A stretch of DNA of 64,000 nt from Terracoccus luteus (GTDB lineage Bacteria; Actinomycetota; Actinomycetes; Actinomycetales; Dermatophilaceae): NCBI RefSeq assembly GCF_003635045.1, contig NZ_RBXT01000001.1:2604001-2668000 (forward strand), read 5' to 3'. A model generated the notes under the pieces. It did no database searches. It was not told the origin of the DNA and saw nothing but the letters and a program-made list of their open reading frames with translations. Of the stretch, positions 1 to 64,000 are shown in pieces (the first letter of the stretch is position 1; every line of letters begins with the position of its first letter). The translations under genes were made by a program, and so were the position numbers.

Positions 1-82
1 GGCCCAGCTCGGGCAGGGCGGGCTCGGGGCGACGACCGGGGTTGTCGGGCGAGCGGCGGCGGGTCGGGGTCTCGGTGGTCAT
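1..82 (-). CDS. resB: Cytochrome c biogenesis protein ResB, N-terminal fragment
   Basis: Only the first 27 codons are inside the window. The ATG lies directly after the ccdA stop on the same strand. The visible residues are a polar, Arg/Pro-rich cytoplasmic leader ending in PALPELG, the kind of lead-in that precedes the first membrane helix of actinobacterial ResB proteins. The identification rests mainly on order: in actinobacteria histidine phosphatase, TlpA/ResA, CcdA, ResB and the heme-lyase gene ccsA form one cytochrome c maturation operon. ResB would act with CcsA in moving heme across the membrane. No conserved ResB domain is visible here, so the name is a context inference. Confidence 0.55.
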   Translation of the reverse strand, partial: MTTETPTRRRSPDNPGRRPEPALPELG

Positions 83-83
83 G

Positions 84-836
84 TCAGAGCGCCGTCGTGA
101 AGGAGTCGACGAGACGGGTCTGCAGCCATACGACCACCGTCTCCCACAGACCTGTGACGAGCAGGATGCCGACGAGGAGCAGCATCGTGCCCCCGGCCAG
201 CTGGATGCCGCGGCGGTGGCGGCGCAGCCAGTCGCCCGCGCGCCCGGCCCGCTCGTACAACGCGGCCATGAGCACGAAGGGCACTCCAAGGCCGAGGCAG
301 TAGAGCCCGGCGAGCACGACGCCGCGGGTGATGGTGCCCGACTCGGCGCTCAGCGGCGTGGCCATCGCCATGATGGCGCCGAGGGTCGGCCCTTGGCACG
401 GGCCCCAGCTGAGGCCGAAGACGACGCCGAGCAGCGGCGCCCCCGCGAGGCCGGCGCGCGGTCGCCAGCCGACCTTCGCGGTGAGGCCGGAGCCGAGGCC
501 GCCGACGCCGAGGAAGATCAGCGCGGTGACGATGACGACAACGCCGCCGAGGCGCATGAGCAGGCTGCGGTGCTCGGCGAGGGCGAGCCCGAGCGAGCTG
601 AAGGTCACCCCGACGAGGAGGTAGACGGCGGTGAAGCCCAGCACGAAGAGCAGCGCGCCGAGCACGAGCCGGCCGCGCGACCGCTGCCCGAGCGAGACGT
701 CGGACAGGCCGGTGACGTAGCCGAGGAAGCCCGGCACGAGGGGCAGCACGCACGGCGAGGCGAACGAGACGAGACCGGCGGCGACGGCCACGACGGCCGC
801 CACGAGCAGCGACCCGTTGACGAGCTCGGCGCCCAC
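84..836 (-). CDS. ccdA: CcdA-type cytochrome c biogenesis / thiol-disulfide interchange membrane protein
   Basis: A 250-residue polytopic membrane protein of the DsbD/CcdA transmembrane family, starting at GTG. CcdA passes electrons from cytoplasmic thioredoxin to extracytoplasmic ResA/TlpA-like proteins that reduce apocytochrome c. Visible signs are about six hydrophobic segments, a Cys after Pro in the first helix (SFASPCVLPLVPG, near residue 30) and a second conserved Cys in SWGPCQGPTLGAI near residue 145. These are the two redox cysteines expected of the family. It lies 6 nt downstream of the TlpA/ResA-like gene and stops just before resB, so it belongs to the cytochrome c maturation operon. 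Length is normal for the family. Confidence 0.9.
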   Translation of the reverse strand: MGAELVNGSLLVAAVVAVAAGLVSFASPCVLPLVPGFLGYVTGLSDVSLGQRSRGRLVLGALLFVLGFTAVYLLVGVTFSSLGLALAEHRSLLMRLGGVVVIVTALIFLGVGGLGSGLTAKVGWRPRAGLAGAPLLGVVFGLSWGPCQGPTLGAIMAMATPLSAESGTITRGVVLAGLYCLGLGVPFVLMAALYERAGRAGDWLRRHRRGIQLAGGTMLLLVGILLVTGLWETVVVWLQTRLVDSFTTAL

Positions 837-842
837 GACGGG

Positions 843-1457
843 TCAGGCCCCCTGCGACAGCACGTCGTCGACGAGCCCGACGAGCGTCGAGGTCGTGACC
901 GGTCCGGAGACGCGGGCCGCGATGCGGGCCTGCGGGTCGAGCACGAGCGTGGTGGGGGTGGCCGCGGCCTTGCCCTGCAGGGAGAGGATCGGCACTCCCC
1001 CGTCGTAGGCGAGGGAGGGGTAGGTGACCCCGTTGGCCTCCTGGTAGGCGAGGCCGGTGGCGGCCCCCTCCAGCTTGTCGAGGCCGAGGAACGCGACCTT
1101 CTTGCGCTCCTTCTGCAGCCGCACCCAGGCGGCCTGGAGGTCGTCGGTCTCGTCGATGCACGGCGGGCACCACGAGCCCCACACGTTGACGACGAGCACC
1201 GCGCCCGCGACGTCGTCCATGCTCCACGGCTTGCCCTCGAGGGTGGTTCCGGTCAGTGACACCGGCTCGCCACGGCTCTCCGGAGCGAGCTGCTCGATCG
1301 AGCCGTCGCCCGCCACGTAGTTCTTGTCGTCGCCCGCCTTGGCCTGCTCGGCGACGGAGTTCGGGTCGCTGCTGCACGCCGCGAGCAGCCCGGCGCCGGC
1401 GGCGGCCAGGGTGGCCCCGCCCCAGCGCAGGACGGTGCGGCGGTCGGGCTGCGACAT
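843..1457 (-). CDS. TlpA/ResA-family thiol-disulfide oxidoreductase, predicted Tat-exported lipoprotein
   Basis: A 204-residue extracytoplasmic thioredoxin-fold protein with the redox motif WCPPC in the WGSWCPPCIDE segment, typical of ResA/TlpA proteins that reduce apocytochrome c cysteines. I place the start at ATG 1457, which overlaps the upstream stop as TGATG; a longer reading upstream lies inside the phosphatase gene. The N-terminus has a twin-arginine pattern (DRRTVLRW) followed by an Ala/Gly-rich stretch and the lipobox LLAAC. This suggests Tat export followed by lipidation of the Cys. The mature domain includes the AlkC/TSA-redoxin type core and a cis-Pro region near ATPTTLV. It is followed by ccdA, its expected electron donor. 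Confidence 0.88.
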   Translation of the reverse strand: MSQPDRRTVLRWGGATLAAAGAGLLAACSSDPNSVAEQAKAGDDKNYVAGDGSIEQLAPESRGEPVSLTGTTLEGKPWSMDDVAGAVLVVNVWGSWCPPCIDETDDLQAAWVRLQKERKKVAFLGLDKLEGAATGLAYQEANGVTYPSLAYDGGVPILSLQGKAAATPTTLVLDPQARIAARVSGPVTTSTLVGLVDDVLSQGA

Positions 1458-2116
1458 CAGGCGCCCACGCTCTTGCTCGCCCGGGCGAGCAGGGCCGCGG
1501 CCGGCTCGGAGTACGACACCGACTGCAGCTCGTCTCCGTCGTAGGTCAGGCTCGTCAGCGACGCGAGCGTGCACTCACGCTTGCGCGGGTCGTGCCAGAG
1601 GCGGCGGTTCTCGAGGCGGTTGCGGGCGGTCCACACCGGCAGCTGGTGCGAGACGATGACCGCCTCGTGGCCGGCGGCGGCCCGGCGGGCGTCGTCGACC
1701 GCCGCGAGCATGCGGGCCGCGATCTGGGTGTAGGGCTCACCCCACGACGGGCGCACGGGGTTGAGCAGGTGCCGCCAGTTGGCCGGTCGCAGGATGTCGC
1801 CCTTGGCGACCGTGCGGCCCTCGAAGACGTTCTCCGACTCGATGACCCGGGCGTCGGTGACGATCTCGACGTCGTGCGAGTCGGCGATGGGAGCCGCCGT
1901 CTGCTGCGCCCGCTCGAGGGGCGACGCGACGACGTGCACGATGTCGTTCGGGGCCAGGTGCCGCGCGACCGTCTCGGCCATCTCGCGGCCGAGGTCGGAC
2001 AGGTGGTAGCCGTCGAGCCGGCCGTAGAGCACACCCTCCGGGTTGTACACCTCACCGTGGCGCATGAGGTGCACGACGGTGGTCGTCGGCGCCTCGCCCG
2101 GGGTGCTCTGGCTCAT
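1457..2116 (-). CDS. Histidine phosphatase family protein (phosphoglycerate mutase-like)
   Basis: A 219-residue protein of the histidine phosphatase superfamily. The phospho-accepting His is in LMRHGE near residue 19. A second core His is in IVSHQLPVW near residue 155, and further family residues are seen in the region ASPLERAQQTA. Members hydrolyse or transfer phosphate on small molecules or proteins; the substrate cannot be read from the sequence. It sits at the head of the cytochrome c maturation genes and its stop overlaps the TlpA start by one base, so the two are translationally coupled. This gene is a usual neighbour of the heme and cytochrome c genes in actinobacteria, but its role there is not established. 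Confidence 0.85.
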   Translation of the reverse strand: MSQSTPGEAPTTTVVHLMRHGEVYNPEGVLYGRLDGYHLSDLGREMAETVARHLAPNDIVHVVASPLERAQQTAAPIADSHDVEIVTDARVIESENVFEGRTVAKGDILRPANWRHLLNPVRPSWGEPYTQIAARMLAAVDDARRAAAGHEAVIVSHQLPVWTARNRLENRRLWHDPRKRECTLASLTSLTYDGDELQSVSYSEPAAALLARASKSVGA

Positions 2117-2239
2117 GCCCCCAGTGTCTCAAACCAACGCCGGTCGACCCAATCCACGACCGCCCTCCCAGCGCGCTCCCGGCGGGTCACCAGCGTGCCC
2201 GCGACGCGCTGTGGGCGGACTCACACGGACCCGCGCGAC

Positions 2240-3031
2240 TCACCCGGACCCACCGGCCGTCTGGCGCTGCTCGAGCACGGCGAGGTCGCGCTCGGCGTAG
2301 AGCCGGTGGCACCACTCCTCGTTGAGCACGATGCGCAGGCACTGCGCGACCGGGTAGCTGCGCGCCTCGGGCCAGCCGGGGCCCTCGACCGGAGTCGTGT
2401 CGGCCGCGAGCTGCTCGGGCGTCAGGTCGGCGAGGTAGCGGGCGACGAGCTGCCGGCTGCGCTCGCGCACCTCGAGCGCCTCGTCGAGCGTGGGCCGCGC
2501 CTCACGGTCGCGCGGCACCCCCGGGGTGTCGGGCATCTGGTCCCACGGGAGGTCGAGCGGGTGCCACGGCGAGGGGTCGCCGAGGATGGCCCGACCGACC
2601 CACGAGTCACTCGCGAAGGCGAGGTGGCGCAGGGTCTCGACGAACGACCACTCGCCGTCGACCGACTCGTGCAGCGCCTCGGGGGGCAAGGCCCGGGCCC
2701 GCCGCATCGTGCCTTGCCACAGCCCGTCAAGCACCTCCCAGGCCTCGCGGTACCCGTCGGGGTCGTCGGGTCGCATCTTGGCCCGGAGCGGCTCGCGCCG
2801 GTCGAGCTCGGCCTCGACGAGCGGCGCGATGTCGACACCGTTGACGAAGACCCGCTCGACGTCACCCTCGATGGTCACGTCGTAGAGCTCGACGCCCTTC
2901 ATCGTGACGCGGTGCAGGTCGGTGTTGTCGATGTAGGTGTCGCTGAGCGAGCACGACGTGAGCCGCGCACCGCCGAACTCCACCCAGTCGAAGTGCTTGC
3001 CCCGGAAGTCGGTCCCCTCGTAGTCCGCCAT
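2240..3031 (-). CDS. DinB-like domain protein with N-terminal pentapeptide-repeat-like segment
   Basis: A 263-residue soluble protein. Residues 5-60 read as loose pentapeptide repeats (units such as DFRGK, HFDWV, RLTSC, DLHRV). The remainder is a DinB/YfiT-type four-helix bundle, with SFVETLRHLAFASDSWVGRA near residue 135 and a C-terminal NEEWCHRLYAERDL. Its His residues could form the metal site of DinB-fold mycothiol- or bacillithiol-dependent transferases. The reaction is unknown. It lies between hemL and the phosphatase on the same strand, with about 120 bases on one side and 86 on the other, so it may be a separate unit. The fusion of a repeat region with a DinB bundle is found in actinobacteria but is poorly characterised. 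Confidence 0.75.
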   Translation of the reverse strand: MADYEGTDFRGKHFDWVEFGGARLTSCSLSDTYIDNTDLHRVTMKGVELYDVTIEGDVERVFVNGVDIAPLVEAELDRREPLRAKMRPDDPDGYREAWEVLDGLWQGTMRRARALPPEALHESVDGEWSFVETLRHLAFASDSWVGRAILGDPSPWHPLDLPWDQMPDTPGVPRDREARPTLDEALEVRERSRQLVARYLADLTPEQLAADTTPVEGPGWPEARSYPVAQCLRIVLNEEWCHRLYAERDLAVLEQRQTAGGSG

Positions 3032-3075
3032 GGCGGGACGCTAGCGCCGACCACCGACAGCCGTCACCCCCTCGC

Positions 3076-3097
3076 GGATGCCGGCCGGCCGGCATCC
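3076..3097. repeat. 22-bp perfect palindrome built from GGATGCCGG
   Basis: Between hemL and the DinB-like gene lies a perfect 22-bp palindrome made from GGATGCCGG, a central GGCC overlap and CCGGCATCC. It uses the same 9-mer that recurs across the whole window. It falls 21 bp after the hemL stop in the direction of transcription, so it could form a hairpin in the hemL 3' end. There is no T-tract, so a terminator role is uncertain. Confidence 0.6.
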
Positions 3098-3117
3098 ATG
3101 TCAGGGCTCGGGTGGGC

Positions 3118-4452
3118 TCAGTCGGGCGTGCCGGCGGCGCGTGCCGCGGCGGGCAGCGCGTCGAGGACGTGCGACACGGCGGCGTCGTCGTGGCTGGCGG
3201 AGACGAACCACGACTCGAAGGCGCTCGGGGGCAGGTGCACGCCCTGGGCCAGCATCGAGTGGAAGAACCGGCGGAAGGCGGCGGAGTCCTGGTCGCGCGC
3301 GTCGTCGTAGTCGCGCACCTCGCCGTCGCGGAAGAAGACCGAGAACATCGATCCGGCCCACTGCACCGTGTGCGGCACCGAGGCGGCAGTGAGGGCCTCG
3401 GACGCGGCGCCGGCGATCGCGGTGGCGACCGTGTCGAGCCGCTCGTAGACGTCGGGGGTGCAGCCCTGCAGCGTGGCGAGCCCCGCCGCCGACGCGACCG
3501 GGTTACCCGAGAGGGTGCCTGCCTGGTACACCGGGCCCTGCGGAGCGAGCAGCGCCATGACGTCGGCCCGGCCACCGAAGGCCGCGGTCGGGAAGCCGCC
3601 GCCCATGACCTTGCCGAAGGTGAAGAGGTCGGGCGCCCCCGAGGGCGCCACGCCCTCGCGGCCGAGCCAGCCCGAGGCCGAGCAGCGGAAGCCGGTCATC
3701 ACCTCGTCGGAGATGAGCAGCGCGCCGTGGGCGGCCGTGACGCGGCGCAGCCCCTCGGTGAACCCGGGGGCGGGCGGCACGACGCCCATGTTGCCCGCGG
3801 CCGCCTCGGTGATGACGGCCGCGATCTCGTGGCCGCGCTCGGCGAAAGCCGCCTCGAGGGCGCCGAGGTCGTTGTAGGGCAGCACGATCGTCTCGCCGGC
3901 GCTCGAGCGCGGCACGCCGGCGGAGTCGGGCAGGGCGAAGGTCGCGATGCCCGACCCGGCGGACGCGAGCAGCGCGTCGACGTGCCCGTGGTAGCAGCCG
4001 GCGAACTTCACGACGACGTCGCGGCCGGTGTACCCGCGGGCCAGGCGCAGCGCCGACATCGTCGCCTCGGTGCCGCTGTTGACGAGGCGCACCTGCTCGA
4101 GCGGTGCGACCCGCGAGACGATCTCCTCCGCGAGCTTCACCTCGTTCTCGGAGGGGGTGCCGAACGAGAACCCCTGTGCGGCAGCGTCCTTCACCGCCTC
4201 GAGCACCGACGGGTGCGCGTGGCCGAGGATCATCGGGCCCCACGAGCAGATGAGGTCGACGTACCGGTTGCCGTCGGCGTCGGTCAGCCACGGCCCCGTG
4301 GCGCTGGCGATGAAGCGGGGGGTTCCGCCGACGGCGCGGAACGCGCGCACCGGCGAGTTGACCCCGCCGGGGATGACGCGGCTCGCCCGGTCGAGCAGGG
4401 TGGCGGATGCCGTCGTGGTCTGGGTCGGCGCGGCCGTGGGCTCGGTGCTCAT
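3118..4452 (-). CDS. hemL: Glutamate-1-semialdehyde 2,1-aminomutase
   Basis: A 444-residue PLP enzyme that converts glutamate-1-semialdehyde to 5-aminolevulinate, the second step of the C5 tetrapyrrole route and the step after HemA. Signature features are [12 protein letters not shown] near residue 30, the Gly-rich [15 protein letters not shown] region, and the PLP-binding Lys in [11 protein letters not shown] near residue 280. The fold-type I aminotransferase core spans the whole protein and its length is normal. It lies downstream of hemB and the MarR-like gene on the same strand, completing the pathway from glutamyl-tRNA to uroporphyrinogen III in this cluster. Confidence 0.97.
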
Positions 4453-4504
4453 GGCCCCATCCTCGCAAACGCCCGCACCCCACCGGCATCCGCTCGGCGC
4501 CCGC

Positions 4505-4993
4505 TCAGCGCCCGCTCAGCCCGTCGGGGTCGAGGTGGTCACGGATGATGGCCATCGCGTCGCCGAGCGCCTGGAACTGCTCGGGCGTCATGATGTCGGT
4601 GAGGTGCTCGCGGACGCTCGCGACGTGGATGCGCGACATCTCGCGGATGGCGCGCAGCCCGGCGGCGGTGAGCACGAGCTCGACGCCGCGACGGTCGTCG
4701 AGGCAGGGCTCGCGGGTCACCCAGCCGCGCAGCTCGAGCCGCTTGGCGGTGTGGGTGAGGCGGCTGCGCGACTGCACGACCATGGCGGCGAGGTCGGACA
4801 TCCGCAGCCGGTACGACGAGCTCTCGGAGAGCATCGAGATGATCTCGTACTCGCTGAGCTGGATGTCGTGGACATGGAGGGCCTGGTCGAGCGCCTGCTC
4901 GAGCAGGCGGGTCCCGCGCAGCACGGCGCGCCACGACGCCTGTTCACGCTCGTCGAGCCACCTGACGTCGTCCCCCGACGGTGCTTGCGTCAC
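4505..4993 (-). CDS. MarR-family transcriptional regulator
   Basis: A 162-residue winged-helix protein. The core reads from the dimerisation helix ([19 protein letters not shown], residues 13-31) through the DNA-binding helices ([13 protein letters not shown] and [20 protein letters not shown]) to the wing containing [14 protein letters not shown]. This is the classic MarR layout, with the conserved D-x-R-x3-L/V pattern in the wing. It lies between hemB (29 nt upstream) and hemL (52 nt downstream), all on the minus strand. It may sense a small ligand or oxidant and tune the distal heme genes, but no operator palindrome is obvious in these short gaps. Confidence 0.9.
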
Positions 4994-5022
4994 AGCGCAC
5001 CTCCTTCGTACCGCATCGGATC

Positions 5023-6009
5023 CTAGTGGCGTGCGGGTCGCAGGCCCGACAGCCGCTCCGCGAGCTCGAGGGCGAAGTACGTCAGCACGACCGAGGCGCC
5101 CGCGCGGCGGATGCAGAGCACCGACTCCATCGCCGCGGCGTCACCGTCGATCCAGCCGCGCTCGGCGGCGGCGCGCACCATCGCGTACTCCCCCGACACC
5201 TGGTAGGCGGCGACGGGCACCGGCACCCGCGCGGCCGCCGCCGCGACGATGTCGAGGTAGGCGAGGGCGGGCTTGACCATGACGAGGTCGGCCCCCTGCT
5301 GGACGTCGAGGTCGATCTCGCGCAGCGCCTCGAGCCGGTTGGCGGGGTCCTGCTGGTACGTGCGGCGGTCGCCCTCCAGGCTCGACTGCACCGCCTCGCG
5401 GAAGGGGCCGTAGAACGCCGACGCGTACTTCGCGGCGTAGGCGAGCACGACGGTGTCGGTGAGGCCGGCCCCGTCGAGCGCGGTGCGGATCTCGCCGACC
5501 TGGCCGTCCATCATCCCGGAGGGGGCGACGACGTGGGCGCCGGCGCGGGCCTGCGCGACCGCCATGGCCGCGTAGATCTCGTTCGTCAGGTCGTTGTCGA
5601 CCCGACCGCGGTCGTCGAGCACGCCGCAGTGGCCGTGGTCGGTGAACTCGTCGAGGCACGTGTCGGCCATGACGAGCAGGTCGTCGCCCACCGTCTCGCG
5701 CACGACGCCGAGCCCGACGTTGAGGATGCCGCCGGGGTCGGTCGCGCCGCTGCCGACGGCGTCCTTGTGCTGCGGGACGCCGAAGAGCATGAGGCCGCCG
5801 AGGCCGGCGTCACGCGCCTGCTCCGCCACCGTGCGCAGCGAGGCGAGCGAGTGCTGCGAGACCCCGGGCATGCTCGAGATCGGTCGCGGCGCGTCGAGGC
5901 CCTCGGCCACGAACACCGGAAGCACGAGGTCTCGCGGGTGCAGCCGGGTCTCGGCCACCATCTCTCGCACGACGGGGTTCTGGCGCAGCCTCCGGGGTCG
6001 CTCGATCAC
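5023..6009 (-). CDS. hemB: Porphobilinogen synthase (delta-aminolevulinic acid dehydratase)
   Basis: A 328-residue TIM-barrel enzyme that condenses two 5-aminolevulinate molecules to porphobilinogen. Visible signatures are the metal-binding segment DTCLDEFTDHGHCG near residue 117, which has the Cys residues of zinc-type enzymes, and two Schiff-base lysines: one in AYAAKYASAFYGPFR near residue 195 and one in MVKPALAYLD near residue 248. It begins 10 nt after the CobA-HemD stop, so it is probably read through from the rex-hemACD unit. Length and motif order are normal. Confidence 0.97.
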   Translation of the reverse strand: MIERPRRLRQNPVVREMVAETRLHPRDLVLPVFVAEGLDAPRPISSMPGVSQHSLASLRTVAEQARDAGLGGLMLFGVPQHKDAVGSGATDPGGILNVGLGVVRETVGDDLLVMADTCLDEFTDHGHCGVLDDRGRVDNDLTNEIYAAMAVAQARAGAHVVAPSGMMDGQVGEIRTALDGAGLTDTVVLAYAAKYASAFYGPFREAVQSSLEGDRRTYQQDPANRLEALREIDLDVQQGADLVMVKPALAYLDIVAAAAARVPVPVAAYQVSGEYAMVRAAAERGWIDGDAAAMESVLCIRRAGASVVLTYFALELAERLSGLRPARH

Positions 6010-6019
6010 ACCGGCCGCC

Positions 6020-7666
6020 TCAGCGGGCGCGGCGACGCGAGGCCGGCCGCTTGTCGCTCGGGCGCTGCACGGGCTGGCCCGACTCGGCCGCAGCGACCGC
6101 GATGCCGACGCCGTGGCCGGCCAGGGCGTCGACGAGGCTGAGGGCAGAGGCCTCGGGCGCGAGCACGTCGACCCGCAGGCCGTGCTCCTGCGCCGTCTTC
6201 GCCGTGGCCGGGCCGATGCAGGCGACGACCGTCGCCGGATGCGGCTTGCCGGCGATCCCGACGAGGTTGCGCACCGTCGAGCTCGAGGTGAAGACGACGG
6301 CGTCGTAGTCGCCGCCCTTGATGGCGTCGCGGATCTCGGCGGCCGGCGGCGCGGCCCGGACCGTGCGGTAGGCGGTGACGTCGTCGACCTCCCAGCCCAT
6401 GTCGCGCAGGCCGGCGACGAGGGTCTCGGTGGCGATGTCGGCGCGCGGCAGCAGGACCCGGTTGATGGGGTCGAGCAGCTCGTCGAAGTCGGGCCACTCC
6501 TCGAGCAGACCGGCGGCCGACTGCTCCCCGCTCGGCACGAGGTCGGCGTTGATGCCCCACTCCCGCAGGGCCTCGGCGGTCACCCCACCGACGGCGGCGA
6601 CCTTGAGCCCGGCGAAGGCGCGGGCGTCGAGCCCGAGCTCCTCGAAGCGCTCGCGCACCGCGCGCACGGCGTTGACCGACGTGAAGCCGATCCACTCGTA
6701 GCGACCCGTGACCAGACCCTTGACGGCCTTCTCCATCTGCTGCGGCGTGCGCGGCGGCTCGACGGAGATCGTGGGCACGACGTCGGCGGTGGCGCCGTAG
6801 CCGGCGAGCCGGTCGACCATCGTGCCGGCCTGGGCCTGGGTGCGCGGCACGAGCACCTTCCAGCCGAAGAGGGGCTTGGTCTCGAACCACGACAGCTCGT
6901 CGCGCAGGCCCACGGTGCTCGACACGACGGCCATGGCGAGGTCGTCGTCGTGTCCCTCGAGGGTGTCGTCGACGGCATCCAGGGTGACGACGTGGGAGGT
7001 CTGGCCCACGGTGGTGCCGTTGAAGGTGAGCGAGACGAGGGTGTCGGCGTCGCGACCGGCGGCCGCGAGAGCGCGCAGCCCGGTGCGGATGGCGGCGGTG
7101 CCACCGAGCACGACGACCGTGTCGTCACCGACGGCGTAGCGCGGCCACGAGACGCCGGGCAGGTCGGCGCTGACGATGTGCACCGCCGAGGTGCCCTTGG
7201 CGGTGAGCGGGATGCCGGCGTAGGTCGGCACCGCGCTCACGGCGCTGACACCGGGGACGACGTCGAAACTGAGCGAGGCGCGCCGGCAGGCGCGGACCTC
7301 CTCGACGAGACCGCCCCAGAGGCTGGGGTCGCCGTCCATGAGGCGCACGACGAGACCGCCCGGGCCGACGGCCTTGGCCGCCTTGACGAGCAGCTTGGCC
7401 CGCACCGCGTGGGTCAGCTCCTGGCCCTGCTCGCCGTGGCCGGCGTCGATGACCTCGACGTCGGGGCGGGCGTGGCGCAGCACGACGTCGTCGCGCGAGA
7501 TGCGGTCGATGACGACGGCGTCGGCGGCGGCGAGCAGGTCACGGCCGCGCACGGTCATGAGCCCGGGGTCTCCGGGGCCGGCACCGACGAAGGCGACACG
7601 CGCCGGCGTCGTCGGCACCGTGGGGGTCGAGACCGTCTGCTCTGACGGCTGGCGAGAACGAGTCAC
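6020..7666 (-). CDS. hemD: Fused uroporphyrinogen-III C-methyltransferase / uroporphyrinogen-III synthase
   Basis: A 548-residue fusion. Residues 20-270 are a SUMT/CobA-type methyltransferase with the SAM-binding start [15 protein letters not shown] and the [18 protein letters not shown] motif. Residues 280-520 are uroporphyrinogen-III synthase (HemD), which closes hydroxymethylbilane into uroporphyrinogen III. The CobA half would methylate that product towards precorrin-2 for siroheme or cobalamin. Fusions of this type are usual in actinobacterial hem operons. Its start overlaps the hemC stop by 4 nt. The HemD half is divergent as in other bacteria, and is placed from the conserved [12 protein letters not shown] and [15 protein letters not shown] segments. 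Confidence 0.94.
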
Positions 7667-8613
7667 GAGACATGCTCCGAACGGCTTGTGGCGGTGGTGG
7701 TGGTGCCCTCGATGTCGGCCGCGCCGTCGTCGAGGAGGATCTGGGCGAGCCGGGCGCCGAGCGCCTCAGGCTCTGTGTACGGCCCCACGAGGGAGCGGCG
7801 CAACTCGATGGTCCCGTCGTCGCTGCCGGCGAAGGCGCGCAGCGACAGCTCGAGCCCGTCGTCGCCCTCGACGACCTCGGCCAGCGCCCCGACGGGGGCG
7901 GTGCAGCCGGCCTCGAGCGCGCGCAGCAGCGCCCGCTCGGCGGTCACCGCGACGCGGGTGTCGGCGTCGTCGAGCGAGGCCACGGCGTCGAGCACGTCGG
8001 CGCGGTCGCTGCGGCACTCGACGGCGAGCGCACCCTGACCGGGAGCGGGCAGCACCTGGATGGGGTCGATGACCTCGGTGGCGTCACCGAGCCGGCCGAG
8101 ACGGGACAGGCCCGCGCGGGCCAGCACGACGGCATCCAGCAGCCCCTCGGTGACGAAGCCGATGCGCGTGTCGACGTTGCCGCGGATGGGGCGGATCTCG
8201 AGACCGAGTCCGAGGGCGGCGAGCTGCGCGGCCCGTCGGGGCGAGCCGGTGCCGACGACCGAGCCCTGCGGCAGCTCGCCGAGGGTGAGGCCGTCTCGGG
8301 CGACGAGGACGTCGCGGCTGTCCTCGCGGACGGGCACCGCCGCGATGGTCAGGCCGGGCTCGGGCGCGGTCGGGAGGTCCTTGAGCGAGTGGACGGCGAC
8401 GTCGATGCGCCCGTCGAGCAGCGCATGTCGGATGGCCGAGGCGAACACGCCGGTGCCGCCGATGGCCGTGAGGGCCTGGGCGGAGACGTCGCCCTCCGTC
8501 GTGATCTCGACGAGCTCGACCTCGTGCCCGGCGGCCTCCAGCTGGTCGGCGACCCACTGCGACTGCGTCGTGGCCAGGCGTGAGCGGCGCGTGCCGAGGC
8601 GGAGCGTGGTCAT
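7663..8613 (-). CDS. hemC: Hydroxymethylbilane synthase (porphobilinogen deaminase)
   Basis: A 316-residue enzyme that polymerises four porphobilinogens to hydroxymethylbilane. The start is ATG 8613, reading [15 protein letters not shown]; it overlaps the hemA stop by 4 nt, and the longer upstream reading lies inside hemA. The dipyrromethane cofactor is attached through the Cys of [12 protein letters not shown] near residue 243. Other family signatures are HSLKDLPT near residue 75 and the [11 protein letters not shown] segment. It is the third gene of the tightly coupled rex-hemA-hemC-hemD unit. Confidence 0.96.
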
Positions 8614-10001
8614 GCGCGGCCACCTCGCTTCGGCGGCGTCGACACGTTGGCGATGTCCTTGGGTTCGAGGTCGAAGAGCTCGCGCAGGGCCGCGGCATAG
8701 TCGGCGCCGCCCTCCTCCATGGCGAACTCCTTGACCCGCACGGTCGGGGTGTGGAGCAGCTTCTCGACGATGCGGTGCACCGCGAGGCCGACCTCCGAGC
8801 GGGTGGCGTCGTCGAGGTCGGGCAGCCGCTGGTCGAGGCGGGCCATCTCGGTGGCGACGAGGGCTGCGGCGCGGGCGCGCAGGGCCGCGACGGTCGGGCC
8901 GACCGACTTCTCGACGCGACGGGTCAGGTGGGCCGCGACCTCGCCGGTGACCATGTCGCGCACGCGCCGGAGCAGGGCGCCGTCGGTGCGCCCGTCGAGC
9001 AGCCGGCCGAGCTGCTGCAGGTCGATGACGGTGACGCCGTCGACGGGGGCTGGCCACGTGTCGGCGGGCGCGACGTCGCGGGGCAGGGCGAGGTCGACGA
9101 GCACCTGGGCGCGACCACCGCGGCGGCGCGAGCTCTCGAGCACGTCGAGGGCGGTGACGACGTGGCCGACGGCGCCGGTGCAGGAGATGACCAGGTCGCT
9201 CTCGGCGACGACGTCGACGAGCTCGGCCCAGGGTCGGGCCGTGGCGCCCGTCGTGGCGGCGAGACGCTGGGCCCGCTCCGGCGTTCGGCCCACGACGGTG
9301 AGCGAGCCGGCACCGGCCCGGCGGGCGGTCGCGGCCGACAGCCCGCTCATGCCGCCGGCGCCGACGACGGCGACGCGCAGGCCCGACAGCGGGCCGAGGG
9401 TGCGGGCCGCCTCCTCGAGCGCCATCTGCACGAGCGAGACGCTGTGCTGGTCGATCTCGGTCTCGGAGTGGGCGCGCTTGCCGACCCGGAGGGCCTGCTG
9501 GAAGAGGGAGTTCAGCGACTCGCCCGCCTGGCCGGCCGCCTGCGCCGAGGCGAGGGCCTCGCGCATCTGGCCGAGGATCTGGGCCTCACCGACCGCCATC
9601 GAGTCGAGCCCGCAGGCGACGGTGAAGGCGTGGGCGACGGCGCTGTCGTCGAAGCGCACGTAGAGGTGCTCGGCCAGCCCGGCGGCGGTGGCCGCGAGCT
9701 CGTCGCGCGGGTCGCCCGGGGTGGCGGGCGCGACCCGCGGGTCGAGCGCCGGGCCGGGCGCCGTCGACCCGGCCGCGACGGCGAGGGCCTCGCCGATGGC
9801 GGCCACGGCGGGGTGGAAGGCGGGGGCCTCGGCGTAGACCTCGAGGCGGTTGCACGTCGTGAGCACGACGACCTCGGTGGCCGTGGCGGAGCCGATCACG
9901 TCGGTCGCGATCTCGCGGGCGCGTTCGGCACGCTGCGCGAGGTTCTCGAGCACCGTGAGGGGGGCCGTGTGGTGCGACAGGCCGATGACGAGCAGGCTCA
10001 C
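8610..10001 (-). CDS. hemA: Glutamyl-tRNA reductase
   Basis: A 463-residue NADPH-dependent enzyme that reduces glutamyl-tRNA(Glu) to glutamate-1-semialdehyde, the committed step of C5 tetrapyrrole synthesis. Seen are the N-terminal [11 protein letters not shown] motif, the active-site Cys in [11 protein letters not shown] near residue 50, the [12 protein letters not shown] segment near residue 117, and an NAD(P) Rossmann motif [12 protein letters not shown] near residue 190. Its start overlaps the rex stop by 4 nt. As the first enzyme after Rex it is the natural control point for the cluster. Confidence 0.97.
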
Positions 10002-10678
10002 CGGGCCACCGCCCCGTCGAGGTCGCCGGCCGCGAGCGACTTGCGCTGCGCGTGGAAGGCGAGGATCTGCAGCTCGGTCGAGAGGTCGACGCGGCGCACG
10101 TCGACGCCGTCGGGCACCGACAGCACCGAGGGCGCGAAGTTGAGGATCGAGGTGATGCCGGCCTCGACGAGCGCGTCGCAGACCACCTGCGCCGCCGAGG
10201 CGGGGGTGGCGATGACGCCGATGGCGATCGGCTCGGCGGCGTGCGCCTCACGCAGGCCCGACAGCGGGCGGATCGGCACGCCGAGGACGACCTCGCCCTC
10301 GACGGCGGGGTCGTCGTCGAAGAGGCCGACGATGCGGAAGCCCTTCGTGACGAAGCCGGAGTACGACGACAGGGCCCGGCCGAGGTTGCCCATGCCGACG
10401 ATGGCGACGGGCCAGTCGGTGCTGAGGCCGAGGGCTCGCGAGATCTCGAGGGCCAGCATCTCCACCTCGTACCCCACGCCGCGCACGCCGTACGAGCCGA
10501 GGTGGCTGAGGTCCTTGCGCAGCTGCGAGCTGCGCACGCCTACGGCGCTGGCCAGCTCTTCGGAGCTCACGGAGAGCACGCCGTCCTCAGCGAGGCGGGA
10601 GAGCGTCCGGAGGTATCCGGGGAGCCGCGCGACGGTCGCGTCGGGGATCTCTCGACGCAGTGCAGGGTCGGCGGACAC
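9998..10678 (-). CDS. rex: Redox-sensing transcriptional repressor Rex
   Basis: A 226-residue repressor that binds DNA when NADH is low and is released by NADH. The N-terminal winged helix (about residues 15-80) includes SSEELASAVGVRSSQLRKDL and LGSYGVRGVGYEV. The Rossmann domain carries the NADH-binding motif VGMGNLGRAL near residue 93, followed by the domain-swap C-terminal helix. It heads the hemACD unit, as known for Streptomyces rex-hemACD. A near-perfect Rex site covers its own promoter about 76-93 bases upstream, so negative autoregulation is predicted. The ATG at 10678 gives a normal family length. Confidence 0.96.
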   Translation of the reverse strand: MSADPALRREIPDATVARLPGYLRTLSRLAEDGVLSVSSEELASAVGVRSSQLRKDLSHLGSYGVRGVGYEVEMLALEISRALGLSTDWPVAIVGMGNLGRALSSYSGFVTKGFRIVGLFDDDPAVEGEVVLGVPIRPLSGLREAHAAEPIAIGVIATPASAAQVVCDALVEAGITSILNFAPSVLSVPDGVDVRRVDLSTELQILAFHAQRKSLAAGDLDGAVAR

Positions 10679-10742
10679 GCTTGCTCACCGGCTCCTCTCG
10701 CTGGGACGTCCGGGGCGGACGCGGAGGGCTTGGGACCTGTTC

Positions 10743-10771
10743 AGGCTAGACGTTTGTGAAGGCATGCACAA
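10743..10771 (-). promoter_or_regulatory. Promoter of the rex-hem operon
   Basis: On the minus strand, TTGTGC (10766-10771) and TAGCCT (10743-10748) are separated by 17 bp, a reasonable -35/-10 pair. Transcription would start near 10735 and leave a leader of about 55 nt before rex. The -35 and spacer are covered by the Rex operator described separately. Confidence 0.6.
10754..10771. promoter_or_regulatory. Rex operator (ROP site)
   Basis: The 18-bp TTGTGAAGGCATGCACAA matches the established Rex consensus TTGTGAANNNNTTCACAA at all but one fixed position. It overlaps the predicted -35 and spacer of the rex promoter, where bound Rex would block polymerase. Low NADH would therefore silence rex and the downstream heme genes, and rising NADH would release them. 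Confidence 0.88.
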
Positions 10772-10814
10772 AGTCGAGGAGCTGCGTATACCACGCCCCG
10801 GACGGTGCCCGGGA

Positions 10815-10832
10815 CACACCCCCGGGGGTGTG
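10815..10832. repeat. 18-bp perfect palindrome after the glutaredoxin gene
   Basis: CACACCCCCGGGGGTGTG is a perfect palindrome 3 bp after the glutaredoxin stop (minus strand) and about 45 bp upstream of the rex promoter. As RNA it can form a short GC-rich hairpin and act as a terminator insulating rex. The CCCCCGGGGG core also resembles copper-sensor (CsoR-type) half-sites, but no metal gene is adjacent, so termination is the simpler reading. Confidence 0.45.
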
Positions 10833-10835
10833 GGC

Positions 10836-11093
10836 TCAGGCGAGCGCGCGGCGCAGACGCTGCTCGTCGACGCGCCAGAAGTCGTGGCGGCGGCCGTCGA
10901 CGAAAGTCACCGGCACCTGGTCGCCGTACGTCGCGCGCAGCTCGGGGTCGTCGTCGACGGACCGCTCGGCCCAGGCCACCCCGAGGTCGGCGGTCACCCG
11001 CTCGACGACCGCGCGGGCCTCGTCGCACAGGTGGCAGCCCTCGCGGCCGAGCAGGACGACCCGCACGCCGTCGGACGCCGGTCGGCGGGCCAT
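10836..11093 (-). CDS. Glutaredoxin-family small thiol protein
   Basis: An 85-residue protein of the glutaredoxin-like (DUF836) family. It has the redox motif CHLC in LLGREGCHLCDEAR near residue 20 and a thioredoxin-fold cis-Pro in GDQVPVTFVDG near residue 60. Such proteins probably reduce disulfides with mycothiol or thioredoxin as partner, but targets are unknown. The ATG at 11093 overlaps the stop of the acyltransferase gene as TGATG, so it is translationally coupled to that gene. Longer readings upstream lie inside the acyltransferase gene. Confidence 0.85.
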   Translation of the reverse strand: MARRPASDGVRVVLLGREGCHLCDEARAVVERVTADLGVAWAERSVDDDPELRATYGDQVPVTFVDGRRHDFWRVDEQRLRRALA

Positions 11094-12913
11094 CAGAAGA
11101 ACACCGACGTGCGCTGCATGAGCAGGCTGTAGAGCGTCTGCTGGATCGTCTCGCGCACCTGGTCGGTGAGGTCGAAAACGAGCATCGGGTCGTCGGCGGC
11201 CTCGGGCCCGAAGCTCGTCGTCTCGATCGGCGGGCCGAACTCGATGAGCCACTTGCTCGGTAGGGGCACGAGCCCGAGCGGCCCGAGCAGCGGCCAGGTC
11301 GGGGTCACCGGGGCGTAGGGCACCCCGAGCAGCCGCGCCACCGCGGGCAGGTCGCCGAGGATGGGGTAGATCTCCTCGGCCCCGACGATGCTGACCGGCA
11401 CGATGGGCACCCCGGAACGCAGCGCCGCCGAGACGAACCCGCCGCGGCCGAACCGCTGCAGCTTGTACCGCTCGGTGAACGGCTTGCCGGTGCCCTTGAA
11501 CCCCTCGGGCCACACGCCGACGAGCTGCCCGCCGGAGAGCAGGCGCTCGGCGTCGGTGTTGGCCGCGAGCGTCGTGCCGGAGCGGCGGGCCATCGTGCCG
11601 AGGAACGGCAGCCGGAAAATGAGGTCGGCCCCGAGCATGCGCAGGTGCCGGTGTCCGGGGTGCTCGTCGAAGACCGCGACCTGCGTCATGAGCGAGTCGA
11701 GCGCGACCGTGCCCGAGTGGTTCCCGACGAGCAGGGCGCCACCCTCCGCCGGGACGTTCTCGATGCCCCGCACCTCGACCCGGAACCACGACCGGTAGAG
11801 CGGGCGCAGCAGCGGCAGGTGGACGTTGACGGTGTAGTCCTCGTCGAAGCCGAACTCGTCGACGGTGTAGTCGCCGGTGAGCCGGCCGCGCAGGTACGCC
11901 AGTGACTCGGCCACCTGGCGCTCGGCCTCGTCGGCCGGCAGCCCGGCCGCTGTCGCCGCGCTGCGCAGCACGTCGACCGCGAGCTGCACGAGCTCGGCGG
12001 GCCCGGGGCTCGCCTCGGAGACGAGGTCGGCGCCCTCGAGCACGGAGCCGAGCAGGCGCCCGGCCCTCGCCTGCACCGAGGCCACGAGCGAACCGCCGTC
12101 GGATGCCGGGGAGCCGGCGACGCCGTCGACGCGACCCGCCGCGGCGGTCGGGCTCGCGGACGCGGCGGCGGTGGTCGGGCCGGCGCCGGACGCGGTCGCC
12201 GGGCGGGGCGGGCGCGCGGGCCGTGGCCGGGGGTCGCGGGTCGGTCGGGGCCGTGGCCGGCGGACGGGGGCGTCGGGGACCGCGTCGCCCGTCGGCACGG
12301 CGCGCAGGCGTCGGGCCCGGCGGCTGATGTCGGCGGCGGTAGGGGTCGGAGCGTCGTCGGGAGCGACCGGGTCCGCGGCGCTCCCGCCCGTGTCGAGGGT
12401 CGCGTCGGGTGCCGTGTCGGAGGTGGGGTCCGGGTCGCGGCGGGGCACGTCCGCACCCGTCGGGCCGACCGGCATCCGCTCGGGCGCGGTCTCGACCGGG
12501 CGCTCCGTCTGCGCGACGGGAGGCAGCACGTGCGTCTCGACGTCGGGGATCGGCGGGGTGGCGTCGGCGGCACGACGGCGGGGCGCACTGGCGTCCACCG
12601 TCGAGCCCTCGATGAGGGGGGTGCCGGTGCGGCGGCGTCGCTCGCCGGTGGCGCGCGCGGCCCCGCTGGCGAAGGAGCCGGCGCGACGCGGCGGGCGAGC
12701 CTGCGATGCCGGGCGACTCGCCTCGGGCGCGGTGGCGGCGGCTGCCGTGGTCGTCGCCTTCTTCGCCGTGGCCTTCTCCGTCGTGGCCTTCTTGGCCGCA
12801 GGCTTCTCGGACGTCGCCTTCTTCGCCGTGACCTTCCTGGCCGTCGACGTCGTGGCCTTCTTCGCCGTGGTCTTCTTCGCGGACGCGGCCTTGCGGCTGG
12901 CGGGCGGGGTCAC
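11093..12913 (-). CDS. Lysophospholipid acyltransferase-family protein with histone H1-like N-terminal tail
   Basis: A 606-residue protein. Residues 1-60 are Lys/Ala/Thr-rich with repeated AKK units like the H1-type tails of actinobacterial nucleoid proteins. Residues 60-260 are a disordered Pro/Asp/Arg-rich linker. About residues 340-600 are a PlsC-type acyltransferase with the catalytic NHSGTVALD (NHx4D) motif and the downstream GVWPEGFKGTGK block that contacts the glycerol-phosphate. It would acylate a lysophospholipid at the membrane. The epimerase stop and this start overlap by 4 nt, and the glutaredoxin follows with a 1-nt overlap, so the three form one unit. The basic tail on a lipid enzyme is the odd feature. 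Confidence 0.85.
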   Translation of the reverse strand: MTPPASRKAASAKKTTAKKATTSTARKVTAKKATSEKPAAKKATTEKATAKKATTTAAAATAPEASRPASQARPPRRAGSFASGAARATGERRRRTGTPLIEGSTVDASAPRRRAADATPPIPDVETHVLPPVAQTERPVETAPERMPVGPTGADVPRRDPDPTSDTAPDATLDTGGSAADPVAPDDAPTPTAADISRRARRLRAVPTGDAVPDAPVRRPRPRPTRDPRPRPARPPRPATASGAGPTTAAASASPTAAAGRVDGVAGSPASDGGSLVASVQARAGRLLGSVLEGADLVSEASPGPAELVQLAVDVLRSAATAAGLPADEAERQVAESLAYLRGRLTGDYTVDEFGFDEDYTVNVHLPLLRPLYRSWFRVEVRGIENVPAEGGALLVGNHSGTVALDSLMTQVAVFDEHPGHRHLRMLGADLIFRLPFLGTMARRSGTTLAANTDAERLLSGGQLVGVWPEGFKGTGKPFTERYKLQRFGRGGFVSAALRSGVPIVPVSIVGAEEIYPILGDLPAVARLLGVPYAPVTPTWPLLGPLGLVPLPSKWLIEFGPPIETTSFGPEAADDPMLVFDLTDQVRETIQQTLYSLLMQRTSVFF

Positions 12914-13956
12914 GACTGGATCCGCTCGAAGACGCGACCGAGGGCCGCCGCGGTGCCGCCGGCGGCCTCGGTGACGACTCCGCCGACGGCGTCGACGCCG
13001 GGCACGACCGGGCGCAGACCCCGGGCGAAGTCGAGGAAGGTCTCACGCGTCGTCCAGCGGGGCTCGAAGCCGAGCACCTCCCGCATCCGGTGGGTGTCGA
13101 GGCCACGACCGAAGGCGAGGAAGCTCACCTGGTCGGCGGAGAAGTCGGCGAGACCGCTGCGCTTGACCATCGTCCCGATGAGGCCGGCGGCCGACATCGG
13201 CACCGGCAGGATCGGCCGCCGCACGAGGGCGGCGCACTGGTTGACGGTGAGGAAGCCGTCGCCCGCGACGTTGACGATGCCGACGGACGGCCCGGTCGTG
13301 GCCAGCATCACCGCGGCGATCGAGTCCTCCTCGTGCACGAACTGGAAGCGGGCGTCGAAGCCGGCAGGCACCGGCACGACCGGCAGGGCGAAGTAGTCGG
13401 TGATGGCGGTGCGGATGTTCGGGCCGATGATGTTGGCGAAGCGCAGCATCGTGATCTCGACGTCGGGGCGTCGGCGCGAGAAGCCGCGGACGTAGCCCTC
13501 GACCTCCACGGAGTCCTTGCCGAAGCCGGTGCGCGGCATCGACTTCGGGTTCATGTCCTCGCTGAACATGGCCGGGTCGCGCGGCGAGCTGCCGTAGACC
13601 GCGGCCGACGACTTGACGACGAGACGCTGAACGGACTCCGACTTCTGGCACGCCGCGAGCAGCTGCATCGTGCCGATGACGTTGATCTCCTTCTGCGTCC
13701 CGCGGCCCCCGGTGTCCCTGGGGGTGGCGATGACGTTGAGGTGCACGACCGTGTCGACGCCCGACTGCGCCATGATGCGCCCGATCATCGGGTTGCGGAT
13801 GTCGGCCCGTACGAAGTCGGCCCGCCCGATGGAGTGCCTCGGAGGTACGACGTCGACGCCGAGGATGCGCTCGATCGATGGGTCGAGACTGAGGCGGCGG
13901 GCGAAGAGGCCGCCCAGGTGGCGCGACACGCCGGTGACCAGAACGACCTTGGCCAT
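12910..13956 (-). CDS. NAD-dependent epimerase/dehydratase family protein
   Basis: A 348-residue extended short-chain dehydrogenase. The N-terminus has the NAD-binding start VLVTGVSRHLGGLFARRL, and further along lie DTVVHLNVIATP, SSAAVYGSSPRD and LRFANIIGPN, typical of UDP-sugar epimerase-like SDRs. The usual YxxxK catalytic pair is not obvious after the VYGSS segment, so activity on sugar nucleotides is uncertain. In actinobacteria this gene commonly precedes the PlsC-like acyltransferase found here, suggesting a role in lipid or envelope metabolism. The ATG has GGAGAC 5 bases upstream. Confidence 0.83.
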   Translation of the reverse strand: MAKVVLVTGVSRHLGGLFARRLSLDPSIERILGVDVVPPRHSIGRADFVRADIRNPMIGRIMAQSGVDTVVHLNVIATPRDTGGRGTQKEINVIGTMQLLAACQKSESVQRLVVKSSAAVYGSSPRDPAMFSEDMNPKSMPRTGFGKDSVEVEGYVRGFSRRRPDVEITMLRFANIIGPNIRTAITDYFALPVVPVPAGFDARFQFVHEEDSIAAVMLATTGPSVGIVNVAGDGFLTVNQCAALVRRPILPVPMSAAGLIGTMVKRSGLADFSADQVSFLAFGRGLDTHRMREVLGFEPRWTTRETFLDFARGLRPVVPGVDAVGGVVTEAAGGTAAALGRVFERIQS

Positions 13957-14035
13957 CGTGTCTCCGTCCCTCGCCCTGACCCCGCCTCGCTCTCGTGCGG
14001 GCCCGCACCGGAAGCCTACCCACGGCGGACACGGA

Positions 14036-14066
14036 ACGACCCCCGGCCGGTGCGGACGGGGGTCGT
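14036..14066 (-). terminator. Terminator hairpin after the bS22-like gene
   Basis: Two 10-bp arms, ACGACCCCCG and CGGGGGTCGT, face each other across an 11-base loop, 37 bases downstream of the bS22-like stop on the minus strand. The stem is perfect. There is no clear U-tract, which is common in high-GC actinobacteria. Confidence 0.65.
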
Positions 14067-14102
14067 GCGGTGCGACCGTTCAGCGGGCGGGGCCCGCGAC
14101 GG

Positions 14103-14201
14103 TCACTTCTTGTTGCGGCGCTGGTGGCGCGTCTTGCGGAGCAGCTTGCGGTGCTTCTTCTTCGCCATCCGCTTGCGGCGCTTCTTGATGACAGAGCCCA
14201 T
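14103..14201 (-). CDS. bS22-like (AURKAIP1/COX24-domain) mini ribosomal protein
   Basis: A 32-residue, extremely basic protein beginning MGSVIKKRRKRMAKKK and ending in RHQRRNKK. It matches the tiny AURKAIP1/COX24-domain proteins of actinobacteria, seen in mycobacterial ribosome structures as bS22 in the small subunit. It is flanked by long non-coding gaps and its own hairpin terminator, so it is a single-gene unit. Very short genes like this are often missed in annotation. Identification rests on the KKRRKRMxKKKHRKLLxKTRxQRR pattern over the full length. Confidence 0.93.
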   Translation of the reverse strand: MGSVIKKRRKRMAKKKHRKLLRKTRHQRRNKK

Positions 14202-14357
14202 GGTGTCCTCGATCAGTTGACGGGTTGGTGCCGACCTTCGCCGACGCCCCGCCTAACGGAGGGCGAGCGTGATGAGCCGAACTGAGGTGCCACCCTAGCG
14301 CGTCGCCCGCGTCGGACCCAAAGCGGGCCGCGCCATGCGGAGGGCGCCCGCCCGGAC

Positions 14358-14398
14358 GCAGCGGGGCGACCGGCCGCTACGGCCGATCGCCCCGCTGC
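14358..14398 (-). terminator. Terminator hairpin after bldC
   Basis: Two 18-base arms starting GCAGCGGGGCGA face each other across a 5-base loop, 13 bases downstream of the bldC stop. There is a single C-A mismatch on the plus strand, which becomes a G-U pair in the minus-strand RNA. This strand bias supports termination of the bldC transcript. Confidence 0.75.
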
Positions 14399-14411
14399 GC
14401 GTGCGGTTCGC

Positions 14412-14612
14412 TCACGCCGTGTCGATGTACGAGGTCTGGAGGTAGGTGTGCACCGCGTCCTCCGGAACCCGGAACGACCGGCCGACCCGTACGGCAGGCA
14501 GGTCGCCCCCGTGGACGAGGCGGTAGACGGTCATCTTCGACACACGCATGATCGAGGCGACCTCGGCGACGGTGAGAAACCGCACCTCGGCGAGCTTGCG
14601 CTCATTCGGCAT
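14412..14612 (-). CDS. bldC: BldC-type MerR-like helix-turn-helix regulator
   Basis: A 66-residue protein that is almost entirely a small winged-HTH (excisionase/MerR-like) domain: FLTVAEVASIMRVSKMTVYRL followed by GGDLPAVRVGRSFRVPEDAV. Length and sequence fit BldC of Streptomyces, a developmental regulator that binds DNA cooperatively as head-to-tail oligomers on direct repeats. In non-differentiating actinobacteria its role is less clear. It stands alone, with a hairpin terminator behind it and about 200 bases of non-coding DNA in front holding two related palindromes. Confidence 0.9.
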   Translation of the reverse strand: MPNERKLAEVRFLTVAEVASIMRVSKMTVYRLVHGGDLPAVRVGRSFRVPEDAVHTYLQTSYIDTA

Positions 14613-14752
14613 TCGTGACCCCGATCTGTGTACGACACCCCCGCGTCGCCGGCTTCCCCTCCGGCGAAACGTCACGCGGGCGCAGAAGGCAACATTAGGG
14701 GCAGTTGTGACGTGGGGGAAGGCTGTGAGAACGCTCCGGGCCCGAAAGGCAA

Positions 14753-14806
14753 CCCGACACGCCGGACGCTCGGCGATTTCTTGCCCGAATAGTCCGACGT
14801 GTCGGA
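14753..14806. promoter_or_regulatory. Pair of related 14-bp palindromic sites upstream of bldC
   Basis: TCCGACGTGTCGGA (14793-14806) is a 6-2-6 palindrome. CCCGACACGCCGGA (14753-14766) matches its complement at 12 of 14 positions. Their centres are 40 bp apart, close to four helical turns. They lie 140-195 bp upstream of bldC and just downstream of the aspS stop. With a 2-base loop they are poor RNA hairpins, so protein-binding sites are more likely. The regulator is unknown. Confidence 0.4.
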
Positions 14807-14827
14807 TTACCCTGTTCGAGAGAGGTC

Positions 14828-16174
14828 CTACGGGGTGAGCCGGTGGAGGTCGCGCGGGAAGAGCGTGACCTCGCGGACGTTCTCGACGCGGGTGAGCCGG
14901 GCCACCCACCGCTCGAGCCCGATCGCAAAACCGCCGTGGGGCGGCATCCCGTGGGCGAAGGCGTCGAGGTAGCCCGCGAGCAGCGCCGGGTCGGTCCCCG
15001 TGCGCTCGAGCGCGGCCGCGTAGTCGGACGGCCGGTGCAGGCGCTGGCCGCCCGTCGTCAGCTCGAGACCCCGGAAGAGCAGGTCGAAGCTGTTGCTCCA
15101 CTGCGGGTCGTCGGGCTGCGGGTGTGTGTAGAACGGCCGCTTGCCCATCGGGTAGCCCTCGACGGCGAGGAAGTCGGAGCCGTGCTCGGCGAGCGCCCAC
15201 TCCCCCAGCGCCCGCTCGTGGGCCGGGCTGAGGTCGGGCTCGTCGGGGTCGGCGCCGACGATCGCCAGGGCCTCGCTGAAGTGCACGACCGGCAGCTGCT
15301 CGGGCACGACGGGCAGGTCGACCTCGAGCAGGCGCACCGCGTCGGCGGCGTCGCGCCGGACCGCCTCGACCATGCCGGCGAGCACCTCGCGCAGGACGGC
15401 GAGGACGTCGCGGTGGTCGCGCACGAAGCCGAGCTCGGCGTCGAGCGAGGTGTACTGGGCGAGGTGACGCACGGTGTCGTGCGGTTCGGCGCGGAACACC
15501 GGCCCGACCTCGAAGACGCGCTCGAAGACCCCGACGAGCATCTGCTTGTAGAGCTGCGGGCTCTGGGCGAGGTAGGCGGTGCGACCGAAGTAGTCGACCG
15601 TGAAGACGTTCGCCCCCGACTCCGTCGCGGTGCCGACGAGCTTCGGCGTGGCGATCTCGGTGAAGTCGAGCGCGCCCAGGGCAGAACGGAACCCGGCCGT
15701 CGAGGCGCTGGCCAGCTGCCAGGCCGCCCGGTGTCGAGGATGCCGCAGGGTGACCGCCGCGTGGTCGAGGTGCGTCGGCAGACCCGCCCCGAAGGTGGGT
15801 CGCCACAGCTCGACCGGCGGCGGCGTCGCCGGCTCGGTCAGGGCCTCGAACGTCGGCTCGACGAGCTCGGCGCCCCCGGGGGCGGCCGGGTCGAGACGCA
15901 CCGTGCCGGTGACCTCGACGACCGTCTCCTCCGGGAGTCCGGCGAGGGCGGCGAGCGCCTCCGGCTCGCGCACGACGACCTGGGCCAGGCCAGTGCGGTC
16001 GCGCACGACGACGAACGTCAGCCGCGCCAGGGCCCGCCGGCGGTGCACCCAGCCGGCGATGCGGGCGAGGCTCCCCTCGGGCAGGCCGGCGAGGTCGCGG
16101 GCGAGGGTGCGCGGCGGTCGTGCGCCGGGCGGGGCTGGTCGAGCGGGATGCTGCTGGTGCTGATGGGTGTGCAT
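14828..16174 (-). CDS. aspS: Archaeal-type (non-discriminating-like) aspartyl-tRNA synthetase
   Basis: A 448-residue class IIb synthetase. The N-terminal OB-fold anticodon-binding domain (about residues 28-125) is followed by the catalytic core with LAQSPQLYKQMLVG, motif 2 FRAEPHDTVRH and motif 3 GGFAIGLERW, ending LFPRDLHRLTP. It lacks the GAD insertion and the roughly 590-residue length of the normal bacterial AspRS and instead resembles archaeal AspRS, which often charges both tRNA(Asp) and tRNA(Asn). It may serve amidotransferase-dependent Asn-tRNA formation or act as a conditional second AspRS. The ATG at 16174 follows a strong GGAGGTGA five bases away; an upstream in-frame ATG at 16240 lies inside the leader. 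The leader looks like a T-box. Confidence 0.88.
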   Translation of the reverse strand: MHTHQHQQHPARPAPPGARPPRTLARDLAGLPEGSLARIAGWVHRRRALARLTFVVVRDRTGLAQVVVREPEALAALAGLPEETVVEVTGTVRLDPAAPGGAELVEPTFEALTEPATPPPVELWRPTFGAGLPTHLDHAAVTLRHPRHRAAWQLASASTAGFRSALGALDFTEIATPKLVGTATESGANVFTVDYFGRTAYLAQSPQLYKQMLVGVFERVFEVGPVFRAEPHDTVRHLAQYTSLDAELGFVRDHRDVLAVLREVLAGMVEAVRRDAADAVRLLEVDLPVVPEQLPVVHFSEALAIVGADPDEPDLSPAHERALGEWALAEHGSDFLAVEGYPMGKRPFYTHPQPDDPQWSNSFDLLFRGLELTTGGQRLHRPSDYAAALERTGTDPALLAGYLDAFAHGMPPHGGFAIGLERWVARLTRVENVREVTLFPRDLHRLTP

Positions 16175-16179
16175 GTCCG

Positions 16180-16318
16180 TCACCTCCGTGGGGTCGAGCC
16201 CCGGAGGTGTGGGCGATGGGGAGAGTCGCTGTGCCACCACACCTTCGCCGCCGCGAGTCGCGATCGGCCTCTGGTCGTGCTCGGCTCAGGATCGTCAGGC
16301 CCGTCGTCGCCGTGCCGA
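16180..16318 (-). promoter_or_regulatory. Predicted translational T-box riboswitch of aspS
   Basis: In the minus-strand RNA, AGGUGUGG (16237-16244) pairs with CCACACCU (16205-16212). Between them are the 7-base bulge UGGCACA (16230-16236), a 4-bp GCGA/UCGC helix and a 9-base loop: the classical T-box antisequestrator. UGGC in the bulge would pair with GCCA, the acceptor end of tRNAs with discriminator G, as in tRNA(Asp) and tRNA(Asn). The competing helix CACCUCCG/CGGAGGUG (16202-16209 with 16181-16188) masks the Shine-Dalgarno GGAGGUGA. The two folds share CACCU, so uncharged tRNA would open the ribosome site. A GAC specifier candidate is at 16294-16296 in a possible stem I (16281-16318); that part is not resolved by eye. 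Confidence 0.75.
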
Positions 16319-16319
16319 C

Positions 16320-16325
16320 ACTGTA
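16320..16325 (-). promoter_or_regulatory. Candidate -10 element for the aspS leader
   Basis: TACAGT on the minus strand is a good -10. It would start transcription near 16313, giving a leader of about 140 nt, right for an ultrashort-stem-I T-box. The -35 is weak: TTGCGG lies upstream with a 19-bp spacer. Confidence 0.4.
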
Positions 16326-16416
16326 GGCCCCCGGCCCGCCACCGCCGCAACCCGATTCGACCGACCGGCCGAGCGCGACGAGATACCTCGAACCGGATGC
16401 CGGCCGAGCGGGTCCG

Positions 16417-17613
16417 TCAGTCGAAGTGGACGTCGAGCCCCAGCAGCGGGAAGACGGCGCTGCGGGTGGCCATGACGGCGCGGTCGACCTCGTTGGCCGG
16501 GTCGTAGCCCATGTCCCACGAGCGCCACCACAGCGGGCCGTCCTCCGTGGTGAGGTCGCCCATGCGCCCCGGACCGGGGCGGCCGGTGACGTGCTCGACG
16601 TACTCGCTCCACTCCGCGGGCACGGGCACCGAGACGGCGACCGGCTGGTGCGCGGCGATGGCCGTCAGGTGGGTCCACGTGCGCGGCACGACGTCGACGA
16701 CCTCGTAGCCGCCCCCGCCGAGAGCGACCCAGCGGCCGCCGCACACCTCGTGGGCGAGCCGGTGCATGGCGTCGGCCGCGGCCCGCTGGGCGTCGACCGT
16801 CACGGCGAAGTGGGCGAGCGGGTCCTCGGCGTGGGTGTCGCACCCGTGCTGGGTGACGAGGACGTCGGGGGCGAAGGCCCGCACGACGGGGCCGGCCACG
16901 GCGTGCACCGCCCGCAGCCACCCGGCATCCGAGACCCCCGGCGGCAGCGAGACGTTGACGACGCTGCCCTCGGCGTCGGGGCCGCCGACGTCGGTGGGCC
17001 AGCCGGTGCCCGGGAAGAGCACCCGGCCCGACTCGTGGACCGAGACGGTGAGCACGCGCGGGTCGTCCCAGAAGATCTTCTCGACGCCGTCGCCGTGGTG
17101 GACGTCGACGTCGACGTACGCGACGCGCTTCGCCCCGTTGTCGAGCAGCCACCGGATGCCGACGGCCGCGTCGTTGTAGACGCAGAACCCGCTCGCGGCG
17201 TCGGCCATGGCGTGGTGCAGGCCGCCGCAGAAGTTGACCGCGTGCTCGGCCTCCCCGCGCCAGACCGCCTGGCAGCTCTCGAGGGTGCCGGTGACGACGC
17301 GGGCGCTGGCCTCGTGCATGCCGGCGAAGGCGGGGTCGTCCTCGGTGCCGAGGCCGTAGCGGGGCTCGGCCCGGGAGGGGTCGGCCGAGGCGGCCCGCAC
17401 CGCCGCGATGTAGTCGGGGTCGTGCACGGTGGCCAGCTGGGCGTCCGTCGCCGGCTCGGCTCCCGTCACCTCCACCCCGTCGGCCGCGAACACCCCGAGC
17501 GCGTCGCAGAGACGGGCCGTGAGGTCGAGGCGGATCGGTGCCATCGGGTGGTGGGGCCCGAAGTCGTACCGGGTGAAGGACTGGTCCCAGACGACTCGGG
17601 CCTGACTTGGCAT
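16417..17613 (-). CDS. acuC: Acetoin utilization-type (AcuC) histone deacetylase-family protein
   Basis: A 398-residue arginase/deacetylase-fold zinc enzyme. The active-site segments are visible: HHAMADAASGFCVYNDAAVG near residue 133, DVDVHHGDGVEKIFW near residue 168, VSLPPGVSDAGW, and the Tyr-containing GGGGYEVVDV near residue 300. AcuC in Bacillus deacetylates acetyl-CoA synthetase and so regulates acetate/acetoin use. A similar acetyl-lysine deacetylase role is likely, but the partner is unknown. It is divergent from the TrkA-type gene with an 85-bp gap. No acetoin genes are nearby. Confidence 0.92.
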   Translation of the reverse strand: MPSQARVVWDQSFTRYDFGPHHPMAPIRLDLTARLCDALGVFAADGVEVTGAEPATDAQLATVHDPDYIAAVRAASADPSRAEPRYGLGTEDDPAFAGMHEASARVVTGTLESCQAVWRGEAEHAVNFCGGLHHAMADAASGFCVYNDAAVGIRWLLDNGAKRVAYVDVDVHHGDGVEKIFWDDPRVLTVSVHESGRVLFPGTGWPTDVGGPDAEGSVVNVSLPPGVSDAGWLRAVHAVAGPVVRAFAPDVLVTQHGCDTHAEDPLAHFAVTVDAQRAAADAMHRLAHEVCGGRWVALGGGGYEVVDVVPRTWTHLTAIAAHQPVAVSVPVPAEWSEYVEHVTGRPGPGRMGDLTTEDGPLWWRSWDMGYDPANEVDRAVMATRSAVFPLLGLDVHFD

Positions 17614-17650
17614 GATGATGACGCTATCGCGTCACACCAGCCTCGACCCC

Positions 17651-17686
17651 ACCCACGACCTCACCCACGACCTCACCCACGACCTC
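17651..17686. repeat. Three tandem copies of a 12-bp unit upstream of the TrkA-type gene
   Basis: ACCCACGACCTC is repeated three times without interruption in the 85-bp gap between divergent acuC and the TrkA-type gene. It ends 12 bp before the trkA start codon and next to its Shine-Dalgarno. Slippage could change promoter/leader spacing in steps of 12 bp, but no such variation can be seen from one sequence. Confidence 0.85.
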
Positions 17687-17698
17687 CAGGAGCGACCC

Positions 17699-18367
17699 AT
17701 GGCCCGCAACCGGCTCTTCGACGACGACGTGCTCGTCATCGGGCTCGGTCGCTTCGGCGCCGCGGTCGCGCTCGAGCTGACCAAGCTCGGTCACCGGGTC
17801 GTCGCGGTCGAGCGCGACAACGCGATCGCCGAGAGCTACGTCAACAAGGTGGCCAAGGTCGTGCACGCCGACATGGCCCAGTCGACGGCTCTCGACATGA
17901 TCCGCAGCGCCGAGCCGAAGATCGCCATCGTCGGCATCGGCTCCTCGGTCGAGTCGTCGGTGCTGGCGGCGGCCAACCTCGTCGACGCCGAGGTCCCCTC
18001 GATCTGGGCCAAGGCGCTCACGCCCGAGCACAAGCGCATCCTCACCCGCATCGGGGTGCACCACGTCATCTCCCCCGAGGCCGACTCCGGCCGGCGCGTG
18101 GCCCACCTCGTCAACGGCAAGATGCTCGACTACATCGAGTTCGACGACGGGTTCGCCATCGTCAAGCTCAAGCCGCCGAGCGAGGCCATCGGCTTCACGC
18201 TGGAGCAGAGCCAGATCCGCCGCAAGTACGGCGTGACCGTCGTCGGGGTCAAGGCGCCCGGCGAGGACTTCACCTACGCCGTACCGGCGACGAAGATCTC
18301 GCAGCACCACATGCTCATCGTCAGCGGCCCCGTCGAGCTCATCGAACGGTTCGCCGCCCGGCCCTGA
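17699..18367 (+). CDS. TrkA-family potassium uptake regulatory protein (RCK domain)
   Basis: A 222-residue cytoplasmic protein with a TrkA-N/RCK domain (about residues 8-125, nucleotide motif VIGLGRFGAAVALELTKLG) and a TrkA-C domain (about 140-222). These proteins bind NAD(H), ATP or cyclic nucleotides and gate Trk/Ktr potassium channels. The start is ATG 17699 (MARNRLFDDD), which follows AGGAG by six bases; an earlier in-frame ATG at 17612 would translate the tandem 12-bp repeat as DLTH units and overlap acuC. The membrane partner is not in the window. Confidence 0.93.
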   Translation: MARNRLFDDDVLVIGLGRFGAAVALELTKLGHRVVAVERDNAIAESYVNKVAKVVHADMAQSTALDMIRSAEPKIAIVGIGSSVESSVLAAANLVDAEVPSIWAKALTPEHKRILTRIGVHHVISPEADSGRRVAHLVNGKMLDYIEFDDGFAIVKLKPPSEAIGFTLEQSQIRRKYGVTVVGVKAPGEDFTYAVPATKISQHHMLIVSGPVELIERFAARP

Positions 18368-18414
18368 CCGGGCGCGGGGCTGTCGGGGGCTGTCGGGAAC
18401 CGCGGGCCCGCCCC

Positions 18415-19020
18415 TCAGAAGCGCGGGTGCGGGCCGACGTCCTGGCCGAGCGGGAGGACCATGGCGAGCTCCTCCTCGCCGTCCTCCTCGCTGACGACGC
18501 CCATCGGGCGGCGGTAGTCGGTGGGCAGGAAGCCCATGCCGCTCGCGAAGGCGACGGCGCGGCCGTTCTCGGTGCCGACCCAGTAGACGACGTGGCTGCG
18601 GCCGCTGTCACGGGCGTGCTGCGCGGCCTCCTTGACGAGGCGGGTGGCGACGCCGGACCCACGGGTCGAGGGCCGCACCCAGAGCCCGAAGATCTCCGCG
18701 ACCTCGGCGGACTCGTCCGACCCGTCAGAGGGGGCCGCGTCAGCGGCGTCAGCGGCGTCGTTCGCGTCGTCCGCGTCGGGGTTCGTCGGCGTCGTCTTGG
18801 CAGACCCGATGCTCAGCACCCCGACGGCCTCGTCACCGCGCTCGGCGACGAGCCGCTCCGAACGGGTCATGCGGTCGCGCCAGAGGTCGTCGTCGAACGC
18901 CTCCTCCTCGCCCGCGGTCGCCGCGAAGGCCTCGGGTGACTCGCGCAGGGCCGCCAGCCGGACGGCCTTGTACTCCTGCCAGTCGTCCTCGCCGAGACGG
19001 CGCACGGTGATGTCGCTCAT
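18415..19020 (-). CDS. GNAT-family N-acetyltransferase with Asp/Ala-rich insertion
   Basis: A 201-residue acetyltransferase. The fold reads ITVRRLGEDDWQEYKAVRLAALRESPEAF at the N-terminus and carries the acetyl-CoA loop VRPSTRGSGVATRLVKEA near residue 125, followed by NGRAVAFASGMGFLP. Between the third and fourth strands is a roughly 30-residue low-complexity acidic insert (DADDANDAADAADAAP) encoded by short GCGTCAGCG-type repeats. The substrate is not known. The start at 19020 (MSDITVR) is preferred over an upstream reading because the domain begins there. It is convergent with the TrkA-type gene. Confidence 0.85.
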   Translation of the reverse strand: MSDITVRRLGEDDWQEYKAVRLAALRESPEAFAATAGEEEAFDDDLWRDRMTRSERLVAERGDEAVGVLSIGSAKTTPTNPDADDANDAADAADAAPSDGSDESAEVAEIFGLWVRPSTRGSGVATRLVKEAAQHARDSGRSHVVYWVGTENGRAVAFASGMGFLPTDYRRPMGVVSEEDGEEELAMVLPLGQDVGPHPRF

Positions 19021-19132
19021 GGGTAAACCTTGGCATGCGGTCGGTTCGGACGCACCCGCGGCCCGAGGGGTGTCACCGGATCGTCGCCGGGACGTCACCG
19101 TCCCCTCGCCGACACCGCCCAGACGCCGCCGC

Positions 19133-19939
19133 TCAGGCCGTGCCGGACGCCAGCTGCCGCGACCGGGCCGCTGCCGCCTCGATGGCCGTGACGAAGGCCG
19201 CCCGCACCTTGTGGTCGTCGAGCTGACGCAGCGCCGCGACCGTCGTGCCGCCCGGCGAGCTCACCTGCTCGCGCAGCACCGTCGGGTGCTCGCGGGTCTC
19301 CTTGAGCATCGTCGCGGCGCCGTAGAGCGTCTGCACGACGAGCTCGGTCGAGGTGGCGCGCGGCAGGCCGAGCACGACGCCCGCCTCGATCATCGCCTCG
19401 ACGACGTAGAAGACGTAGGCCGGGCCGCTGCCGCTGATCGCGGTGACGGCGTCGAGATGCTTCTCGGCCAGGCGCACGACCCGGCCGCACGAGCTGAGCA
19501 GCTGCTCGGCCTCGGCCAGGTGGTCGTCGGTGCAGTGGCTGCCGGGGGCGATGGCGGCCATCCCCTGGTCGACGAGCGCGGGCGTGTTCGGCATGACGCG
19601 CACGACCGAGGTCCCCTCGGGCAGCCGCGACTCGACGAAGGCCGTCGTGATGCCGGCCGCGAGCGACACGACGACGGCGTCGGGGCCGACGTGGTCGCGG
19701 ACCTCGTCGAGCAGCCCCTCCATGTCCTGCGGCTTGACGCACAGCACCACGGTCTGGGCCGCGGCGGCCGCCTCGGCGTTGCCGAGCGAACGCACGCCGT
19801 GGCGCTCGACGAGCTCGGCCACCCGCTGGGGGTTGCGTCCGGTGACGACGATGTCACCGGCATCCCGCCCCGACCGCAGCAGTCCCGAGAGCAGCGTCTC
19901 GCCCATGACCCCGGCGCCGAGGATCGCGGTGACCGTCAC
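19133..19939 (-). CDS. proC: Pyrroline-5-carboxylate reductase
   Basis: A 268-residue enzyme that reduces pyrroline-5-carboxylate to proline, the last step of proline synthesis. It has the NADPH-binding start ILGAGVMGETLLSGLLRSG, the motif VVSLAAGITT, and the conserved SGSGPAYVFYVVEAM near residue 163 with the family C-terminal SSPGGTTVAALRQLDDH. It starts 3 bases after the stop of the proline dehydrogenase gene, so synthesis and breakdown enzymes share a transcript. Confidence 0.96.
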   Translation of the reverse strand: MTVTAILGAGVMGETLLSGLLRSGRDAGDIVVTGRNPQRVAELVERHGVRSLGNAEAAAAAQTVVLCVKPQDMEGLLDEVRDHVGPDAVVVSLAAGITTAFVESRLPEGTSVVRVMPNTPALVDQGMAAIAPGSHCTDDHLAEAEQLLSSCGRVVRLAEKHLDAVTAISGSGPAYVFYVVEAMIEAGVVLGLPRATSTELVVQTLYGAATMLKETREHPTVLREQVSSPGGTTVAALRQLDDHKVRAAFVTAIEAAAARSRQLASGTA

Positions 19940-19942
19940 GGC

Positions 19943-20893
19943 TCAGCCCTTGGTCGCGACGCCGCGCAGGAAGAACATGACGTTGGCCGGGCGCTCCGCC
20001 ATGCGGCGCATGAGGTAGCCGTACCACTCCTGGCCGTAGGGGATGTACACGCGCAGCTGGTCACCGCGGTCGGCGATGCGCTTCTGCTCGTCGGGCCGGA
20101 TGCCGTAGAGCATCTGGTACTCGAACGAGCGGGGGTCGCGCCCGGCCTGGCCAGCGAGCGCCCCGGCGATCTCGATGAGGCGGGGGTCGTGGGAGGCGAC
20201 CATCGGGTAGCCCTCGCCCTGCATGAGCACCTTGAGGCAGCGGACGTAGCTCTTGTCGACCTCGGCGCCCGACTGGAAGGCGACCGACTCCGGCTCCTTG
20301 TAGGCGCCCTTGCACAGCCGCACGCGCGACCCGGCGTACGCGAGGTCGCGGCAGTCGGCCTCGGTGCGGTGCAGGTACGACTGCAGGACGGCCCCGACGA
20401 ACGGGAAGTCGGCGCGCAGCTCGCGCAGCGCCTCCAGCGTGCGGTCGGTCGTCGTGTGGTCCTCCATGTCGAGGGTCACCGTCGTGCCGGCATCCTTCGC
20501 GAGGGTGCAGATCTCGCGGGCGTGGTCGAGGGCGACGGCGTTGCCGTCGCCGGGCAGCGCCTGCCCGAGCGCGCTCAGCTTGAGCGACACCTCGACGGTG
20601 CCGCCCTCGGTGAGGCCCTGGTCGCGCAGCGCGGTGAGCAGGCCCACGTAGGCGTCGCGGGTGTGCCGCGCCTGGGCGAGGTCGAGGGTGTCCTCGCCGA
20701 GGTAGTCGATGGTCGACAGGCGCCCGGAGGCGGAGATCTCGGCCGCAGCGCCCACGACGTCGGCGCGCTCGGCGCCGGGCACGAACCGCCGGACGACCGC
20801 CCGCGACACGGGGGCCTTCTCGACGACGTCTCGGATGCGTTCCTGCTTGCTCAGCTGCAGGAGCGAGTTGCGCAGCAGGTCGCTGGCGTCCAC
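19943..20893 (-). CDS. putA: Proline dehydrogenase (monofunctional)
   Basis: A 316-residue FAD-dependent TIM-barrel enzyme that oxidises proline to pyrroline-5-carboxylate and feeds electrons to the quinone pool. It matches the short monofunctional PRODH class, with SLKLSALGQAL, VTLDMEDHTTTD, the segment RVRLCKGAYKEPESVAFQ, and the C-terminal substrate-binding block around YIPYGQEWYGYLMRRMAERP. There is no P5C dehydrogenase domain or gene alongside. Its product is the substrate of the adjacent ProC, so the pair could run a proline/P5C redox cycle. Confidence 0.94.
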   Translation of the reverse strand: MDASDLLRNSLLQLSKQERIRDVVEKAPVSRAVVRRFVPGAERADVVGAAAEISASGRLSTIDYLGEDTLDLAQARHTRDAYVGLLTALRDQGLTEGGTVEVSLKLSALGQALPGDGNAVALDHAREICTLAKDAGTTVTLDMEDHTTTDRTLEALRELRADFPFVGAVLQSYLHRTEADCRDLAYAGSRVRLCKGAYKEPESVAFQSGAEVDKSYVRCLKVLMQGEGYPMVASHDPRLIEIAGALAGQAGRDPRSFEYQMLYGIRPDEQKRIADRGDQLRVYIPYGQEWYGYLMRRMAERPANVMFFLRGVATKG

Positions 20894-20963
20894 GGGGTCC
20901 TCCGTCGGTCTCGGGGTGCTCGCTCGAATCTACCTCCGTCGGCGGGCGGCTCAGGACGTGGGA

Positions 20964-20969
20964 CACAAT
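20964..20969 (+). promoter_or_regulatory. Candidate -10 for a leaderless start of the mycothiol-type isomerase gene
   Basis: CACAAT ends 7 bases before the ATG at 20977, the distance expected if transcription begins at the start codon. It overlaps an alternative ATG at 20968, which supports the later one. No clear -35 is present. Confidence 0.35.
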
Positions 20970-20976
20970 GGCGCCC

Positions 20977-21810
20977 ATGCGCCTGCCAGCGGAGCCCGGC
21001 CTCGACGAGCTCGGCGACGGTATCGGCGCCGCGGCCACCGTGCTGCGGGCCAACGCGGGGGCCGCCGGCCTCGACGCCCCGGTGCCGACCTGCCCCGGCT
21101 GGACCGTGCGCGACCTCGTCGCCCACGTCGGCGTCGTGCACCGCTACGCCACCCGCGTCGTCTCGGGCGGGCGTCCCGACGTGACCGAGGCGCCCGCCGC
21201 CGCGGACGACGACCTGCTCGGCTGGTTCGACGACGGCGCCACGGCCCTGCTGCAGGCGCTCGCCGACGCCCCCGACGACCTCGACGCGCCGGTGTTCCTC
21301 GAGAACGCGCCCGCCCCGCGCCGGTACTGGGTGCGCCGCCAGTGTCACGAGACGTCGGTGCACGCCGTCGACGCCCTCGCCGCGCGCCTCGGCCGGGCGC
21401 CCCGCCCGGAGGAGACGTGGCTGCGGCCCGCTCTCGCCCTCGACGGGGTCGACGAGCTGCTGCGTGGCTTCGTGCCCCGTCCGACGTCGACGACGGTGCA
21501 GGTCCCCCGGCCCACGACCGTGCTCGTGCGGCCGATCGCCGCGGCTCCGTCGAGAGACGACCAGACGGGTCGGACGCCGGTGCGCTGGGTCGTGCGGGCC
21601 CGCCAGGACGCGCCCACCGACGTCGAGGTGCAGACGGCCGACGACGCGGCCTGGTGCGAGGACGTCGTGGCCGACCACGTGCTCGAGGCTCCTGCCGTCG
21701 AGCTGTACCTGCGCCTCTGGGGTCGGGCGACGCCCGTCGGGGCCGACGCGGCGGACGGGCCCGACGGCGCCGCGCGCTGGTGGACCGAGCACGTCGAGGT
21801 GCGGCCGTGA
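20977..21810 (+). CDS. Maleylpyruvate isomerase / mycothiol-dependent enzyme-family protein
   Basis: A 277-residue protein of the TIGR03083 family: an N-terminal DinB-like mycothiol-binding helical domain (GWTVRDLVAHVGVVHRYATRV near residue 45, with the metal-ligand His) and a smaller C-terminal SCP2-like domain. Members use mycothiol for isomerisation or conjugation; the substrate here is unknown. An upstream ATG at 20968 is possible; I prefer 20977 from -10 spacing. It is the first gene of a five-gene unit and its last bases overlap the GTG of the flavin oxidase gene. Confidence 0.82.
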   Translation: MRLPAEPGLDELGDGIGAAATVLRANAGAAGLDAPVPTCPGWTVRDLVAHVGVVHRYATRVVSGGRPDVTEAPAAADDDLLGWFDDGATALLQALADAPDDLDAPVFLENAPAPRRYWVRRQCHETSVHAVDALAARLGRAPRPEETWLRPALALDGVDELLRGFVPRPTSTTVQVPRPTTVLVRPIAAAPSRDDQTGRTPVRWVVRARQDAPTDVEVQTADDAAWCEDVVADHVLEAPAVELYLRLWGRATPVGADAADGPDGAARWWTEHVEVRP

Positions 21811-23123
21811 GCGGTTTCGGGCGCGCGGCCCAGGCGGCCGTGTACCGCGCCGGCGTCACCGGTCGCCGGCCGCTCGTGCCCACCGACGGGCACCGGCTCG
21901 AGGCGGCGGCCCGTCCGCACCTCTCGCGCCGGGCCCGCGCCTACGTCGACGGCTCGGCCGGCGCTGAGGCCACCGCCCGCGCCAACCTCGCCGCCTTCGA
22001 CCGCCACCGCGTCGTCCCGCGCGTGCTCGCCGGCCACGGCGGCGCAGACACGTCCGTCGAGCTGTTCGGGCGCCGGCATCCGAGCCCGTTGCTCACGGCC
22101 CCGATGGGGGTGCTGTCGCTGGCCCACCGCGACGCCGACGTCGGGCTGGCCCGCGGGGCCGCCGCGCAGGGCGTCACCCACGTCATCAGCACGCAGGCGT
22201 CGGTGCCGATGGAGCAGATCGTGGCCCGTGCCCCGTCGGACGCCGGCCACTGGTACCAACTGTACTGGAGCCGCGACGAGGACCTCGCCGAGAGCCTCGT
22301 CCGGCGCGCGGAGGCGTGCGGCAGCGAGGCGGTCGTCGTCACCCTCGACACCGGCCACCTTGCGTGGCGGCCACGCGACCTCGACCTCGGGCACCTGCCG
22401 TTCGCGCGGGGCGAGGGCATCGCCCAGTACACGTCCGACCCGGTGTTCCGACGGCTCGTGCAGCAGCGGATGGCGGCGGCCGGCCGGGACACCGGCGGCG
22501 ACGCCGGCAGCGACGGGCGGACCCGCCCGACACCGGCCGCCGTCGCCGCGCTCGTGTCGATGAGCCGGCGGCACCCGGGGGCGACCGCGGCGAACCTGCG
22601 CTCGCCGGAGCCCCGGGCCGCGGTGCAGACCTTCCTCGACGTCTTCTCGCGACCCGACCTCTCGTGGGCCGACCTCCCCCGGCTGCGACGCATGACGAGC
22701 CTGCCGGTCGTCGTCAAGGGGGTGCTGCACCCCGACGACGCCCGCCGGGCGGTCGACCTCGGCGTCGACGGCATACAGGTGTCGAACCACGGCGGGCGGC
22801 AGGTCGACCGGTCGGTCGCGGCGCTCGACGCGCTGCCCGCGGTCGTGGCGGCGGTACGCGCGGCGGGTTCGCAGGTGCCCGTGCTCTTCGACAGCGGGAT
22901 CCGTTGCGGCGCCGACGTGTTCGTCGCCCTCTGCCTCGGCGCCACGGCCGTCGCGGTCGGGCGACCGCTGTTCCACGGCCTCGCCATCGCGGGCGCCGAC
23001 GGCGTGTCCGAGGTGCTGCGCAACCTGCGGGCCGAGCTCGACCTCATGATGTCCCTCACCGGCTGCGCGAGCCCGGCCGACCTCACCCCCGACCGCCTGA
23101 GCAGGAGTGGCGATGACCACTGA
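21807..23123 (+). CDS. FMN-dependent alpha-hydroxy-acid dehydrogenase/oxidase (lactate oxidase-like)
   Basis: A 438-residue TIM-barrel flavoenzyme of the L-lactate oxidase / lactate 2-monooxygenase / glycolate oxidase family. FMN and substrate residues lie in TAPMGVLSLAHRDADVGLARGA, the active-site QVSNHGGRQVDRSVAALDALP near residue 323 (His base and Arg), and DSGIRCGADVFVALCLGATAV near residue 362. The length and a roughly 60-residue insertion (about 200-270) fit lactate 2-monooxygenase-like members. It begins at GTG in a 4-nt overlap with the upstream stop and is translationally coupled. The acid it oxidises cannot be deduced. Confidence 0.88.
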   Translation: MSGFGRAAQAAVYRAGVTGRRPLVPTDGHRLEAAARPHLSRRARAYVDGSAGAEATARANLAAFDRHRVVPRVLAGHGGADTSVELFGRRHPSPLLTAPMGVLSLAHRDADVGLARGAAAQGVTHVISTQASVPMEQIVARAPSDAGHWYQLYWSRDEDLAESLVRRAEACGSEAVVVTLDTGHLAWRPRDLDLGHLPFARGEGIAQYTSDPVFRRLVQQRMAAAGRDTGGDAGSDGRTRPTPAAVAALVSMSRRHPGATAANLRSPEPRAAVQTFLDVFSRPDLSWADLPRLRRMTSLPVVVKGVLHPDDARRAVDLGVDGIQVSNHGGRQVDRSVAALDALPAVVAAVRAAGSQVPVLFDSGIRCGADVFVALCLGATAVAVGRPLFHGLAIAGADGVSEVLRNLRAELDLMMSLTGCASPADLTPDRLSRSGDDH

Positions 23124-23472
23124 CGACCGCGCGAGCGGACCCACCCCGGCCCCGACGGCCGACGTCACCGAGCTCGCCGACCTGCGGGTCGTCGTCGACC
23201 GCATCGAGGGTCGCTCGGTGTGCGGGCTGTCGGTCGGCGACCACCTCACGGTGACGCGGTCGAGCCAGCTGCGCCTGCCCGAGGGCGGCCACTTCTGCAT
23301 GTACGCCCTCGCAGCGCTGCTGCCGCTGCTGCCGGCCAAGCAGCGCGCCCTCGCGGACGGCGACTGGCTGGCCCGCGACTGCGAGGTGGCCTGCCCCGAC
23401 CCGCAGGAACGGCTCGTCATGCGCATCGAGGCCGGACCCGTGCACCGCCTCGCCACGGACGAGCTGACGTGA
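23113..23472 (+). CDS. TIGR04076-family small protein
   Basis: A 119-residue protein. From residue 25 the pattern VVVDRIEGRSVCGLSVGDHLTV and LPEGGHFCMYALAALLPLLPAKQ fits the TIGR04076 family, small Cys-containing proteins often found beside oxidoreductases; no function is established. The ATG at 23113 follows AGGAG by five bases; the gene overlaps the end of the flavin oxidase by 11 nt. The Cys residues (CGL, CMY, CEVAC) could bind metal or act in redox transfer, but this is speculation. Confidence 0.65.
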   Translation: MTTDDRASGPTPAPTADVTELADLRVVVDRIEGRSVCGLSVGDHLTVTRSSQLRLPEGGHFCMYALAALLPLLPAKQRALADGDWLARDCEVACPDPQERLVMRIEAGPVHRLATDELT

Positions 23473-24446
23473 CGCGCGCCCGCGAGGTGACGGTCGCCCT
23501 GCAGACCGACAAGGGCCCGGCCGAGTACGCCACCCTGGCCCGGGCCGCCGAGCAGCTCGGGTTCGACGGCGTCAGCGTCTTCAGCGACCTCGGCTACCAG
23601 TCGCCCGCGCTGGCCCTCGCCACCATCGCCGCCGCCACCAGCCGGGTGCGCATCGGCGCGGCCTGCCAGAACCCGCTGCTCACGCACCCCGTCGAGATCG
23701 CCGCGCAGGCCGCCGCCCTCGCCCTCGCCAGCGACGGCCGCGCCTACGTCGGGCTCGCCCGCGGCGCGTGGCTCGACGGGCTGGGGATCGACACGAGCCG
23801 CCCCCTCGCGCGTCTCGCCGACACCGCGGAGATCGTCACGCGGCTGCTGTCGGGCGACGACTCCGGCTACGAGGGCACGGTGCTGGGCCTGCCCGCCGGG
23901 ACGCGGCTGCGGGTGCCCCTGCCCACGGAGCCACCGCCCCTGCTCGTCGGCACGTGGGGCCGGCGGACGGCCGCGTGGGCCTCGACCTGCGCCGACGAGG
24001 TGAAGATCGGCGGCACCGCGAACCCTGACATGGTGGCCCTCATGGCCGGCTGGCTCGACGGCACCCCGACGCGCGTCGTCGCCGGCGCCGTCACCGTCTG
24101 CGACCGCGACCGGGGGGTGGCGCGGGCCCTCGCCCGGGCCGAGGTCGCCCTCTACCTCGACGTCGTCGCCGGGCTCGACCCCACCGTCGAGGTGCCCGCC
24201 GACGTGCGCTCACGCATCGCCGAGGCGGTGCGCGCCGGCGACGCCGAGACGGCCGGGCGCGCGGTGCCCGACGACCTGCTCGACCGGTTCGCCTTCAGCG
24301 GCACGCCCGCCGACATCGCGGTCCAGGTCGAGGCCCTGTTCGACGCCGGGGCCCACCGGGTCGAGCTGGGCACCCCCCACGGGGTCTCGGCGCTCGACGG
24401 CATCCGGCTGCTCGGTGAGCAGATGCTGCCGCGGGTGACCCGGTGA
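23469..24446 (+). CDS. LLM-class (luciferase-like) F420-dependent oxidoreductase
   Basis: A 325-residue TIM-barrel protein of the bacterial luciferase-like superfamily, the subgroup using F420 in actinobacteria. Visible are LGFDGVSVFSDLGYQSPALALATIAAATSRVRIGAACQ at residues 25-65 and ALASDGRAYVGLARGAW near residue 90, the region that carries the cofactor phosphate. The substrate is unknown. The GTG start overlaps the TIGR04076 gene by 4 nt and the end overlaps the DUF885 gene by 4 nt. An alternative GTG six codons later is possible. Confidence 0.85.
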   Translation: MTRAREVTVALQTDKGPAEYATLARAAEQLGFDGVSVFSDLGYQSPALALATIAAATSRVRIGAACQNPLLTHPVEIAAQAAALALASDGRAYVGLARGAWLDGLGIDTSRPLARLADTAEIVTRLLSGDDSGYEGTVLGLPAGTRLRVPLPTEPPPLLVGTWGRRTAAWASTCADEVKIGGTANPDMVALMAGWLDGTPTRVVAGAVTVCDRDRGVARALARAEVALYLDVVAGLDPTVEVPADVRSRIAEAVRAGDAETAGRAVPDDLLDRFAFSGTPADIAVQVEALFDAGAHRVELGTPHGVSALDGIRLLGEQMLPRVTR

Positions 24447-26185
24447 CCGGGCCCACGCCGGACCACGACCGCCCGGCCGCCCCCGACGTGGCCGACGTGG
24501 CCGACCGCTACATCGTGGCCCTTGCCCGTACCGACGTCGCGGCCGCCGACCTCGCCCGCCGGGAGGGCATCGTGGTCGGGGACGAGACGTCGCCGGTCCT
24601 GCCCGCGCTCTCGCCGGACGCCTTCGACGACCGCTCCGACGCGGCCCGGGCCGCGCTCGCGGCGCTGGCCGCCCTGCCTCGCAGGGGTGACGACGACACC
24701 TTGGCCCTCGTGCTGCGCGAGCGGCTGCAGGCCGAGGTCGACCTCGTCGACGGCGGTTTCACCGAGAGCCTGCTCGCCCCGCTGGCGACGCCGGTCGACG
24801 CGGTGCGGGCCACCTTCGACCAGCTGCCGACGGAGACCGACGACGACTGGCGCCACGTCGCCGACGCGCTGCGGCGGGTCGGTGGTGCCCACGACGACTA
24901 CGTCGACACCCTGCTGCGCTCGGCCGGCCGCGGTCACGTCGTCTCGCGCCGACAGGTGTCCGGGGTCGCCGCGCGCTGCCGCCGCTGGGTCGACGACGGG
25001 TTCTACGCATCGCTGGCCGGGCGGGCACCCGCGGCCCTGCGCCCGGTCGTGACGGAGGCCGCCGACGCCGCCGCCCGAGCCACCTCGCGCCTCGCGGACG
25101 ACCTCGAGCAGCGCCTCCTGCCGCTGGCCGGCGGGTCGGATGCCGTGGGGCGCGAGCGGTACGAGCTGACCGCCCGCGCCTTCCTCGGCACCACGGTCGA
25201 CCTGGATGAGACGTACGCGTGGGGCTGGTCCGAGCTCGACCGCATCGCCGCCGAGGCGGAGCAGGTCGCGGCGCAGGTCGGACCCGGCGGGTTCGCCTCT
25301 GTCGCAGCGCGGCTCGACTCCGACCCAGCCACCCGGATGGACACCGGCGAGCAGATCGAACGGTGGCTGCGCGAGCGCATGGCCGGGGTCGCCGAGACGC
25401 TCGACGGGCGGCTGCTCGACCTCCCGCCGCACCCCCTGCGGCTGCCGGAGTGCCGCATGTCGACCGCGGCCTCGGGCGTCATGTACTACGCCGAGCCCGA
25501 CCCCGGCCTGACCCGGCCCGGGCGGGTCTGGTGGACCGTCGACCCCGCCGTCGGGGCGCGCACCTGGCGCGAGGCGACGACCGCCCACCACGAGGGGGTG
25601 CCGGGCCACCACACCCAGATCGTCACCGCCATGACCGCGCCCGGCCTGCACCCCTGGCAGCGGCACCTGTGCCACGTGCACGGGCACGCCGAGGGCTGGG
25701 CGCACTGGGCCGAGGCGTGGTGCGCCGAGGTGGGGCTGCTCGACGAGCCCGCCGAGCGGCTGGGCATGCTCGTCGGCCAGGCGTGGCGGGCCTCCCGTAT
25801 CGTCATCGACATGGGCCTGCACCTGGGCCTGCCGATCCCGGCCGACCGACGCCACCGCACGGGTCTCGCCGCCGGCGCGGCCCTGGGCGACGCGACCGCG
25901 TGGTCGTACGACGTGGCCGTCGAGTTCCTCACCGCCGTCACGGGGCTCGGACCGCAGATGGCCCGCTTCGAGGTCGACCGCTACCTCGGCTGGCCGGCGC
26001 AGGCCCTCGCCTTCCGGGTGGGGGCCCGCGAGGTCGAGTCGGTGCGCCGCCTCGCCCGTCACGAGGCCGGCGGGGCGTGGGACGAGCGCCGCTTCCTCAC
26101 CGCACTGCTGCGGCTCGGGCCGATGGGCCTCGGGCCGCTGCGCGAGCTCGGCTCCCGCCTCGCGAGGGAGCAGGCGGCCGGCTGA
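24443..26185 (+). CDS. DUF885-family protein, putative metallopeptidase
   Basis: A 580-residue soluble protein of the DUF885 family. The family has an HExxH-like zinc motif; here the segment is TTAHHEGVPGHHTQI near residue 380, followed by a downstream Glu/His region HGHAEGWAHWAEAW. This suggests a peptidase or amidase with M3/M32-like helical architecture, but biochemical function is not established. It is the last gene of the coupled five-gene operon. No signal peptide is seen, so the product is cytoplasmic. Confidence 0.83.
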   Translation: MTGPTPDHDRPAAPDVADVADRYIVALARTDVAAADLARREGIVVGDETSPVLPALSPDAFDDRSDAARAALAALAALPRRGDDDTLALVLRERLQAEVDLVDGGFTESLLAPLATPVDAVRATFDQLPTETDDDWRHVADALRRVGGAHDDYVDTLLRSAGRGHVVSRRQVSGVAARCRRWVDDGFYASLAGRAPAALRPVVTEAADAAARATSRLADDLEQRLLPLAGGSDAVGRERYELTARAFLGTTVDLDETYAWGWSELDRIAAEAEQVAAQVGPGGFASVAARLDSDPATRMDTGEQIERWLRERMAGVAETLDGRLLDLPPHPLRLPECRMSTAASGVMYYAEPDPGLTRPGRVWWTVDPAVGARTWREATTAHHEGVPGHHTQIVTAMTAPGLHPWQRHLCHVHGHAEGWAHWAEAWCAEVGLLDEPAERLGMLVGQAWRASRIVIDMGLHLGLPIPADRRHRTGLAAGAALGDATAWSYDVAVEFLTAVTGLGPQMARFEVDRYLGWPAQALAFRVGAREVESVRRLARHEAGGAWDERRFLTALLRLGPMGLGPLRELGSRLAREQAAG

Positions 26186-26217
26186 GCGCCGGTCGCGCCC
26201 GAACGGGGCGCGCCCCT

Positions 26218-26259
26218 CGTGGAGGACCGTCGTCGTCAGGGCGACGCGAGGCCTCCACG
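26218..26259. terminator. Possible bidirectional terminator between convergent genes
   Basis: CGTGGAGG and CCTCCACG are inverted around a 26-base interior that itself contains short CGTCG/CGACG complementarity. It lies in the 90-bp gap between the convergent DUF885 gene and the NTF2-like gene. The stem is short, so this is a weak call. Confidence 0.35.
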
Positions 26260-26275
26260 GCCCCCGGTGAGGCGG

Positions 26276-26767
26276 TCAGCCGACCGACCGGACGGCCAGC
26301 CCGCGGCCGGGCCCGACGATGAGCTCCTCGTGGTGGTGCACCACGACCCACCGGCCGTCCTCGGGCCGGCGGCGCAGCACCGACGTGCAGCGCAGCTGCT
26401 CGTCGAGGGCCGGGTCGTCGAACCCGGCGAGCAGCAGGTGCGCCTCCCACGCGGCGTCGTCACCGAGCAGCCCGACCACCGGCTCGGTCGCCTCGAGCCT
26501 GACCGGCGAGGGATAGCCGGCCACCTCGGATGCCGCGGGCGACCCGGGTGCCCGCCCACCGGCATCCGACGGGGTCGTCGTGCCCGCCTGCAGGTCGGCC
26601 TTGGTGCGCAGCGAGGGCAGGGTCGAGTCCCACATCGTGCAGACCTCGTCGAGGTGGGCCTCGAGGCGCGGACGGTCACCGGCGAGGTAGGCCTCGTAGA
26701 GGTCCTGGAGCACGGCGAACACCTCGGCCTCGCGCGGCTCCAGCGGTTCTCGCGACGTCGTGCTCAT
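26276..26767 (-). CDS. NTF2/SnoaL-like small protein
   Basis: A 163-residue protein with an N-terminal helix pair (EVFAVLQDLYEAYLAGDRPRLEAHLDE) and a C-terminal strand-rich part ending DGRWVVVHHHEELIVGPG. This is the layout of SnoaL-like/NTF2-fold proteins (DUF4440-like), a fold used as cyclase, isomerase or scaffold. A low-complexity loop lies near residues 65-85. Function is unknown. Its start overlaps the amidohydrolase stop by 4 nt, making it the last gene of the importer operon. Confidence 0.6.
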   Translation of the reverse strand: MSTTSREPLEPREAEVFAVLQDLYEAYLAGDRPRLEAHLDEVCTMWDSTLPSLRTKADLQAGTTTPSDAGGRAPGSPAASEVAGYPSPVRLEATEPVVGLLGDDAAWEAHLLLAGFDDPALDEQLRCTSVLRRRPEDGRWVVVHHHEELIVGPGRGLAVRSVG

Positions 26768-28017
26768 GTCGTGCCCCTCGCGTCGGTGGTGGTGTGGTCG
26801 AAGAGGCCGAGGTCGTCACGGACGACACGACCGCGCGACACGACGGCGCGCACGGTGCGCAGCGCCGCGACGTCGGCGCACGGGTCGTCGTCGAGCACGA
26901 CGAGGTCGGCGGCCAGCCCGGCGGCCACCCGCCCGGTCTCGGCGTCGACGCCGCACATGCGGGCGGGCACCAGGGTCGAGGCCGCGAGTGCCCCGGCGGG
27001 GGTCAGGCCGGCCTCGACGAGCAGCTCGGCCTCGCGCACGACCGCGGTCGTGCCCTCGGTGCGGTCGCCGGGCGGCAGGTCGGTGCCGTTGGTCAGGGCG
27101 ACCCCCGCCGCGGCGAGCCGCCGGGCGGAGGCGAGGTGCTCCACGCTCGCGCGCGCGGCGTTCTCGCGGGAGTGCGCCTCGAACCCGTGCTCGGCCATCC
27201 AGTCCTGCGACCGGGTCACGGCGAGGGTGGGCGAGACGAACACCCCCGGGCGGGCGAGCAGCCGGGCCGTCGGCTCGTCGACGACGTAGGCGTGCTCGAA
27301 GCTGCGCACGCCGGCGTCGAGGGCGCGGCGGATCGCCTCGTGGTGACCGGCGTGGGCGACGACGTAGGTGCCGTGGTCGTCGGCCGCGCGCACGACGGCC
27401 CGCATCTCGGCGTCGGTCATCTCGGGGTCCTCGGGCCGCTCCCCCGCGTGGGCGAGGCCGCCGGTGATGAAGATCTTGACGTGGTCGGCGCCCGCCTCGA
27501 GCTCGGCCCTGGCCGCGGCCTCGAACTCGTCGGGCCCGGTGCAGTAGACCGACCCGGAGCCCTGCCCGTGACCGCCGGGCGCCGACAGCGCCCGCCCGCC
27601 GGCGAGGATGCGTGGCGCGGTGAACCAGCCGCGACGGTCGGCCTCGCGCAGGGCGATGTCGACGCGGTGCTGCTCGTGCACGCAGCGCACGGTCGTGACC
27701 CCCGCGTCGAGGGCTTCGCGGGCTCGCGTCGCCGCGCGGAAGGCGGTGAGCATCGGGTCCTCGTCCTCGTCGGTGTCGCTGAAGGGGAAGACGATCGACA
27801 GGTGCATGTGCACGGTGACGAAGCCGGGCGCGAGCACCCGCCCGCCGAGGTCGAGCACGCGGGTGCCGGGAGGCGTGGCGTCGGTCGCCGTGCCGGCGGC
27901 TCCCTCGGGCGTCACCGCCGCGATGCGGCCGCCGTCGAGCAGCACCGACGCCGGCGACGTCGTGCCCGCCTCGACGTCGACGACCCGGGCATTGGTCAGC
28001 AGGGTCGGGGGCGTCAT
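26764..28017 (-). CDS. Amidohydrolase-superfamily protein (imidazolonepropionase-like)
   Basis: A 417-residue metal-dependent hydrolase. The metal motif HxH is in [13 protein letters not shown] near residue 60; further ligands are expected in [22 protein letters not shown] and the catalytic Asp of GTDLPPGDR. The C-terminal segment has the usual [12 protein letters not shown] ending. This subgroup includes aryldialkylphosphatase-, Xaa-Pro dipeptidase- and imidazolonepropionase-like enzymes. Because it is coupled by ATGA to the importer ATPase gene, it probably acts on the imported compound, perhaps a peptide or cyclic amide. Start is ATG 28017. Confidence 0.87.
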
Positions 28018-29005
28018 GCCCCTCCTCTCGGGGCGGAGACCACCGTGTCGGATGCCGGCGCGTCGGCGTGGGTGTGCAGGTGACAGGCGGCCGCGTGGCC
28101 GGGCTCGACTGCGAGCAGAGACGGTTCGCTCGTCGGGCACGGCGCGAAGGCGCGGGGGCACCTCGGGTGGAACCGGCATCCGGTCGGCGGGGCGGCGGGG
28201 TCGGGGACGTCACCGGGCAGGTCGTCGGGCAGGCGCCCCGCCTCGAGCGACGGGATGGCGCCGATGAGGGCGCGGGCGTAGGGATGGGCCGGGGAGCCCC
28301 ACACCGTGTCGGCGGGCCCGGTCTCGACGACCTTGCCGAGGTACATGACGGCGATGCGGTCGCTCAGCTGGCGCACGATGCCGAGGTCGTGCGAGATGAA
28401 GAGCAGGCCGACGTCGAGGTCGGCGGCGAGCGACGCCAGCAGGTTGGCGATGGAGGCCTGCGCCGAGACGTCGAGGGCCGAGATGGCCTCGTCGGCGACG
28501 ATGAGGCGGGGCTCGGCGGCGAGGGCCCGGGCGATGGCGATGCGCTGGCGCTGCCCACCGGAGAACTCGTGCGGGAACCGTCGGGCGAAGTCGGTCGGGA
28601 GGCCCACGCGTTCGAGCAGCTCGCCGACACGGCGCCTGCGCCCGGCGGCGTCGAGGCGTCGGCCCGCCCCCAGCTCGATGCCGTCGGCCACCTGGTCGCC
28701 GACCCGGCGCCGGGGGTTGAGCGAGCTGTAGGGGTCCTGGAAGACCATCTGCATGCCGCGCAGCCCCTGCTCGCGCGCCCCGCGTCCGAGCGGCTGCACC
28801 GGGCGGCCCTCGAACTCGACGCTGCCCGACTCGAGCGGCACGAGCCCGAGCACCGCCTTCGCGAGCGTCGACTTGCCGCAGCCCGACTCGCCGACCAGCC
28901 CGACGACCTCGCCGCGCTCGACCGACAGGCTGGCGCCCGCCACCGCCCGCACGAGCTGACGGCCGCGACGGTAGACGACCTCGGCGTCGGTGACCGTGAC
29001 GAGGC

Positions 29006-29009
<4 letters not shown>
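28014..29009 (-). CDS. Oligopeptide/dipeptide-type ABC importer ATPase (DppF/OppF-like)
   Basis: A 331-residue ATPase with Walker [10 protein letters not shown] near residue 42, the ABC signature [15 protein letters not shown] and Walker [13 protein letters not shown]. The C-terminal oligo_HPY domain ([15 protein letters not shown]) is typical of the Dpp/Opp/nickel class; its four Cys may hold an iron-sulfur cluster as in related importers. It pairs with the next ATPase to drive the two permeases. Start and stop overlap both neighbours by 4 nt. Confidence 0.94.
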
Positions 29010-30117
<1,108 letters not shown>

Positions 30118-30121
<4 letters not shown>

Positions 30122-30993
30122 GGGGTGCCGCCCAGGGCGCGGGCGGTGCGGGGGTCGAGCGCGTCGCGCAACGTGTCTCCGAGGAAGTTGAAGGCGAGCA
30201 CCACGGTGAGGATGGCCAGGCCGGGGAAGACCCCGATCCACCAGGCGTCGAAGTTGCGGGCCCCCTCGCTGACCATGGCGCCCCACTCGGCGTCGGGAGG
30301 CTGGGCGCCGAGACCGAGGAAGGACAGTCCCGAGAGCAGCAACACGGCGTTGCCGACCTCGAGGGCGGCGAGCACGAGCACCGGCCCGGCGACGTTGGGC
30401 CGCAGGTCGACGACGAGCGTGCGTCGGGCCGATGCGCCGAGCAGCCGTGTGGCGGAGACGAACTCGGCCTCGCGCAGGCCGAGCAGCATCGAGCGCACCA
30501 CCCGGGCGTACGACGGCCACATGACCACCGTGAGGGCGAGCACCGCGTTGCGCAGCCCCGGTCCGAGCGCGGCGGCCGCGGCCATGGCGAGGATGATGCC
30601 GGGGAAGGCGAAGACGAGGTCGGCGAGGCGCATGACGACGGTGTCGGCCCAGCGGCCGAAGTAGCCGGCCACGGCGCCGAGCACCGTGCCCACCGTCGTG
30701 GCGAGCACGACGAGCAGCACCGCGAGCGGCAGGGTGATCCGGGTGCCGTAGAGGATGCGGCTGAGCACGTCACGACCGAGGCCGTCGGTGCCGAGGAGGG
30801 TGTCCCCGCCCGGCGGCTGCAGGCGGGCGAAGTCCTGCGCGTTGGGGTCGTGCGGCGCGAGCAGCGGCGCGGCGAGGGCGACGAGCACCCACAGCACGAT
30901 GACCACGGCCCCGACGACGGCGAGCGGGCGCGACCACGGCGACCGACCGGCATCCGCCCCGGCTGGTGACAGGACCCGTCGCAGCGTCCTCAT
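30118..30993 (-). CDS. ABC importer permease (DppC/OppC-like)
   Basis: A 291-residue inner-membrane permease with about six helices. The first hydrophobic segment (residues 21-45) is followed by LLAPHDPNAQDF and GTDGLGRDVLSRILYGTR, hallmarks of OppC-type subunits. The cytoplasmic EAA loop is at REAEFVSATRLLGASARR near residue 175. It pairs with the DppB-like permease encoded directly upstream. The ATG at 30993 overlaps the upstream stop by 4 nt. Confidence 0.94.
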
Positions 30994-32075
30994 GAGAGCC
31001 GGATCCGCGGGTCGATGACCCCGTAGAGGACGTCGACGACGAGGTTGATGACGACGTAGACGACGGCCACGGTGATCGAGACGCCCATGACCGCAGGCAG
31101 GTCGAGGGCGAGCGAGCTCTTGTAGGCGTACTGGCCCAGGCCCGGCCACGAGAAGATCGACTCGACGAGCACGGTGCCCGAGAGCAGCGACCCGAAGGCC
31201 AGGCCGGAGACGGTGATGATGGGCACGAGGGCGGGCCGCAGTACGTGGCGCAGGATGACCGTGCGGCGCGGCAGCCCCTTGGCGTGGGCGGCGCGCACGT
31301 AGTCGTTGCCGAGCACCTCGAGCACGCTGGCGCGGGTGAAGCGGGTGATGAGCCCCACGGTGTACGCGGCGAGCACGCAGGCCGGCAGCAGGATGTGGTG
31401 CAGCGCCATCTGGAAGGTGAAGGGGTCGTTGTCGAGCAGCGAGTCGACGAGCAGCAGCCCCGTCACCTCGGGCGAGCGCGGGTAGCCCGGGTCGAGCTGG
31501 CCCGTCGAGCTGAACCACCCGAGGCGCACGCTGAAGATCAGGGATGCCGTCAGGGCCAGCCAGAACGTCGGCACCGACACCCCGGCGAGGCTGACGACGC
31601 GGATGAGCTGGTCGGGCCAGCGGTCGCGGTACAGGGCGGCGAGGGTGCCGAGCGTGACACCGAGCACGAGCGAGATGACGATGGCGACGAGGGCGAGCTC
31701 GATGGTCGGGGGCAGGTAGTCGCCGAGGTCGGTGAGCACCGGTCGGCGGGTCTGCTGCGAGATGCCGAGGTCGCCGTGCACGAGGTTGGCGAGGTAGGTG
31801 ACGTACTGCCGCCACAGCGGGTCGTCGAGCCCGTACTGGGCGCGGAACGCGGCGACCGTCGCGGGGTCCTCGATGGCGCGCTGACCGAGGGCGGCCGCGG
31901 CCGGGTCGCCGGGGACGACGTGGGTCAGCACGAACGCGACGAGGGTGATGCCGAGCACGAGCAGGATGCCGGCCCCACCCCGGCGCAGGAGGAACCCCCC
32001 CAGCCCCGCCCCGCGCCGGGCCGTCTCGCGACGGTCGGCTGGGGCGGCGACGGGGTCGGCGACCGGCGCGCTCAC
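30990..32075 (-). CDS. ABC importer permease (DppB/OppB-like)
   Basis: A 361-residue permease. Residues 1-28 are a polar leader; the first helix (LLVLGITLVAFVLTHVVPGDP, split here by its conserved VVPGDPA end) is typical of OppB. The EAA loop lies at NDYVRAAHAKGLPRRTVILRH-type sequence near residue 255. It forms a heterodimer with the OppC-like subunit. It follows the substrate-binding protein gene after 42 bp and is translationally coupled to the next permease. Confidence 0.94.
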   Translation of the reverse strand: MSAPVADPVAAPADRRETARRGAGLGGFLLRRGGAGILLVLGITLVAFVLTHVVPGDPAAAALGQRAIEDPATVAAFRAQYGLDDPLWRQYVTYLANLVHGDLGISQQTRRPVLTDLGDYLPPTIELALVAIVISLVLGVTLGTLAALYRDRWPDQLIRVVSLAGVSVPTFWLALTASLIFSVRLGWFSSTGQLDPGYPRSPEVTGLLLVDSLLDNDPFTFQMALHHILLPACVLAAYTVGLITRFTRASVLEVLGNDYVRAAHAKGLPRRTVILRHVLRPALVPIITVSGLAFGSLLSGTVLVESIFSWPGLGQYAYKSSLALDLPAVMGVSITVAVVYVVINLVVDVLYGVIDPRIRLS

Positions 32076-32117
32076 CCGGCGCTCACGGGTGGCGGCGCGC
32101 GGTGGAGGTCACCGGCA

Positions 32118-33716
32118 TCAGCCGAGCTCGGCGACGTTGACGGTCCACACGAGGTTGTAGCTGAGGTTCTTGAGGTCCTTGCTCGCGAGGAAGACCTGGG
32201 CCGGCTGGATGAGCGACATGACGGGGCCGGCGTTGAGGCCCTTCTGGAACTCCTCCATGAGGGCGGCACGCTTGCTCTCGTCCTTCTCGGTCGCCGCCTG
32301 CTTCATGACGGTCTCGAGCTGGGGGTCGGAGCCGGCGGTCCAGTTGACGCGCTTGCCGCCGACGATGCCGCCGGGGCCGAAGGCGAGGTAGTTGCTCGAG
32401 TCGGGGAAGTCGGGGCCCCACAGCCAGACGCCGACCTGCTGCTTGCCGCCGCGGGCGAGCTCGAGCACGGTGGCGACGGGCGCGCCCTTGAGCTCGGTCT
32501 TGATGCCGATCTTGTTGAGGTCGGCGGCGATGCGGGTCGACATGTCGGTGAACGAGACACCGTTCTGGGTGAGGTCGGACGGGAACGAGACCTCGATGGG
32601 CGTGCCGTCGTACCCCGACTTGGCCAGGGCGGCCTTGGCGGCGTCGGCGTCGTACGTCGGGCCCTGGCCCTCGGGGAGGGAGCCGGCGAACTGGACCGGC
32701 ACCATGCCGTCGGCCCGGCGCGAGCCCTTGCCGGCTAGCTCGAGGAGGCCGCTGTAGTCGATGCCGCGCCGCACGGCCTCCTGGAAGTCGGGGTTGGCGG
32801 TCCACGTGTTCACCGACGGGTTGGCGTTGGTGAAGAGGTAGAAGGTGTACTGCGACGGGACCGAGCTCGACACCGCGCCGCTGCCGACGGAGGCGACCTG
32901 GTCGGGCGAGAGGTCGAGGGCGAGCGAGCTCTCGCCCTTCTCGACGTTGTTCTTCTGCTGGGCCGCGTCGACGTTGCGGATGACGACCCGCTGGTACGTC
33001 GGCTTGGTCGCCCCCCAGTAGCTCGGGTTCGCCTTGAGCACGACCTCGGTCGAGAGCCCGAACGACTCGAGCACGTACGGGCCGGAGCCCATGGAGGCCT
33101 TGGCGAAGGCGTCCTCAGCCTTGTCCGCGGTGGCGGCATCCTCGGCATCCGATGCCCCGGCGGCCTTGGCGGCCTTGGAGTTGACGACACCGAGCGACGG
33201 GCTGGCCAGCTTTCCGAGCAGGGCCGGGTCGTAGCTCGCGGTCTTGACCTCGACGGTGTCGGGGTCGGTCGCGGTGACGGTGAGCCCGTCGGCGAGGAAC
33301 GACGGGTTGCCCTTGACCCGCTGGACGCGGTCGAGCGAGAAGACGACGTCGTCGGCGGTGATGTCGGAGCCGTCGCTGAACTTGGCGTTCTTGTCGAGCG
33401 CGAAGGTCCACGTGAGGCCGTCGGCCGACTGCTTCCACGACGTGGCGACCGACGGCACGGGCGTCTTGAGGTCGGCGCCTTTGAAGGTGACGAGGGTGTC
33501 GTAGAGGGCGCGCGCGACGATGTTGCCGGTGGGCTCGTAGTTGCGGGCCGGGTCGGCGCTCTTGAGGACGAAGACGGTGTCGACGACGAGGGGCTTGCTC
33601 GCGGCCGCTCCCGCGGTGCCGCTCCCCGTCGACGTCTTGGGCGCGGGGTTGCAGGCCGTGACGGCGAGCGCCGCGGCGAGGACGACGGAACCGGTGACGA
33701 GCTTGCTGGCAGCCAT
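32118..33716 (-). CDS. Lipoprotein substrate-binding protein of oligopeptide-type ABC importer (SBP family 5)
   Basis: A 532-residue family 5 solute-binding protein. The N-terminus MAASKLVTGSVV runs into the lipobox AVTAC, so it is lipid-anchored outside the cell. Family segments are seen in DTVFVLKSADPARNYEPTG, VPSVATSWKQSADGLTW and the F-S-DG-S-D-ITADDVVFS region. It captures a peptide or similar ligand; the ligand is not predictable. An alternative ATG three codons earlier (33725) is possible. It is the first gene of the importer operon, in a 193-bp divergent gap from the methyltransferase gene. Confidence 0.93.
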   Translation of the reverse strand: MAASKLVTGSVVLAAALAVTACNPAPKTSTGSGTAGAAASKPLVVDTVFVLKSADPARNYEPTGNIVARALYDTLVTFKGADLKTPVPSVATSWKQSADGLTWTFALDKNAKFSDGSDITADDVVFSLDRVQRVKGNPSFLADGLTVTATDPDTVEVKTASYDPALLGKLASPSLGVVNSKAAKAAGASDAEDAATADKAEDAFAKASMGSGPYVLESFGLSTEVVLKANPSYWGATKPTYQRVVIRNVDAAQQKNNVEKGESSLALDLSPDQVASVGSGAVSSSVPSQYTFYLFTNANPSVNTWTANPDFQEAVRRGIDYSGLLELAGKGSRRADGMVPVQFAGSLPEGQGPTYDADAAKAALAKSGYDGTPIEVSFPSDLTQNGVSFTDMSTRIAADLNKIGIKTELKGAPVATVLELARGGKQQVGVWLWGPDFPDSSNYLAFGPGGIVGGKRVNWTAGSDPQLETVMKQAATEKDESKRAALMEEFQKGLNAGPVMSLIQPAQVFLASKDLKNLSYNLVWTVNVAELG

Positions 33717-33874
33717 GGGCCACATCCCTTGTCGAGGAGGGTGACGGCATCCGCATCGGTGAGACGACGGGACCCGTTGGCACCCGGTCGATCTCGTGCG
33801 ACGAAGACGTCTGACGGCATCCCCGTCGGACGCCACGGGGATGGTCTACCACAGGGACGAGGCGTGATACCCGG

Positions 33875-33903
33875 TTGGACACGCGCGTGTCAGTGGGCAG
33901 GAT
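33875..33903 (+). promoter_or_regulatory. Promoter for a leaderless methyltransferase mRNA, with a palindrome in the spacer
   Basis: TTGGAC (33875-33880) and CAGGAT (33898-33903) are separated by 17 bp. The GTG start codon begins at 33910, where transcription should start, so the mRNA is probably leaderless. The perfect 14-bp palindrome GACACGCGCGTGTC (33878-33891) overlaps the -35 and spacer and is well placed to be a repressor operator. Confidence 0.6.
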
Positions 33904-33909
33904 CGAGCG

Positions 33910-34662
33910 GTGCCCGCCCTCGACCACCTCAGCCGCCCCGAGTACCCGCGATCGGCGACCTACGACGCGCGGTGGCTCGTGGACCTCGACATGGGTCCGC
34001 ACCCGCTGTGGCTGCTCGAGGACCTCGCCGGTGACCTCGACCTGCGGCCCGGGATGCGCGTGCTCGACCTCGGCTCGGGTCTCGGTGCGACGTCCGTCTT
34101 CCTCGCCCGGGAGTACGGCGTGCAGGTCGTCGCGGCCGACCTCTGGGTCGACCCGAGCGAGGCCGCGCGCGTCTTCGACCGGGAGGGCGTCGGCGACCGC
34201 GTGCTGGCGATGCGGGTCGACGCGCACGCCCTGCCGTTCGGGCGGCAGAGCTTCGACGCCGTCGTCAGCGTCGACGCGTGGGAGTACTTCGGCACCGGTG
34301 ACCACTACCCCGGCTACCTCGCGCGCTTCGTGCGCCCCGGCGGCCAGCTCGGTGTCGCGACGCCGGCCCTGACGACCGAGGTGCGCGAGCTCGGCGCCCT
34401 GCCCGAGCACGTCGACCACGTCGTCGGGGCCGAGGCGGCGGCGTGGCACACGCACGAGTGGCTGCGCACGCAGTGGTCGCTGTCGCGCGCGTTCACCGAG
34501 GTGACGGCGCGCTCGCAGCCCGAGGGCGCGGCCAACTGGCTGCTGTGGGAGCGGGCGGTCAACGAGCTCAAGGGCCAGCAGAGCTCCCCGGTGCAGGGGA
34601 TGCTGGAGGCCGACCAGGGCGCGTTCCTCACCTTCGCGCTCGTGACCGGGAGGGTGGCATGA
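33910..34662 (+). CDS. Class I SAM-dependent methyltransferase
   Basis: A 250-residue methyltransferase starting at GTG. The SAM-binding motif is VLDLGSGLGATSVFLARE near residue 58, followed by VVAADLWVDPSEAA (acidic residue after strand 2) and DAVVSVDAWEYFGTGDHY (post-motif III). The carboxyl side carries FVRPGGQLGVATPAL. The substrate is unknown; the WxD and YFGTGDHYP segments resemble small-molecule methyltransferases. Its end overlaps the nucleoside deaminase start by 4 nt, suggesting a joint role, perhaps in modified nucleoside or purine metabolism. Confidence 0.88.
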   Translation: MPALDHLSRPEYPRSATYDARWLVDLDMGPHPLWLLEDLAGDLDLRPGMRVLDLGSGLGATSVFLAREYGVQVVAADLWVDPSEAARVFDREGVGDRVLAMRVDAHALPFGRQSFDAVVSVDAWEYFGTGDHYPGYLARFVRPGGQLGVATPALTTEVRELGALPEHVDHVVGAEAAAWHTHEWLRTQWSLSRAFTEVTARSQPEGAANWLLWERAVNELKGQQSSPVQGMLEADQGAFLTFALVTGRVA

Positions 34663-35150
34663 CGATCACGCGGACAGACCTGACGCACCTGAGGCGGGCC
34701 GTCGAGCTGGCCCGGCTGGCGCTCGAGCGGGGTGACGAGCCGTTCGGCTCGGTGCTCGTCGGCGCCGACGGCGACGTGCTCTTCGAGGACCACAACCACG
34801 TCGTCGAGCAGGACGCGACCCGCCACCCCGAGCTGGCAATCGCGCAGTGGGCGGGGGCGAACCTCGACGCCGCGGCGCGGGCGGCGGCGACGGTGTACAC
34901 GTCCGGGGAGCACTGCCCCATGTGCAGCGCGGCCCACGCGTGGGTCGGGCTCGGCCGCATCGTCTACGCCGCGAGCTCGGCGCAGCTCGGGCAGTGGCAG
35001 TCGTCGTGGGGTGGCGGGCCGGGGCCGGTGCGTCCGCTCGCCGTGCAGGACGTCGCCCCGGGGGTGCCCGTCGACGGTCCGGCACCCGAGCTGGCCGACG
35101 AGGTGCGGTCGCTGCACGAGGCGTTCGCCCGGGGGTCGCGCACCCCGTGA
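34659..35150 (+). CDS. Nucleoside/guanine deaminase-like CMP/dCMP deaminase-family protein
   Basis: A 163-residue zinc-dependent deaminase-fold protein. The second zinc motif is clear: TSGEHCPMCSAAHAWVG near residue 85 (PxxC with two Cys). The first motif reads RHPELAIAQW near residue 52, so HPE replaces the usual HAE; the zinc-ligand His and the catalytic Glu are both present. Related proteins are guanine deaminase and tRNA-adenosine deaminase-like enzymes. The start overlaps the methyltransferase by 4 nt. The N-terminal GDEPFGSVLVGADG is typical of the guanine deaminase subgroup. Confidence 0.85.
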   Translation: MTITRTDLTHLRRAVELARLALERGDEPFGSVLVGADGDVLFEDHNHVVEQDATRHPELAIAQWAGANLDAAARAAATVYTSGEHCPMCSAAHAWVGLGRIVYAASSAQLGQWQSSWGGGPGPVRPLAVQDVAPGVPVDGPAPELADEVRSLHEAFARGSRTP

Positions 35151-35209
35151 GGCAGGACCGGCCGGGCGCCTGACCCGGCCCCCCGGCATCCTGCGCCCGC
35201 CTCCATCTC

Positions 35210-35384
35210 CGCCACGGCCCGATTTCGGACACTGCGATCCGTAGCCGCCCTCCCCTTCTTCGCCACGGCCCGATTTAGGACACCGGGATCAGGAAACGAT
35301 GTCCGCTCCGTCGCCACGGCCCGATTCCGGACACCCCGACCCCGAGACCACGCCCCCTCTTCGCCACGGCCCGATTGTGGACAC
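35210..35384 (+). repeat. Left array: four 23-bp repeats at about 51-bp spacing
   Basis: This 353-bp gap (35151-35503) has no gene but holds four copies of a 23-bp unit, CGCCACGGCCCGAT followed by three variable bases and GGACAC. They start at 35210, 35261, 35312 and 35362, so the period is 51, 51 and 50 bp. The 27-28 bp between copies is not conserved. The same unit occurs inverted in a second array on the other side of the nuclease gene. Read on the minus strand each copy encodes V-x-x-x-GPWR or a frame-shifted equivalent. Confidence 0.9.
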
Positions 35385-35503
35385 CACCCGCATCGCCCAA
35401 CGAGCGCCGGATGCCGGGTAGCCCGCGCACGCGGAACGACGCGCGTCGCGGCCCTGTGCACAACCTCCGCGGACGCCGGCCGACATCGGCCACGCTGCTG
35501 AGC

Positions 35504-36430
35504 ATGTCCAGCCCGACCGTGCTCGCGCCGTTCCGCCTGTGCGACGTCGACGGCGGCCCGTCCGTGCTGCGTTCGATGCGCCGACGTCATCGCATGCTCT
35601 TCCAGGGCGTCTACGTCGACCGGACCGTCGCCCTCACGACCGAGCTGCTCGCCCGGGCGGCCCTGCTGGCCTCGGAACCGGACAGCTACCTCTCGCACCA
35701 CACGGCAGCGCGGCTCTGGGGCGCGGTGGTACCGGACAGCCCGGACGTCCACGTGACCACCCCGGGGCTACGGTCCAAGAAGCACGGCATCGCTGCCCAC
35801 CGGGTCAAGGCCGGCCAGCGCGTCGTCACCTGGAAAGGGCTACGCGTGACGGCGCCCGGCCAGACCTTTCTCGACCTTGCGCACCGGCTGGGCCTCGTCG
35901 ACCTCGTCGTGCTCGGCGACTCGCTCGTCCGAGCCGGGCGAGTGACGGTCGACGAGCTGGTCGAGCTCACGGCTGGGCGGTGCGGGCCGTACTCCACCAG
36001 CGCTCGCAGGGCGGCCCTGCTCGTGCGCAAGGGCGTGGACTCGCCGATGGAGACGCGTCTGCGGCTGCTCATCGTCCTGGCCGGTCTGCCCGAGCCCACG
36101 GTGGACCACCGCATCCACACTCGGGACGGCGTCCTGCTCTACCGCTTCGACCTGTACTACGCAGCGGCACGCCACATCATCGAGTACGACGGCAAGCAGC
36201 ACGAGAAGGACAGACAGCGTCGGTCGGACATCCTGCGCGACGAGCAGTTCGATGCGTGGCGGCTGCGCAAGGTCGTGACGGTGGCCGACGACATCTACGG
36301 CGTGCCGGGTCAGACGCTGTCGCGCATCTGTCGGGCCATGCGCGAGCAAGGAATGACCGTGTCCACGTTGTCCGACGAGTGGCGCCGCCACTTCCCGAGC
36401 CGAGGCGACGACGTGTCCAACCCCGGGTGA
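35504..36430 (+). CDS. AbiEi-like / DUF559 protein with PD-(D/E)xK nuclease-type C-terminus
   Basis: A 308-residue protein of the family annotated as type IV toxin-antitoxin AbiEi-antitoxin-domain / DUF559 protein. Residues 1-90 form a winged-helix-like region with SHHTAARLWGAVVPDSPDVHVTT; residues 200-285 are a Vsr-like nuclease domain with the catalytic pattern YRFDLYY... then IIEYDGKQHEKD, giving the Asp and E-x-D-G-K expected of the fold. DUF559 proteins have no proven role. It is bracketed by inverted arrays of a 23-bp repeat and its codon use is slightly less GC-biased than its neighbours. Start ATG 35504 gives the domain start; no strong ribosome site is seen. Confidence 0.78.
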   Translation: MSSPTVLAPFRLCDVDGGPSVLRSMRRRHRMLFQGVYVDRTVALTTELLARAALLASEPDSYLSHHTAARLWGAVVPDSPDVHVTTPGLRSKKHGIAAHRVKAGQRVVTWKGLRVTAPGQTFLDLAHRLGLVDLVVLGDSLVRAGRVTVDELVELTAGRCGPYSTSARRAALLVRKGVDSPMETRLRLLIVLAGLPEPTVDHRIHTRDGVLLYRFDLYYAAARHIIEYDGKQHEKDRQRRSDILRDEQFDAWRLRKVVTVADDIYGVPGQTLSRICRAMREQGMTVSTLSDEWRRHFPSRGDDVSNPG

Positions 36431-36591
36431 CGGGGGCTGCCGCCTTCCTTCGCTTCTCACCGGACGCCGCGCGATTTCCGTCAGTCCTCGTCTCACAGCG
36501 CGCCGCACCCCGGTTTCGGATGAGCGCGGCGAGCGCCGACGGATTCGTCGGACCCTGGCGTAGGCATCGACGGAGGTCCTGGCGCGAGGTC

Positions 36592-36767
36592 GTGTCCCAT
36601 ATCGGGCCACGGCGCGGAAGTGGACGGTGCGGGCGGGGGAGGGTGTCCGTTATCGGGCCACGGCGCGGTCACGGACAGTGCCGGCAGGAGAACCTGTCCG
36701 TTCTCGAGCCACGGCGCGGTCACGGACGGTGCCGGCAGGAGAACCTGTCCGTTATCGGGCCGCGGCG
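36592..36767 (-). repeat. Right array: four inverted 23-bp repeats at exactly 51-bp spacing
   Basis: Four copies, starting at 36592, 36643, 36694 and 36745, are the inverted form of the left array unit, reading GTGTCCGTTATCGGGCC then ACGGCG in the best copy. Spacing is exactly 51 bp. From copy 2 on, the 28 bases between copies are also nearly identical (GCGGTCACGGAC...GCAGGAGAAC), unlike the left array. A degenerate fifth copy may lie near 36548. The rest of the 605-bp gap (36431-37035) shows no gene and ends in the clpC promoter region. Confidence 0.9.
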
Positions 36768-36973
36768 CAGTCATGGAGGCCCGGGGAGTGTGGCGGATGC
36801 CGGGGGCGGGGTTGAGCGGTCCCGGGCCGGCCGTGGCGCCGAGGTGCGGGCGGGTACGAGACCCGCGGACCGGCATCCGGGCGGCTGTCCGCTGGCAGCG
36901 AACAGACGGTCGGAGTTGAGCCGACGGGGCTCAGGATGGGAACACGTCCCGGCGGCGCGGCGTTGGTCAGCAT

Positions 36974-37003
36974 GTGCCCGACGTCAGTGGGCACGGTTAG
37001 CAT
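36974..37003 (+). promoter_or_regulatory. clpC upstream region: inverted repeat and -10
   Basis: GTGCCC (36974-36979) and GGGCAC (36989-36994) are inverted around 9 bp, directly before the -10-like TAGCAT (36998-37003). The repeat covers where a -35 would be, and no good -35 hexamer is seen, which fits an activator- or repressor-controlled promoter. It does not match the HspR (HAIR) or CtsR consensus. The regulator is unknown. Confidence 0.4.
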
Positions 37004-37035
37004 CGAGGTGACTCTCGATCAGTCAGGAGAAGAGC

Positions 37036-39648
37036 ATGTTCGAAAGGTTCACCGACAGGGCCCGGAGGGTGGTTGTCCTCGCGCAGGAGGAAGCACGCCT
37101 GCTCAACCACAACTACATCGGGACCGAGCACATCCTCCTGGGTCTGATCCACGAAGGCGAAGGCGTCGCCGCGAAGGCCCTCGAGTCGCTTGACATCTCG
37201 CTCGAAGCGGTCAGGGCCCAGGTCCAGGAGATCATCGGCCAGGGCCAGCAGGCCCCGACCGGACACATTCCCTTCACGCCCCGCGCGAAGAAGGTGCTCG
37301 AGTACTCGCTGCGCGAGGCGCTGCAGCTCGGGCACAGCTACATCGGCACCGAGCACATCCTGCTCGGCCTCATCCGTGAGGGCGAGGGCGTCGCGGCCCA
37401 GGTGCTCGTCAAGCTCGGCGCCGAGCTGAACAAGGTGCGCCAGCAGGTCATCCAGCTGCTCTCGGGCTACCAGGGCAGCGGGCAGGGCGACAAGGCCGGC
37501 GCCGGCGTCGGCCCGGGTCAGGCCGAGGGCACGCCCGCGGGATCCCTCGTGCTCGACCAGTTCGGCCGCAACCTGACGCAGGCGGCCCGTGAGGGCAAGC
37601 TCGACCCGGTCATCGGGCGCACGAACGAGATCGAGCGCGTCATGCAGGTCCTGTCCCGCCGCACCAAGAACAACCCGGTGCTCATCGGCGAGCCGGGCGT
37701 CGGCAAGACGGCCGTCGTCGAGGGGCTCGCGCAGGACATCGTCAAGGGCGAGGTGCCCGAGACGCTCAAGGACAAGCAGCTCTACACCCTCGACCTCGGC
37801 TCGCTCGTGGCCGGCAGCCGCTACCGCGGTGACTTCGAGGAGCGGCTGAAGAAGGTCCTCAAGGAGATCCGCACGCGCGGCGACATCATCATCTTCATCG
37901 ACGAGATCCACACCCTCGTCGGTGCCGGTGCCGCCGAGGGCGCGATCGACGCCGCGAGCATCCTCAAGCCGATGCTGGCCCGTGGTGAGCTGCAGACCAT
38001 CGGCGCGACGACGCTCGACGAGTACCGCAAGCACATCGAGAAGGACTCCGCCCTCGAGCGGCGCTTCCAGCCGATCCAGGTGCAGGAGCCCACGCTCCCG
38101 CACACGATCGAGATCCTCAAGGGGCTGCGCGACCGCTACGAGGCGCACCACCGCGTGACGATCACCGACGCGGCGCTCGTCGCCGCGGCCAACATGGCCG
38201 ACCGGTACGTCAACGACCGCTTCCTGCCCGACAAGGCCATCGACCTCATCGACGAGGCGGGCGCGCGACTGCGCATCCGCCGCATGACGGCTCCGCCGGA
38301 CCTGCGCGAGTTCGACGAGAAGATCGCCGCCCTCGTGCGCGAGAAGGAGTCGGCCATCGACGGCCAGGACTTCGAGCGTGCGGCCAGGGCCCGTGACGAC
38401 GAGAAGCGCCTGCTGCGCGAGAAGTCCGAGCGTGAGGCGCAGTGGAAGTCCGGTGACATGGACGTCGTCGCCGAGGTCGACGAAGAGCTCATCGCCGAGG
38501 TCTTGGCGGCCAGCACCGGCATCCCGGTGTTCAAGCTGACCGAGGAGGAGAGCAGCCGACTGCTCAACATGGAGGATGAGCTGCATAAGCGGATCGTCGG
38601 CATGAACGACGCCGTCAAGGCGCTGAGCCAGGCGATCCGACGCACTCGCGCCGGCCTCAAGGACCCGCGTCGCCCCGGCGGCTCGTTCATCTTCGCCGGC
38701 CCCACCGGTGTCGGTAAGACCGAGCTGGCCAAGACGCTCGCCGAGTTCCTCTTCGGCAGCGAGGACGCGCTCATCCAGCTCGACATGTCCGAGTACTCCG
38801 AGAAGCACACGGTCAGCCGCCTGTTCGGCTCGCCTCCCGGCTACGTCGGCTACGAGGAGGGCGGCCAGCTCACCGAGAAGGTGCGTCGCAAGCCGTTCTC
38901 GGTCGTGCTGTTCGACGAGGTCGAGAAGGCCCACCCGGAGATCTTCAACTCGCTGCTGCAGGTGCTCGAGGACGGCCGCCTCACCGACTCGCAGGGCCGG
39001 ATGGTCGACTTCAAGAACACGGTCATCATCATGACGACCAACCTCGGCACGAGGGACATCAGCCGCACGTCGCTCGGCTTCTCGGCCGGCCCCGACACCC
39101 TCTCGGACTACGAGCGGATGAAGAACAAGGTCACCGACGAGCTCAAGCAGCACTTCCGGCCCGAGTTCCTCAACCGTGTCGACGACACGATCGTGTTCCC
39201 GCACCTGACCAAGGACGAGATCACCCAGATCGTCGACCTCGAGATCGCCAAGCTCGACAAGCGGCTCAAGGACAAGGACATGGGCATCGAGCTCACGCCC
39301 GCGGCCAAGGACCTGCTGGCGAAGAAGGGCTACGACCCCGTGCTCGGTGCGCGACCACTGCGTCGCACCATCCAGCGCGAGATCGAGGACGCCCTGTCGG
39401 AGAAGATCCTCTACGCCGAGTTCCTCTCCGGCCAGTGGATCCGCGTCGACACGGAGGGCGAGGGCAAGGCGGAGAAGTTCATCTTCGTCGACATGGAGCA
39501 CCCCGACCCCACCCACCGTCCGGCCGACGAGCTGCAGGACATCGCCGACGGGCCCGCCCTCGACGAGGCCCTGAGCGTCAACGTGACCGGCGGGTCGTCG
39601 GTCCCCGACGACCAGTTCCCCGACAGCGCGATGGGCAACGAGCGCTGA
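37036..39648 (+). CDS. clpC: ATP-dependent Clp protease ATP-binding subunit ClpC
   Basis: An 870-residue AAA+ unfoldase that feeds proteins to ClpP. The N-terminal double Clp-N repeat (residues 1-140, with [12 protein letters not shown] occurring twice) is followed by AAA-1 with Walker A GEPGVGKT near residue 217, a UVR motif near 425-460, AAA-2 with Walker A GPTGVGKT near 555 and the C-terminal D2-small domain. The ATG follows AGGAGA by six bases. It is followed by a strong hairpin terminator, so it is monocistronic. Essential in actinobacteria and target of anti-tubercular cyclopeptides. Confidence 0.98.
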
Positions 39649-39663
39649 CGACGAACGCCTGAG

Positions 39664-39702
39664 GACGAAGGGACCGCGGACACCGTCCGCGGTCCCTTCG
39701 TC
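39664..39702 (+). terminator. Strong intrinsic terminator after clpC
   Basis: Two perfectly complementary 17-base arms, beginning GACGAAGGGACCGCGGA, face each other across a 5-base loop, 15 bases after the clpC stop. The stem is followed by CATACC without a T-tract, typical of high-GC terminators. Confidence 0.9.
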
Positions 39703-39784
39703 ATACCGGGGTCGTACAGCGCCCGTGCACGACGCGACCGCGGGCCGACGCGCCACCCACGCCACGGCGGACAGAGTGGCAGTC

Positions 39785-40663
39785 ATGAGCGAGAACGCCA
39801 CCTCCCACCTGCCGCCGCACACCCCTGAGCCCCGGATGCCGGTGAGCGCGCCGGGTGCGCCCCGACCCGTCGCCGGCGCCACCACGGCCGGCTCCCCCGA
39901 CTCCCCCGACTCCCCCGTCTCGGCCACCGCGCGCGACCTCGTGGCCCGAGGGCTCGTCATGCGCTACGGGTCGGACTCCACCGCGCCCCCGGCCCTCGGC
40001 GGTGTTGACCTGCGCATCGAGGCCGGGGAGACGGTGGCCGTCATGGGTCCGTCGGGCTCCGGCAAGACGACGCTGCTGCACGTGCTGGCCGGCATCGTGC
40101 GCCCCACCGAGGGCCAGGTGCTCTGGCGCGGCCGGGACGTCGCCCGCCTCGGCGACGCCGACCGCACCACGCTGCGCCGCAAGGACTTCGGCTTCGTCTT
40201 CCAGCAGGGGATGCTGCTGCCCGAGCTGCCCGCGGTCGAGAACGTCGCCCTGCCCCTGCTCATCGACGGCACCCGCCGGGCGGCGGCGCTCGCCCGCGCC
40301 GCCGCGCTCTTCGCGCCGCTCGGCCTCGCCGGCTACGAGAAGCGCCGACCCGGAGAGCTCTCCGGCGGCCAGGCCCAGCGCGTGGCCATCGCCCGCGCCC
40401 TCGTCGCCCAGCCCGGCGTCGTCTTCGCCGACGAGCCGACCGGTGCCCTCGACCAGACCACGAGCGCCGAGGTCATGGGTCACCTCACCGCGCTCGTCCG
40501 CCACACCGGGGCCTCCCTCGTGCTGGTCACGCACGACGAGAACGTCGCCGCCTGGTGCTCCCGGGTCGTCAGCGTGCGTGACGGTCGCGTCGTCGGCGAC
40601 GCCCGCACCGGCACGACGACGCTGCACCCCGCCGGCCTCACCACCGACGGGGCGCTCCGATGA
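39785..40663 (+). CDS. ABC transporter ATPase, LolD/MacB-type
   Basis: A 292-residue ATPase with a 55-residue Pro/Ser-rich leader. From residue 60 it has Walker [17 protein letters not shown], the Q-loop [18 protein letters not shown], signature [15 protein letters not shown] and Walker [14 protein letters not shown]. This pattern is that of the MacB/LolD class that pairs with FtsX-like permeases for export of lipids or peptides or mechanotransmission. It overlaps its permease gene by 4 nt. The start could be later, for example at MPVSAPG (codon 20). Confidence 0.92.
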
Positions 40664-42045
40664 GGGCCGCGCTGCAGCTGTCCTGGCGGCTGCGGGCCGC
40701 CGGAGCGCGCGAGAACCGCACGCCGGGCGCCCTCGCCGTCATCGCCTTCGCCGTGGCCACCGCGGCCCTGCTCGTCTGCCTCGGCGGCCTGGGCGCGTTC
40801 ACGGCCCGGGCCGCCCAGGCCGACACGGCCCTCGCCGCGATCGCCGCCTCGAACGCCGGCGCCGGCCCCGACCTGCCCGCCGTCGACGACCTGTCCTTCC
40901 TCGCCGAGATGTACGTGACCCTCGCGTGGGTGGCGACGACGTGCATGGTCGTCCCGATCCTCACCCTCGGCGGTGTCGCGGCCCGTCTCGCGATCGCCCG
41001 TCGCGACCAGCGGCTGGCCGCCCTGCGTCTCGCCGGCGCGACGTCCGCCCAGGTCACCGTCATGACCCTGGCCGAGGCCGCGCTCCAGGCACTGCTCGGC
41101 GCCCTCGGGGGCGTCGTCCTCTACGCCGCTGCCCTGCCGCTCGTCGCGCGCCTCGAGTTCCAGGCCACCCCGTTCGAGCTGCGCGAGCTCGTCGTGCCGG
41201 TGTGGCAGCTGCTCGCCGTCGTCGCCGGGGTGGTCGTGCTCGCCATGGTCTCGGGGCTGTCCAGCCTCGCCCGCGTCGTCGTGAGCCCGCTCGGCGTCGC
41301 CGCCCGCACGACGCCGAAGCGCCTCAGCCTGCTGCGCGTCGTCGTGGCCGCTGTCGCCGTCGGCGCCTGGGTCCTCGTGATCTCGCCGATGGACGACCCC
41401 GAGGCCGGCAACGACCAGCGCGGCCTCATCGTGCTGCTGCTCGGCGGGCTCATCCTCGCCGTCAACACCGTCGGGCCGTTCGTCGTCATGCTCGTCGGTC
41501 GCCTCGTGGCCCGCTTCGCCCCCACCGCGCCGGTGCTGCTCGCCGCCCGTCGCATCGTCGACGACCCCCGCAGCACGTGGCGCGCGGTCGGCGCCCTGGG
41601 CCTGGCCATCATCATCGTCGGCTTCACCAACGTCGTCAGCGCGGCCGAGCGCCAGTCGGGTCCGGACGCCGTGTTCACCGCCGACCTGCGCACCGGCGCC
41701 CTCGTCACGCTGACGGTCATCACGATCGTCGGAGCCACCTCGACCGGTGTCGTGCAGGCCTCGCGGGTGCTCGACCAGCGCGCCCAGTACCGGTCGCTGT
41801 CGCTCGCCGGAACGAGCCTGCGCACCCTGCACCGGGCCCGCACCGTCGAGGTCGCCCTGCCGCTCGTCGTCACGGTCGTCGTCTCGGCCGGCTTCGCCCT
41901 CGCAGTCGTCGCTCCCTTCGCGAGCGCCCAGGACGCCGGCCTCGTCACACGGTTCGCCGTCGCCGTCACCGCCGCGAGCGGGCTCATGCTCGCGTCGGTG
42001 CTCGCCTCGCGCTCCCTCGTGCGCCAGGCCGCGCTGGCCGGGTGA
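40660..42045 (+). CDS. FtsX-like ABC permease
   Basis: A 461-residue membrane protein with an N-terminal helix near residues 25-50, a large set of helices in the middle (near 85-210) and a C-terminal FtsX-type block (near 330-455). FtsX segments are visible in ARRDQRLAALRLAGATSAQVTVMTLAEA and QRAQYRSLSLAGTSLRTLHRARTVEV, the cytoplasmic coupling helices. It works with the ATPase encoded directly upstream. It has only a short extracytoplasmic domain compared with MacB, so lipid or peptide export is guessed rather than known. Confidence 0.9.
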   Translation: MRAALQLSWRLRAAGARENRTPGALAVIAFAVATAALLVCLGGLGAFTARAAQADTALAAIAASNAGAGPDLPAVDDLSFLAEMYVTLAWVATTCMVVPILTLGGVAARLAIARRDQRLAALRLAGATSAQVTVMTLAEAALQALLGALGGVVLYAAALPLVARLEFQATPFELRELVVPVWQLLAVVAGVVVLAMVSGLSSLARVVVSPLGVAARTTPKRLSLLRVVVAAVAVGAWVLVISPMDDPEAGNDQRGLIVLLLGGLILAVNTVGPFVVMLVGRLVARFAPTAPVLLAARRIVDDPRSTWRAVGALGLAIIIVGFTNVVSAAERQSGPDAVFTADLRTGALVTLTVITIVGATSTGVVQASRVLDQRAQYRSLSLAGTSLRTLHRARTVEVALPLVVTVVVSAGFALAVVAPFASAQDAGLVTRFAVAVTAASGLMLASVLASRSLVRQAALAG

Positions 42046-42067
42046 ACCGGTCCTCTACGGTGGACCG

Positions 42068-43375
42068 GTGAGCACGACCACCCCCACCGCCCCGGATGCC
42101 GGTCGGCCCGGTCCGACCGCGGCCCGCGGCCGGCGGTGGGCCCCGTCCGCCGCCGCTGCGGCGGCCGCAGCCCTGCTGCTGGCCGCCTGCACGGGCGGCG
42201 AGGGCGCCACGTCGTCCGCGGCCACCGGCGCCGCGTCGAATGCCACCACGGGCACCACCCCCGCCGCGTCGAGCCCGGCCCCGTCGAGCCCGACCCCGTC
42301 GATTCCGGCGACGGGCGACGGCGCGACGACCCCGGCATCCGGCTCGAGCGACGCCACGGTCACGGGCGCACCCGCGGCCCTCGGCGCCCTGGTCGGTCGG
42401 CTGTACGCAGGACAGGGTCTCGGGGCCGGCGCGACCGCGACCGTGGCGGCAGCCCTCGAGGGCGCCACCCCCGCCGCGCTGCCGGCCGGGGCGAAGGCCA
42501 CGACCGGCACGTGGTTCGGCACACCGGTCGCCGTCGTGACGGCCGGACGTGACGTCACGCTCGCCGTCGGGCCGACCTGGAGGGTCGTCGGCGGCTGGTG
42601 GCCGTCGCTCGGGGTCGACGCGCCCAGCCTCGGCCGGCCCGGGCCCCGCTTCGTGCTCGCCGTCGGCTCCGACGCCCGCCGGGGCGAGCCGCTCGACCGC
42701 ACCCGCGCCGACGTGCTGCAGGTGGTCGGCACCGACGGTTCCGGGGGCGGTGGCGTCCTGGGTCTGGCCCGCGACCTCTGGGTGCCGCTCAGCACCGGCG
42801 GCAAGGGAAAGATCAACGCCGCCATGGTCTTCGGCGGCCCCGAGGCCCAGCGGAGGACGGTGCGGGCCGCCACCGGGCTGCCCGCCGAGGGGTACGTGCT
42901 CGTCGGCTTCGGCGGCTTCACCCGCGTCGTCGACGACCAGGGCGGCATCCCGATGGTCGTCCCCGAGCGCGTCGACGCCTCGCACGCCGACCTCGTCATC
43001 GAGAAGGGGCCCCAGACCCTGACGGGCAAGCAGGCCCTCGCCTACGCCCGCGAGCGCAAGACCCTGCCCGACGGTGACTTCGGCCGGTCACGGCACCAGG
43101 GCCAGATCATCCTCGCGGCGGCGGTCAAGGCGAAGCTGGCCGGGCCGCAGGCCATCCCGGCGGCCTTCACGAGCTTCAGCGGCGTCGGGCGCAGCGACCT
43201 GTCGGCCGAGGCGATGCTCACCTACGCCGCCCGCCTCTACGCCCTCAACCCGCTCGAGGTGGGCCGCGGGGTCGCCAAGGGGGCGTTCGGCACCGCGTCG
43301 GGGCAGTCGATCGTCGTGCTCGGCGAGCAGGCGCGGCGACTGTTCGCCGACTTCCGCGACGGGAGGCTCTCGTGA
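42068..43375 (+). CDS. LCP (LytR-CpsA-Psr) family protein, predicted lipoprotein
   Basis: A 435-residue protein starting at GTG. The hydrophobic segment near residues 25-40 ends in the lipobox LAAC, and is followed by an 80-residue Ala/Ser/Pro linker. The LCP domain runs from about residue 195: VGSDARRGEPLDRTRADVL, ARDLWVPL, KINAAMVFGG and the Arg-rich ALAYARERK...DFGRSRHQ, the phospho-ligand pocket. LCP proteins ligate wall polymers to peptidoglycan and usually keep a membrane helix; lipid anchoring is unusual. Its end overlaps argA by 4 nt. Confidence 0.88.
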   Translation: MSTTTPTAPDAGRPGPTAARGRRWAPSAAAAAAAALLLAACTGGEGATSSAATGAASNATTGTTPAASSPAPSSPTPSIPATGDGATTPASGSSDATVTGAPAALGALVGRLYAGQGLGAGATATVAAALEGATPAALPAGAKATTGTWFGTPVAVVTAGRDVTLAVGPTWRVVGGWWPSLGVDAPSLGRPGPRFVLAVGSDARRGEPLDRTRADVLQVVGTDGSGGGGVLGLARDLWVPLSTGGKGKINAAMVFGGPEAQRRTVRAATGLPAEGYVLVGFGGFTRVVDDQGGIPMVVPERVDASHADLVIEKGPQTLTGKQALAYARERKTLPDGDFGRSRHQGQIILAAAVKAKLAGPQAIPAAFTSFSGVGRSDLSAEAMLTYAARLYALNPLEVGRGVAKGAFGTASGQSIVVLGEQARRLFADFRDGRLS

Positions 43376-43875
43376 CCGCCACCCCCGTCATCCGGCGCGC
43401 GCGCACGGCCGACGTCCGCGGCATCCGGGCCCTCGTCGCGCCACTGGCCGAGCGACGCGTGCTCGTGGCCAAGGAGGCGGTCACGTACTACGAGACGCTG
43501 CAGGAGTTCCGGGTCGCCGAGCAGGACGGCCACGTCGTCGGCTGCGGCGCCCTCCACGTCATGTGGGAGGACCTCGCCGAGATCCGCACCCTCGCGGTCA
43601 GCCCGTCGACGCTGGGCACCGGGCTCGGCGGCCGCATCCTCGACGAGCTGGTCCAGGACGCCGTCGAGCTGGGGGTGCGCCGCCTGTTCTGCCTCACCTT
43701 CGAGACCGCCTTCTTCGAACGGCACGGGTTCACCGAGATCGAGGGGCAGGCGGTGTCGGCCGACGTGTACGCCGAGCTGCTGCGCAGCTACGACGAGGGT
43801 GTCGCCGAGTTCCTCGACCTCGAACGGGTCAAGCCGAACACGTTGGGCAACCACCGGATGCTGCGCACGCTGTGA
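43372..43875 (+). CDS. argA: Amino-acid N-acetyltransferase (short NAGS-type ArgA)
   Basis: A 167-residue GNAT protein that matches the short actinobacterial N-acetylglutamate synthase: VIRRARTADVRGIRALVAPLAERRVLV, FRVAEQDGHVVGCGALH, the acetyl-CoA loop GTGLGGRILDEL and FETAFFERHGFTEI. In Mycobacterium this enzyme starts arginine synthesis by acetylating glutamate or glutamine. It is coupled to the LCP gene (4-nt overlap) and to the MFS gene, so it is not in an arginine operon here. Confidence 0.9.
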   Translation: MTATPVIRRARTADVRGIRALVAPLAERRVLVAKEAVTYYETLQEFRVAEQDGHVVGCGALHVMWEDLAEIRTLAVSPSTLGTGLGGRILDELVQDAVELGVRRLFCLTFETAFFERHGFTEIEGQAVSADVYAELLRSYDEGVAEFLDLERVKPNTLGNHRMLRTL

Positions 43876-45095
43876 CGACGGGGCGGGCGCGCCACGCGCA
43901 GGGGTTCTGGGTCGTCGTCGCCGTCTTCGGCCTCGTCATGGCCTTCGCCACGCTGCCGACGCCCCTCTACCCGCTCTACCAGCAGCGCGACGGTTTCCCG
44001 ACCGCGGTCATCACGCTCATCTTCGCCGCCTACGGGGTCGGAGTCATGGCCGGCCTCTACCTCACCGGCCACCTCAGCGACCACCTCGGCCGGCGCCGGG
44101 TGCTGCTGGTGGCGACGGCGGTCGAGCTCGTCAGCGCGGCCATGTTCGCCCTGTCGGCGGGCACCGCGGTGCTGCTCGTGGCCAGGCTCGTGTGCGGGCT
44201 CGGCATCGGGGCGCTCACGTCGACCGCCACGGCGCACCTCGGAGAGCTGTGGTCGGTGGCCCGGCCGGACGACGGTGGCCGCTTCGCCGGTGTCGTCGCC
44301 GGTGCGGTCAACACCGGTGGCCTCGCCCTCGGGTCGGTGGCCGCCGGGCTGCTGACCCAGTGGCTGCCCGCCCCGCTCACGCTGCCCTACGTCGTCTGGG
44401 CCGTGCTCATCGCGCTCGCCCTGGTCGCGCTGACCCGGGTGCCGGAGACCGTGCCCGACGAGACCCGGGCCCCGGAGAACCGGCCGCCGTACCGCCCCCA
44501 GCGCGTCGGCGTCGAGCCGTCGGCCCGCCCCGCCTTCACGGCGGCGGCCGTCGCCGCCGCGGCCGCCTTCTCGGTGCTCGGACTGTTCACCTCGCTCACC
44601 GCCAGCTTTCTCGGCACGACGCTGCACGAGCAGTCGCGCCTGCTCAGCGGCGCCGTCGTCTTCGGCGTCATCGGCGCCTCGGCCCTGTCGCAGATCGCCC
44701 TGGGATCGGCCTCGCTGCGGGCCCGCACGGCATGGGGCCGGGGGCTGCTCGTCGGTGGCCTGCTGCTCGTCGCCGCCGGCAGCCTCGCCCTGTCGCTGCC
44801 GCTGTTCGTCGTGGCCGGGGTGCTCGCCGGCGCCGGCGTCGGGCTCGTCTTCAACGTCGCCCTCGCCTCCGCCGCCACCGCGTCCTCCCCCGAGCACCGG
44901 GGCGAGACGCTGGCCGGCATGTTCCTCTTCGCCTACACCGGCATCACCGTGCCGGTCGTCGTCGCCGGCCTCGCCATCACGTGGGTCGACCCGCGACTCG
45001 TCATCGTCGTCTACGCGCTCGTGGCGCTGGTCGGGGCACTGGCCGGCACGACCCGGCTGCTCCGCCTCGGCGACACCGCCGCCGGCCACCCCTGA
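43872..45095 (+). CDS. MFS transporter
   Basis: A 407-residue protein with about 12 membrane helices and the MFS loop motif GHLSDHLGRRRVLL between helices 2 and 3 near residue 65. The start is GTG 43872, four bases inside argA; earlier reading lies inside argA and the LCP gene. The sequence is of the drug/sugar-export type with a long cytoplasmic middle loop (RVPETVPDETRAPENRPP). The substrate is unknown. It ends 12 bp from the convergent ABC ATPase. Confidence 0.88.
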   Translation: MTTGRARHAQGFWVVVAVFGLVMAFATLPTPLYPLYQQRDGFPTAVITLIFAAYGVGVMAGLYLTGHLSDHLGRRRVLLVATAVELVSAAMFALSAGTAVLLVARLVCGLGIGALTSTATAHLGELWSVARPDDGGRFAGVVAGAVNTGGLALGSVAAGLLTQWLPAPLTLPYVVWAVLIALALVALTRVPETVPDETRAPENRPPYRPQRVGVEPSARPAFTAAAVAAAAAFSVLGLFTSLTASFLGTTLHEQSRLLSGAVVFGVIGASALSQIALGSASLRARTAWGRGLLVGGLLLVAAGSLALSLPLFVVAGVLAGAGVGLVFNVALASAATASSPEHRGETLAGMFLFAYTGITVPVVVAGLAITWVDPRLVIVVYALVALVGALAGTTRLLRLGDTAAGHP

Positions 45096-45107
45096 GGCAG
45101 CGCCGGG

Positions 45108-46085
45108 TCAGCGAGACGCGGCGTAGATGCGGCGCACGACGTCCTCGATGTCGGGCTCCTCGATCGTGAGGTCGCGCACCTCGGCTCGCGCGCTGACGTG
45201 GGCCAGCACCTCGGCCGCCGTCGTCTCCGCCGGGTCGAAGGCGAGCCGCTGGCGCAGCCCGTCGGGCTCGCCGGCGAGCAGGGCCGTGCCGGGGATGCCC
45301 TGCAGCGGCGCGGTCGGGGCGGCGAGGTCGACGACGAGCACACGCCGGGCGCCGACCGTGGCGGCCAGCCCGGGGAGCGTGCCGTCGAAGGCGAGCCGCC
45401 CGTGGTCGACGACGAGGACGCGGTCGCAGAGCCGCTCGATGTCGCCCATGTCGTGCGTCGTCAGCAGCAGCGTCGTGCCCCGCTCGCGGCGCTCGGCGAC
45501 GAGGAACTCACGCAGCCGCTGCTTCGAGAGCACGTCGAGCCCGATCGTCGGCTCGTCGAGCACGAGCAGCTCGGGCCGGTGCAGCAGCGCGGCCGCGACC
45601 TCCGCCCGCATCCGCTGACCGAGCGACAGCGAGCGCACCGGCGTGCTCAGCTGCGGCCCCATCTCGAGCTGCTCGACGAGGCGCGCCGCCCTCGCCCGCG
45701 CCGCGGCCGGCTCGAGCCGGTGGATGGCGGCGAGGATGGTGAACGACTCCCCCAGCGGGAGGTCCCACCACAGCTGCGAGCGCTGCCCGAAAACGACACC
45801 GACCCGCCGCGCCACCTCGACCCGGTCGGTCAGCGGGTCCCGCCCGCACGTGCGCACCGTGCCCGACGTGGGCTTGAGGATGCCGGTCAGCATCTTGATC
45901 GTCGTCGACTTCCCGGCGCCGTTGGCACCGATGTACCCGACGGCCTCCCCGGCATCCACCGTGATGCTCAGGTGGTCCACCGCGCGGGTGCGCTTGAAGT
46001 CGCGCACGAGGTCGCGGGTCTCGACGACGGGCGAGCCGCCGCGCCGGGTCGTGGGGGTGGTGGGGGTGGTGGGCGTGCCGGTCAT
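45108..46085 (-). CDS. ABC-2-type exporter ATPase
   Basis: A 325-residue ATPase with a Thr/Pro-rich leader, Walker A GANGAGKSTTIKMLTG near residue 58, a QLWWDLPLGESF Q-loop region, signature SLGQRMRAEVAAALLHRP and Walker B LLVLDEPTIGLD. The C-terminal region (about 240-325) is the extra domain of the COG4586 class found with two PF06182-type permeases. It is the last gene of a three-gene exporter and overlaps the permease by 4 nt. The exported compound is unknown. Confidence 0.92.
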   Translation of the reverse strand: MTGTPTTPTTPTTRRGGSPVVETRDLVRDFKRTRAVDHLSITVDAGEAVGYIGANGAGKSTTIKMLTGILKPTSGTVRTCGRDPLTDRVEVARRVGVVFGQRSQLWWDLPLGESFTILAAIHRLEPAAARARAARLVEQLEMGPQLSTPVRSLSLGQRMRAEVAAALLHRPELLVLDEPTIGLDVLSKQRLREFLVAERRERGTTLLLTTHDMGDIERLCDRVLVVDHGRLAFDGTLPGLAATVGARRVLVVDLAAPTAPLQGIPGTALLAGEPDGLRQRLAFDPAETTAAEVLAHVSARAEVRDLTIEEPDIEDVVRRIYAASR

Positions 46086-46942
46086 CCGCCTGCTCCTTGG
46101 TAGTGACGGGTCCCGAGGCGCCAGCACGTCGCGGCGACGGCCCACGTGAGCAGGGCCGCGACCGGGGTCAGCCACCCCGCCCAGCCCGGCAGGAAGCCGT
46201 CGTCGCGACCGAGCAGGGTCAGGGCGGGCTGGTAGGCGACGAAGGCGGTCGGGACGACGAAGGTCCAGAAGACGCGCAGCGGGTCCGGGAAGACCTGCTG
46301 GCTTTGCTGCGCGGCGTAGGAGCCGCCGTACGTGAAGGAGTTCGTGACCTCGGCGCCGTCGACGACGAAGAACTGCAGGGCGCCCGCCGTCGTGAAGAGG
46401 CCGGCGAAGACGGCCGTGCCGCTGACGATCGTGAGGACGAGCAGGGCCGCGGCCGCGACCGACCACTGGACGCCCGCGGTCGCGAGCCCGACGACGAGCG
46501 CCACGAGGGCGACGGTGAGCCGCCCGACGCGACGCAGCGAGATGTCGCTCGAGACGAGCTGGGCGAGCAGCGGCAGCGGGCGCACGTAGAACGCGTCGAC
46601 GGTGCCGGCGCGGATGTACGTGGGCAGGCTGTCGAGGTGGCCGACGAGCAGGTCGGCGACCGCGAAGCAGACGTTGCTCAGGGCGAAGACGAGCAGCGCC
46701 GAGGCGAAGTCGAGGCCGCCGAGGGTGTCGACGTTGTGGAAGATGACCCACACCTCGGCGAGCTCGACGAGGCCCACGACGAGGGTGCCGAGGACGTCGG
46801 TCGCGAACGAGGTGCGGTAGGTCAGCTGGGACCGCAGCCGCGAGGCGAGCAGCACGCGGTAGGGGTGGAGCGGGCGCAGGTGGTCGGGCCGGCGCGACCG
46901 GCGCGATGGGCGCGGTCGGGGCCCGGTGAGCGGCTCAGCCAC
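46082..46942 (-). CDS. ABC-2 exporter permease (PF06182-like), second subunit
   Basis: A 286-residue membrane protein with about six helices; the start is GTG 46942, overlapping the upstream permease stop by 8 nt. The N-terminal 30 residues are Arg/Pro-rich and cytoplasmic. It resembles the COG3694 member of the two-permease exporters. Segments such as VRPLPLLAQLVSSDISLRRVGRLTVALV are typical. It acts with the other permease and the ATPase of this cluster. Confidence 0.86.
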   Translation of the reverse strand: MAEPLTGPRPRPSRRSRRPDHLRPLHPYRVLLASRLRSQLTYRTSFATDVLGTLVVGLVELAEVWVIFHNVDTLGGLDFASALLVFALSNVCFAVADLLVGHLDSLPTYIRAGTVDAFYVRPLPLLAQLVSSDISLRRVGRLTVALVALVVGLATAGVQWSVAAAALLVLTIVSGTAVFAGLFTTAGALQFFVVDGAEVTNSFTYGGSYAAQQSQQVFPDPLRVFWTFVVPTAFVAYQPALTLLGRDDGFLPGWAGWLTPVAALLTWAVAATCWRLGTRHYQGAGG

Positions 46943-47768
46943 CCTGCACCTCCAGGGTGCGCCGGCCGCGGCGCAGCAGCACCTGGCCCAGCGCGAGCAG
47001 GGCCCCGGCCCACGCCAGCTGCGTGACGACGGTGGCGACGGCATCCGCGCCGATGACCCGCCCGGTGAGCACGTCGAGGGGGTTCTGCAGCATGGCGGGG
47101 AACGGTGACCAGCGGGCCAGGGTGCCGAGCCAGTCGGGGAACCACGGGACGGGCACGTACAGACCACAGAGGAACCCGCCGAGGACGGTGTAGAGCATGC
47201 GCAGCCCGCGGATCTCGACGAGCCAGAAGGCGAGCAGGTTGACGGCGAACCCGCCGGCGAACGCCGCGACGACGGCGACGAGCACCGAGACCACCCCCAG
47301 CAGCCACGACAGCGGCCCCGGCGGCCACGAGAAGGCCGACAGCAGCCAGCCGATGGCGAGCACCGGCAGGCCCCGGGCCAGCAGGTTGATGCCGGCCCGA
47401 CCGAGGTCGCCGGCGAGGTAGACCAGCTGCGGGTCGAGCGGCCGCAGGAAGTCGACGGCGATGTCGCCGGTGCGCACCCGGTCGGCGACCTCCTGGAACC
47501 CCCAGAGGTTGACGGTGCCGAGCAGCGCCTGGCCCCACCACACGAAGGCGAGCACCTGTCCCGTGTCGTAGCCACCGACCGCCGCCCCGGCCGACGCCAC
47601 GGTGGCGGAGAGGATCGACGCGCGCACGAGCCCGAAGACGGAGTTGGTCGTCAGGCCGGCGAGCAGGGCCAGTCGGTAGGTCGAGTGCCGCCGGAACCCG
47701 GCCGCGACGAGGAGGGCGAACACCCTCACCCCCGAGCGCAGTCCGGGTCGCTCGTCGGTGGCAGGCAC
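46935..47768 (-). CDS. ABC-2 exporter permease (PF06182-like), first subunit
   Basis: A 277-residue membrane protein of the COG4587 type with about six helices, beginning RVFALLVAAGFRRHSTYRLALLAGL. The start is GTG 47768; a candidate -10 TAAGGT ends 8 bases before it, consistent with a leaderless transcript. A downstream GTG near residue 15 would also be in frame. It heads the exporter operon and is divergent from gntK by 55 bp. Confidence 0.85.
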   Translation of the reverse strand: MPATDERPGLRSGVRVFALLVAAGFRRHSTYRLALLAGLTTNSVFGLVRASILSATVASAGAAVGGYDTGQVLAFVWWGQALLGTVNLWGFQEVADRVRTGDIAVDFLRPLDPQLVYLAGDLGRAGINLLARGLPVLAIGWLLSAFSWPPGPLSWLLGVVSVLVAVVAAFAGGFAVNLLAFWLVEIRGLRMLYTVLGGFLCGLYVPVPWFPDWLGTLARWSPFPAMLQNPLDVLTGRVIGADAVATVVTQLAWAGALLALGQVLLRRGRRTLEVQGG

Positions 47769-47776
47769 GAGGGGCG

Positions 47777-47816
47777 ACCTTACCCAGCGAGGCCCGGACG
47801 GACAACGGGCTATGTT
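47777..47816. promoter_or_regulatory. Back-to-back -10 elements of divergent leaderless genes
   Basis: On the minus strand TAAGGT (47777-47782) lies 8 bases before the GTG of the exporter permease. On the plus strand TATGTT (47811-47816) lies 7 bases before the ATG of gntK. Both spacings fit transcription starting at the start codon. The two -10s are about 30 bp apart, so polymerases or a regulator could compete. Confidence 0.5.
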
Positions 47817-47823
47817 CGGGGGC

Positions 47824-48372
47824 ATGCCCGCGAACGACGACGACCCCGACCGCACTCTCGACGTGATCATCGTGATGGGGGTGTCGGGGTCGGGGAAGTC
47901 GACCGTGGCCAAGGGCATCTCGACGGTGATGCGCTGGGAGTTCGCGGAGGGCGACGCCTTCCACTCCGACGCCAACGTCGAGAAGATGCGCAGCGGCCAG
48001 CCGCTCACCGACGACGACCGCTGGCCATGGCTCGAGTCGATCGGCGACTGGATCAGCGGCAAGGAGGCGGCCGGCGAGAGCGCCGTCGTCACCTGCTCCG
48101 CGCTGCGCCGGGTCTACCGCGACCTCCTGCGCCGCGACCGGCCGTCGGTGCGCTTCCTGCACGTCGAGGCGCCGAGCACCGTCATCGAGGACCGCATGAA
48201 CCACCGGCCCGGGCACTACATGCCCTCGTCCCTGCTGCCCAGCCAGCTCGCCACCCTCGAGCCGCTGGAGCCGGACGAGCCGGGAGTGGAGATCACCAAC
48301 GAGGGCACGGCGGCCGCCGTGCTCGACCGGGCGCTCGGCGCCCTCGGACTGAGCAAGGACTCCCGCGCATGA
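47824..48372 (+). CDS. gntK: Gluconokinase
   Basis: A 182-residue kinase that phosphorylates gluconate to 6-phosphogluconate. P-loop VMGVSGSGKST near residue 20, then GDAFHSDANVEKMRSGQPLTDDDRWPWLESI (characteristic of GntK), SALRRVYRDLLRRD and HYMPSSLLPSQLATLEPLE. Length is normal. It overlaps the permease gene by 4 nt, forming a gluconate uptake-and-use pair. Start ATG 47824 is favoured by -10 spacing; an in-frame upstream start would overlap the divergent exporter promoter. Confidence 0.95.
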   Translation: MPANDDDPDRTLDVIIVMGVSGSGKSTVAKGISTVMRWEFAEGDAFHSDANVEKMRSGQPLTDDDRWPWLESIGDWISGKEAAGESAVVTCSALRRVYRDLLRRDRPSVRFLHVEAPSTVIEDRMNHRPGHYMPSSLLPSQLATLEPLEPDEPGVEITNEGTAAAVLDRALGALGLSKDSRA

Positions 48373-49916
48373 GCCTGACCCTGCTGACCCCCGCCCTCTC
48401 GCCCGCCGCCGCCCCCATCACCACGCTGCTCGCCGACCCGCCCGAGGTGCCCTACGCGGGCGACGGCCAGCTCGTCGTCGCCTGCCTCGCCGGCATCCTC
48501 GCCGTCGTCGTGCTCATCACGTGGGCCAAGCTGCACCCGTTCCTGTCCCTCATCCTCGGCTCGGCGGTGCTCGGTCTCGTCGCGACGATGCCGCCCGGCA
48601 CCATCGTCACGAGCTTCATCGCAGGCTTCGGCTCGACGACCGGGTCGGTCGGTGTGCTCATCGCGCTCGGCGCCATGATCGGCAAGATGCTCGAGGCCTC
48701 GGGCGGGGCCAACCGCATCGTCGGCACGCTCGTCGGCCGCGTCGGCCCGAACGGGCTGCCGTGGATGATGGCCGCGATCGCCGCCATCCTCGGCCTGCCC
48801 CTCTTCTTCGAGGTCGGCGTCGTGCTGCTCGTGCCGGTCGTCATCATGGTCGCCAAGCGCACCGGCGCCTCGCTCATGAAGGTCGGCATCCCGGCCCTCG
48901 CCGGCCTGTCGGTGCTGCACGGTCTCGTGCCACCGCACCCCGGCCCGCTCACGGCCATCGGCCTGCTCAACGCCGACCTCGGGCGCACCCTGCTCTTCGG
49001 GCTGCTCGTCGCCATCCCGACCGTCGTCGTCGCCGGGCCGGTGCTGGCCCGCTTCGTCGACCAGTGGGTGCCCAAGCACGCGGACTCCCTGGTGCTCGCC
49101 GGGGCCGGAGGCGCCGCGACCGGCACCGCCGGCGGCGGTCGCGAGAAGGGTCGCAAGAACGGACGCGAGCGCAGCCGCGGCGCAGCCGGCGGACGTCAGG
49201 TCGACGACCTCGACGCCCTCGACCCCGCGAACCAGCCCGGACGCCGCCGCATCGGCTTCGGGTCGGCCATCGTCGCGATCACCCTCCCCGTCGCCCTCAT
49301 GCTCATCGACGCGATCGTCAAGCTCACCGTCACCGACGCGGAGAACGGGCTGCGCAAGGTCGTCGACGTCATCGGCACCCCCGTCGTCGCGCTGCTCATC
49401 GCCGTCATCTTCTGCTACTTCCGGCTCGGACTCGCCTCCGGCATGAGCCGCTCGACGGTGAGCGACACGTTCGGCTCCAGCCTGCCGGGCATCGCCGGCA
49501 TCCTGCTCATCGTCGCCGCGGGCGGTGGCCTCAAGCAGACCCTCATCGACGCGGGCGTCGGCAACGTCATCCGCGACTGGGCGACCGGGGTCAACATCTC
49601 GGCGCTCGTGCTCGGCTGGCTCGTCGCCGTGCTCATCCGCCTGGGCACGGGCTCGGCCACCGTCGCGACCATCACCGCGGCCGGCATCGTCGGACCGCTC
49701 GCCGCATCGCTCTCGACGAACGAGCTGGCCCTGCTCGTGCTCGCCATCGGGTGCGGCTCGCTGTTCTTCAGCCACGTCAACGACGCGGGATTCTGGCTGG
49801 TCAAGGAGTACTTCGGCCTCACCGTCGGCGAGACGATCAAGTCGTGGTCGGTCATGGAGACCGTCATCTCCGTCGTCGGCTTCGCCCTCGTCATGCTGCT
49901 CAGCGTCGTGGTGTGA
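48369..49916 (+). CDS. gntP: GntP-family gluconate:H+ symporter
   Basis: A 515-residue GntP permease, about 12 helices. Family segments are LHPFLSLILGSAVLG, FGSTTGSVGVLIALGAMIGKMLEASGG, LVPPHPGPLTAIGLL and CGSLFFSHVNDAGFWLVKEYFGLTVGET. Compared with typical GntP (about 450 residues) it has a highly basic Gly/Arg/Lys loop of about 40 residues near 255-295, in the central cytoplasmic loop. It is coupled to gntK upstream and the FMN-binding protein gene downstream. Confidence 0.94.
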   Translation: MSLTLLTPALSPAAAPITTLLADPPEVPYAGDGQLVVACLAGILAVVVLITWAKLHPFLSLILGSAVLGLVATMPPGTIVTSFIAGFGSTTGSVGVLIALGAMIGKMLEASGGANRIVGTLVGRVGPNGLPWMMAAIAAILGLPLFFEVGVVLLVPVVIMVAKRTGASLMKVGIPALAGLSVLHGLVPPHPGPLTAIGLLNADLGRTLLFGLLVAIPTVVVAGPVLARFVDQWVPKHADSLVLAGAGGAATGTAGGGREKGRKNGRERSRGAAGGRQVDDLDALDPANQPGRRRIGFGSAIVAITLPVALMLIDAIVKLTVTDAENGLRKVVDVIGTPVVALLIAVIFCYFRLGLASGMSRSTVSDTFGSSLPGIAGILLIVAAGGGLKQTLIDAGVGNVIRDWATGVNISALVLGWLVAVLIRLGTGSATVATITAAGIVGPLAASLSTNELALLVLAIGCGSLFFSHVNDAGFWLVKEYFGLTVGETIKSWSVMETVISVVGFALVMLLSVVV

Positions 49917-50314
49917 CGGTGAGCGAGCGCCCCGACCCCGTCACCCTGCCCGCCCCCGCGGTCGAGTTCGTCACCGTGCGTCACCTCGCCACCCTGACGA
50001 CGCTGCGGCCCGACGGCTCGCCGCACGTCGTGCCCGTCGGCTTCACGTGGGACGCCGACGCCGGGGTGGCCCGCGTCATCACCAACGGCGGCAGCCGCAA
50101 GGTGCGTAACGTCGAGGCCGGATGCCGGTCGGTGCTCTGCCAGGTCGACGGACGGTACTGGCTCTCGCTCGAGGGACCGTCACGCGTGCTGCGCGACCCG
50201 GCATCCGTGCACGACGCCGAGCGGCGCTACGCGGCGCGCTACCGCGAGCCCCGGGAGAACCCTCAGCGCGTCGTCATCGAGATCACCGTCGACCGCGTCC
50301 TCGGCACCTTCTGA
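49913..50314 (+). CDS. Pyridoxamine 5'-phosphate oxidase-fold (PPOX-class) protein
   Basis: A 133-residue split-barrel protein starting at GTG in a 4-nt overlap with gntP. The pattern VRHLATLTTLRPDGSPHVVPVGFTWD and VITNGGSRKVRNVEAGC fits the PPOX class that in actinobacteria binds F420 or FMN (TIGR03618-like). The C-terminal YREPRENPQRVVIEITVDRVLG is also typical. The reaction is unknown, and a link to gluconate is not obvious. Confidence 0.85.
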   Translation: MTVSERPDPVTLPAPAVEFVTVRHLATLTTLRPDGSPHVVPVGFTWDADAGVARVITNGGSRKVRNVEAGCRSVLCQVDGRYWLSLEGPSRVLRDPASVHDAERRYAARYREPRENPQRVVIEITVDRVLGTF

Positions 50315-50338
50315 CCCCCCCGCGCCCCTCCACTCCCC

Positions 50339-50540
50339 CGTCGAAAGGCCAAATAGGGTTCGTCGAAAGGCCAGCTCGAGGTCGTCGGAAGGCCAGTTCT
50401 GGTCGGGGGCGGCGTCGGGAAGTGGCCACTCGACGGTGGAGGACGACGACCCAGCGTCTCGAACTGGCCACTCGACGGTGTGGGTTGTCGGGCGGCGTCG
50501 GGAAGTGGCCTTTCGACGGTGTCTATTTGGCCTCTCGACG
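50339..50540. repeat. Inverted array of a 13-bp repeat between convergent genes
   Basis: The 236-bp gap between the PPOX gene and mutY has no gene. It carries CGTCGAAAGGCCA-like units: three direct copies (50339, 50361, 50383) and four inverted copies (50423, 50465, 50506, 50528). Spacings are 22, 22, 40, 42, 41 and 22 bp, close to multiples of 21 bp, that is two turns of the helix. The direct half faces the inverted half, so the whole could fold into a cruciform or serve as a phased binding platform. Confidence 0.85.
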
Positions 50541-50550
50541 GGGGGCGAGG

Positions 50551-51450
50551 TCAGGCGGGGAGGCGGTAGCGGTCGCCGTCGATGGGCTCGAGCAGGCCGT
50601 CGGCCACGAGGGAGTCGAGGCAGCGCATCACCTGCGCCGCGTCGGGGCCGCTGTCGGCGAGGGCCGCGAGCGGCAGCGGGTGGTCCTCGGCCCGCAGCCG
50701 GCGCAGCACCTCGCCGCGCACCTGCCGGTCGGTGCCGTGCCAGGCCTGCCCGCGGCGCGGCGGCCCGTCGTGGGCGGGGCGACCGGCCCGGTTCCAGGCG
50801 CAGAGGTCGGCGACGGGGCACTCGCCGCACCGGGGACCGCGGGCGACGCAGACGAGAGCACCGAGCTCCATGACGGCGACGTTCCAGAGGTTGGCGGCGT
50901 CCCGTTCCGTCGGCTGCACGTCGTGGGCGAGCTGCGACTCGGCGCGGGTCAGGGTGGGGGCGGGCAGGGCGAGACCCGTGACCGTGCGGGCGATGACCCG
51001 GCGCACGTTCGTGTCGACGACGACCTCGGGGACGCCGAAGGCGAAGCAGGCGACGGCCGCCGCGGTGTAGGCGCCGACGCCGGGCAGGGCGAGCAGCTCG
51101 GCGTGCGTCGACGGCACCCGGCCGTCGTGCCACTGCACCATCACGGTCGCGGCCTCGTGCAGGCGCAGCGCCCGCCGGGGGTAGCCGAGCCGCTTCCACC
51201 GGCGCACGGCCTCGCCGGGGGCGTCCGCGGCGAGGTCGGCCGGGGTGGGCCACCGCTCCATCCACTCGTGCCAGACGGGCTCGACCCGGGCGAGCGGGGT
51301 CTGCTGCGACATGACCTCGGAGAGGAAGACGCCCCAGGGGCTGCAGTCGGGCCGCCGCCACGGCAGGTCGCGCCCGGTCTCGAGGAACCAGGTGTTGACG
51401 CGCTCGTGGAGCAGGGCGAGCGGCGGGCCGGTCGGGAGGGTCACGACCAC
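50551..51450 (-). CDS. mutY: A/G-specific adenine glycosylase MutY
   Basis: A 299-residue DNA glycosylase that removes adenine opposite 8-oxoguanine. Catalytic Glu in FLSEVMSQQT near residue 44, helix-hairpin-helix LPGVGAYTAAAVACFAFG near residue 125 with catalytic Asp in VVVDTNVRRVIAR, and the iron-sulfur cluster CVARGPRCGECPVADLC near residue 200. The C-terminal NUDIX-like MutT domain is absent and replaced by about 75 residues of winged-helix type, giving the short actinobacterial form. It starts at GTG, 4 bases after the disA stop. Confidence 0.94.
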   Translation of the reverse strand: MVVTLPTGPPLALLHERVNTWFLETGRDLPWRRPDCSPWGVFLSEVMSQQTPLARVEPVWHEWMERWPTPADLAADAPGEAVRRWKRLGYPRRALRLHEAATVMVQWHDGRVPSTHAELLALPGVGAYTAAAVACFAFGVPEVVVDTNVRRVIARTVTGLALPAPTLTRAESQLAHDVQPTERDAANLWNVAVMELGALVCVARGPRCGECPVADLCAWNRAGRPAHDGPPRRGQAWHGTDRQVRGEVLRRLRAEDHPLPLAALADSGPDAAQVMRCLDSLVADGLLEPIDGDRYRLPA

Positions 51451-51454
51451 CCGC

Positions 51455-52555
51455 TCAGACGTAGCGCTCGAGGATGCTCGACTCGGCGAGGCGCGACAGC
51501 CCCTCGCGCACGGCGCGGGCGCGGCCCTCGCCGACGCCCTCGACGAGCATGAGGTCGTCGATGCCGGCCGCGAGCAGTCGCTGGAGCGACTCGAAGTGCA
51601 CGACGAGACGGTCGACGATGGCGGCCGGCAGTCGCGGCACCTTCGTCAGCAGCCGGTACCCGAGCGGGCTGACCGGGGCGTCGAGGCTGTCGCCCACGAC
51701 GGAGAAGCCGACGGCCCGGGCGCCCGCAGCGAGGTCGAGCAGGTCGACGGAGTTGAGGGCCTCGAGGCGGCCCAGGGCCTCCTCGACCGTGAGCTCGCTC
51801 TTCGTCGTGGGCAGGTAGTCGCGGATGACGAGCTCGCGGTCGTTGCCGAGCCCGCCGATGAGCTCCTCGAGCTGGAGGCTGAGCAGGCGCCCGTCGGTGC
51901 CGAGCTCGACGACGTAGTCCTGGATCTCCGCGGAGATGCGACCGACCATCTCGAGGCGCTGCAGCACGGCGGTGACGTCGCGCACGGTGACGAGGTCCTC
52001 GATCTCGAGGGCCGAGAGCGTGCCGGTGACCTCGTCGAGGCGCGACTTGTAGCGCTCGAGGGTCTGCAGCGCCTGGTCGGCGCGCGACAGCGTCGTCGGC
52101 GAGCCCTCGATGACGTGCCGGATGCCGCCGACGTAGAGGGCGACGACGCCCATCGACTGGCTCACGGAGATCACGGGGAAGCCCGTCTGCTTCGCGACGC
52201 GCTCCGCGGTGCGGTGCCGGGTGCCCGACTCCGTCGTCTCGATGCTCGAGTCGGGGACGAGCTGCGTGGCCGCCCGTAGGATGCGGGTTCCGTCGGTGTC
52301 GAGCACGACGGCGCCGTCCATCTTGCACAGCTCGCGCACGCGGGTGGCCGAGAACTCGACGTCGAGCTCGAAGCCGCCCGTGCAGATCGACTCGACCGTC
52401 TTGTCGAAGCCGTGCACGATGAGGGCGCCGGTGCGGCCGCGCAGGATGCGCTCGAGGCTGTCACGCAGCTCGGTGCCGGGGGCGACGGCGGCGAGCTCCA
52501 TGCGCAGGAGCAGCTCGTCGTTCCTCTCCATCACGTCCCGTTCGCCGAGGGTCAC
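51455..52555 (-). CDS. disA: DNA integrity scanning diadenylate cyclase DisA
   Basis: A 366-residue protein that makes c-di-AMP and scans DNA for branched structures. The DAC domain (residues 20-160) has [11 protein letters not shown] and the catalytic [16 protein letters not shown] motif; a helical linker follows and a C-terminal helix-hairpin-helix domain includes [19 protein letters not shown]. The GTG at 52555 is one choice; ATG 52531 (MERNDELLL) aligns with the usual N-terminus. It lies directly after radA on the same strand; RadA is known to interact with DisA in several bacteria. Confidence 0.96.
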
Positions 52556-52587
52556 GGGCCGTCGAGGCCCTTTGGTCCACGCGAAGT

Positions 52588-54003
52588 CTAGACGCTGGGC
52601 AGGGCCGCGGCGTCGTCCGTCCGTGCCCCTGCGAGGCGCCCCATCGCCTCGATGGCCCGCGGCACGTCGCGCACCTCGACGGCCCGGATGCCGGGTGGCA
52701 CCGTCACGTCGTCGAGCGACCCCGCGGGGACGAGCGCGTGCCGGAAACCGAGCCGCGCCGCCTCCGCCAGGCGACGCTGCAGGCCGGTCACCCGACGCAC
52801 CTCCCCCGCCAGACCGACCTCACCGAAGGCGACGACGTCGGTGGCGAGGGCCTGGTCGACCACCGAGCTGGCGAGGGCGCAGACGATGGCGAGGTCGGCG
52901 GCGGGCTCGGTGACGCGGACCCCACCGACGGTGGCGGCGAAGATGTCGCGCTGGGCGACGGGCGCCCCCGCCCGCTTGTCGAGCACCGCGATGATCATGG
53001 CCAGGCGAGCGTTGTCGAGGCCGCTCGACGTGCGCCGCGGTGACGGCAGGGTGGAGGCCGCCACGAGGGCCTGGACCTCCGCGACGAGGGGGCGGCGACC
53101 CTCGAGCGTGACGGTGACGCAGGTACCCGGCACGGCGTGGTCGCGCTGCGACAGGAACAGCCCGCTGGGGTCGGACAGACCGGTGATGCCGCCGTCGGAG
53201 AGGTCGAAGCAGCCGACCTCGTCGGTGGGGCCGAAGCGGTTCTTGACCGCCCGCACGAGGCGCAGGCGCGAGTGGCGGTCGCCCTCGAACTGGACGACGA
53301 CGTCGACGAGGTGCTCGAGCACCCGGGGCCCGGCGATCGAGCCGTCCTTGGTCACGTGCCCGACGAGCAGCACCGCGGTGTGGCTCGCCTTCGCCGCGGC
53401 GATGATGCTCGCGGTCACCTCACGCACCTGCGAGACGTTGCCCGCCTGCCCCTCGACCTCTGCGCTCGACACGGTCTGGACGGAGTCGACAACGAGCAGC
53501 TGCGGGTCGACCCGGGCCACCTGGCCCAGGACGGCGCCGAGGTCGGTCTCGGCCGCGAGGTAGAGGGTGTCGGCCATCGCGCCGATGCGCTCGGCGCGCG
53601 ACCGCACCTGGGCCGCCGACTCCTCCCCGCTCACATAGAGCACCGGACCGCCCTGACGCGCGGCCCGGGCGGCGACGTCGAGCAGCAGCGTCGACTTGCC
53701 GATGCCGGGCTCACCGGCGACGAGCACGACGGCGCCGGGCACGAGCCCGCCCCCGAGCACCCGGTCGAACTCGGCCACCCCGGTGGGCCGGGCCGTGGCC
53801 CGCGTGAGGTCGACGTCGCCGATGCGCTGGGCGGGGGCCGTCACGGGAGCGGCGGTGGTGCGGGCGGCCGCGACCCCACCGACCTCGGCGACGGTGCCCC
53901 ACGCCTGGCACTCTCCGCAGCGCCCGACCCACTTGGCCGTCTGCCAGCCACACTCGGCACAGCGGTAGCCGGCGGTCCGACGGGTCGTGGCGGTTCGAGG
54001 CAT
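52588..54003 (-). CDS. radA: DNA repair protein RadA
   Basis: A 471-residue RecA-like ATPase that processes recombination intermediates. N-terminal zinc finger YRCAECGWQ...[10 protein letters not shown] (four Cys), Walker [17 protein letters not shown] near residue 90, the RadA-specific [12 protein letters not shown] near residue 250 and a C-terminal Lon-like domain with [14 protein letters not shown]. The -10-like TAGGTT (54010-54015) ends 6 bases before the ATG, so the transcript is probably leaderless and carries radA-disA-mutY. Confidence 0.97.
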
Positions 54004-54009
54004 GCGAGC

Positions 54010-54015
54010 AACCTA
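54010..54015 (-). promoter_or_regulatory. Candidate -10 of the radA-disA-mutY operon
   Basis: TAGGTT on the minus strand is 6 bases before the radA ATG, the spacing of leaderless actinobacterial mRNAs. No SOS-type (LexA) palindrome is visible in the 140 bp upstream. Confidence 0.45.
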
Positions 54016-54146
54016 GACGCCGCCGCCGACAGCCCGGGACGCGTGCCACCCCGCCGGTGGGCGACGGTCACCACGACGGAACGAGCGACGCGGTACTGCA
54101 CAGTCAGGAAGGGGGCTCGCGCGCCGGTGCGTGCGACCATGGAGGC

Positions 54147-54392
54147 ATGGACGCCGTCATGCCCTACGTGCTCGCCCTCGTCCCGACGATCGGCGTCGGC
54201 GCCCTCTTCTACGTCGTCATCAAGAACCTCCTCGAGGGCGACCGCCGCGAGCGCCTGGCCCAGGCGCGCTGGGAGGCCGAGCACCGCGACACGCCCGCCC
54301 CGCCGCCGGCGCGGACCGCGTCCGGCGGCGACGAGGGAAATCTGGCGGCGCCGTCGGCGAAAAGCCCGGAGAACGACACCCGATCGTCCTGA
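54147..54392 (+). CDS. Small single-pass membrane protein of unknown function
   Basis: An 81-residue protein. Residues 5-28 (MPYVLALVPTIGVGALFYVVI) form one membrane helix; the rest is a charged cytoplasmic tail with DRRERLAQARWEAEHRD and a Pro/Ala/Ser end. Short proteins of this shape are common in actinobacteria beside lsr2 or radA but no function is known. The start at 54147 follows GGAGG closely; 54159 is an alternative. Confidence 0.6.
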   Translation: MDAVMPYVLALVPTIGVGALFYVVIKNLLEGDRRERLAQARWEAEHRDTPAPPPARTASGGDEGNLAAPSAKSPENDTRSS

Positions 54393-54425
54393 CATACCCG
54401 CTTATTGTCGCTTTGGTAAAAGCGG

Positions 54426-54488
54426 TTGACGGAACACCTATTCAATTCTGGTGCCATTCGCGTGTACATTGTTCATCGGCGAACAATG
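54426..54488 (+). promoter_or_regulatory. AT-rich lsr2 upstream region with an inverted repeat at the promoter
   Basis: The 165 bp before lsr2 are clearly richer in A/T than the rest of the window. CATTGTTC (54467-54474) and GAACAATG (54481-54488) are perfect inverted arms around 6 bp. A -10-like TACATT (54465-54470) overlaps the left arm, with TTCAAT 18 bp upstream; TTGACG (54426-54431) is a further -35-like hexamer. The repeat would cover the start of transcription and is a likely operator. Confidence 0.55.
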
Positions 54489-54557
54489 CATTAGCGCCAT
54501 CCCCAACCCATCCCCCTCATGGGCGCTCGACAATGGCCTGCACAGAAGTGGAGAACA

Positions 54558-54890
54558 ATGGCACAGCGTGTTGAAGTCGTGCTCATCGACGACGTCGACG
54601 GCGGTGACGCCGCCGAGACCGTCACCTTCGGACTCGACGGCGTCACGTACGAGATCGACCTTTCCGACAAGAATGCCCGCAAGCTCCGCGACGACTTCGC
54701 GACGTGGAGCGGGCACGCCCGCCGTGCCGGCAGCGCCGGCCGGTCCGTGAGCCGCAAGCGGCCCGGCACCTCGGCCAAGCGTTCCGACCTCAGCGCGGTG
54801 CGCGAGTGGGCGCGGCAGAACGGGCACAACGTGTCCGAGCGCGGCCGGATCTCCGCGGAGGTCCAGGAGGCCTACGACAAGGCCCACTGA
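54558..54890 (+). CDS. lsr2: Lsr2-family nucleoid-associated protein (xenogeneic silencer)
   Basis: A 110-residue DNA-bridging protein that silences AT-rich, often horizontally acquired genes. N-terminal dimerisation domain (RVEVVLIDDVDGGDAAETVTFGLDGVTYEIDL) and C-terminal AT-hook-like domain with the RGR motif in SERGRISAEVQEAYDKAH. The linker carries basic residues (VSRKRPGTSAKRSDL). The ATG follows AGTGGAGAACA by a weak ribosome site. It is followed by a strong hairpin terminator, so it is monocistronic. Confidence 0.97.
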   Translation: MAQRVEVVLIDDVDGGDAAETVTFGLDGVTYEIDLSDKNARKLRDDFATWSGHARRAGSAGRSVSRKRPGTSAKRSDLSAVREWARQNGHNVSERGRISAEVQEAYDKAH

Positions 54891-54940
54891 GCCGTCGACA
54901 TCTCGCAGGCGCCTCGACCGGCGCCCGCACCGGAGTCACC

Positions 54941-54978
54941 GACGAGGCCCGGCACCCGACAGGGTGCCGGGCCTCGTC
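54941..54978 (+). terminator. Strong intrinsic terminator after lsr2
   Basis: Two perfectly complementary 17-base arms, beginning GACGAGGCCCGGCACCC, face each other across a 4-base loop, 50 bases after the lsr2 stop. Confidence 0.9.
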
Positions 54979-55221
54979 GCATCCCACCGCGCCTCCGGCC
55001 TCGGCCCCGGGCCTGCTGTCCGACGCCTGTCGCGCCCCTGTCCGGCCGTTGTGGCCGACCTTGGCAGTGCCGGTGAAAACCGTTGTCCTGCAATGCGATC
55101 CGGAGTCTGTGAATGTCCGCCGCCGGCTTGGTGACCGCCTCTTGACGTGCCTATGGTCGGGGCTCCCAACGGCCGGTCGCCCGGCTCGCGGGAGGTCAGA
55201 TCCCCCATCGAGAGGCACACC

Positions 55222-55998
55222 ATGCGGCACCACACGAAGCGCACCGCCACCACCCGGGCCGTCGTCGCCGGCGCCCTGGCCGTCGGGGTCGTCGCGGTCG
55301 GGGCGTCCACGGCGTCCGCCACGCCGCACCACCGCCCGTCGACCGAGCGGTCCGCGACGGTGGCGAGCGGGGGCACCACCGACCCGGACGCAGATCGGGG
55401 TCGGCCACGCCACGCCGCTCCCGAGCCGCCGTCGGACCGGCCGTCGGAGCGCCCGTCGGCCCACTGGTCGACGACGGATGCCGGTGAGCGGCCGTCGCGC
55501 TGGCAGCGCACCGACGCGCGGGGTGCGCTCGGTGCCACCGGCGTCACACGGTCGAGCACCTCCGGGTCCGCCGACACCGCGGCCACGACGGCATCCGCCA
55601 GCCCGGCCACCTCGGTCACCTCCACCGCGACGACGGCGGGCACCTCCGGCGGTCTGTCGGGGCTGAGCGGCAACGCCGAGGGCATCCGCCGGCTCGTGCT
55701 CGAGCGCTGGCCCGCGCTGACGAGCTTCAGCGGCTACCGCGCCGGCGCCGGAGACCACGGCACCGGGCACGCCGTCGACGTCATGATCCCCTCGTGGACG
55801 ACGGCATCCGGTCGGGCGCAGGGTCAGGCGGTCGCCGACTACGTGCGGGCCCACGCGTCCGAGCTCGGCGTCACGTACGTCATCTGGCGTCAGCACATCT
55901 GGAGCGTGGCGCGGGCCGACGAGGGGTGGCGGCTCATGGAGGACCGCGGCTCGGCGACGCAGAACCACGACGACCACGTGCACGTGTCGGTGAGCTGA
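55222..55998 (+). CDS. Secreted protein with ARB_07466-like C-terminal domain
   Basis: A 258-residue protein. A Sec signal peptide (residues 1-32: RRxx basic start, hydrophobic VVAGALAVGVVAVGAS and an Ala-x-Ala-like STASAT end) is followed by a 120-residue Ser/Thr/Pro/Ala-rich linker. Residues 165-258 form the compact domain: GDHGTGHAVDVMIPSW, VTYVIWRQHIWSV, DRGSATQNHDDHVHVSV. The His/Asp residues (HxxGHAVD and HxDHVHV) are those of a putative zinc site like LAS/D-Ala-D-Ala peptidases. It is probably a wall hydrolase or binding protein. The 223-bp upstream region has a -35-like TTGACG at 55142 but no clear riboswitch. Confidence 0.75.
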   Translation: MRHHTKRTATTRAVVAGALAVGVVAVGASTASATPHHRPSTERSATVASGGTTDPDADRGRPRHAAPEPPSDRPSERPSAHWSTTDAGERPSRWQRTDARGALGATGVTRSSTSGSADTAATTASASPATSVTSTATTAGTSGGLSGLSGNAEGIRRLVLERWPALTSFSGYRAGAGDHGTGHAVDVMIPSWTTASGRAQGQAVADYVRAHASELGVTYVIWRQHIWSVARADEGWRLMEDRGSATQNHDDHVHVSVS

Positions 55999-56050
55999 CG
56001 CGGACTCACCCGGTCGAGGGCTGCGGCCGGCGACCTCGCGAAGGACCCGC

Positions 56051-56935
56051 CTACGTGACGAGGTCGGCCGCGAGGTCGCCGTGGCGCTCGACGCGTTCGA
56101 GCACCTCGGCGGCGCGCAGCTGCAGCAGGTCTCCCCGGGCGGCGCCCTGCTCGACCTCGTCCCACGTACGCGGCGCGGCGACGGTCGGGGCGTCGCGCCC
56201 GCGCAGGGAGTACGGGCAGATGGTCGTCTTGGCGGCGACGTTCTGGCTCCAGTCGAGGAACACCTTGTTCGGCCGCAGCTCCTTGGCCATCTTCCAGACC
56301 ACGTGGTCGGGGTGCCGTTTCGTCAGCTCCTGCGCGAGCTGCTGCACGGTGTCGCGCACCTGGTCGCTCGACAGCGACCCCGGGAGCACGGCGTAGAGCT
56401 GCATCCCCTTGCTGCCGCTCGTCACGGGCAGGGTGTCGAGGCCGAGCGACCCGAGGCGGTCGCGGACGAGGAGCGCCACGCGGGAGCACTCGGTCAGTCC
56501 CGTGCCCGGCCCCGGGTCGAGGTCGATGACGAGCCGGTCGGGGTGCCGGGCCACGGCGTCGCGCCCCTCCCCCTCGTAGCGCCACTGCGGTACGTGCAGC
56601 TCGAGGGAGTTGAGGTTGACGAGGAAGGTCACGCCGGCGAGGTCGTCGACGAGCGGGAACACGGGGTCTCGCCCCGCGCGGCGCAGCCACTCGGGCGTCC
56701 CGGCCGGGATGTTCTTCTCGAAGAACTGCAGGTCGCCGGTGCCGTGCGGGAACCGGACCCGGGTGACCGGACGGCCGGCCAGGTGGGGCAGCAGCACCGG
56801 CGCGATGCGGGCGTAGTAGTCGAGCACCTGCGCCTTGGTCGTCCCCGCCTTGGGGTACATGACCTTGTCGAGGCTCGAGAGCCGCATCCGCCGGCCCTCG
56901 ACCTCGACCGTCACCCGCGCCGGCTCGGCCGCCAT
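56051..56935 (-). CDS. ligD: LigD-type polymerase domain protein (non-homologous end joining)
   Basis: A 294-residue primase-polymerase, the PolDom of LigD encoded as a separate gene. Catalytic pattern VIDLDPGPG near residue 133 (two Asp), plus VTSGSKGMQLYAVLPG near residue 160 and AAKTTICPYSLRGRDAPTVAAPRTWDEV near 235. It fills gaps at broken ends held by Ku. The ATG overlaps the DNA ligase stop (TGATG), so it is coupled to the ligase. No phosphoesterase domain is present. Confidence 0.95.
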   Translation of the reverse strand: MAAEPARVTVEVEGRRMRLSSLDKVMYPKAGTTKAQVLDYYARIAPVLLPHLAGRPVTRVRFPHGTGDLQFFEKNIPAGTPEWLRRAGRDPVFPLVDDLAGVTFLVNLNSLELHVPQWRYEGEGRDAVARHPDRLVIDLDPGPGTGLTECSRVALLVRDRLGSLGLDTLPVTSGSKGMQLYAVLPGSLSSDQVRDTVQQLAQELTKRHPDHVVWKMAKELRPNKVFLDWSQNVAAKTTICPYSLRGRDAPTVAAPRTWDEVEQGAARGDLLQLRAAEVLERVERHGDLAADLVT

Positions 56936-57879
56936 CACAGCCCCTCGGGGGGTTCGACGTCGCCCGGCGTGAGGTCGTCGCGCAGACCCTTCCAGGCGGG
57001 CTGGCGCAGCCGTCCCTGCCCGCCGAGACCGAGCGACTGCACGTCGGCGACGAGCACCGGGTGCACCCAGCGCGTGCCCAGGGCGTCCACGCGTGGCACC
57101 TCCGTCCCGAACGGCGACTCGGCCGCGGTGAGCGGCTCGAGGTCCTGCAGCAGCGCCTGCCCCGTCCGGCCGGCCAGGCCCGAACCGACCCGGCCGAGGT
57201 AGCGCAGGCCCCCGGGGCCGGGGACGCCGACGAGCACCGCGCCCAGCCGGGACGCGACCGTACCCGTCGACTCCGGGCGCCAACCGCCGATGACGACCGA
57301 TACCGTCGCACGGTGAGGAGCCTTGAGCCACAACGCACTTCGCTGTCCCGGGAGGTACGGCGAGTCGACCCGCTTGCTGACGACGCCCTCGAGGCCCTGG
57401 TCGCGGGTGGCCGCGTGCAGCACCCGGCCGTCGTCGAACGTCGGCGGCGTCTGCCAGCGCGCACCCTCGAGCTCGAGGCGTTCCAGGGTCGCCCGCCGGT
57501 CCGACCACGCCCGCGCCATGAGGTCGACGCCGTAGAGCCGCAGGAGGTCGAACGACATGAGGGTGGCCGGGTTCGCCTCGGCGAGCCGGGCGGCCCGGCG
57601 GGCGTCGGTGACGTGGAAGCGGTCGGCCAGCGCGGCGAACGAGGGGATGCCGTCCCGCAGGCACACGACCTCACCGTCGAGCAGCATGTCGGCGAACTCC
57701 GCCGCCAGCGGCAGCAGCTCGGGGAAGGCGACGGTGACGTCCCGCTCGGTGCGGGTGAACAGCTGCAGCCGCCCCTCCGAGACGTCGGCGAGGACCCGCA
57801 TCCCGTCCCACTTCACCTCGTGCGCCCAGCGGGGCCCGTCAGGGACGGTCGCCGTGGCCGTCGCGAGCATGGGGCGCAT
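56935..57879 (-). CDS. ATP-dependent DNA ligase (LigD ligase-domain/LigC-type)
   Basis: A 314-residue ligase. AMP-accepting Lys in HEVKWDGMRVLAD near residue 24, then FDLLRLYG, EGVVSKRVDSPY (motif IV) and LWLKAPHR (motif V); residues 200-310 are the OB-fold. It seals breaks after Ku/PolDom. The start is ATG 57879 (MRPMLATAT); ATG 57870 is also possible. It is divergent from ku by 18 bp. Confidence 0.94.
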   Translation of the reverse strand: MRPMLATATATVPDGPRWAHEVKWDGMRVLADVSEGRLQLFTRTERDVTVAFPELLPLAAEFADMLLDGEVVCLRDGIPSFAALADRFHVTDARRAARLAEANPATLMSFDLLRLYGVDLMARAWSDRRATLERLELEGARWQTPPTFDDGRVLHAATRDQGLEGVVSKRVDSPYLPGQRSALWLKAPHRATVSVVIGGWRPESTGTVASRLGAVLVGVPGPGGLRYLGRVGSGLAGRTGQALLQDLEPLTAAESPFGTEVPRVDALGTRWVHPVLVADVQSLGLGGQGRLRQPAWKGLRDDLTPGDVEPPEGL

Positions 57880-57897
57880 GGGTGCATTCTTGTTCCC

Positions 57898-58887
57898 ATG
57901 CGAGCCATCTGGAAAGGCGCCGTGTCGTTCGGGCTGGTCAACGTGCCCGTGCGCCTCTTCGCGGCCACCGAGAACCACGACGTGCAGTTCCGGCAGGTCC
58001 ACGAGAAGGACGGGGGCCGCATCAAGTACCAGCGCGTCTGCTCCATCGACGGCGAGGAGGTCGCCTACAGCGACATCGCCAAGGGCTACGAGGCCGCCGA
58101 CGGGCAGATGGTCGTGCTGTCCGACGAGGAGCTCAAGAGCCTCCCGTCGCGGTCGTCGAAGGAGATCTCGATCGAGAAGTTCGTGCCGAGCGAGCAGATC
58201 GACCCGCTGCTCTTCGACAAGAGCTACTACCTCGAGCCCGACAAGACCGGCCTCAAGCCCTACGTGCTGCTGCGCGACGCCCTGGCCAAGGCCGACCGCA
58301 TGGCCCTCGTGACGGTTGCCGTACGCACCCGCATGACGCTGGCCGTGCTGCGGGTGCGGGACAACGTCATCGTCCTGCAGACCCTGCTGTGGGCCGACGA
58401 GGTGCGCGCGCCCGAGTTCGAGAGCCTGGGCGACGAGACGCACGCGAGCGCCAAGGAGCTCGCCATGGCCAGCTCGCTCGTCGACTCGCTCTCGGGCGAC
58501 TACGAGCCCGACGAGTTCGAGGACGACTACGCCGAGGCCGTCACGCAGCTCGTCGCGACCAAGATCGAGGGCGGCGACATCACCGAGACGCCGGAGGCCA
58601 AGGAGGAGGACACCGAGGTCGTCGACCTCCTCGCGGCCCTGCAGCGCAGCGTCGACAAGGCCAAGGCCGCCAAGGGTGGCGGCGCCGCCGCCGCCGACTC
58701 GGGCGCCGACGACGACTCCGGCCCGGCGACGAAGGCCGCGGCGAAGAAGGCCCCGGCGAAGAAGGCCCCGGCGAAGAAGACGACCGCGAAGACCGCGAAG
58801 ACCACGGAGAAGAAGGCGCCCGCCGCGAGGTCGGCCACGAAGAAGGCGAGCAGCACGCGCAAGAGCGCGACCCGCAAGTCGGCCTGA
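57898..58887 (+). CDS. ku: Ku DNA end-binding protein with Lys/Ala-rich tail
   Basis: A 329-residue bacterial Ku. The Ku core (residues 1-255) starts RAIWKGAVSFGLVNVPVRL and contains the bridge and pillar regions including FVPSEQIDPLLFDKSYYLEPD. Residues 270-329 are a highly basic tail with AKKAPAKK repeats like H1, known to help Ku thread along DNA and recruit ligase. It is divergent from the ligase and polymerase genes, forming a compact NHEJ locus. Confidence 0.97.
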   Translation: MRAIWKGAVSFGLVNVPVRLFAATENHDVQFRQVHEKDGGRIKYQRVCSIDGEEVAYSDIAKGYEAADGQMVVLSDEELKSLPSRSSKEISIEKFVPSEQIDPLLFDKSYYLEPDKTGLKPYVLLRDALAKADRMALVTVAVRTRMTLAVLRVRDNVIVLQTLLWADEVRAPEFESLGDETHASAKELAMASSLVDSLSGDYEPDEFEDDYAEAVTQLVATKIEGGDITETPEAKEEDTEVVDLLAALQRSVDKAKAAKGGGAAAADSGADDDSGPATKAAAKKAPAKKAPAKKTTAKTAKTTEKKAPAARSATKKASSTRKSATRKSA

Positions 58888-58922
58888 CCCGTCCGCCCGG
58901 CGGAGCCTCCCACCCCGTTCCC

Positions 58923-58928
58923 TAGGGT
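58923..58928 (+). promoter_or_regulatory. Candidate -10 of the SDR gene, leaderless spacing
   Basis: TAGGGT ends 6 bases before the SDR ATG at 58935. This is the leaderless spacing seen at several other genes in the window. Confidence 0.4.
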
Positions 58929-58934
58929 AGGCCC

Positions 58935-59666
58935 ATGGACGCACCCACCCGCCCCGTCGCCGTCGTCACCGGAGGCACGCGCGGCATCGGCCTCGGGGTG
59001 GTGCGAGACCTCGGCCGCACCCACCACGTCGTCGTCGGCGGTCGCTCGCAGTCGGGCGTGGATGCCGTCGTGGCCGGGCTGCCCTCTGCCGCGGGCTTCG
59101 TCGCCGACCTCGGTGACTGCGGGCCGGGCGGGTCGCTCGAGCGCGCGCTCGAGCGACTCGTGCCCACGCTCCCCCGGGTCGACGTGCTCGTGCACTCGGC
59201 AGGGGTGCTGCGGGCCGGCACCGTGGCCGAGGCGTCGACCGCGGACTGGCTCGAGTCGATGACGGTCAACGTCGTCGCGGTCGTCGCCGTCACCCGGGCC
59301 CTGCTGCCCGCCCTCAGGGCGGCGGGCGGCACGGTCGTCGCCGTGAACTCCGGGTCGGGCCTGACCGCCTCGGCCGACCAGGGCCCCTACTGCGCCAGCA
59401 AGTTCGCGCTGCGTGCGCTCACCGACTCCCTGCGCGACGAGGAGCGGGCGCACGGCGTGCGGGTGACCTCCCTGCACCCCGGACGCGTCGACACCGACAT
59501 GCAGCACGAGCTCGTCGAGCACGAGGGCGCCCGGTACGACGCCGCCGCCTACCTCGACGTCGACACGGTCGTGGCCGCGGTTCGCACGGCCGTCGACGCG
59601 CCGGCCGGGGCGAGCGTCGACTCGCTGTCGGTGCGCCCGCGGGGCGGGCCGACGACACCGCGCTGA
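58935..59666 (+). CDS. Short-chain dehydrogenase/reductase (SDR)
   Basis: A 243-residue classical SDR. NAD(P) motif VTGGTRGIGLGV at residue 13, an NNAG-equivalent VLVHSAGVLRAG near residue 90, the catalytic Ser (VNSGSG near 135) and YCASK (Y-x-x-x-K, near 154). The following VRVTSLHPGRVDT is typical. It is similar to short SDRs of unknown substrate. The gene stands alone and is convergent with the MMPL gene. Confidence 0.92.
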   Translation: MDAPTRPVAVVTGGTRGIGLGVVRDLGRTHHVVVGGRSQSGVDAVVAGLPSAAGFVADLGDCGPGGSLERALERLVPTLPRVDVLVHSAGVLRAGTVAEASTADWLESMTVNVVAVVAVTRALLPALRAAGGTVVAVNSGSGLTASADQGPYCASKFALRALTDSLRDEERAHGVRVTSLHPGRVDTDMQHELVEHEGARYDAAAYLDVDTVVAAVRTAVDAPAGASVDSLSVRPRGGPTTPR

Positions 59667-59698
59667 CCGGCATCCGGTCGAAGCGGCGACGGCGCGGG

Positions 59699-62191
59699 TC
59701 AGGCGGGCGTGCGCTCCGACGACGACGAGCCTGCCGAGCCTGACGACGACCCGCGCTCCAGCGAGGCCCCCTCGACGTCGACGTCGGGCAGCACCCGGGC
59801 CAGCCACCCCGGAATCCACCACGCACTGCGCCCCAGCAGGTGCATGACCGCGGGGACGATGAGCAGGCGCACGAGGAAGGCGTCGACGAGCACGCCGAAG
59901 GCGAGGGCGAACCCGAACGACCGGATGATGACGGCGTCCGAGCTGATGAAGCCCGCGAACACGGCGACCATGATGACCGCCGCGGCGACGACCACCGGGC
60001 GCCCGGCCCGGACCCCCGCCGTGACGGCGGTGCGGGCGTCGGTGCCGTGGGCGTAGGCCTCGCGCATGCCCGAGACGAGGAACAGCTGGTAGTCCATCGC
60101 GAGGCCGAACATGATGCCGATGACGATGGTCGGCAGGAAGCTGAGCACCGGCCCGGGCGTCGTGATGCCGAAGACCGACGCGAGCCAGCCCCACTGGAAC
60201 ACGGCGGTGATGGCGCCGAGCGTCGCGAAGAGCGACAGGACGAAGCCGAGCGTCGCGGTGACTGGCACGAGCAGCGAGCGGAACACGACGACGAGGATGA
60301 GCAGCGACAGCCCGACGACGAGGCCGAGGTAGCCGGGGAGGGCCCCACCGAGCTGCTCGGAGACGTCGATGTTGCCGCTCGCGCTGCCGGCGACGCCGTA
60401 GCCCTCGGGGAGGGCGCGGATGTCCTGCACGAGCTGCTCGGTCGACTCGCTCGTCGGCCCGCCGGTGGGGACGACCTGGAAGGCGAGCAGCGTGCGGTCG
60501 TCGGACACCCCGACCGGGGCCACCGCCGCGACGTCGCGCTGCTGCACGAGCCGCTCGGCGACGCGCACCTGCTCGGCCGCCTGACCGGCCTCGCTGACGG
60601 GCTCGGCGAGGTCGGCGACGACGAGCAGCGGCCCGTTGAAGCCGGCGCCGAAGTACCGCTGCGTCAGCTCGAAGGCCTGGTACTGCGTCGAGTCCGCCGC
60701 CTCGGAGGACCCGTCGGGCAGGCCGAGTCTCAGGGAGGCCGCCGGCACGGCGAGCAGGCCGAGCACGGCCACCCCGAGCACGAGCGTCACGGCCGCGCGG
60801 GCCGTGCGCATCGGCCGCAGCCCGGCCGTGGCCGCGGCCTCCTGCAACTGCTGCGCCCGGCGCTGCTCCTCGGCGGCGTCGTCGTGCCGCTCGTAGAAGG
60901 CGCGCTCGCGCCGACGCAGGGCCCGGGTGCCGAGCAGGGACAGGAGCGCCGGCGTGAACGTCACGGCCATCGCGACCGCGACGAGCACGCAGAAGGCGCC
61001 GACGCTGCCCATGAGGCCGAGGAACCCGATGCCGGTGACGTTGAGGGCCACGAGGGCGATGACGACGGTCAGGCCGGCGAAGACCACGGCGTTGCCGGCG
61101 GTGCCGGTGGCGAGGGCGATCGACTCGCGCATCGGCATGCCGTGCAGCAGCTGACGGCGGTGCCGGTTGAGCAGGAAGAGCGAGTAGTCGATGCCGACCG
61201 CCAGCCCGAGCATGACGCCGAGGATGGGCGTCACCGAGATCATGTCGACGACGCCCGACAGCGAGAGCGCCGCGGTGACGCCGACGCCCACCCCGACGAC
61301 GGCCGAGACGATCGGCACGGCGGCGGCGATGGCGGTGCCGAGCATGACGAGCAGGGTGATCGCGGCGACGAGCAGGCCGACGGCCTCGCCGGGGCCGAAG
61401 ACCTCGGGCACCTCCTGCACGAGGTCCTGGCTGAGCGCGACCTGCACCCCCTGGAGGTCGGCGCCCTGCAGGGCCGCGGCCACGGCGTCCTTCGTCTCGG
61501 GGGTGACCTCGAGCTGCGGCTGGGTGAAGCGGACGACGCCGAGCGCGGTGCTGCCGTCGGTCGAGACCTGGCGGAGGCGCTCGGACACGGCGAGCAGCCG
61601 ACCGCCCACGTCGACCTGCCCGGCCTGCTGCTCGAGCTGCGTGCGGCCGGCGTCGAGCGTGGCCTGCTGCTTCTCCAGCGCGGCCAGCTGCGCCTGCACC
61701 TGGGCGCTCTGCTGCTGCGCGGCGGGCAGGGACGTCAGCCGGGCCCGGGCGGTGTCGAGCTGTTGCTGACCGGCCGTCAGCTGCGTGCGCCCCTGGCTCA
61801 CCTGCTGCTTCGCCGCGGCCAGCCGGTCGGCCTGCTGCTGACGCTGCGCCGTCGTCGCGAAGGGGTCGACGGTGCCGGCGACGCCGTCGAGGCGGCCCAC
61901 GCGCTGCAGCAGCGCCGTGACCTGCGCACGCTGGGCCGCGGTGAGGGCGGCTCCGTCCTCGGCGTGGAAGACGACGGTGCCGCTGCCACCGCTCGCGGCC
62001 GGCAGCTTCTCGGCGAGCCGGTCGACGACCTTCGCCGTCGGGGTGCCGGGGAGCGTCACCTGCGCCGACAGCGTGCCGCCGAAGGCGAGGAAGCCGGTGA
62101 CCCCGAGGGCCAGCAGCACCGCCCAGACGAGGAGCACCACCTTCGGCCGCCCCGCCGCACGCGAGCCGAGACCGTACAACCAGCGCGCCAC
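59699..62191 (-). CDS. MMPL-family (RND) transporter
   Basis: An 830-residue transporter with two membrane blocks. Residues 1-40 hold the first helix (VVLLVWAVLLALGVTGFLAFGG); the first extracytoplasmic domain carries a long Gln/Ala-rich coiled-coil (about residues 120-190: TAAQRQQQADRLAAAKQQ and LAALEKQQATLDAGRTQLEQ). Helices follow, with the RND motif VGIDYSLFLLNRHRR near 330 and IGIMFGLAMDYQLFLVSGMREAYA near 690. MMPL proteins export lipids and wall components. The start GTG 62191 has GAGAGG 7 bases upstream. The C-terminus is Ser-rich. Confidence 0.9.
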   Translation of the reverse strand: MARWLYGLGSRAAGRPKVVLLVWAVLLALGVTGFLAFGGTLSAQVTLPGTPTAKVVDRLAEKLPAASGGSGTVVFHAEDGAALTAAQRAQVTALLQRVGRLDGVAGTVDPFATTAQRQQQADRLAAAKQQVSQGRTQLTAGQQQLDTARARLTSLPAAQQQSAQVQAQLAALEKQQATLDAGRTQLEQQAGQVDVGGRLLAVSERLRQVSTDGSTALGVVRFTQPQLEVTPETKDAVAAALQGADLQGVQVALSQDLVQEVPEVFGPGEAVGLLVAAITLLVMLGTAIAAAVPIVSAVVGVGVGVTAALSLSGVVDMISVTPILGVMLGLAVGIDYSLFLLNRHRRQLLHGMPMRESIALATGTAGNAVVFAGLTVVIALVALNVTGIGFLGLMGSVGAFCVLVAVAMAVTFTPALLSLLGTRALRRRERAFYERHDDAAEEQRRAQQLQEAAATAGLRPMRTARAAVTLVLGVAVLGLLAVPAASLRLGLPDGSSEAADSTQYQAFELTQRYFGAGFNGPLLVVADLAEPVSEAGQAAEQVRVAERLVQQRDVAAVAPVGVSDDRTLLAFQVVPTGGPTSESTEQLVQDIRALPEGYGVAGSASGNIDVSEQLGGALPGYLGLVVGLSLLILVVVFRSLLVPVTATLGFVLSLFATLGAITAVFQWGWLASVFGITTPGPVLSFLPTIVIGIMFGLAMDYQLFLVSGMREAYAHGTDARTAVTAGVRAGRPVVVAAAVIMVAVFAGFISSDAVIIRSFGFALAFGVLVDAFLVRLLIVPAVMHLLGRSAWWIPGWLARVLPDVDVEGASLERGSSSGSAGSSSSERTPA

Positions 62192-62274
62192 GTCGGCACC
62201 TCTCCGTCAGGGCACCGCGGATGCCGGTGTCCGCCGCCACGATAACCGGGCGCCCCCCGGCATCCGGTCGACGG

Positions 62275-63072
62275 TCAGAGCCGCCCCTCCCCCCGGGTGG
62301 GCTCGAGGGCGAGGCGGGCGAAGGCGAGGGCCTCGGCGAGGTCGATCTCACGCTGGTCGGCCGACTCCTTGCGCGTGCCGACCTCGACGACGACGTCGCC
62401 CTGCCACCCGGTGTCGGCGAGCAGCTGGAGCACCGCCGCGCAGGGCTGGGCACCGCGGCCCGGGACGAGGTGCTCGTCCTTGAACGAGCCGAGGCCGTCG
62501 GCGAGGTGGACGTGGGCGAGTCGGTCACCGAGGGCCTCGACCATCGCGAGGGCGTCGGAGCCGGCGGTCGCGGTGTGGGACAGGTCGAGGGTGACGCTGT
62601 CGTAGGGCTGGTCGGTCGGGTCCCAGTGGGGAAGGTAGGCGAGCAGCTCGCGCCCGGCCGTGCGCCACGGGTACATGTTCTCGACGGCGAGTCGCAGGCC
62701 GCTGTCGTGCTCCCGCAGGGCGATGCCCTCGACGAACTCCGCCGCGTACTCGCGCTGCCAGCGGAAGGGCGGGTGCAGCACCACCGTGGGGGCGCCGATC
62801 TCGTGCGCCAGCTCGATGGAGCGGTCGATCTTGTCCCACGGCTCGGTGCCCCAGACCCGTTGCGTCAGCAGCAGGGTCGGGGCGTGCACCGACGCGACGG
62901 GCAGCCCGTGGTGCTCGGACAGGGCGCGCAGGGCCCCCGCCTCACGGGTGACGGGGTCGGTCCAGACCATGATCTCGACGGCGTCGTAGCCGAGGCGCAG
63001 CGCCGTGGCGAAGGCGGTGGCGGCGTTGTCGGGGTAGACCGACGACGTCGAGAGTCCGACCCGGACGCTCAC
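62275..63072 (-). CDS. Sugar phosphate isomerase/epimerase-like TIM-barrel protein
   Basis: A 265-residue AP endonuclease family 2 / xylose-isomerase-like TIM-barrel protein. Metal-site residues are in YDAVEIMVWTDP, VVLHPPFRWQ, LAVENMYPW, VTLDLSHTATAG and LAHVHLADGLG (His and Glu/Asp ladder). The start is GTG (SVRVGLSTS); another GTG 4 codons upstream is possible. It is commonly found beside Ppx/GppA in actinobacteria. The substrate is unknown. Confidence 0.86.
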   Translation of the reverse strand: MSVRVGLSTSSVYPDNAATAFATALRLGYDAVEIMVWTDPVTREAGALRALSEHHGLPVASVHAPTLLLTQRVWGTEPWDKIDRSIELAHEIGAPTVVLHPPFRWQREYAAEFVEGIALREHDSGLRLAVENMYPWRTAGRELLAYLPHWDPTDQPYDSVTLDLSHTATAGSDALAMVEALGDRLAHVHLADGLGSFKDEHLVPGRGAQPCAAVLQLLADTGWQGDVVVEVGTRKESADQREIDLAEALAFARLALEPTRGEGRL

Positions 63073-63118
63073 CGCGTCACCCACCGGGCCCTCTGGGCCC
63101 AGAGGCCCTCGCGCGGCG

Positions 63119-64000
63119 TCACGCGCCGGCGAGGTGGTCGAGGCGGCGCAGGATGAGGCCCTCGCGCAGGGCCCACGGGCAGATGTCGAGGCGCTCGAGC
63201 TGGAGCAGGTCCATGGAGGCCTGCGCCACGAGCGCGCCGGCGAGCAGCTGGTGGGCGCGCCCGACCGACACGGCGGGCAGGGAGGTGCGGGCGACGGCAT
63301 CCATGCCCGCGAGCTTCTCGACGACGACGGCGAGGTCGTCACGGGTCAGGTGGCGCGGGACGAACGGCCCCTCCTCGCGCGGGGCGGCACCGGCGATGCG
63401 GGCCAGCGATCGCAGGGTCTTCGACGTGCCGACGGCGCGGTCGGGCGGGCCGGCGGTAAGCAGCGGGCGCAGCTGCTCGGCGAGGGTCGTGCGCACCCAG
63501 CCGCGCACCGCCCGCAGCTCGTCGGCGGTCGGGGGGTCACCGGGCAGACGTTCGCGGGTGACCCGGCCGGCCCCGAGGGGCAGGCTGACGGCGACGTCGG
63601 GCTCCTCGTCGAGGCCGCCGGCGAGCTCGAGCGAGCCGCCGCCGATGTCGACGACGAGCAGCCGCCCGCTCGACCAGCCGAACCACCGCCGCACGGCGAG
63701 GAAGGTCATGCGCGCCTCGTCGCTGCCGGTGAGGGTCTCGAGGTCGACGCCGGTCTCGGCGCGCACCCGGGCGATGACGTCGGGGCCGTTCGGCGCCTCG
63801 CGCAGCGCCGACGTGGCGAAGGCGAAGAGGTCGTGGACGCCCTGGTCCTCGGCGATGACGAGGCACTCACCGATGAAGGCGACGAGCCGGTCGGCGGTGG
63901 CCGGGTCGATGCTGCCGTCGGGCCGGGTGCTCTCGGACAGCCGCAGCTCGGTCTTGTGCGACGACGCGGGCAGCGGGTGGGCGCCGGCGTAGGCGTCGAC
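63119..64000 (-). CDS. Ppx/GppA-family phosphatase, 3' part (N-terminus beyond window)
   Basis: The last 293 residues of a Ppx/GppA phosphatase; the reading frame is open to the window edge and the start lies outside. The visible part has [35 protein letters not shown], the P-loop-like [14 protein letters not shown] and [14 protein letters not shown]. These are hallmarks of exopolyphosphatase/pppGpp phosphatase proteins of the actin-like fold. It would act on polyphosphate or pppGpp. It is in the same direction as the TIM-barrel gene, 46 bp upstream of it. Confidence 0.92.

Follow-up and report, generated by a model that had tools for sequence, protein, structure and literature searches.

In many actinobacteria, a gene for a predicted DNA-binding nuclease was found to be bracketed by a short repeat that goes with that gene alone and is scattered around its genome, an arrangement resembling a DNA-cutting protein that has spread its own landing sites. 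The finding originated from a 64,000-nucleotide stretch of the Terracoccus luteus genome (the window; positions 2604001-2668000 of a single contig of 4,023,595 bp), in which a gene at 35504-36430 (+), encoding a protein of 308 aa, is flanked by two repeat arrays. Homologues of this gene are common, being encoded by 127 of 149 genomes of the family (host included), whilst each lineage's copy is flanked by a different repeat. The type of repeat follows the N-terminal half of the protein, which has a predicted AbiEi antitoxin fold, and not the C-terminal half, whose predicted fold is like those of the homing endonuclease I-Bth0305I and Vsr.

The arrangement described in the original prediction, four copies of a 23-bp repeat to the left of a DUF559/AbiEi-like nuclease gene and four inverted copies to its right with a period of 51 bp, was confirmed. 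Four exact copies were present on the left at 35210-35232, 35261-35283, 35312-35334 and 35362-35384 (all +; steps of 51, 51 and 50), the first of these comprising the core GCCACGGC plus the arm CCGATNNNGGACA. On the minus strand, three right copies, starting at 36592 (36592-36614), 36643 and 36745 (36745-36767), matched the 23-mer with 2 mismatches, whilst dinucleotide shuffles of the window gave 0.03 matches on average and none of 100 reached 7. The fourth right copy, at about 36694, exceeded 3 mismatches with this pattern but was found at 2 mismatches with a relaxed one. The right copies at 36643-36677 and 36694-36728 (both -) carry arms on both sides of the core, the former as an imperfect palindrome of about 34 bp and the latter in degenerate form. 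Core-to-core steps on the right were 51, 51 and 51. As had also been described, the left spacers differ, and the last two right spacers are identical over 17 nt.

Three corrections were nonetheless required. First, the unit is larger than 23 bp, consisting of an 8-bp palindromic core, GCCRYGGC, with a 13-nt arm on each side, of either type A (CCGATNNNGGACA) or type B (about KGGRAAARRKGCA). Second, the family is genome-wide, with 55 hits in the host at up to 1 mismatch against 0 for the reversed pattern, and 96 against 17 at up to 3 mismatches. Third, the suggestion that the 51-bp period reflects in-frame peptide repeats was not supported, since steps of 50, 51 and 52 occur and 84 of 104 sites are intergenic in DNA that is 83% coding, as judged with our own crude gene finder. 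These 104 sites, counted within the stretches of the host genome that were retrieved, form 33 clusters. Of 71 core-to-core steps of up to 130 bp, 56 are 51 or 52, 3 are 50 or 53, 6 are 38-41, 2 are 29 and 4 are 104-106, steps that differ by about one helical turn, though the shorter classes are few. Arrays with the same core but arm type B (53 hits at up to 2 mismatches, 0 in the control) occur for instance at 1841196-1841666, 3239453-3239577 and 3921169-3921280 of the host genome, and are perhaps a relic of an earlier specificity.

The host motif never exceeded 2 hits in any of 421 other genomes searched, these being 148 others of the family (19 with any hit) and 296 others of the order (35 with any hit), two overlapping sets which contained no other genome of the host's genus. 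Searches for the exact tandem pattern in collections of genome contigs and viral contigs, from which records near the host may have been left out, returned 0 hits in both, and a repeat family shared with other bacteria or phages was rejected. In 8 relatives the gene lies, as in the host, directly upstream of clpC, and in 5 of these the deaminase gene upstream was also found. Each of these genes has short GC-rich palindromic repeats in its flanks, on both sides in most (two loci, L097 and L101, show them clearly only on the left), with sequences that differ from those of the host. The flanks of homologue loci outside L102 to L111 showed the same for more distant homologues. The idea of one universal repeat that marks DUF559 genes was therefore rejected.

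To quantify the association, 84,980 species genomes were searched with an alignment of 28 homologues, which gave 424 relatives; the best 80 of these were kept, and 77 named loci had enough flank for analysis. The best local similarity of the left and right 400 bp had a median of 25.5, with 65 of 77 loci reaching the 95% level (16.0) and 55 of 77 the 99% level (19.0) of 5251 same-geometry controls from the same contigs, such that 12 of 77 fall below the 95% level. When left and right flanks were swapped between loci (1925 pairs), 66 and 57 of 77 loci reached the respective levels. These controls contain outliers, one of 55.5 in the geometric control and one of 126 in the swap control. Against 97 other genes with at least 100 bp of intergenic DNA on each side, 1 of 97 reached a score of 19 (Mann-Whitney p = 3.7e-19). 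Inverted bracketing is not general, as among the 59 named loci with a left/right score of at least 17.5 the repeats were direct in 34 and inverted in 25. One strongly flanked homologue (L158; left/right score 74) is of actinobacterial type yet lies in a record titled Acidobacteria bacterium, which is possibly mis-binned.

The 51/52-bp period recurs although the repeat sequences differ. Self-match offsets of 51 and 52 bp occurred in 43 and 36 of 154 flanks, and 51 or 52 was the best offset in 59; bins 48-51 and 52-55 held 0.325 and 0.286 hits per flank against 0.002 and 0.009 per control segment (n=454). Copies of a locus's motif more than 1.5 kb from the gene in the same contig piece were found for 8 of 71 loci, against 0 of 213 trials in other loci.

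Dispersal was examined further in whole genomes. The repeat of one locus (L119) has 43 hits in its own genome, at about a dozen places and in 51/52-bp steps, with the densest array beside the DUF559 gene, and 0 hits in 24 other genomes, four of them of the same genus. The Serinicoccus repeat has 6-23 hits in 6 of 10 genomes and 0 in 4, and is there mostly a 64-bp inverted pair. In the host, two more, distant, DUF559/AbiEi-like homologues (E-values of 2e-17 and 0.017) are flanked by two other dispersed families, with 58 hits against 0 in the control and 21 hits against 1. The layouts of these differ (22-bp tandems and inverted pairs; inverted pairs at a 49-bp offset), hence the 51/52-bp array is not the only format. 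The first of these families (CGTCGARAGGCCAANTAGA), which flanks the gene at 2519708 of the host genome, also forms an array within the window at 50339-50541, which is not part of the locus described above but of the same phenomenon.

Comparison of proteins and repeats suggested that specificity lies in the N-terminal half. From 110 loci, 22 duplicates and one short protein were dropped; of the remaining 87 proteins, 79 have a detectable repeat by a lenient criterion, leaving 8 without. Amongst 3081 pairs, those with an N-half (residues 1-178) identity of at least 0.65 shared the repeat type in 19 of 19 cases, compared with 1 of 15 at 0.60-0.65, 18 of 210 at 0.50-0.60 and 13 of 2837 below 0.50. 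Of pairs with a C-half identity of at least 0.75, 14 of 14 shared the repeat when the N-half was at least 0.65 identical and 1 of 24 when it was not. These pairs are not independent, as several come from one genus, and whole-set rank correlations of N-half or C-half identity with repeat similarity were weak and alike (0.100 and 0.104; partial 0.077 and 0.082), which is a result against a simple linear reading; since most pairs are far below the range in which repeats are shared, we rely on the binned and cross-classified counts. The clearest single case is a pair of Terrabacter alleles (loci L130 and L133), in which DNA identity is 0.92-0.98 over most of the upstream gene, 0.35-0.57 over the left repeats and the first 300 bp of the gene, 0.95-0.98 over most of the nuclease half, 0.29-0.57 to the right, and then 0.96-1.00. 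At the protein level the nuclease halves are 0.97 identical and the N-halves 0.59, and the repeats are unrelated, though L133 has no recognised right-hand repeat.

Pfam searches matched MTES_1575 in 72 and DUF559 in 54 of 78 members, the window protein itself scoring 17.6 bits for DUF559, below the cut-off of 20.6. PADLOC AbiEi models matched the N-half in 77 of 78 members, whilst Pfam AbiEi_1 and AbiEi_4 matched only 6 and 2 of 78. An AlphaFold2 model (mean pLDDT 93.9) was structurally similar, for residues 178-285, to the I-Bth0305I catalytic domain (3r3p; Z 10.9, rmsd 2.5, 95 residues), the NGO0050 endonuclease-like protein (Z 10.4) and Vsr (1cw0; Z 8.6, rmsd 2.4, 98 residues), and for residues 1-175 to AbiEi of Streptococcus agalactiae (6y8q; Z 9.1, rmsd 5.2, 168 residues). 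Foldseek alone gave no PDB match with E <= 0.001 (I-Bth0305I prob 0.97, but E 0.35), and PDB sequence hits were weak. Residues E183, E227 and G230 are invariant, and D216, D229, H233 and D242 at least 90% conserved, in 78 members, as expected for an active nuclease, though the assignment of catalytic residues is our inference.

Evidence of turnover came from Serinicoccus, in which the gene is intact at one place in four genomes, truncated between intact repeats in a fifth (G118; locus L256, 2120-2850), and gone from a sixth (G079; locus L272, about 2400-2550), leaving a scrambled repeat. Copy number does not simply follow the gene, with 14, 6, 21 and 23 hits where it is intact, and 7 and 6 where it is truncated or lost. 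Most repeat loci are shared between Serinicoccus species, so spread is slow at best. At the one orthologous site with presence and absence (that of locus L254), the repeat is present in genomes G423 and G422, a different, unassigned repeat family (GCACCGGACGYGT...) occupies the site in G144 and G079 (loci L274 and L275), and G118, G046 and G126 have only a short gap; clean insertion edges were sought at this site and not found, indicating gain or turnover without such edges. Within host arrays, adjacent spacers average 0.69 identity (n=29; up to 1.0), but 6 of 29 are below 0.55, hence tandem duplication alone does not explain all arrays.

The interpretation offered in the original prediction, that the arrangement recalls REP elements with RAYT transposases or an undescribed selfish or defence element, was partly supported. 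The resemblance to REP/RAYT holds in outline, as the association of gene and repeat extends across genera and is not coincidence, association by chance being rejected by the geometric, swap and gene controls. Two outcomes had been named in advance as pointing to coincidence: most host copies do lie far from any homologue of the gene, whereas the gene without repeats is rare, as in the 8 of 87 proteins above. We favour, with a probability of roughly 0.55, a REP/RAYT-like partnership made of unrelated parts, in which the AbiEi-type half would bind the palindromic repeat and the Vsr/I-Bth0305I-like half would nick or cut DNA at or near bound repeats. In this view, protein units on neighbouring cores about five helical turns apart would set the 51/52-bp spacing, and repair of the breaks would duplicate or copy repeat units, giving arrays next to the gene and scattered copies in intergenic DNA. 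AbiEi proteins bind 23-bp inverted repeats (PMC7319586) and I-Bth0305I dimerises on a target of nearly 60 bp (PMC3943268), such that a fusion of the two would bind palindromic sites and could act across about five helical turns, which fits the spacing. Our computations establish the association of gene and repeat, the private repeat types, their dispersal in the genomes searched, the spacing, the tracking of repeat type by the N-half and, by prediction, the two folds; binding, cleavage and the multiplication of repeats through cleavage are inferred. A more far-reaching and tentative reading, which is not excluded, is that of a selfish or domesticated nuclease that writes its own binding sites into the genome with a 51/52-bp molecular ruler and changes specificity by allelic replacement of its DNA-binding half together with the flanking repeats, as a second, independently evolved answer to the REP/RAYT lifestyle that is widespread in actinobacteria.

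In both the present case and that of REP/REPIN elements with RAYT (TnpA-REP) genes, a usually single gene is flanked by copies of its own palindromic repeat, the repeat is dispersed in intergenic DNA, gene and repeat diverge together, and different genes in one genome have different repeats (RAYT features from PMC2817692 and PMC3733652). However, the enzyme is not a HUH tyrosine transposase, with no such family among the Pfam matches of 78 members and a predicted AbiEi plus Vsr-like fold, the arrays have a 51/52-bp period, and the order is often direct instead of inverted. A GTAG tag was not seen in the host's main family, whilst its second family begins with CGTC, these being the only families inspected for such tags. 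Relative to AbiE type IV toxin-antitoxin systems (AbiEi antitoxin, Rv2827c), the N-half fold, the sequence models and repeats of about 23 bp next to the gene (PMC7319586) are shared, but there is no AbiEii toxin gene beside the window gene, a nuclease half is fused on, and the repeats lie on both sides and are dispersed genome-wide. Relative to the EDxHD homing endonuclease I-Bth0305I and to Vsr, the predicted C-half fold is shared, but the gene is free-standing with an AbiEi half, is linked to dispersed repeats, and has not been shown to sit in an intron or to cut one long target. The gene lies between two host genes at a conserved place. CRISPR arrays likewise have short repeats at an even period with spacers that sometimes differ, but the present repeats are palindromic-core sites in dozens of places and both orientations, adjacent spacers are often near-identical, and the neighbours of the gene are a deaminase and clpC.

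Dispersed palindromic repeats in bacteria are usually explained by RAYT transposases, and some REP families (CGTC) have no known enzyme (PMC3733652). Full-text literature searches, restricted to open-access papers and thus not excluding an earlier description elsewhere, found no account of the present arrangement; the few papers naming DUF559 were, from their titles and the beginnings of their abstracts, not concerned with repeats, and none paired AbiEi with DUF559. A gene family of a quite different make-up that owns private repeats would give a second mechanism, a candidate enzyme for orphan repeats in actinobacteria, and a natural library of DNA-binding specificities, since more than 70 protein-repeat pairs are readable from sequence, making the specificity code of the AbiEi domain directly testable. 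The constant spacing under changing sequence is an unexplained physical constraint that is amenable to testing in vitro.

The main rival, which is less likely but remains possible, is a regulator with arrayed operators, in which the protein is an AbiEi-type autorepressor, the arrays next to the gene are operators, the dispersed arrays make up a regulon or a chromosome-structuring network, and the nuclease half is vestigial or acts elsewhere. In its favour are the predicted AbiEi fold, the binding by AbiEi proteins of 23-bp inverted repeats upstream of their own gene (PMC7319586), the same length as the unit first described, the even core spacing, which suits cooperative binding, and the stability of most loci between Serinicoccus species. 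However, repeats also lie downstream of the gene, and of 33 host clusters 13 lie between convergent genes, 15 between co-directional and 5 between divergent ones (crude gene finder), which does not favour promoters; moreover, repeat sequences differ between related genera and the nuclease residues are conserved. An allele-switching or homing drive, in which N-half and flanking repeats are replaced together by recombination, the nuclease attacks chromosomes that carry another allele's sites and the repeats guide repair, appears unlikely. The Terrabacter alleles and the closeness of the predicted nuclease fold to a homing endonuclease are consistent with it, yet dispersed arrays at dozens of other host places are not needed for homing, and L133 lacks a recognised right-hand repeat. 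A defence or self-recognition role, in which chromosomal arrays hold the nuclease in check and foreign DNA releases it, is more doubtful still, as beyond the PADLOC matches it has no direct support, and no AbiEii toxin or other partner lies beside the window gene, the next gene being clpC here and in 8 relatives. Passive accumulation of ordinary intergenic repeats around DUF559 genes in repeat-prone DNA, with which the distance of most host copies from any homologue agrees, is strongly disfavoured by the swap and gene controls, the private repeat of each gene (three in one genome) and the tracking by the N-half.

A further short word was found to be overrepresented in the window. The 9-mer GGATGCCGG/CCGGCATCC occurs 36 times, for instance at 3076, 36795, 45878, 50120 and 62219, whereas a first-order Markov model gave 1.75 on average (largest of 20 runs, 4). 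Of these occurrences, 14 of 36 are intergenic and 5 form inverted pairs under 80 bp apart. A Humibacillus locus (L129) is also rich in this word, whilst Serinicoccus, Knoellia and others are rich in GGTATGCCG, and it resembles an uptake- or terminator-type word.
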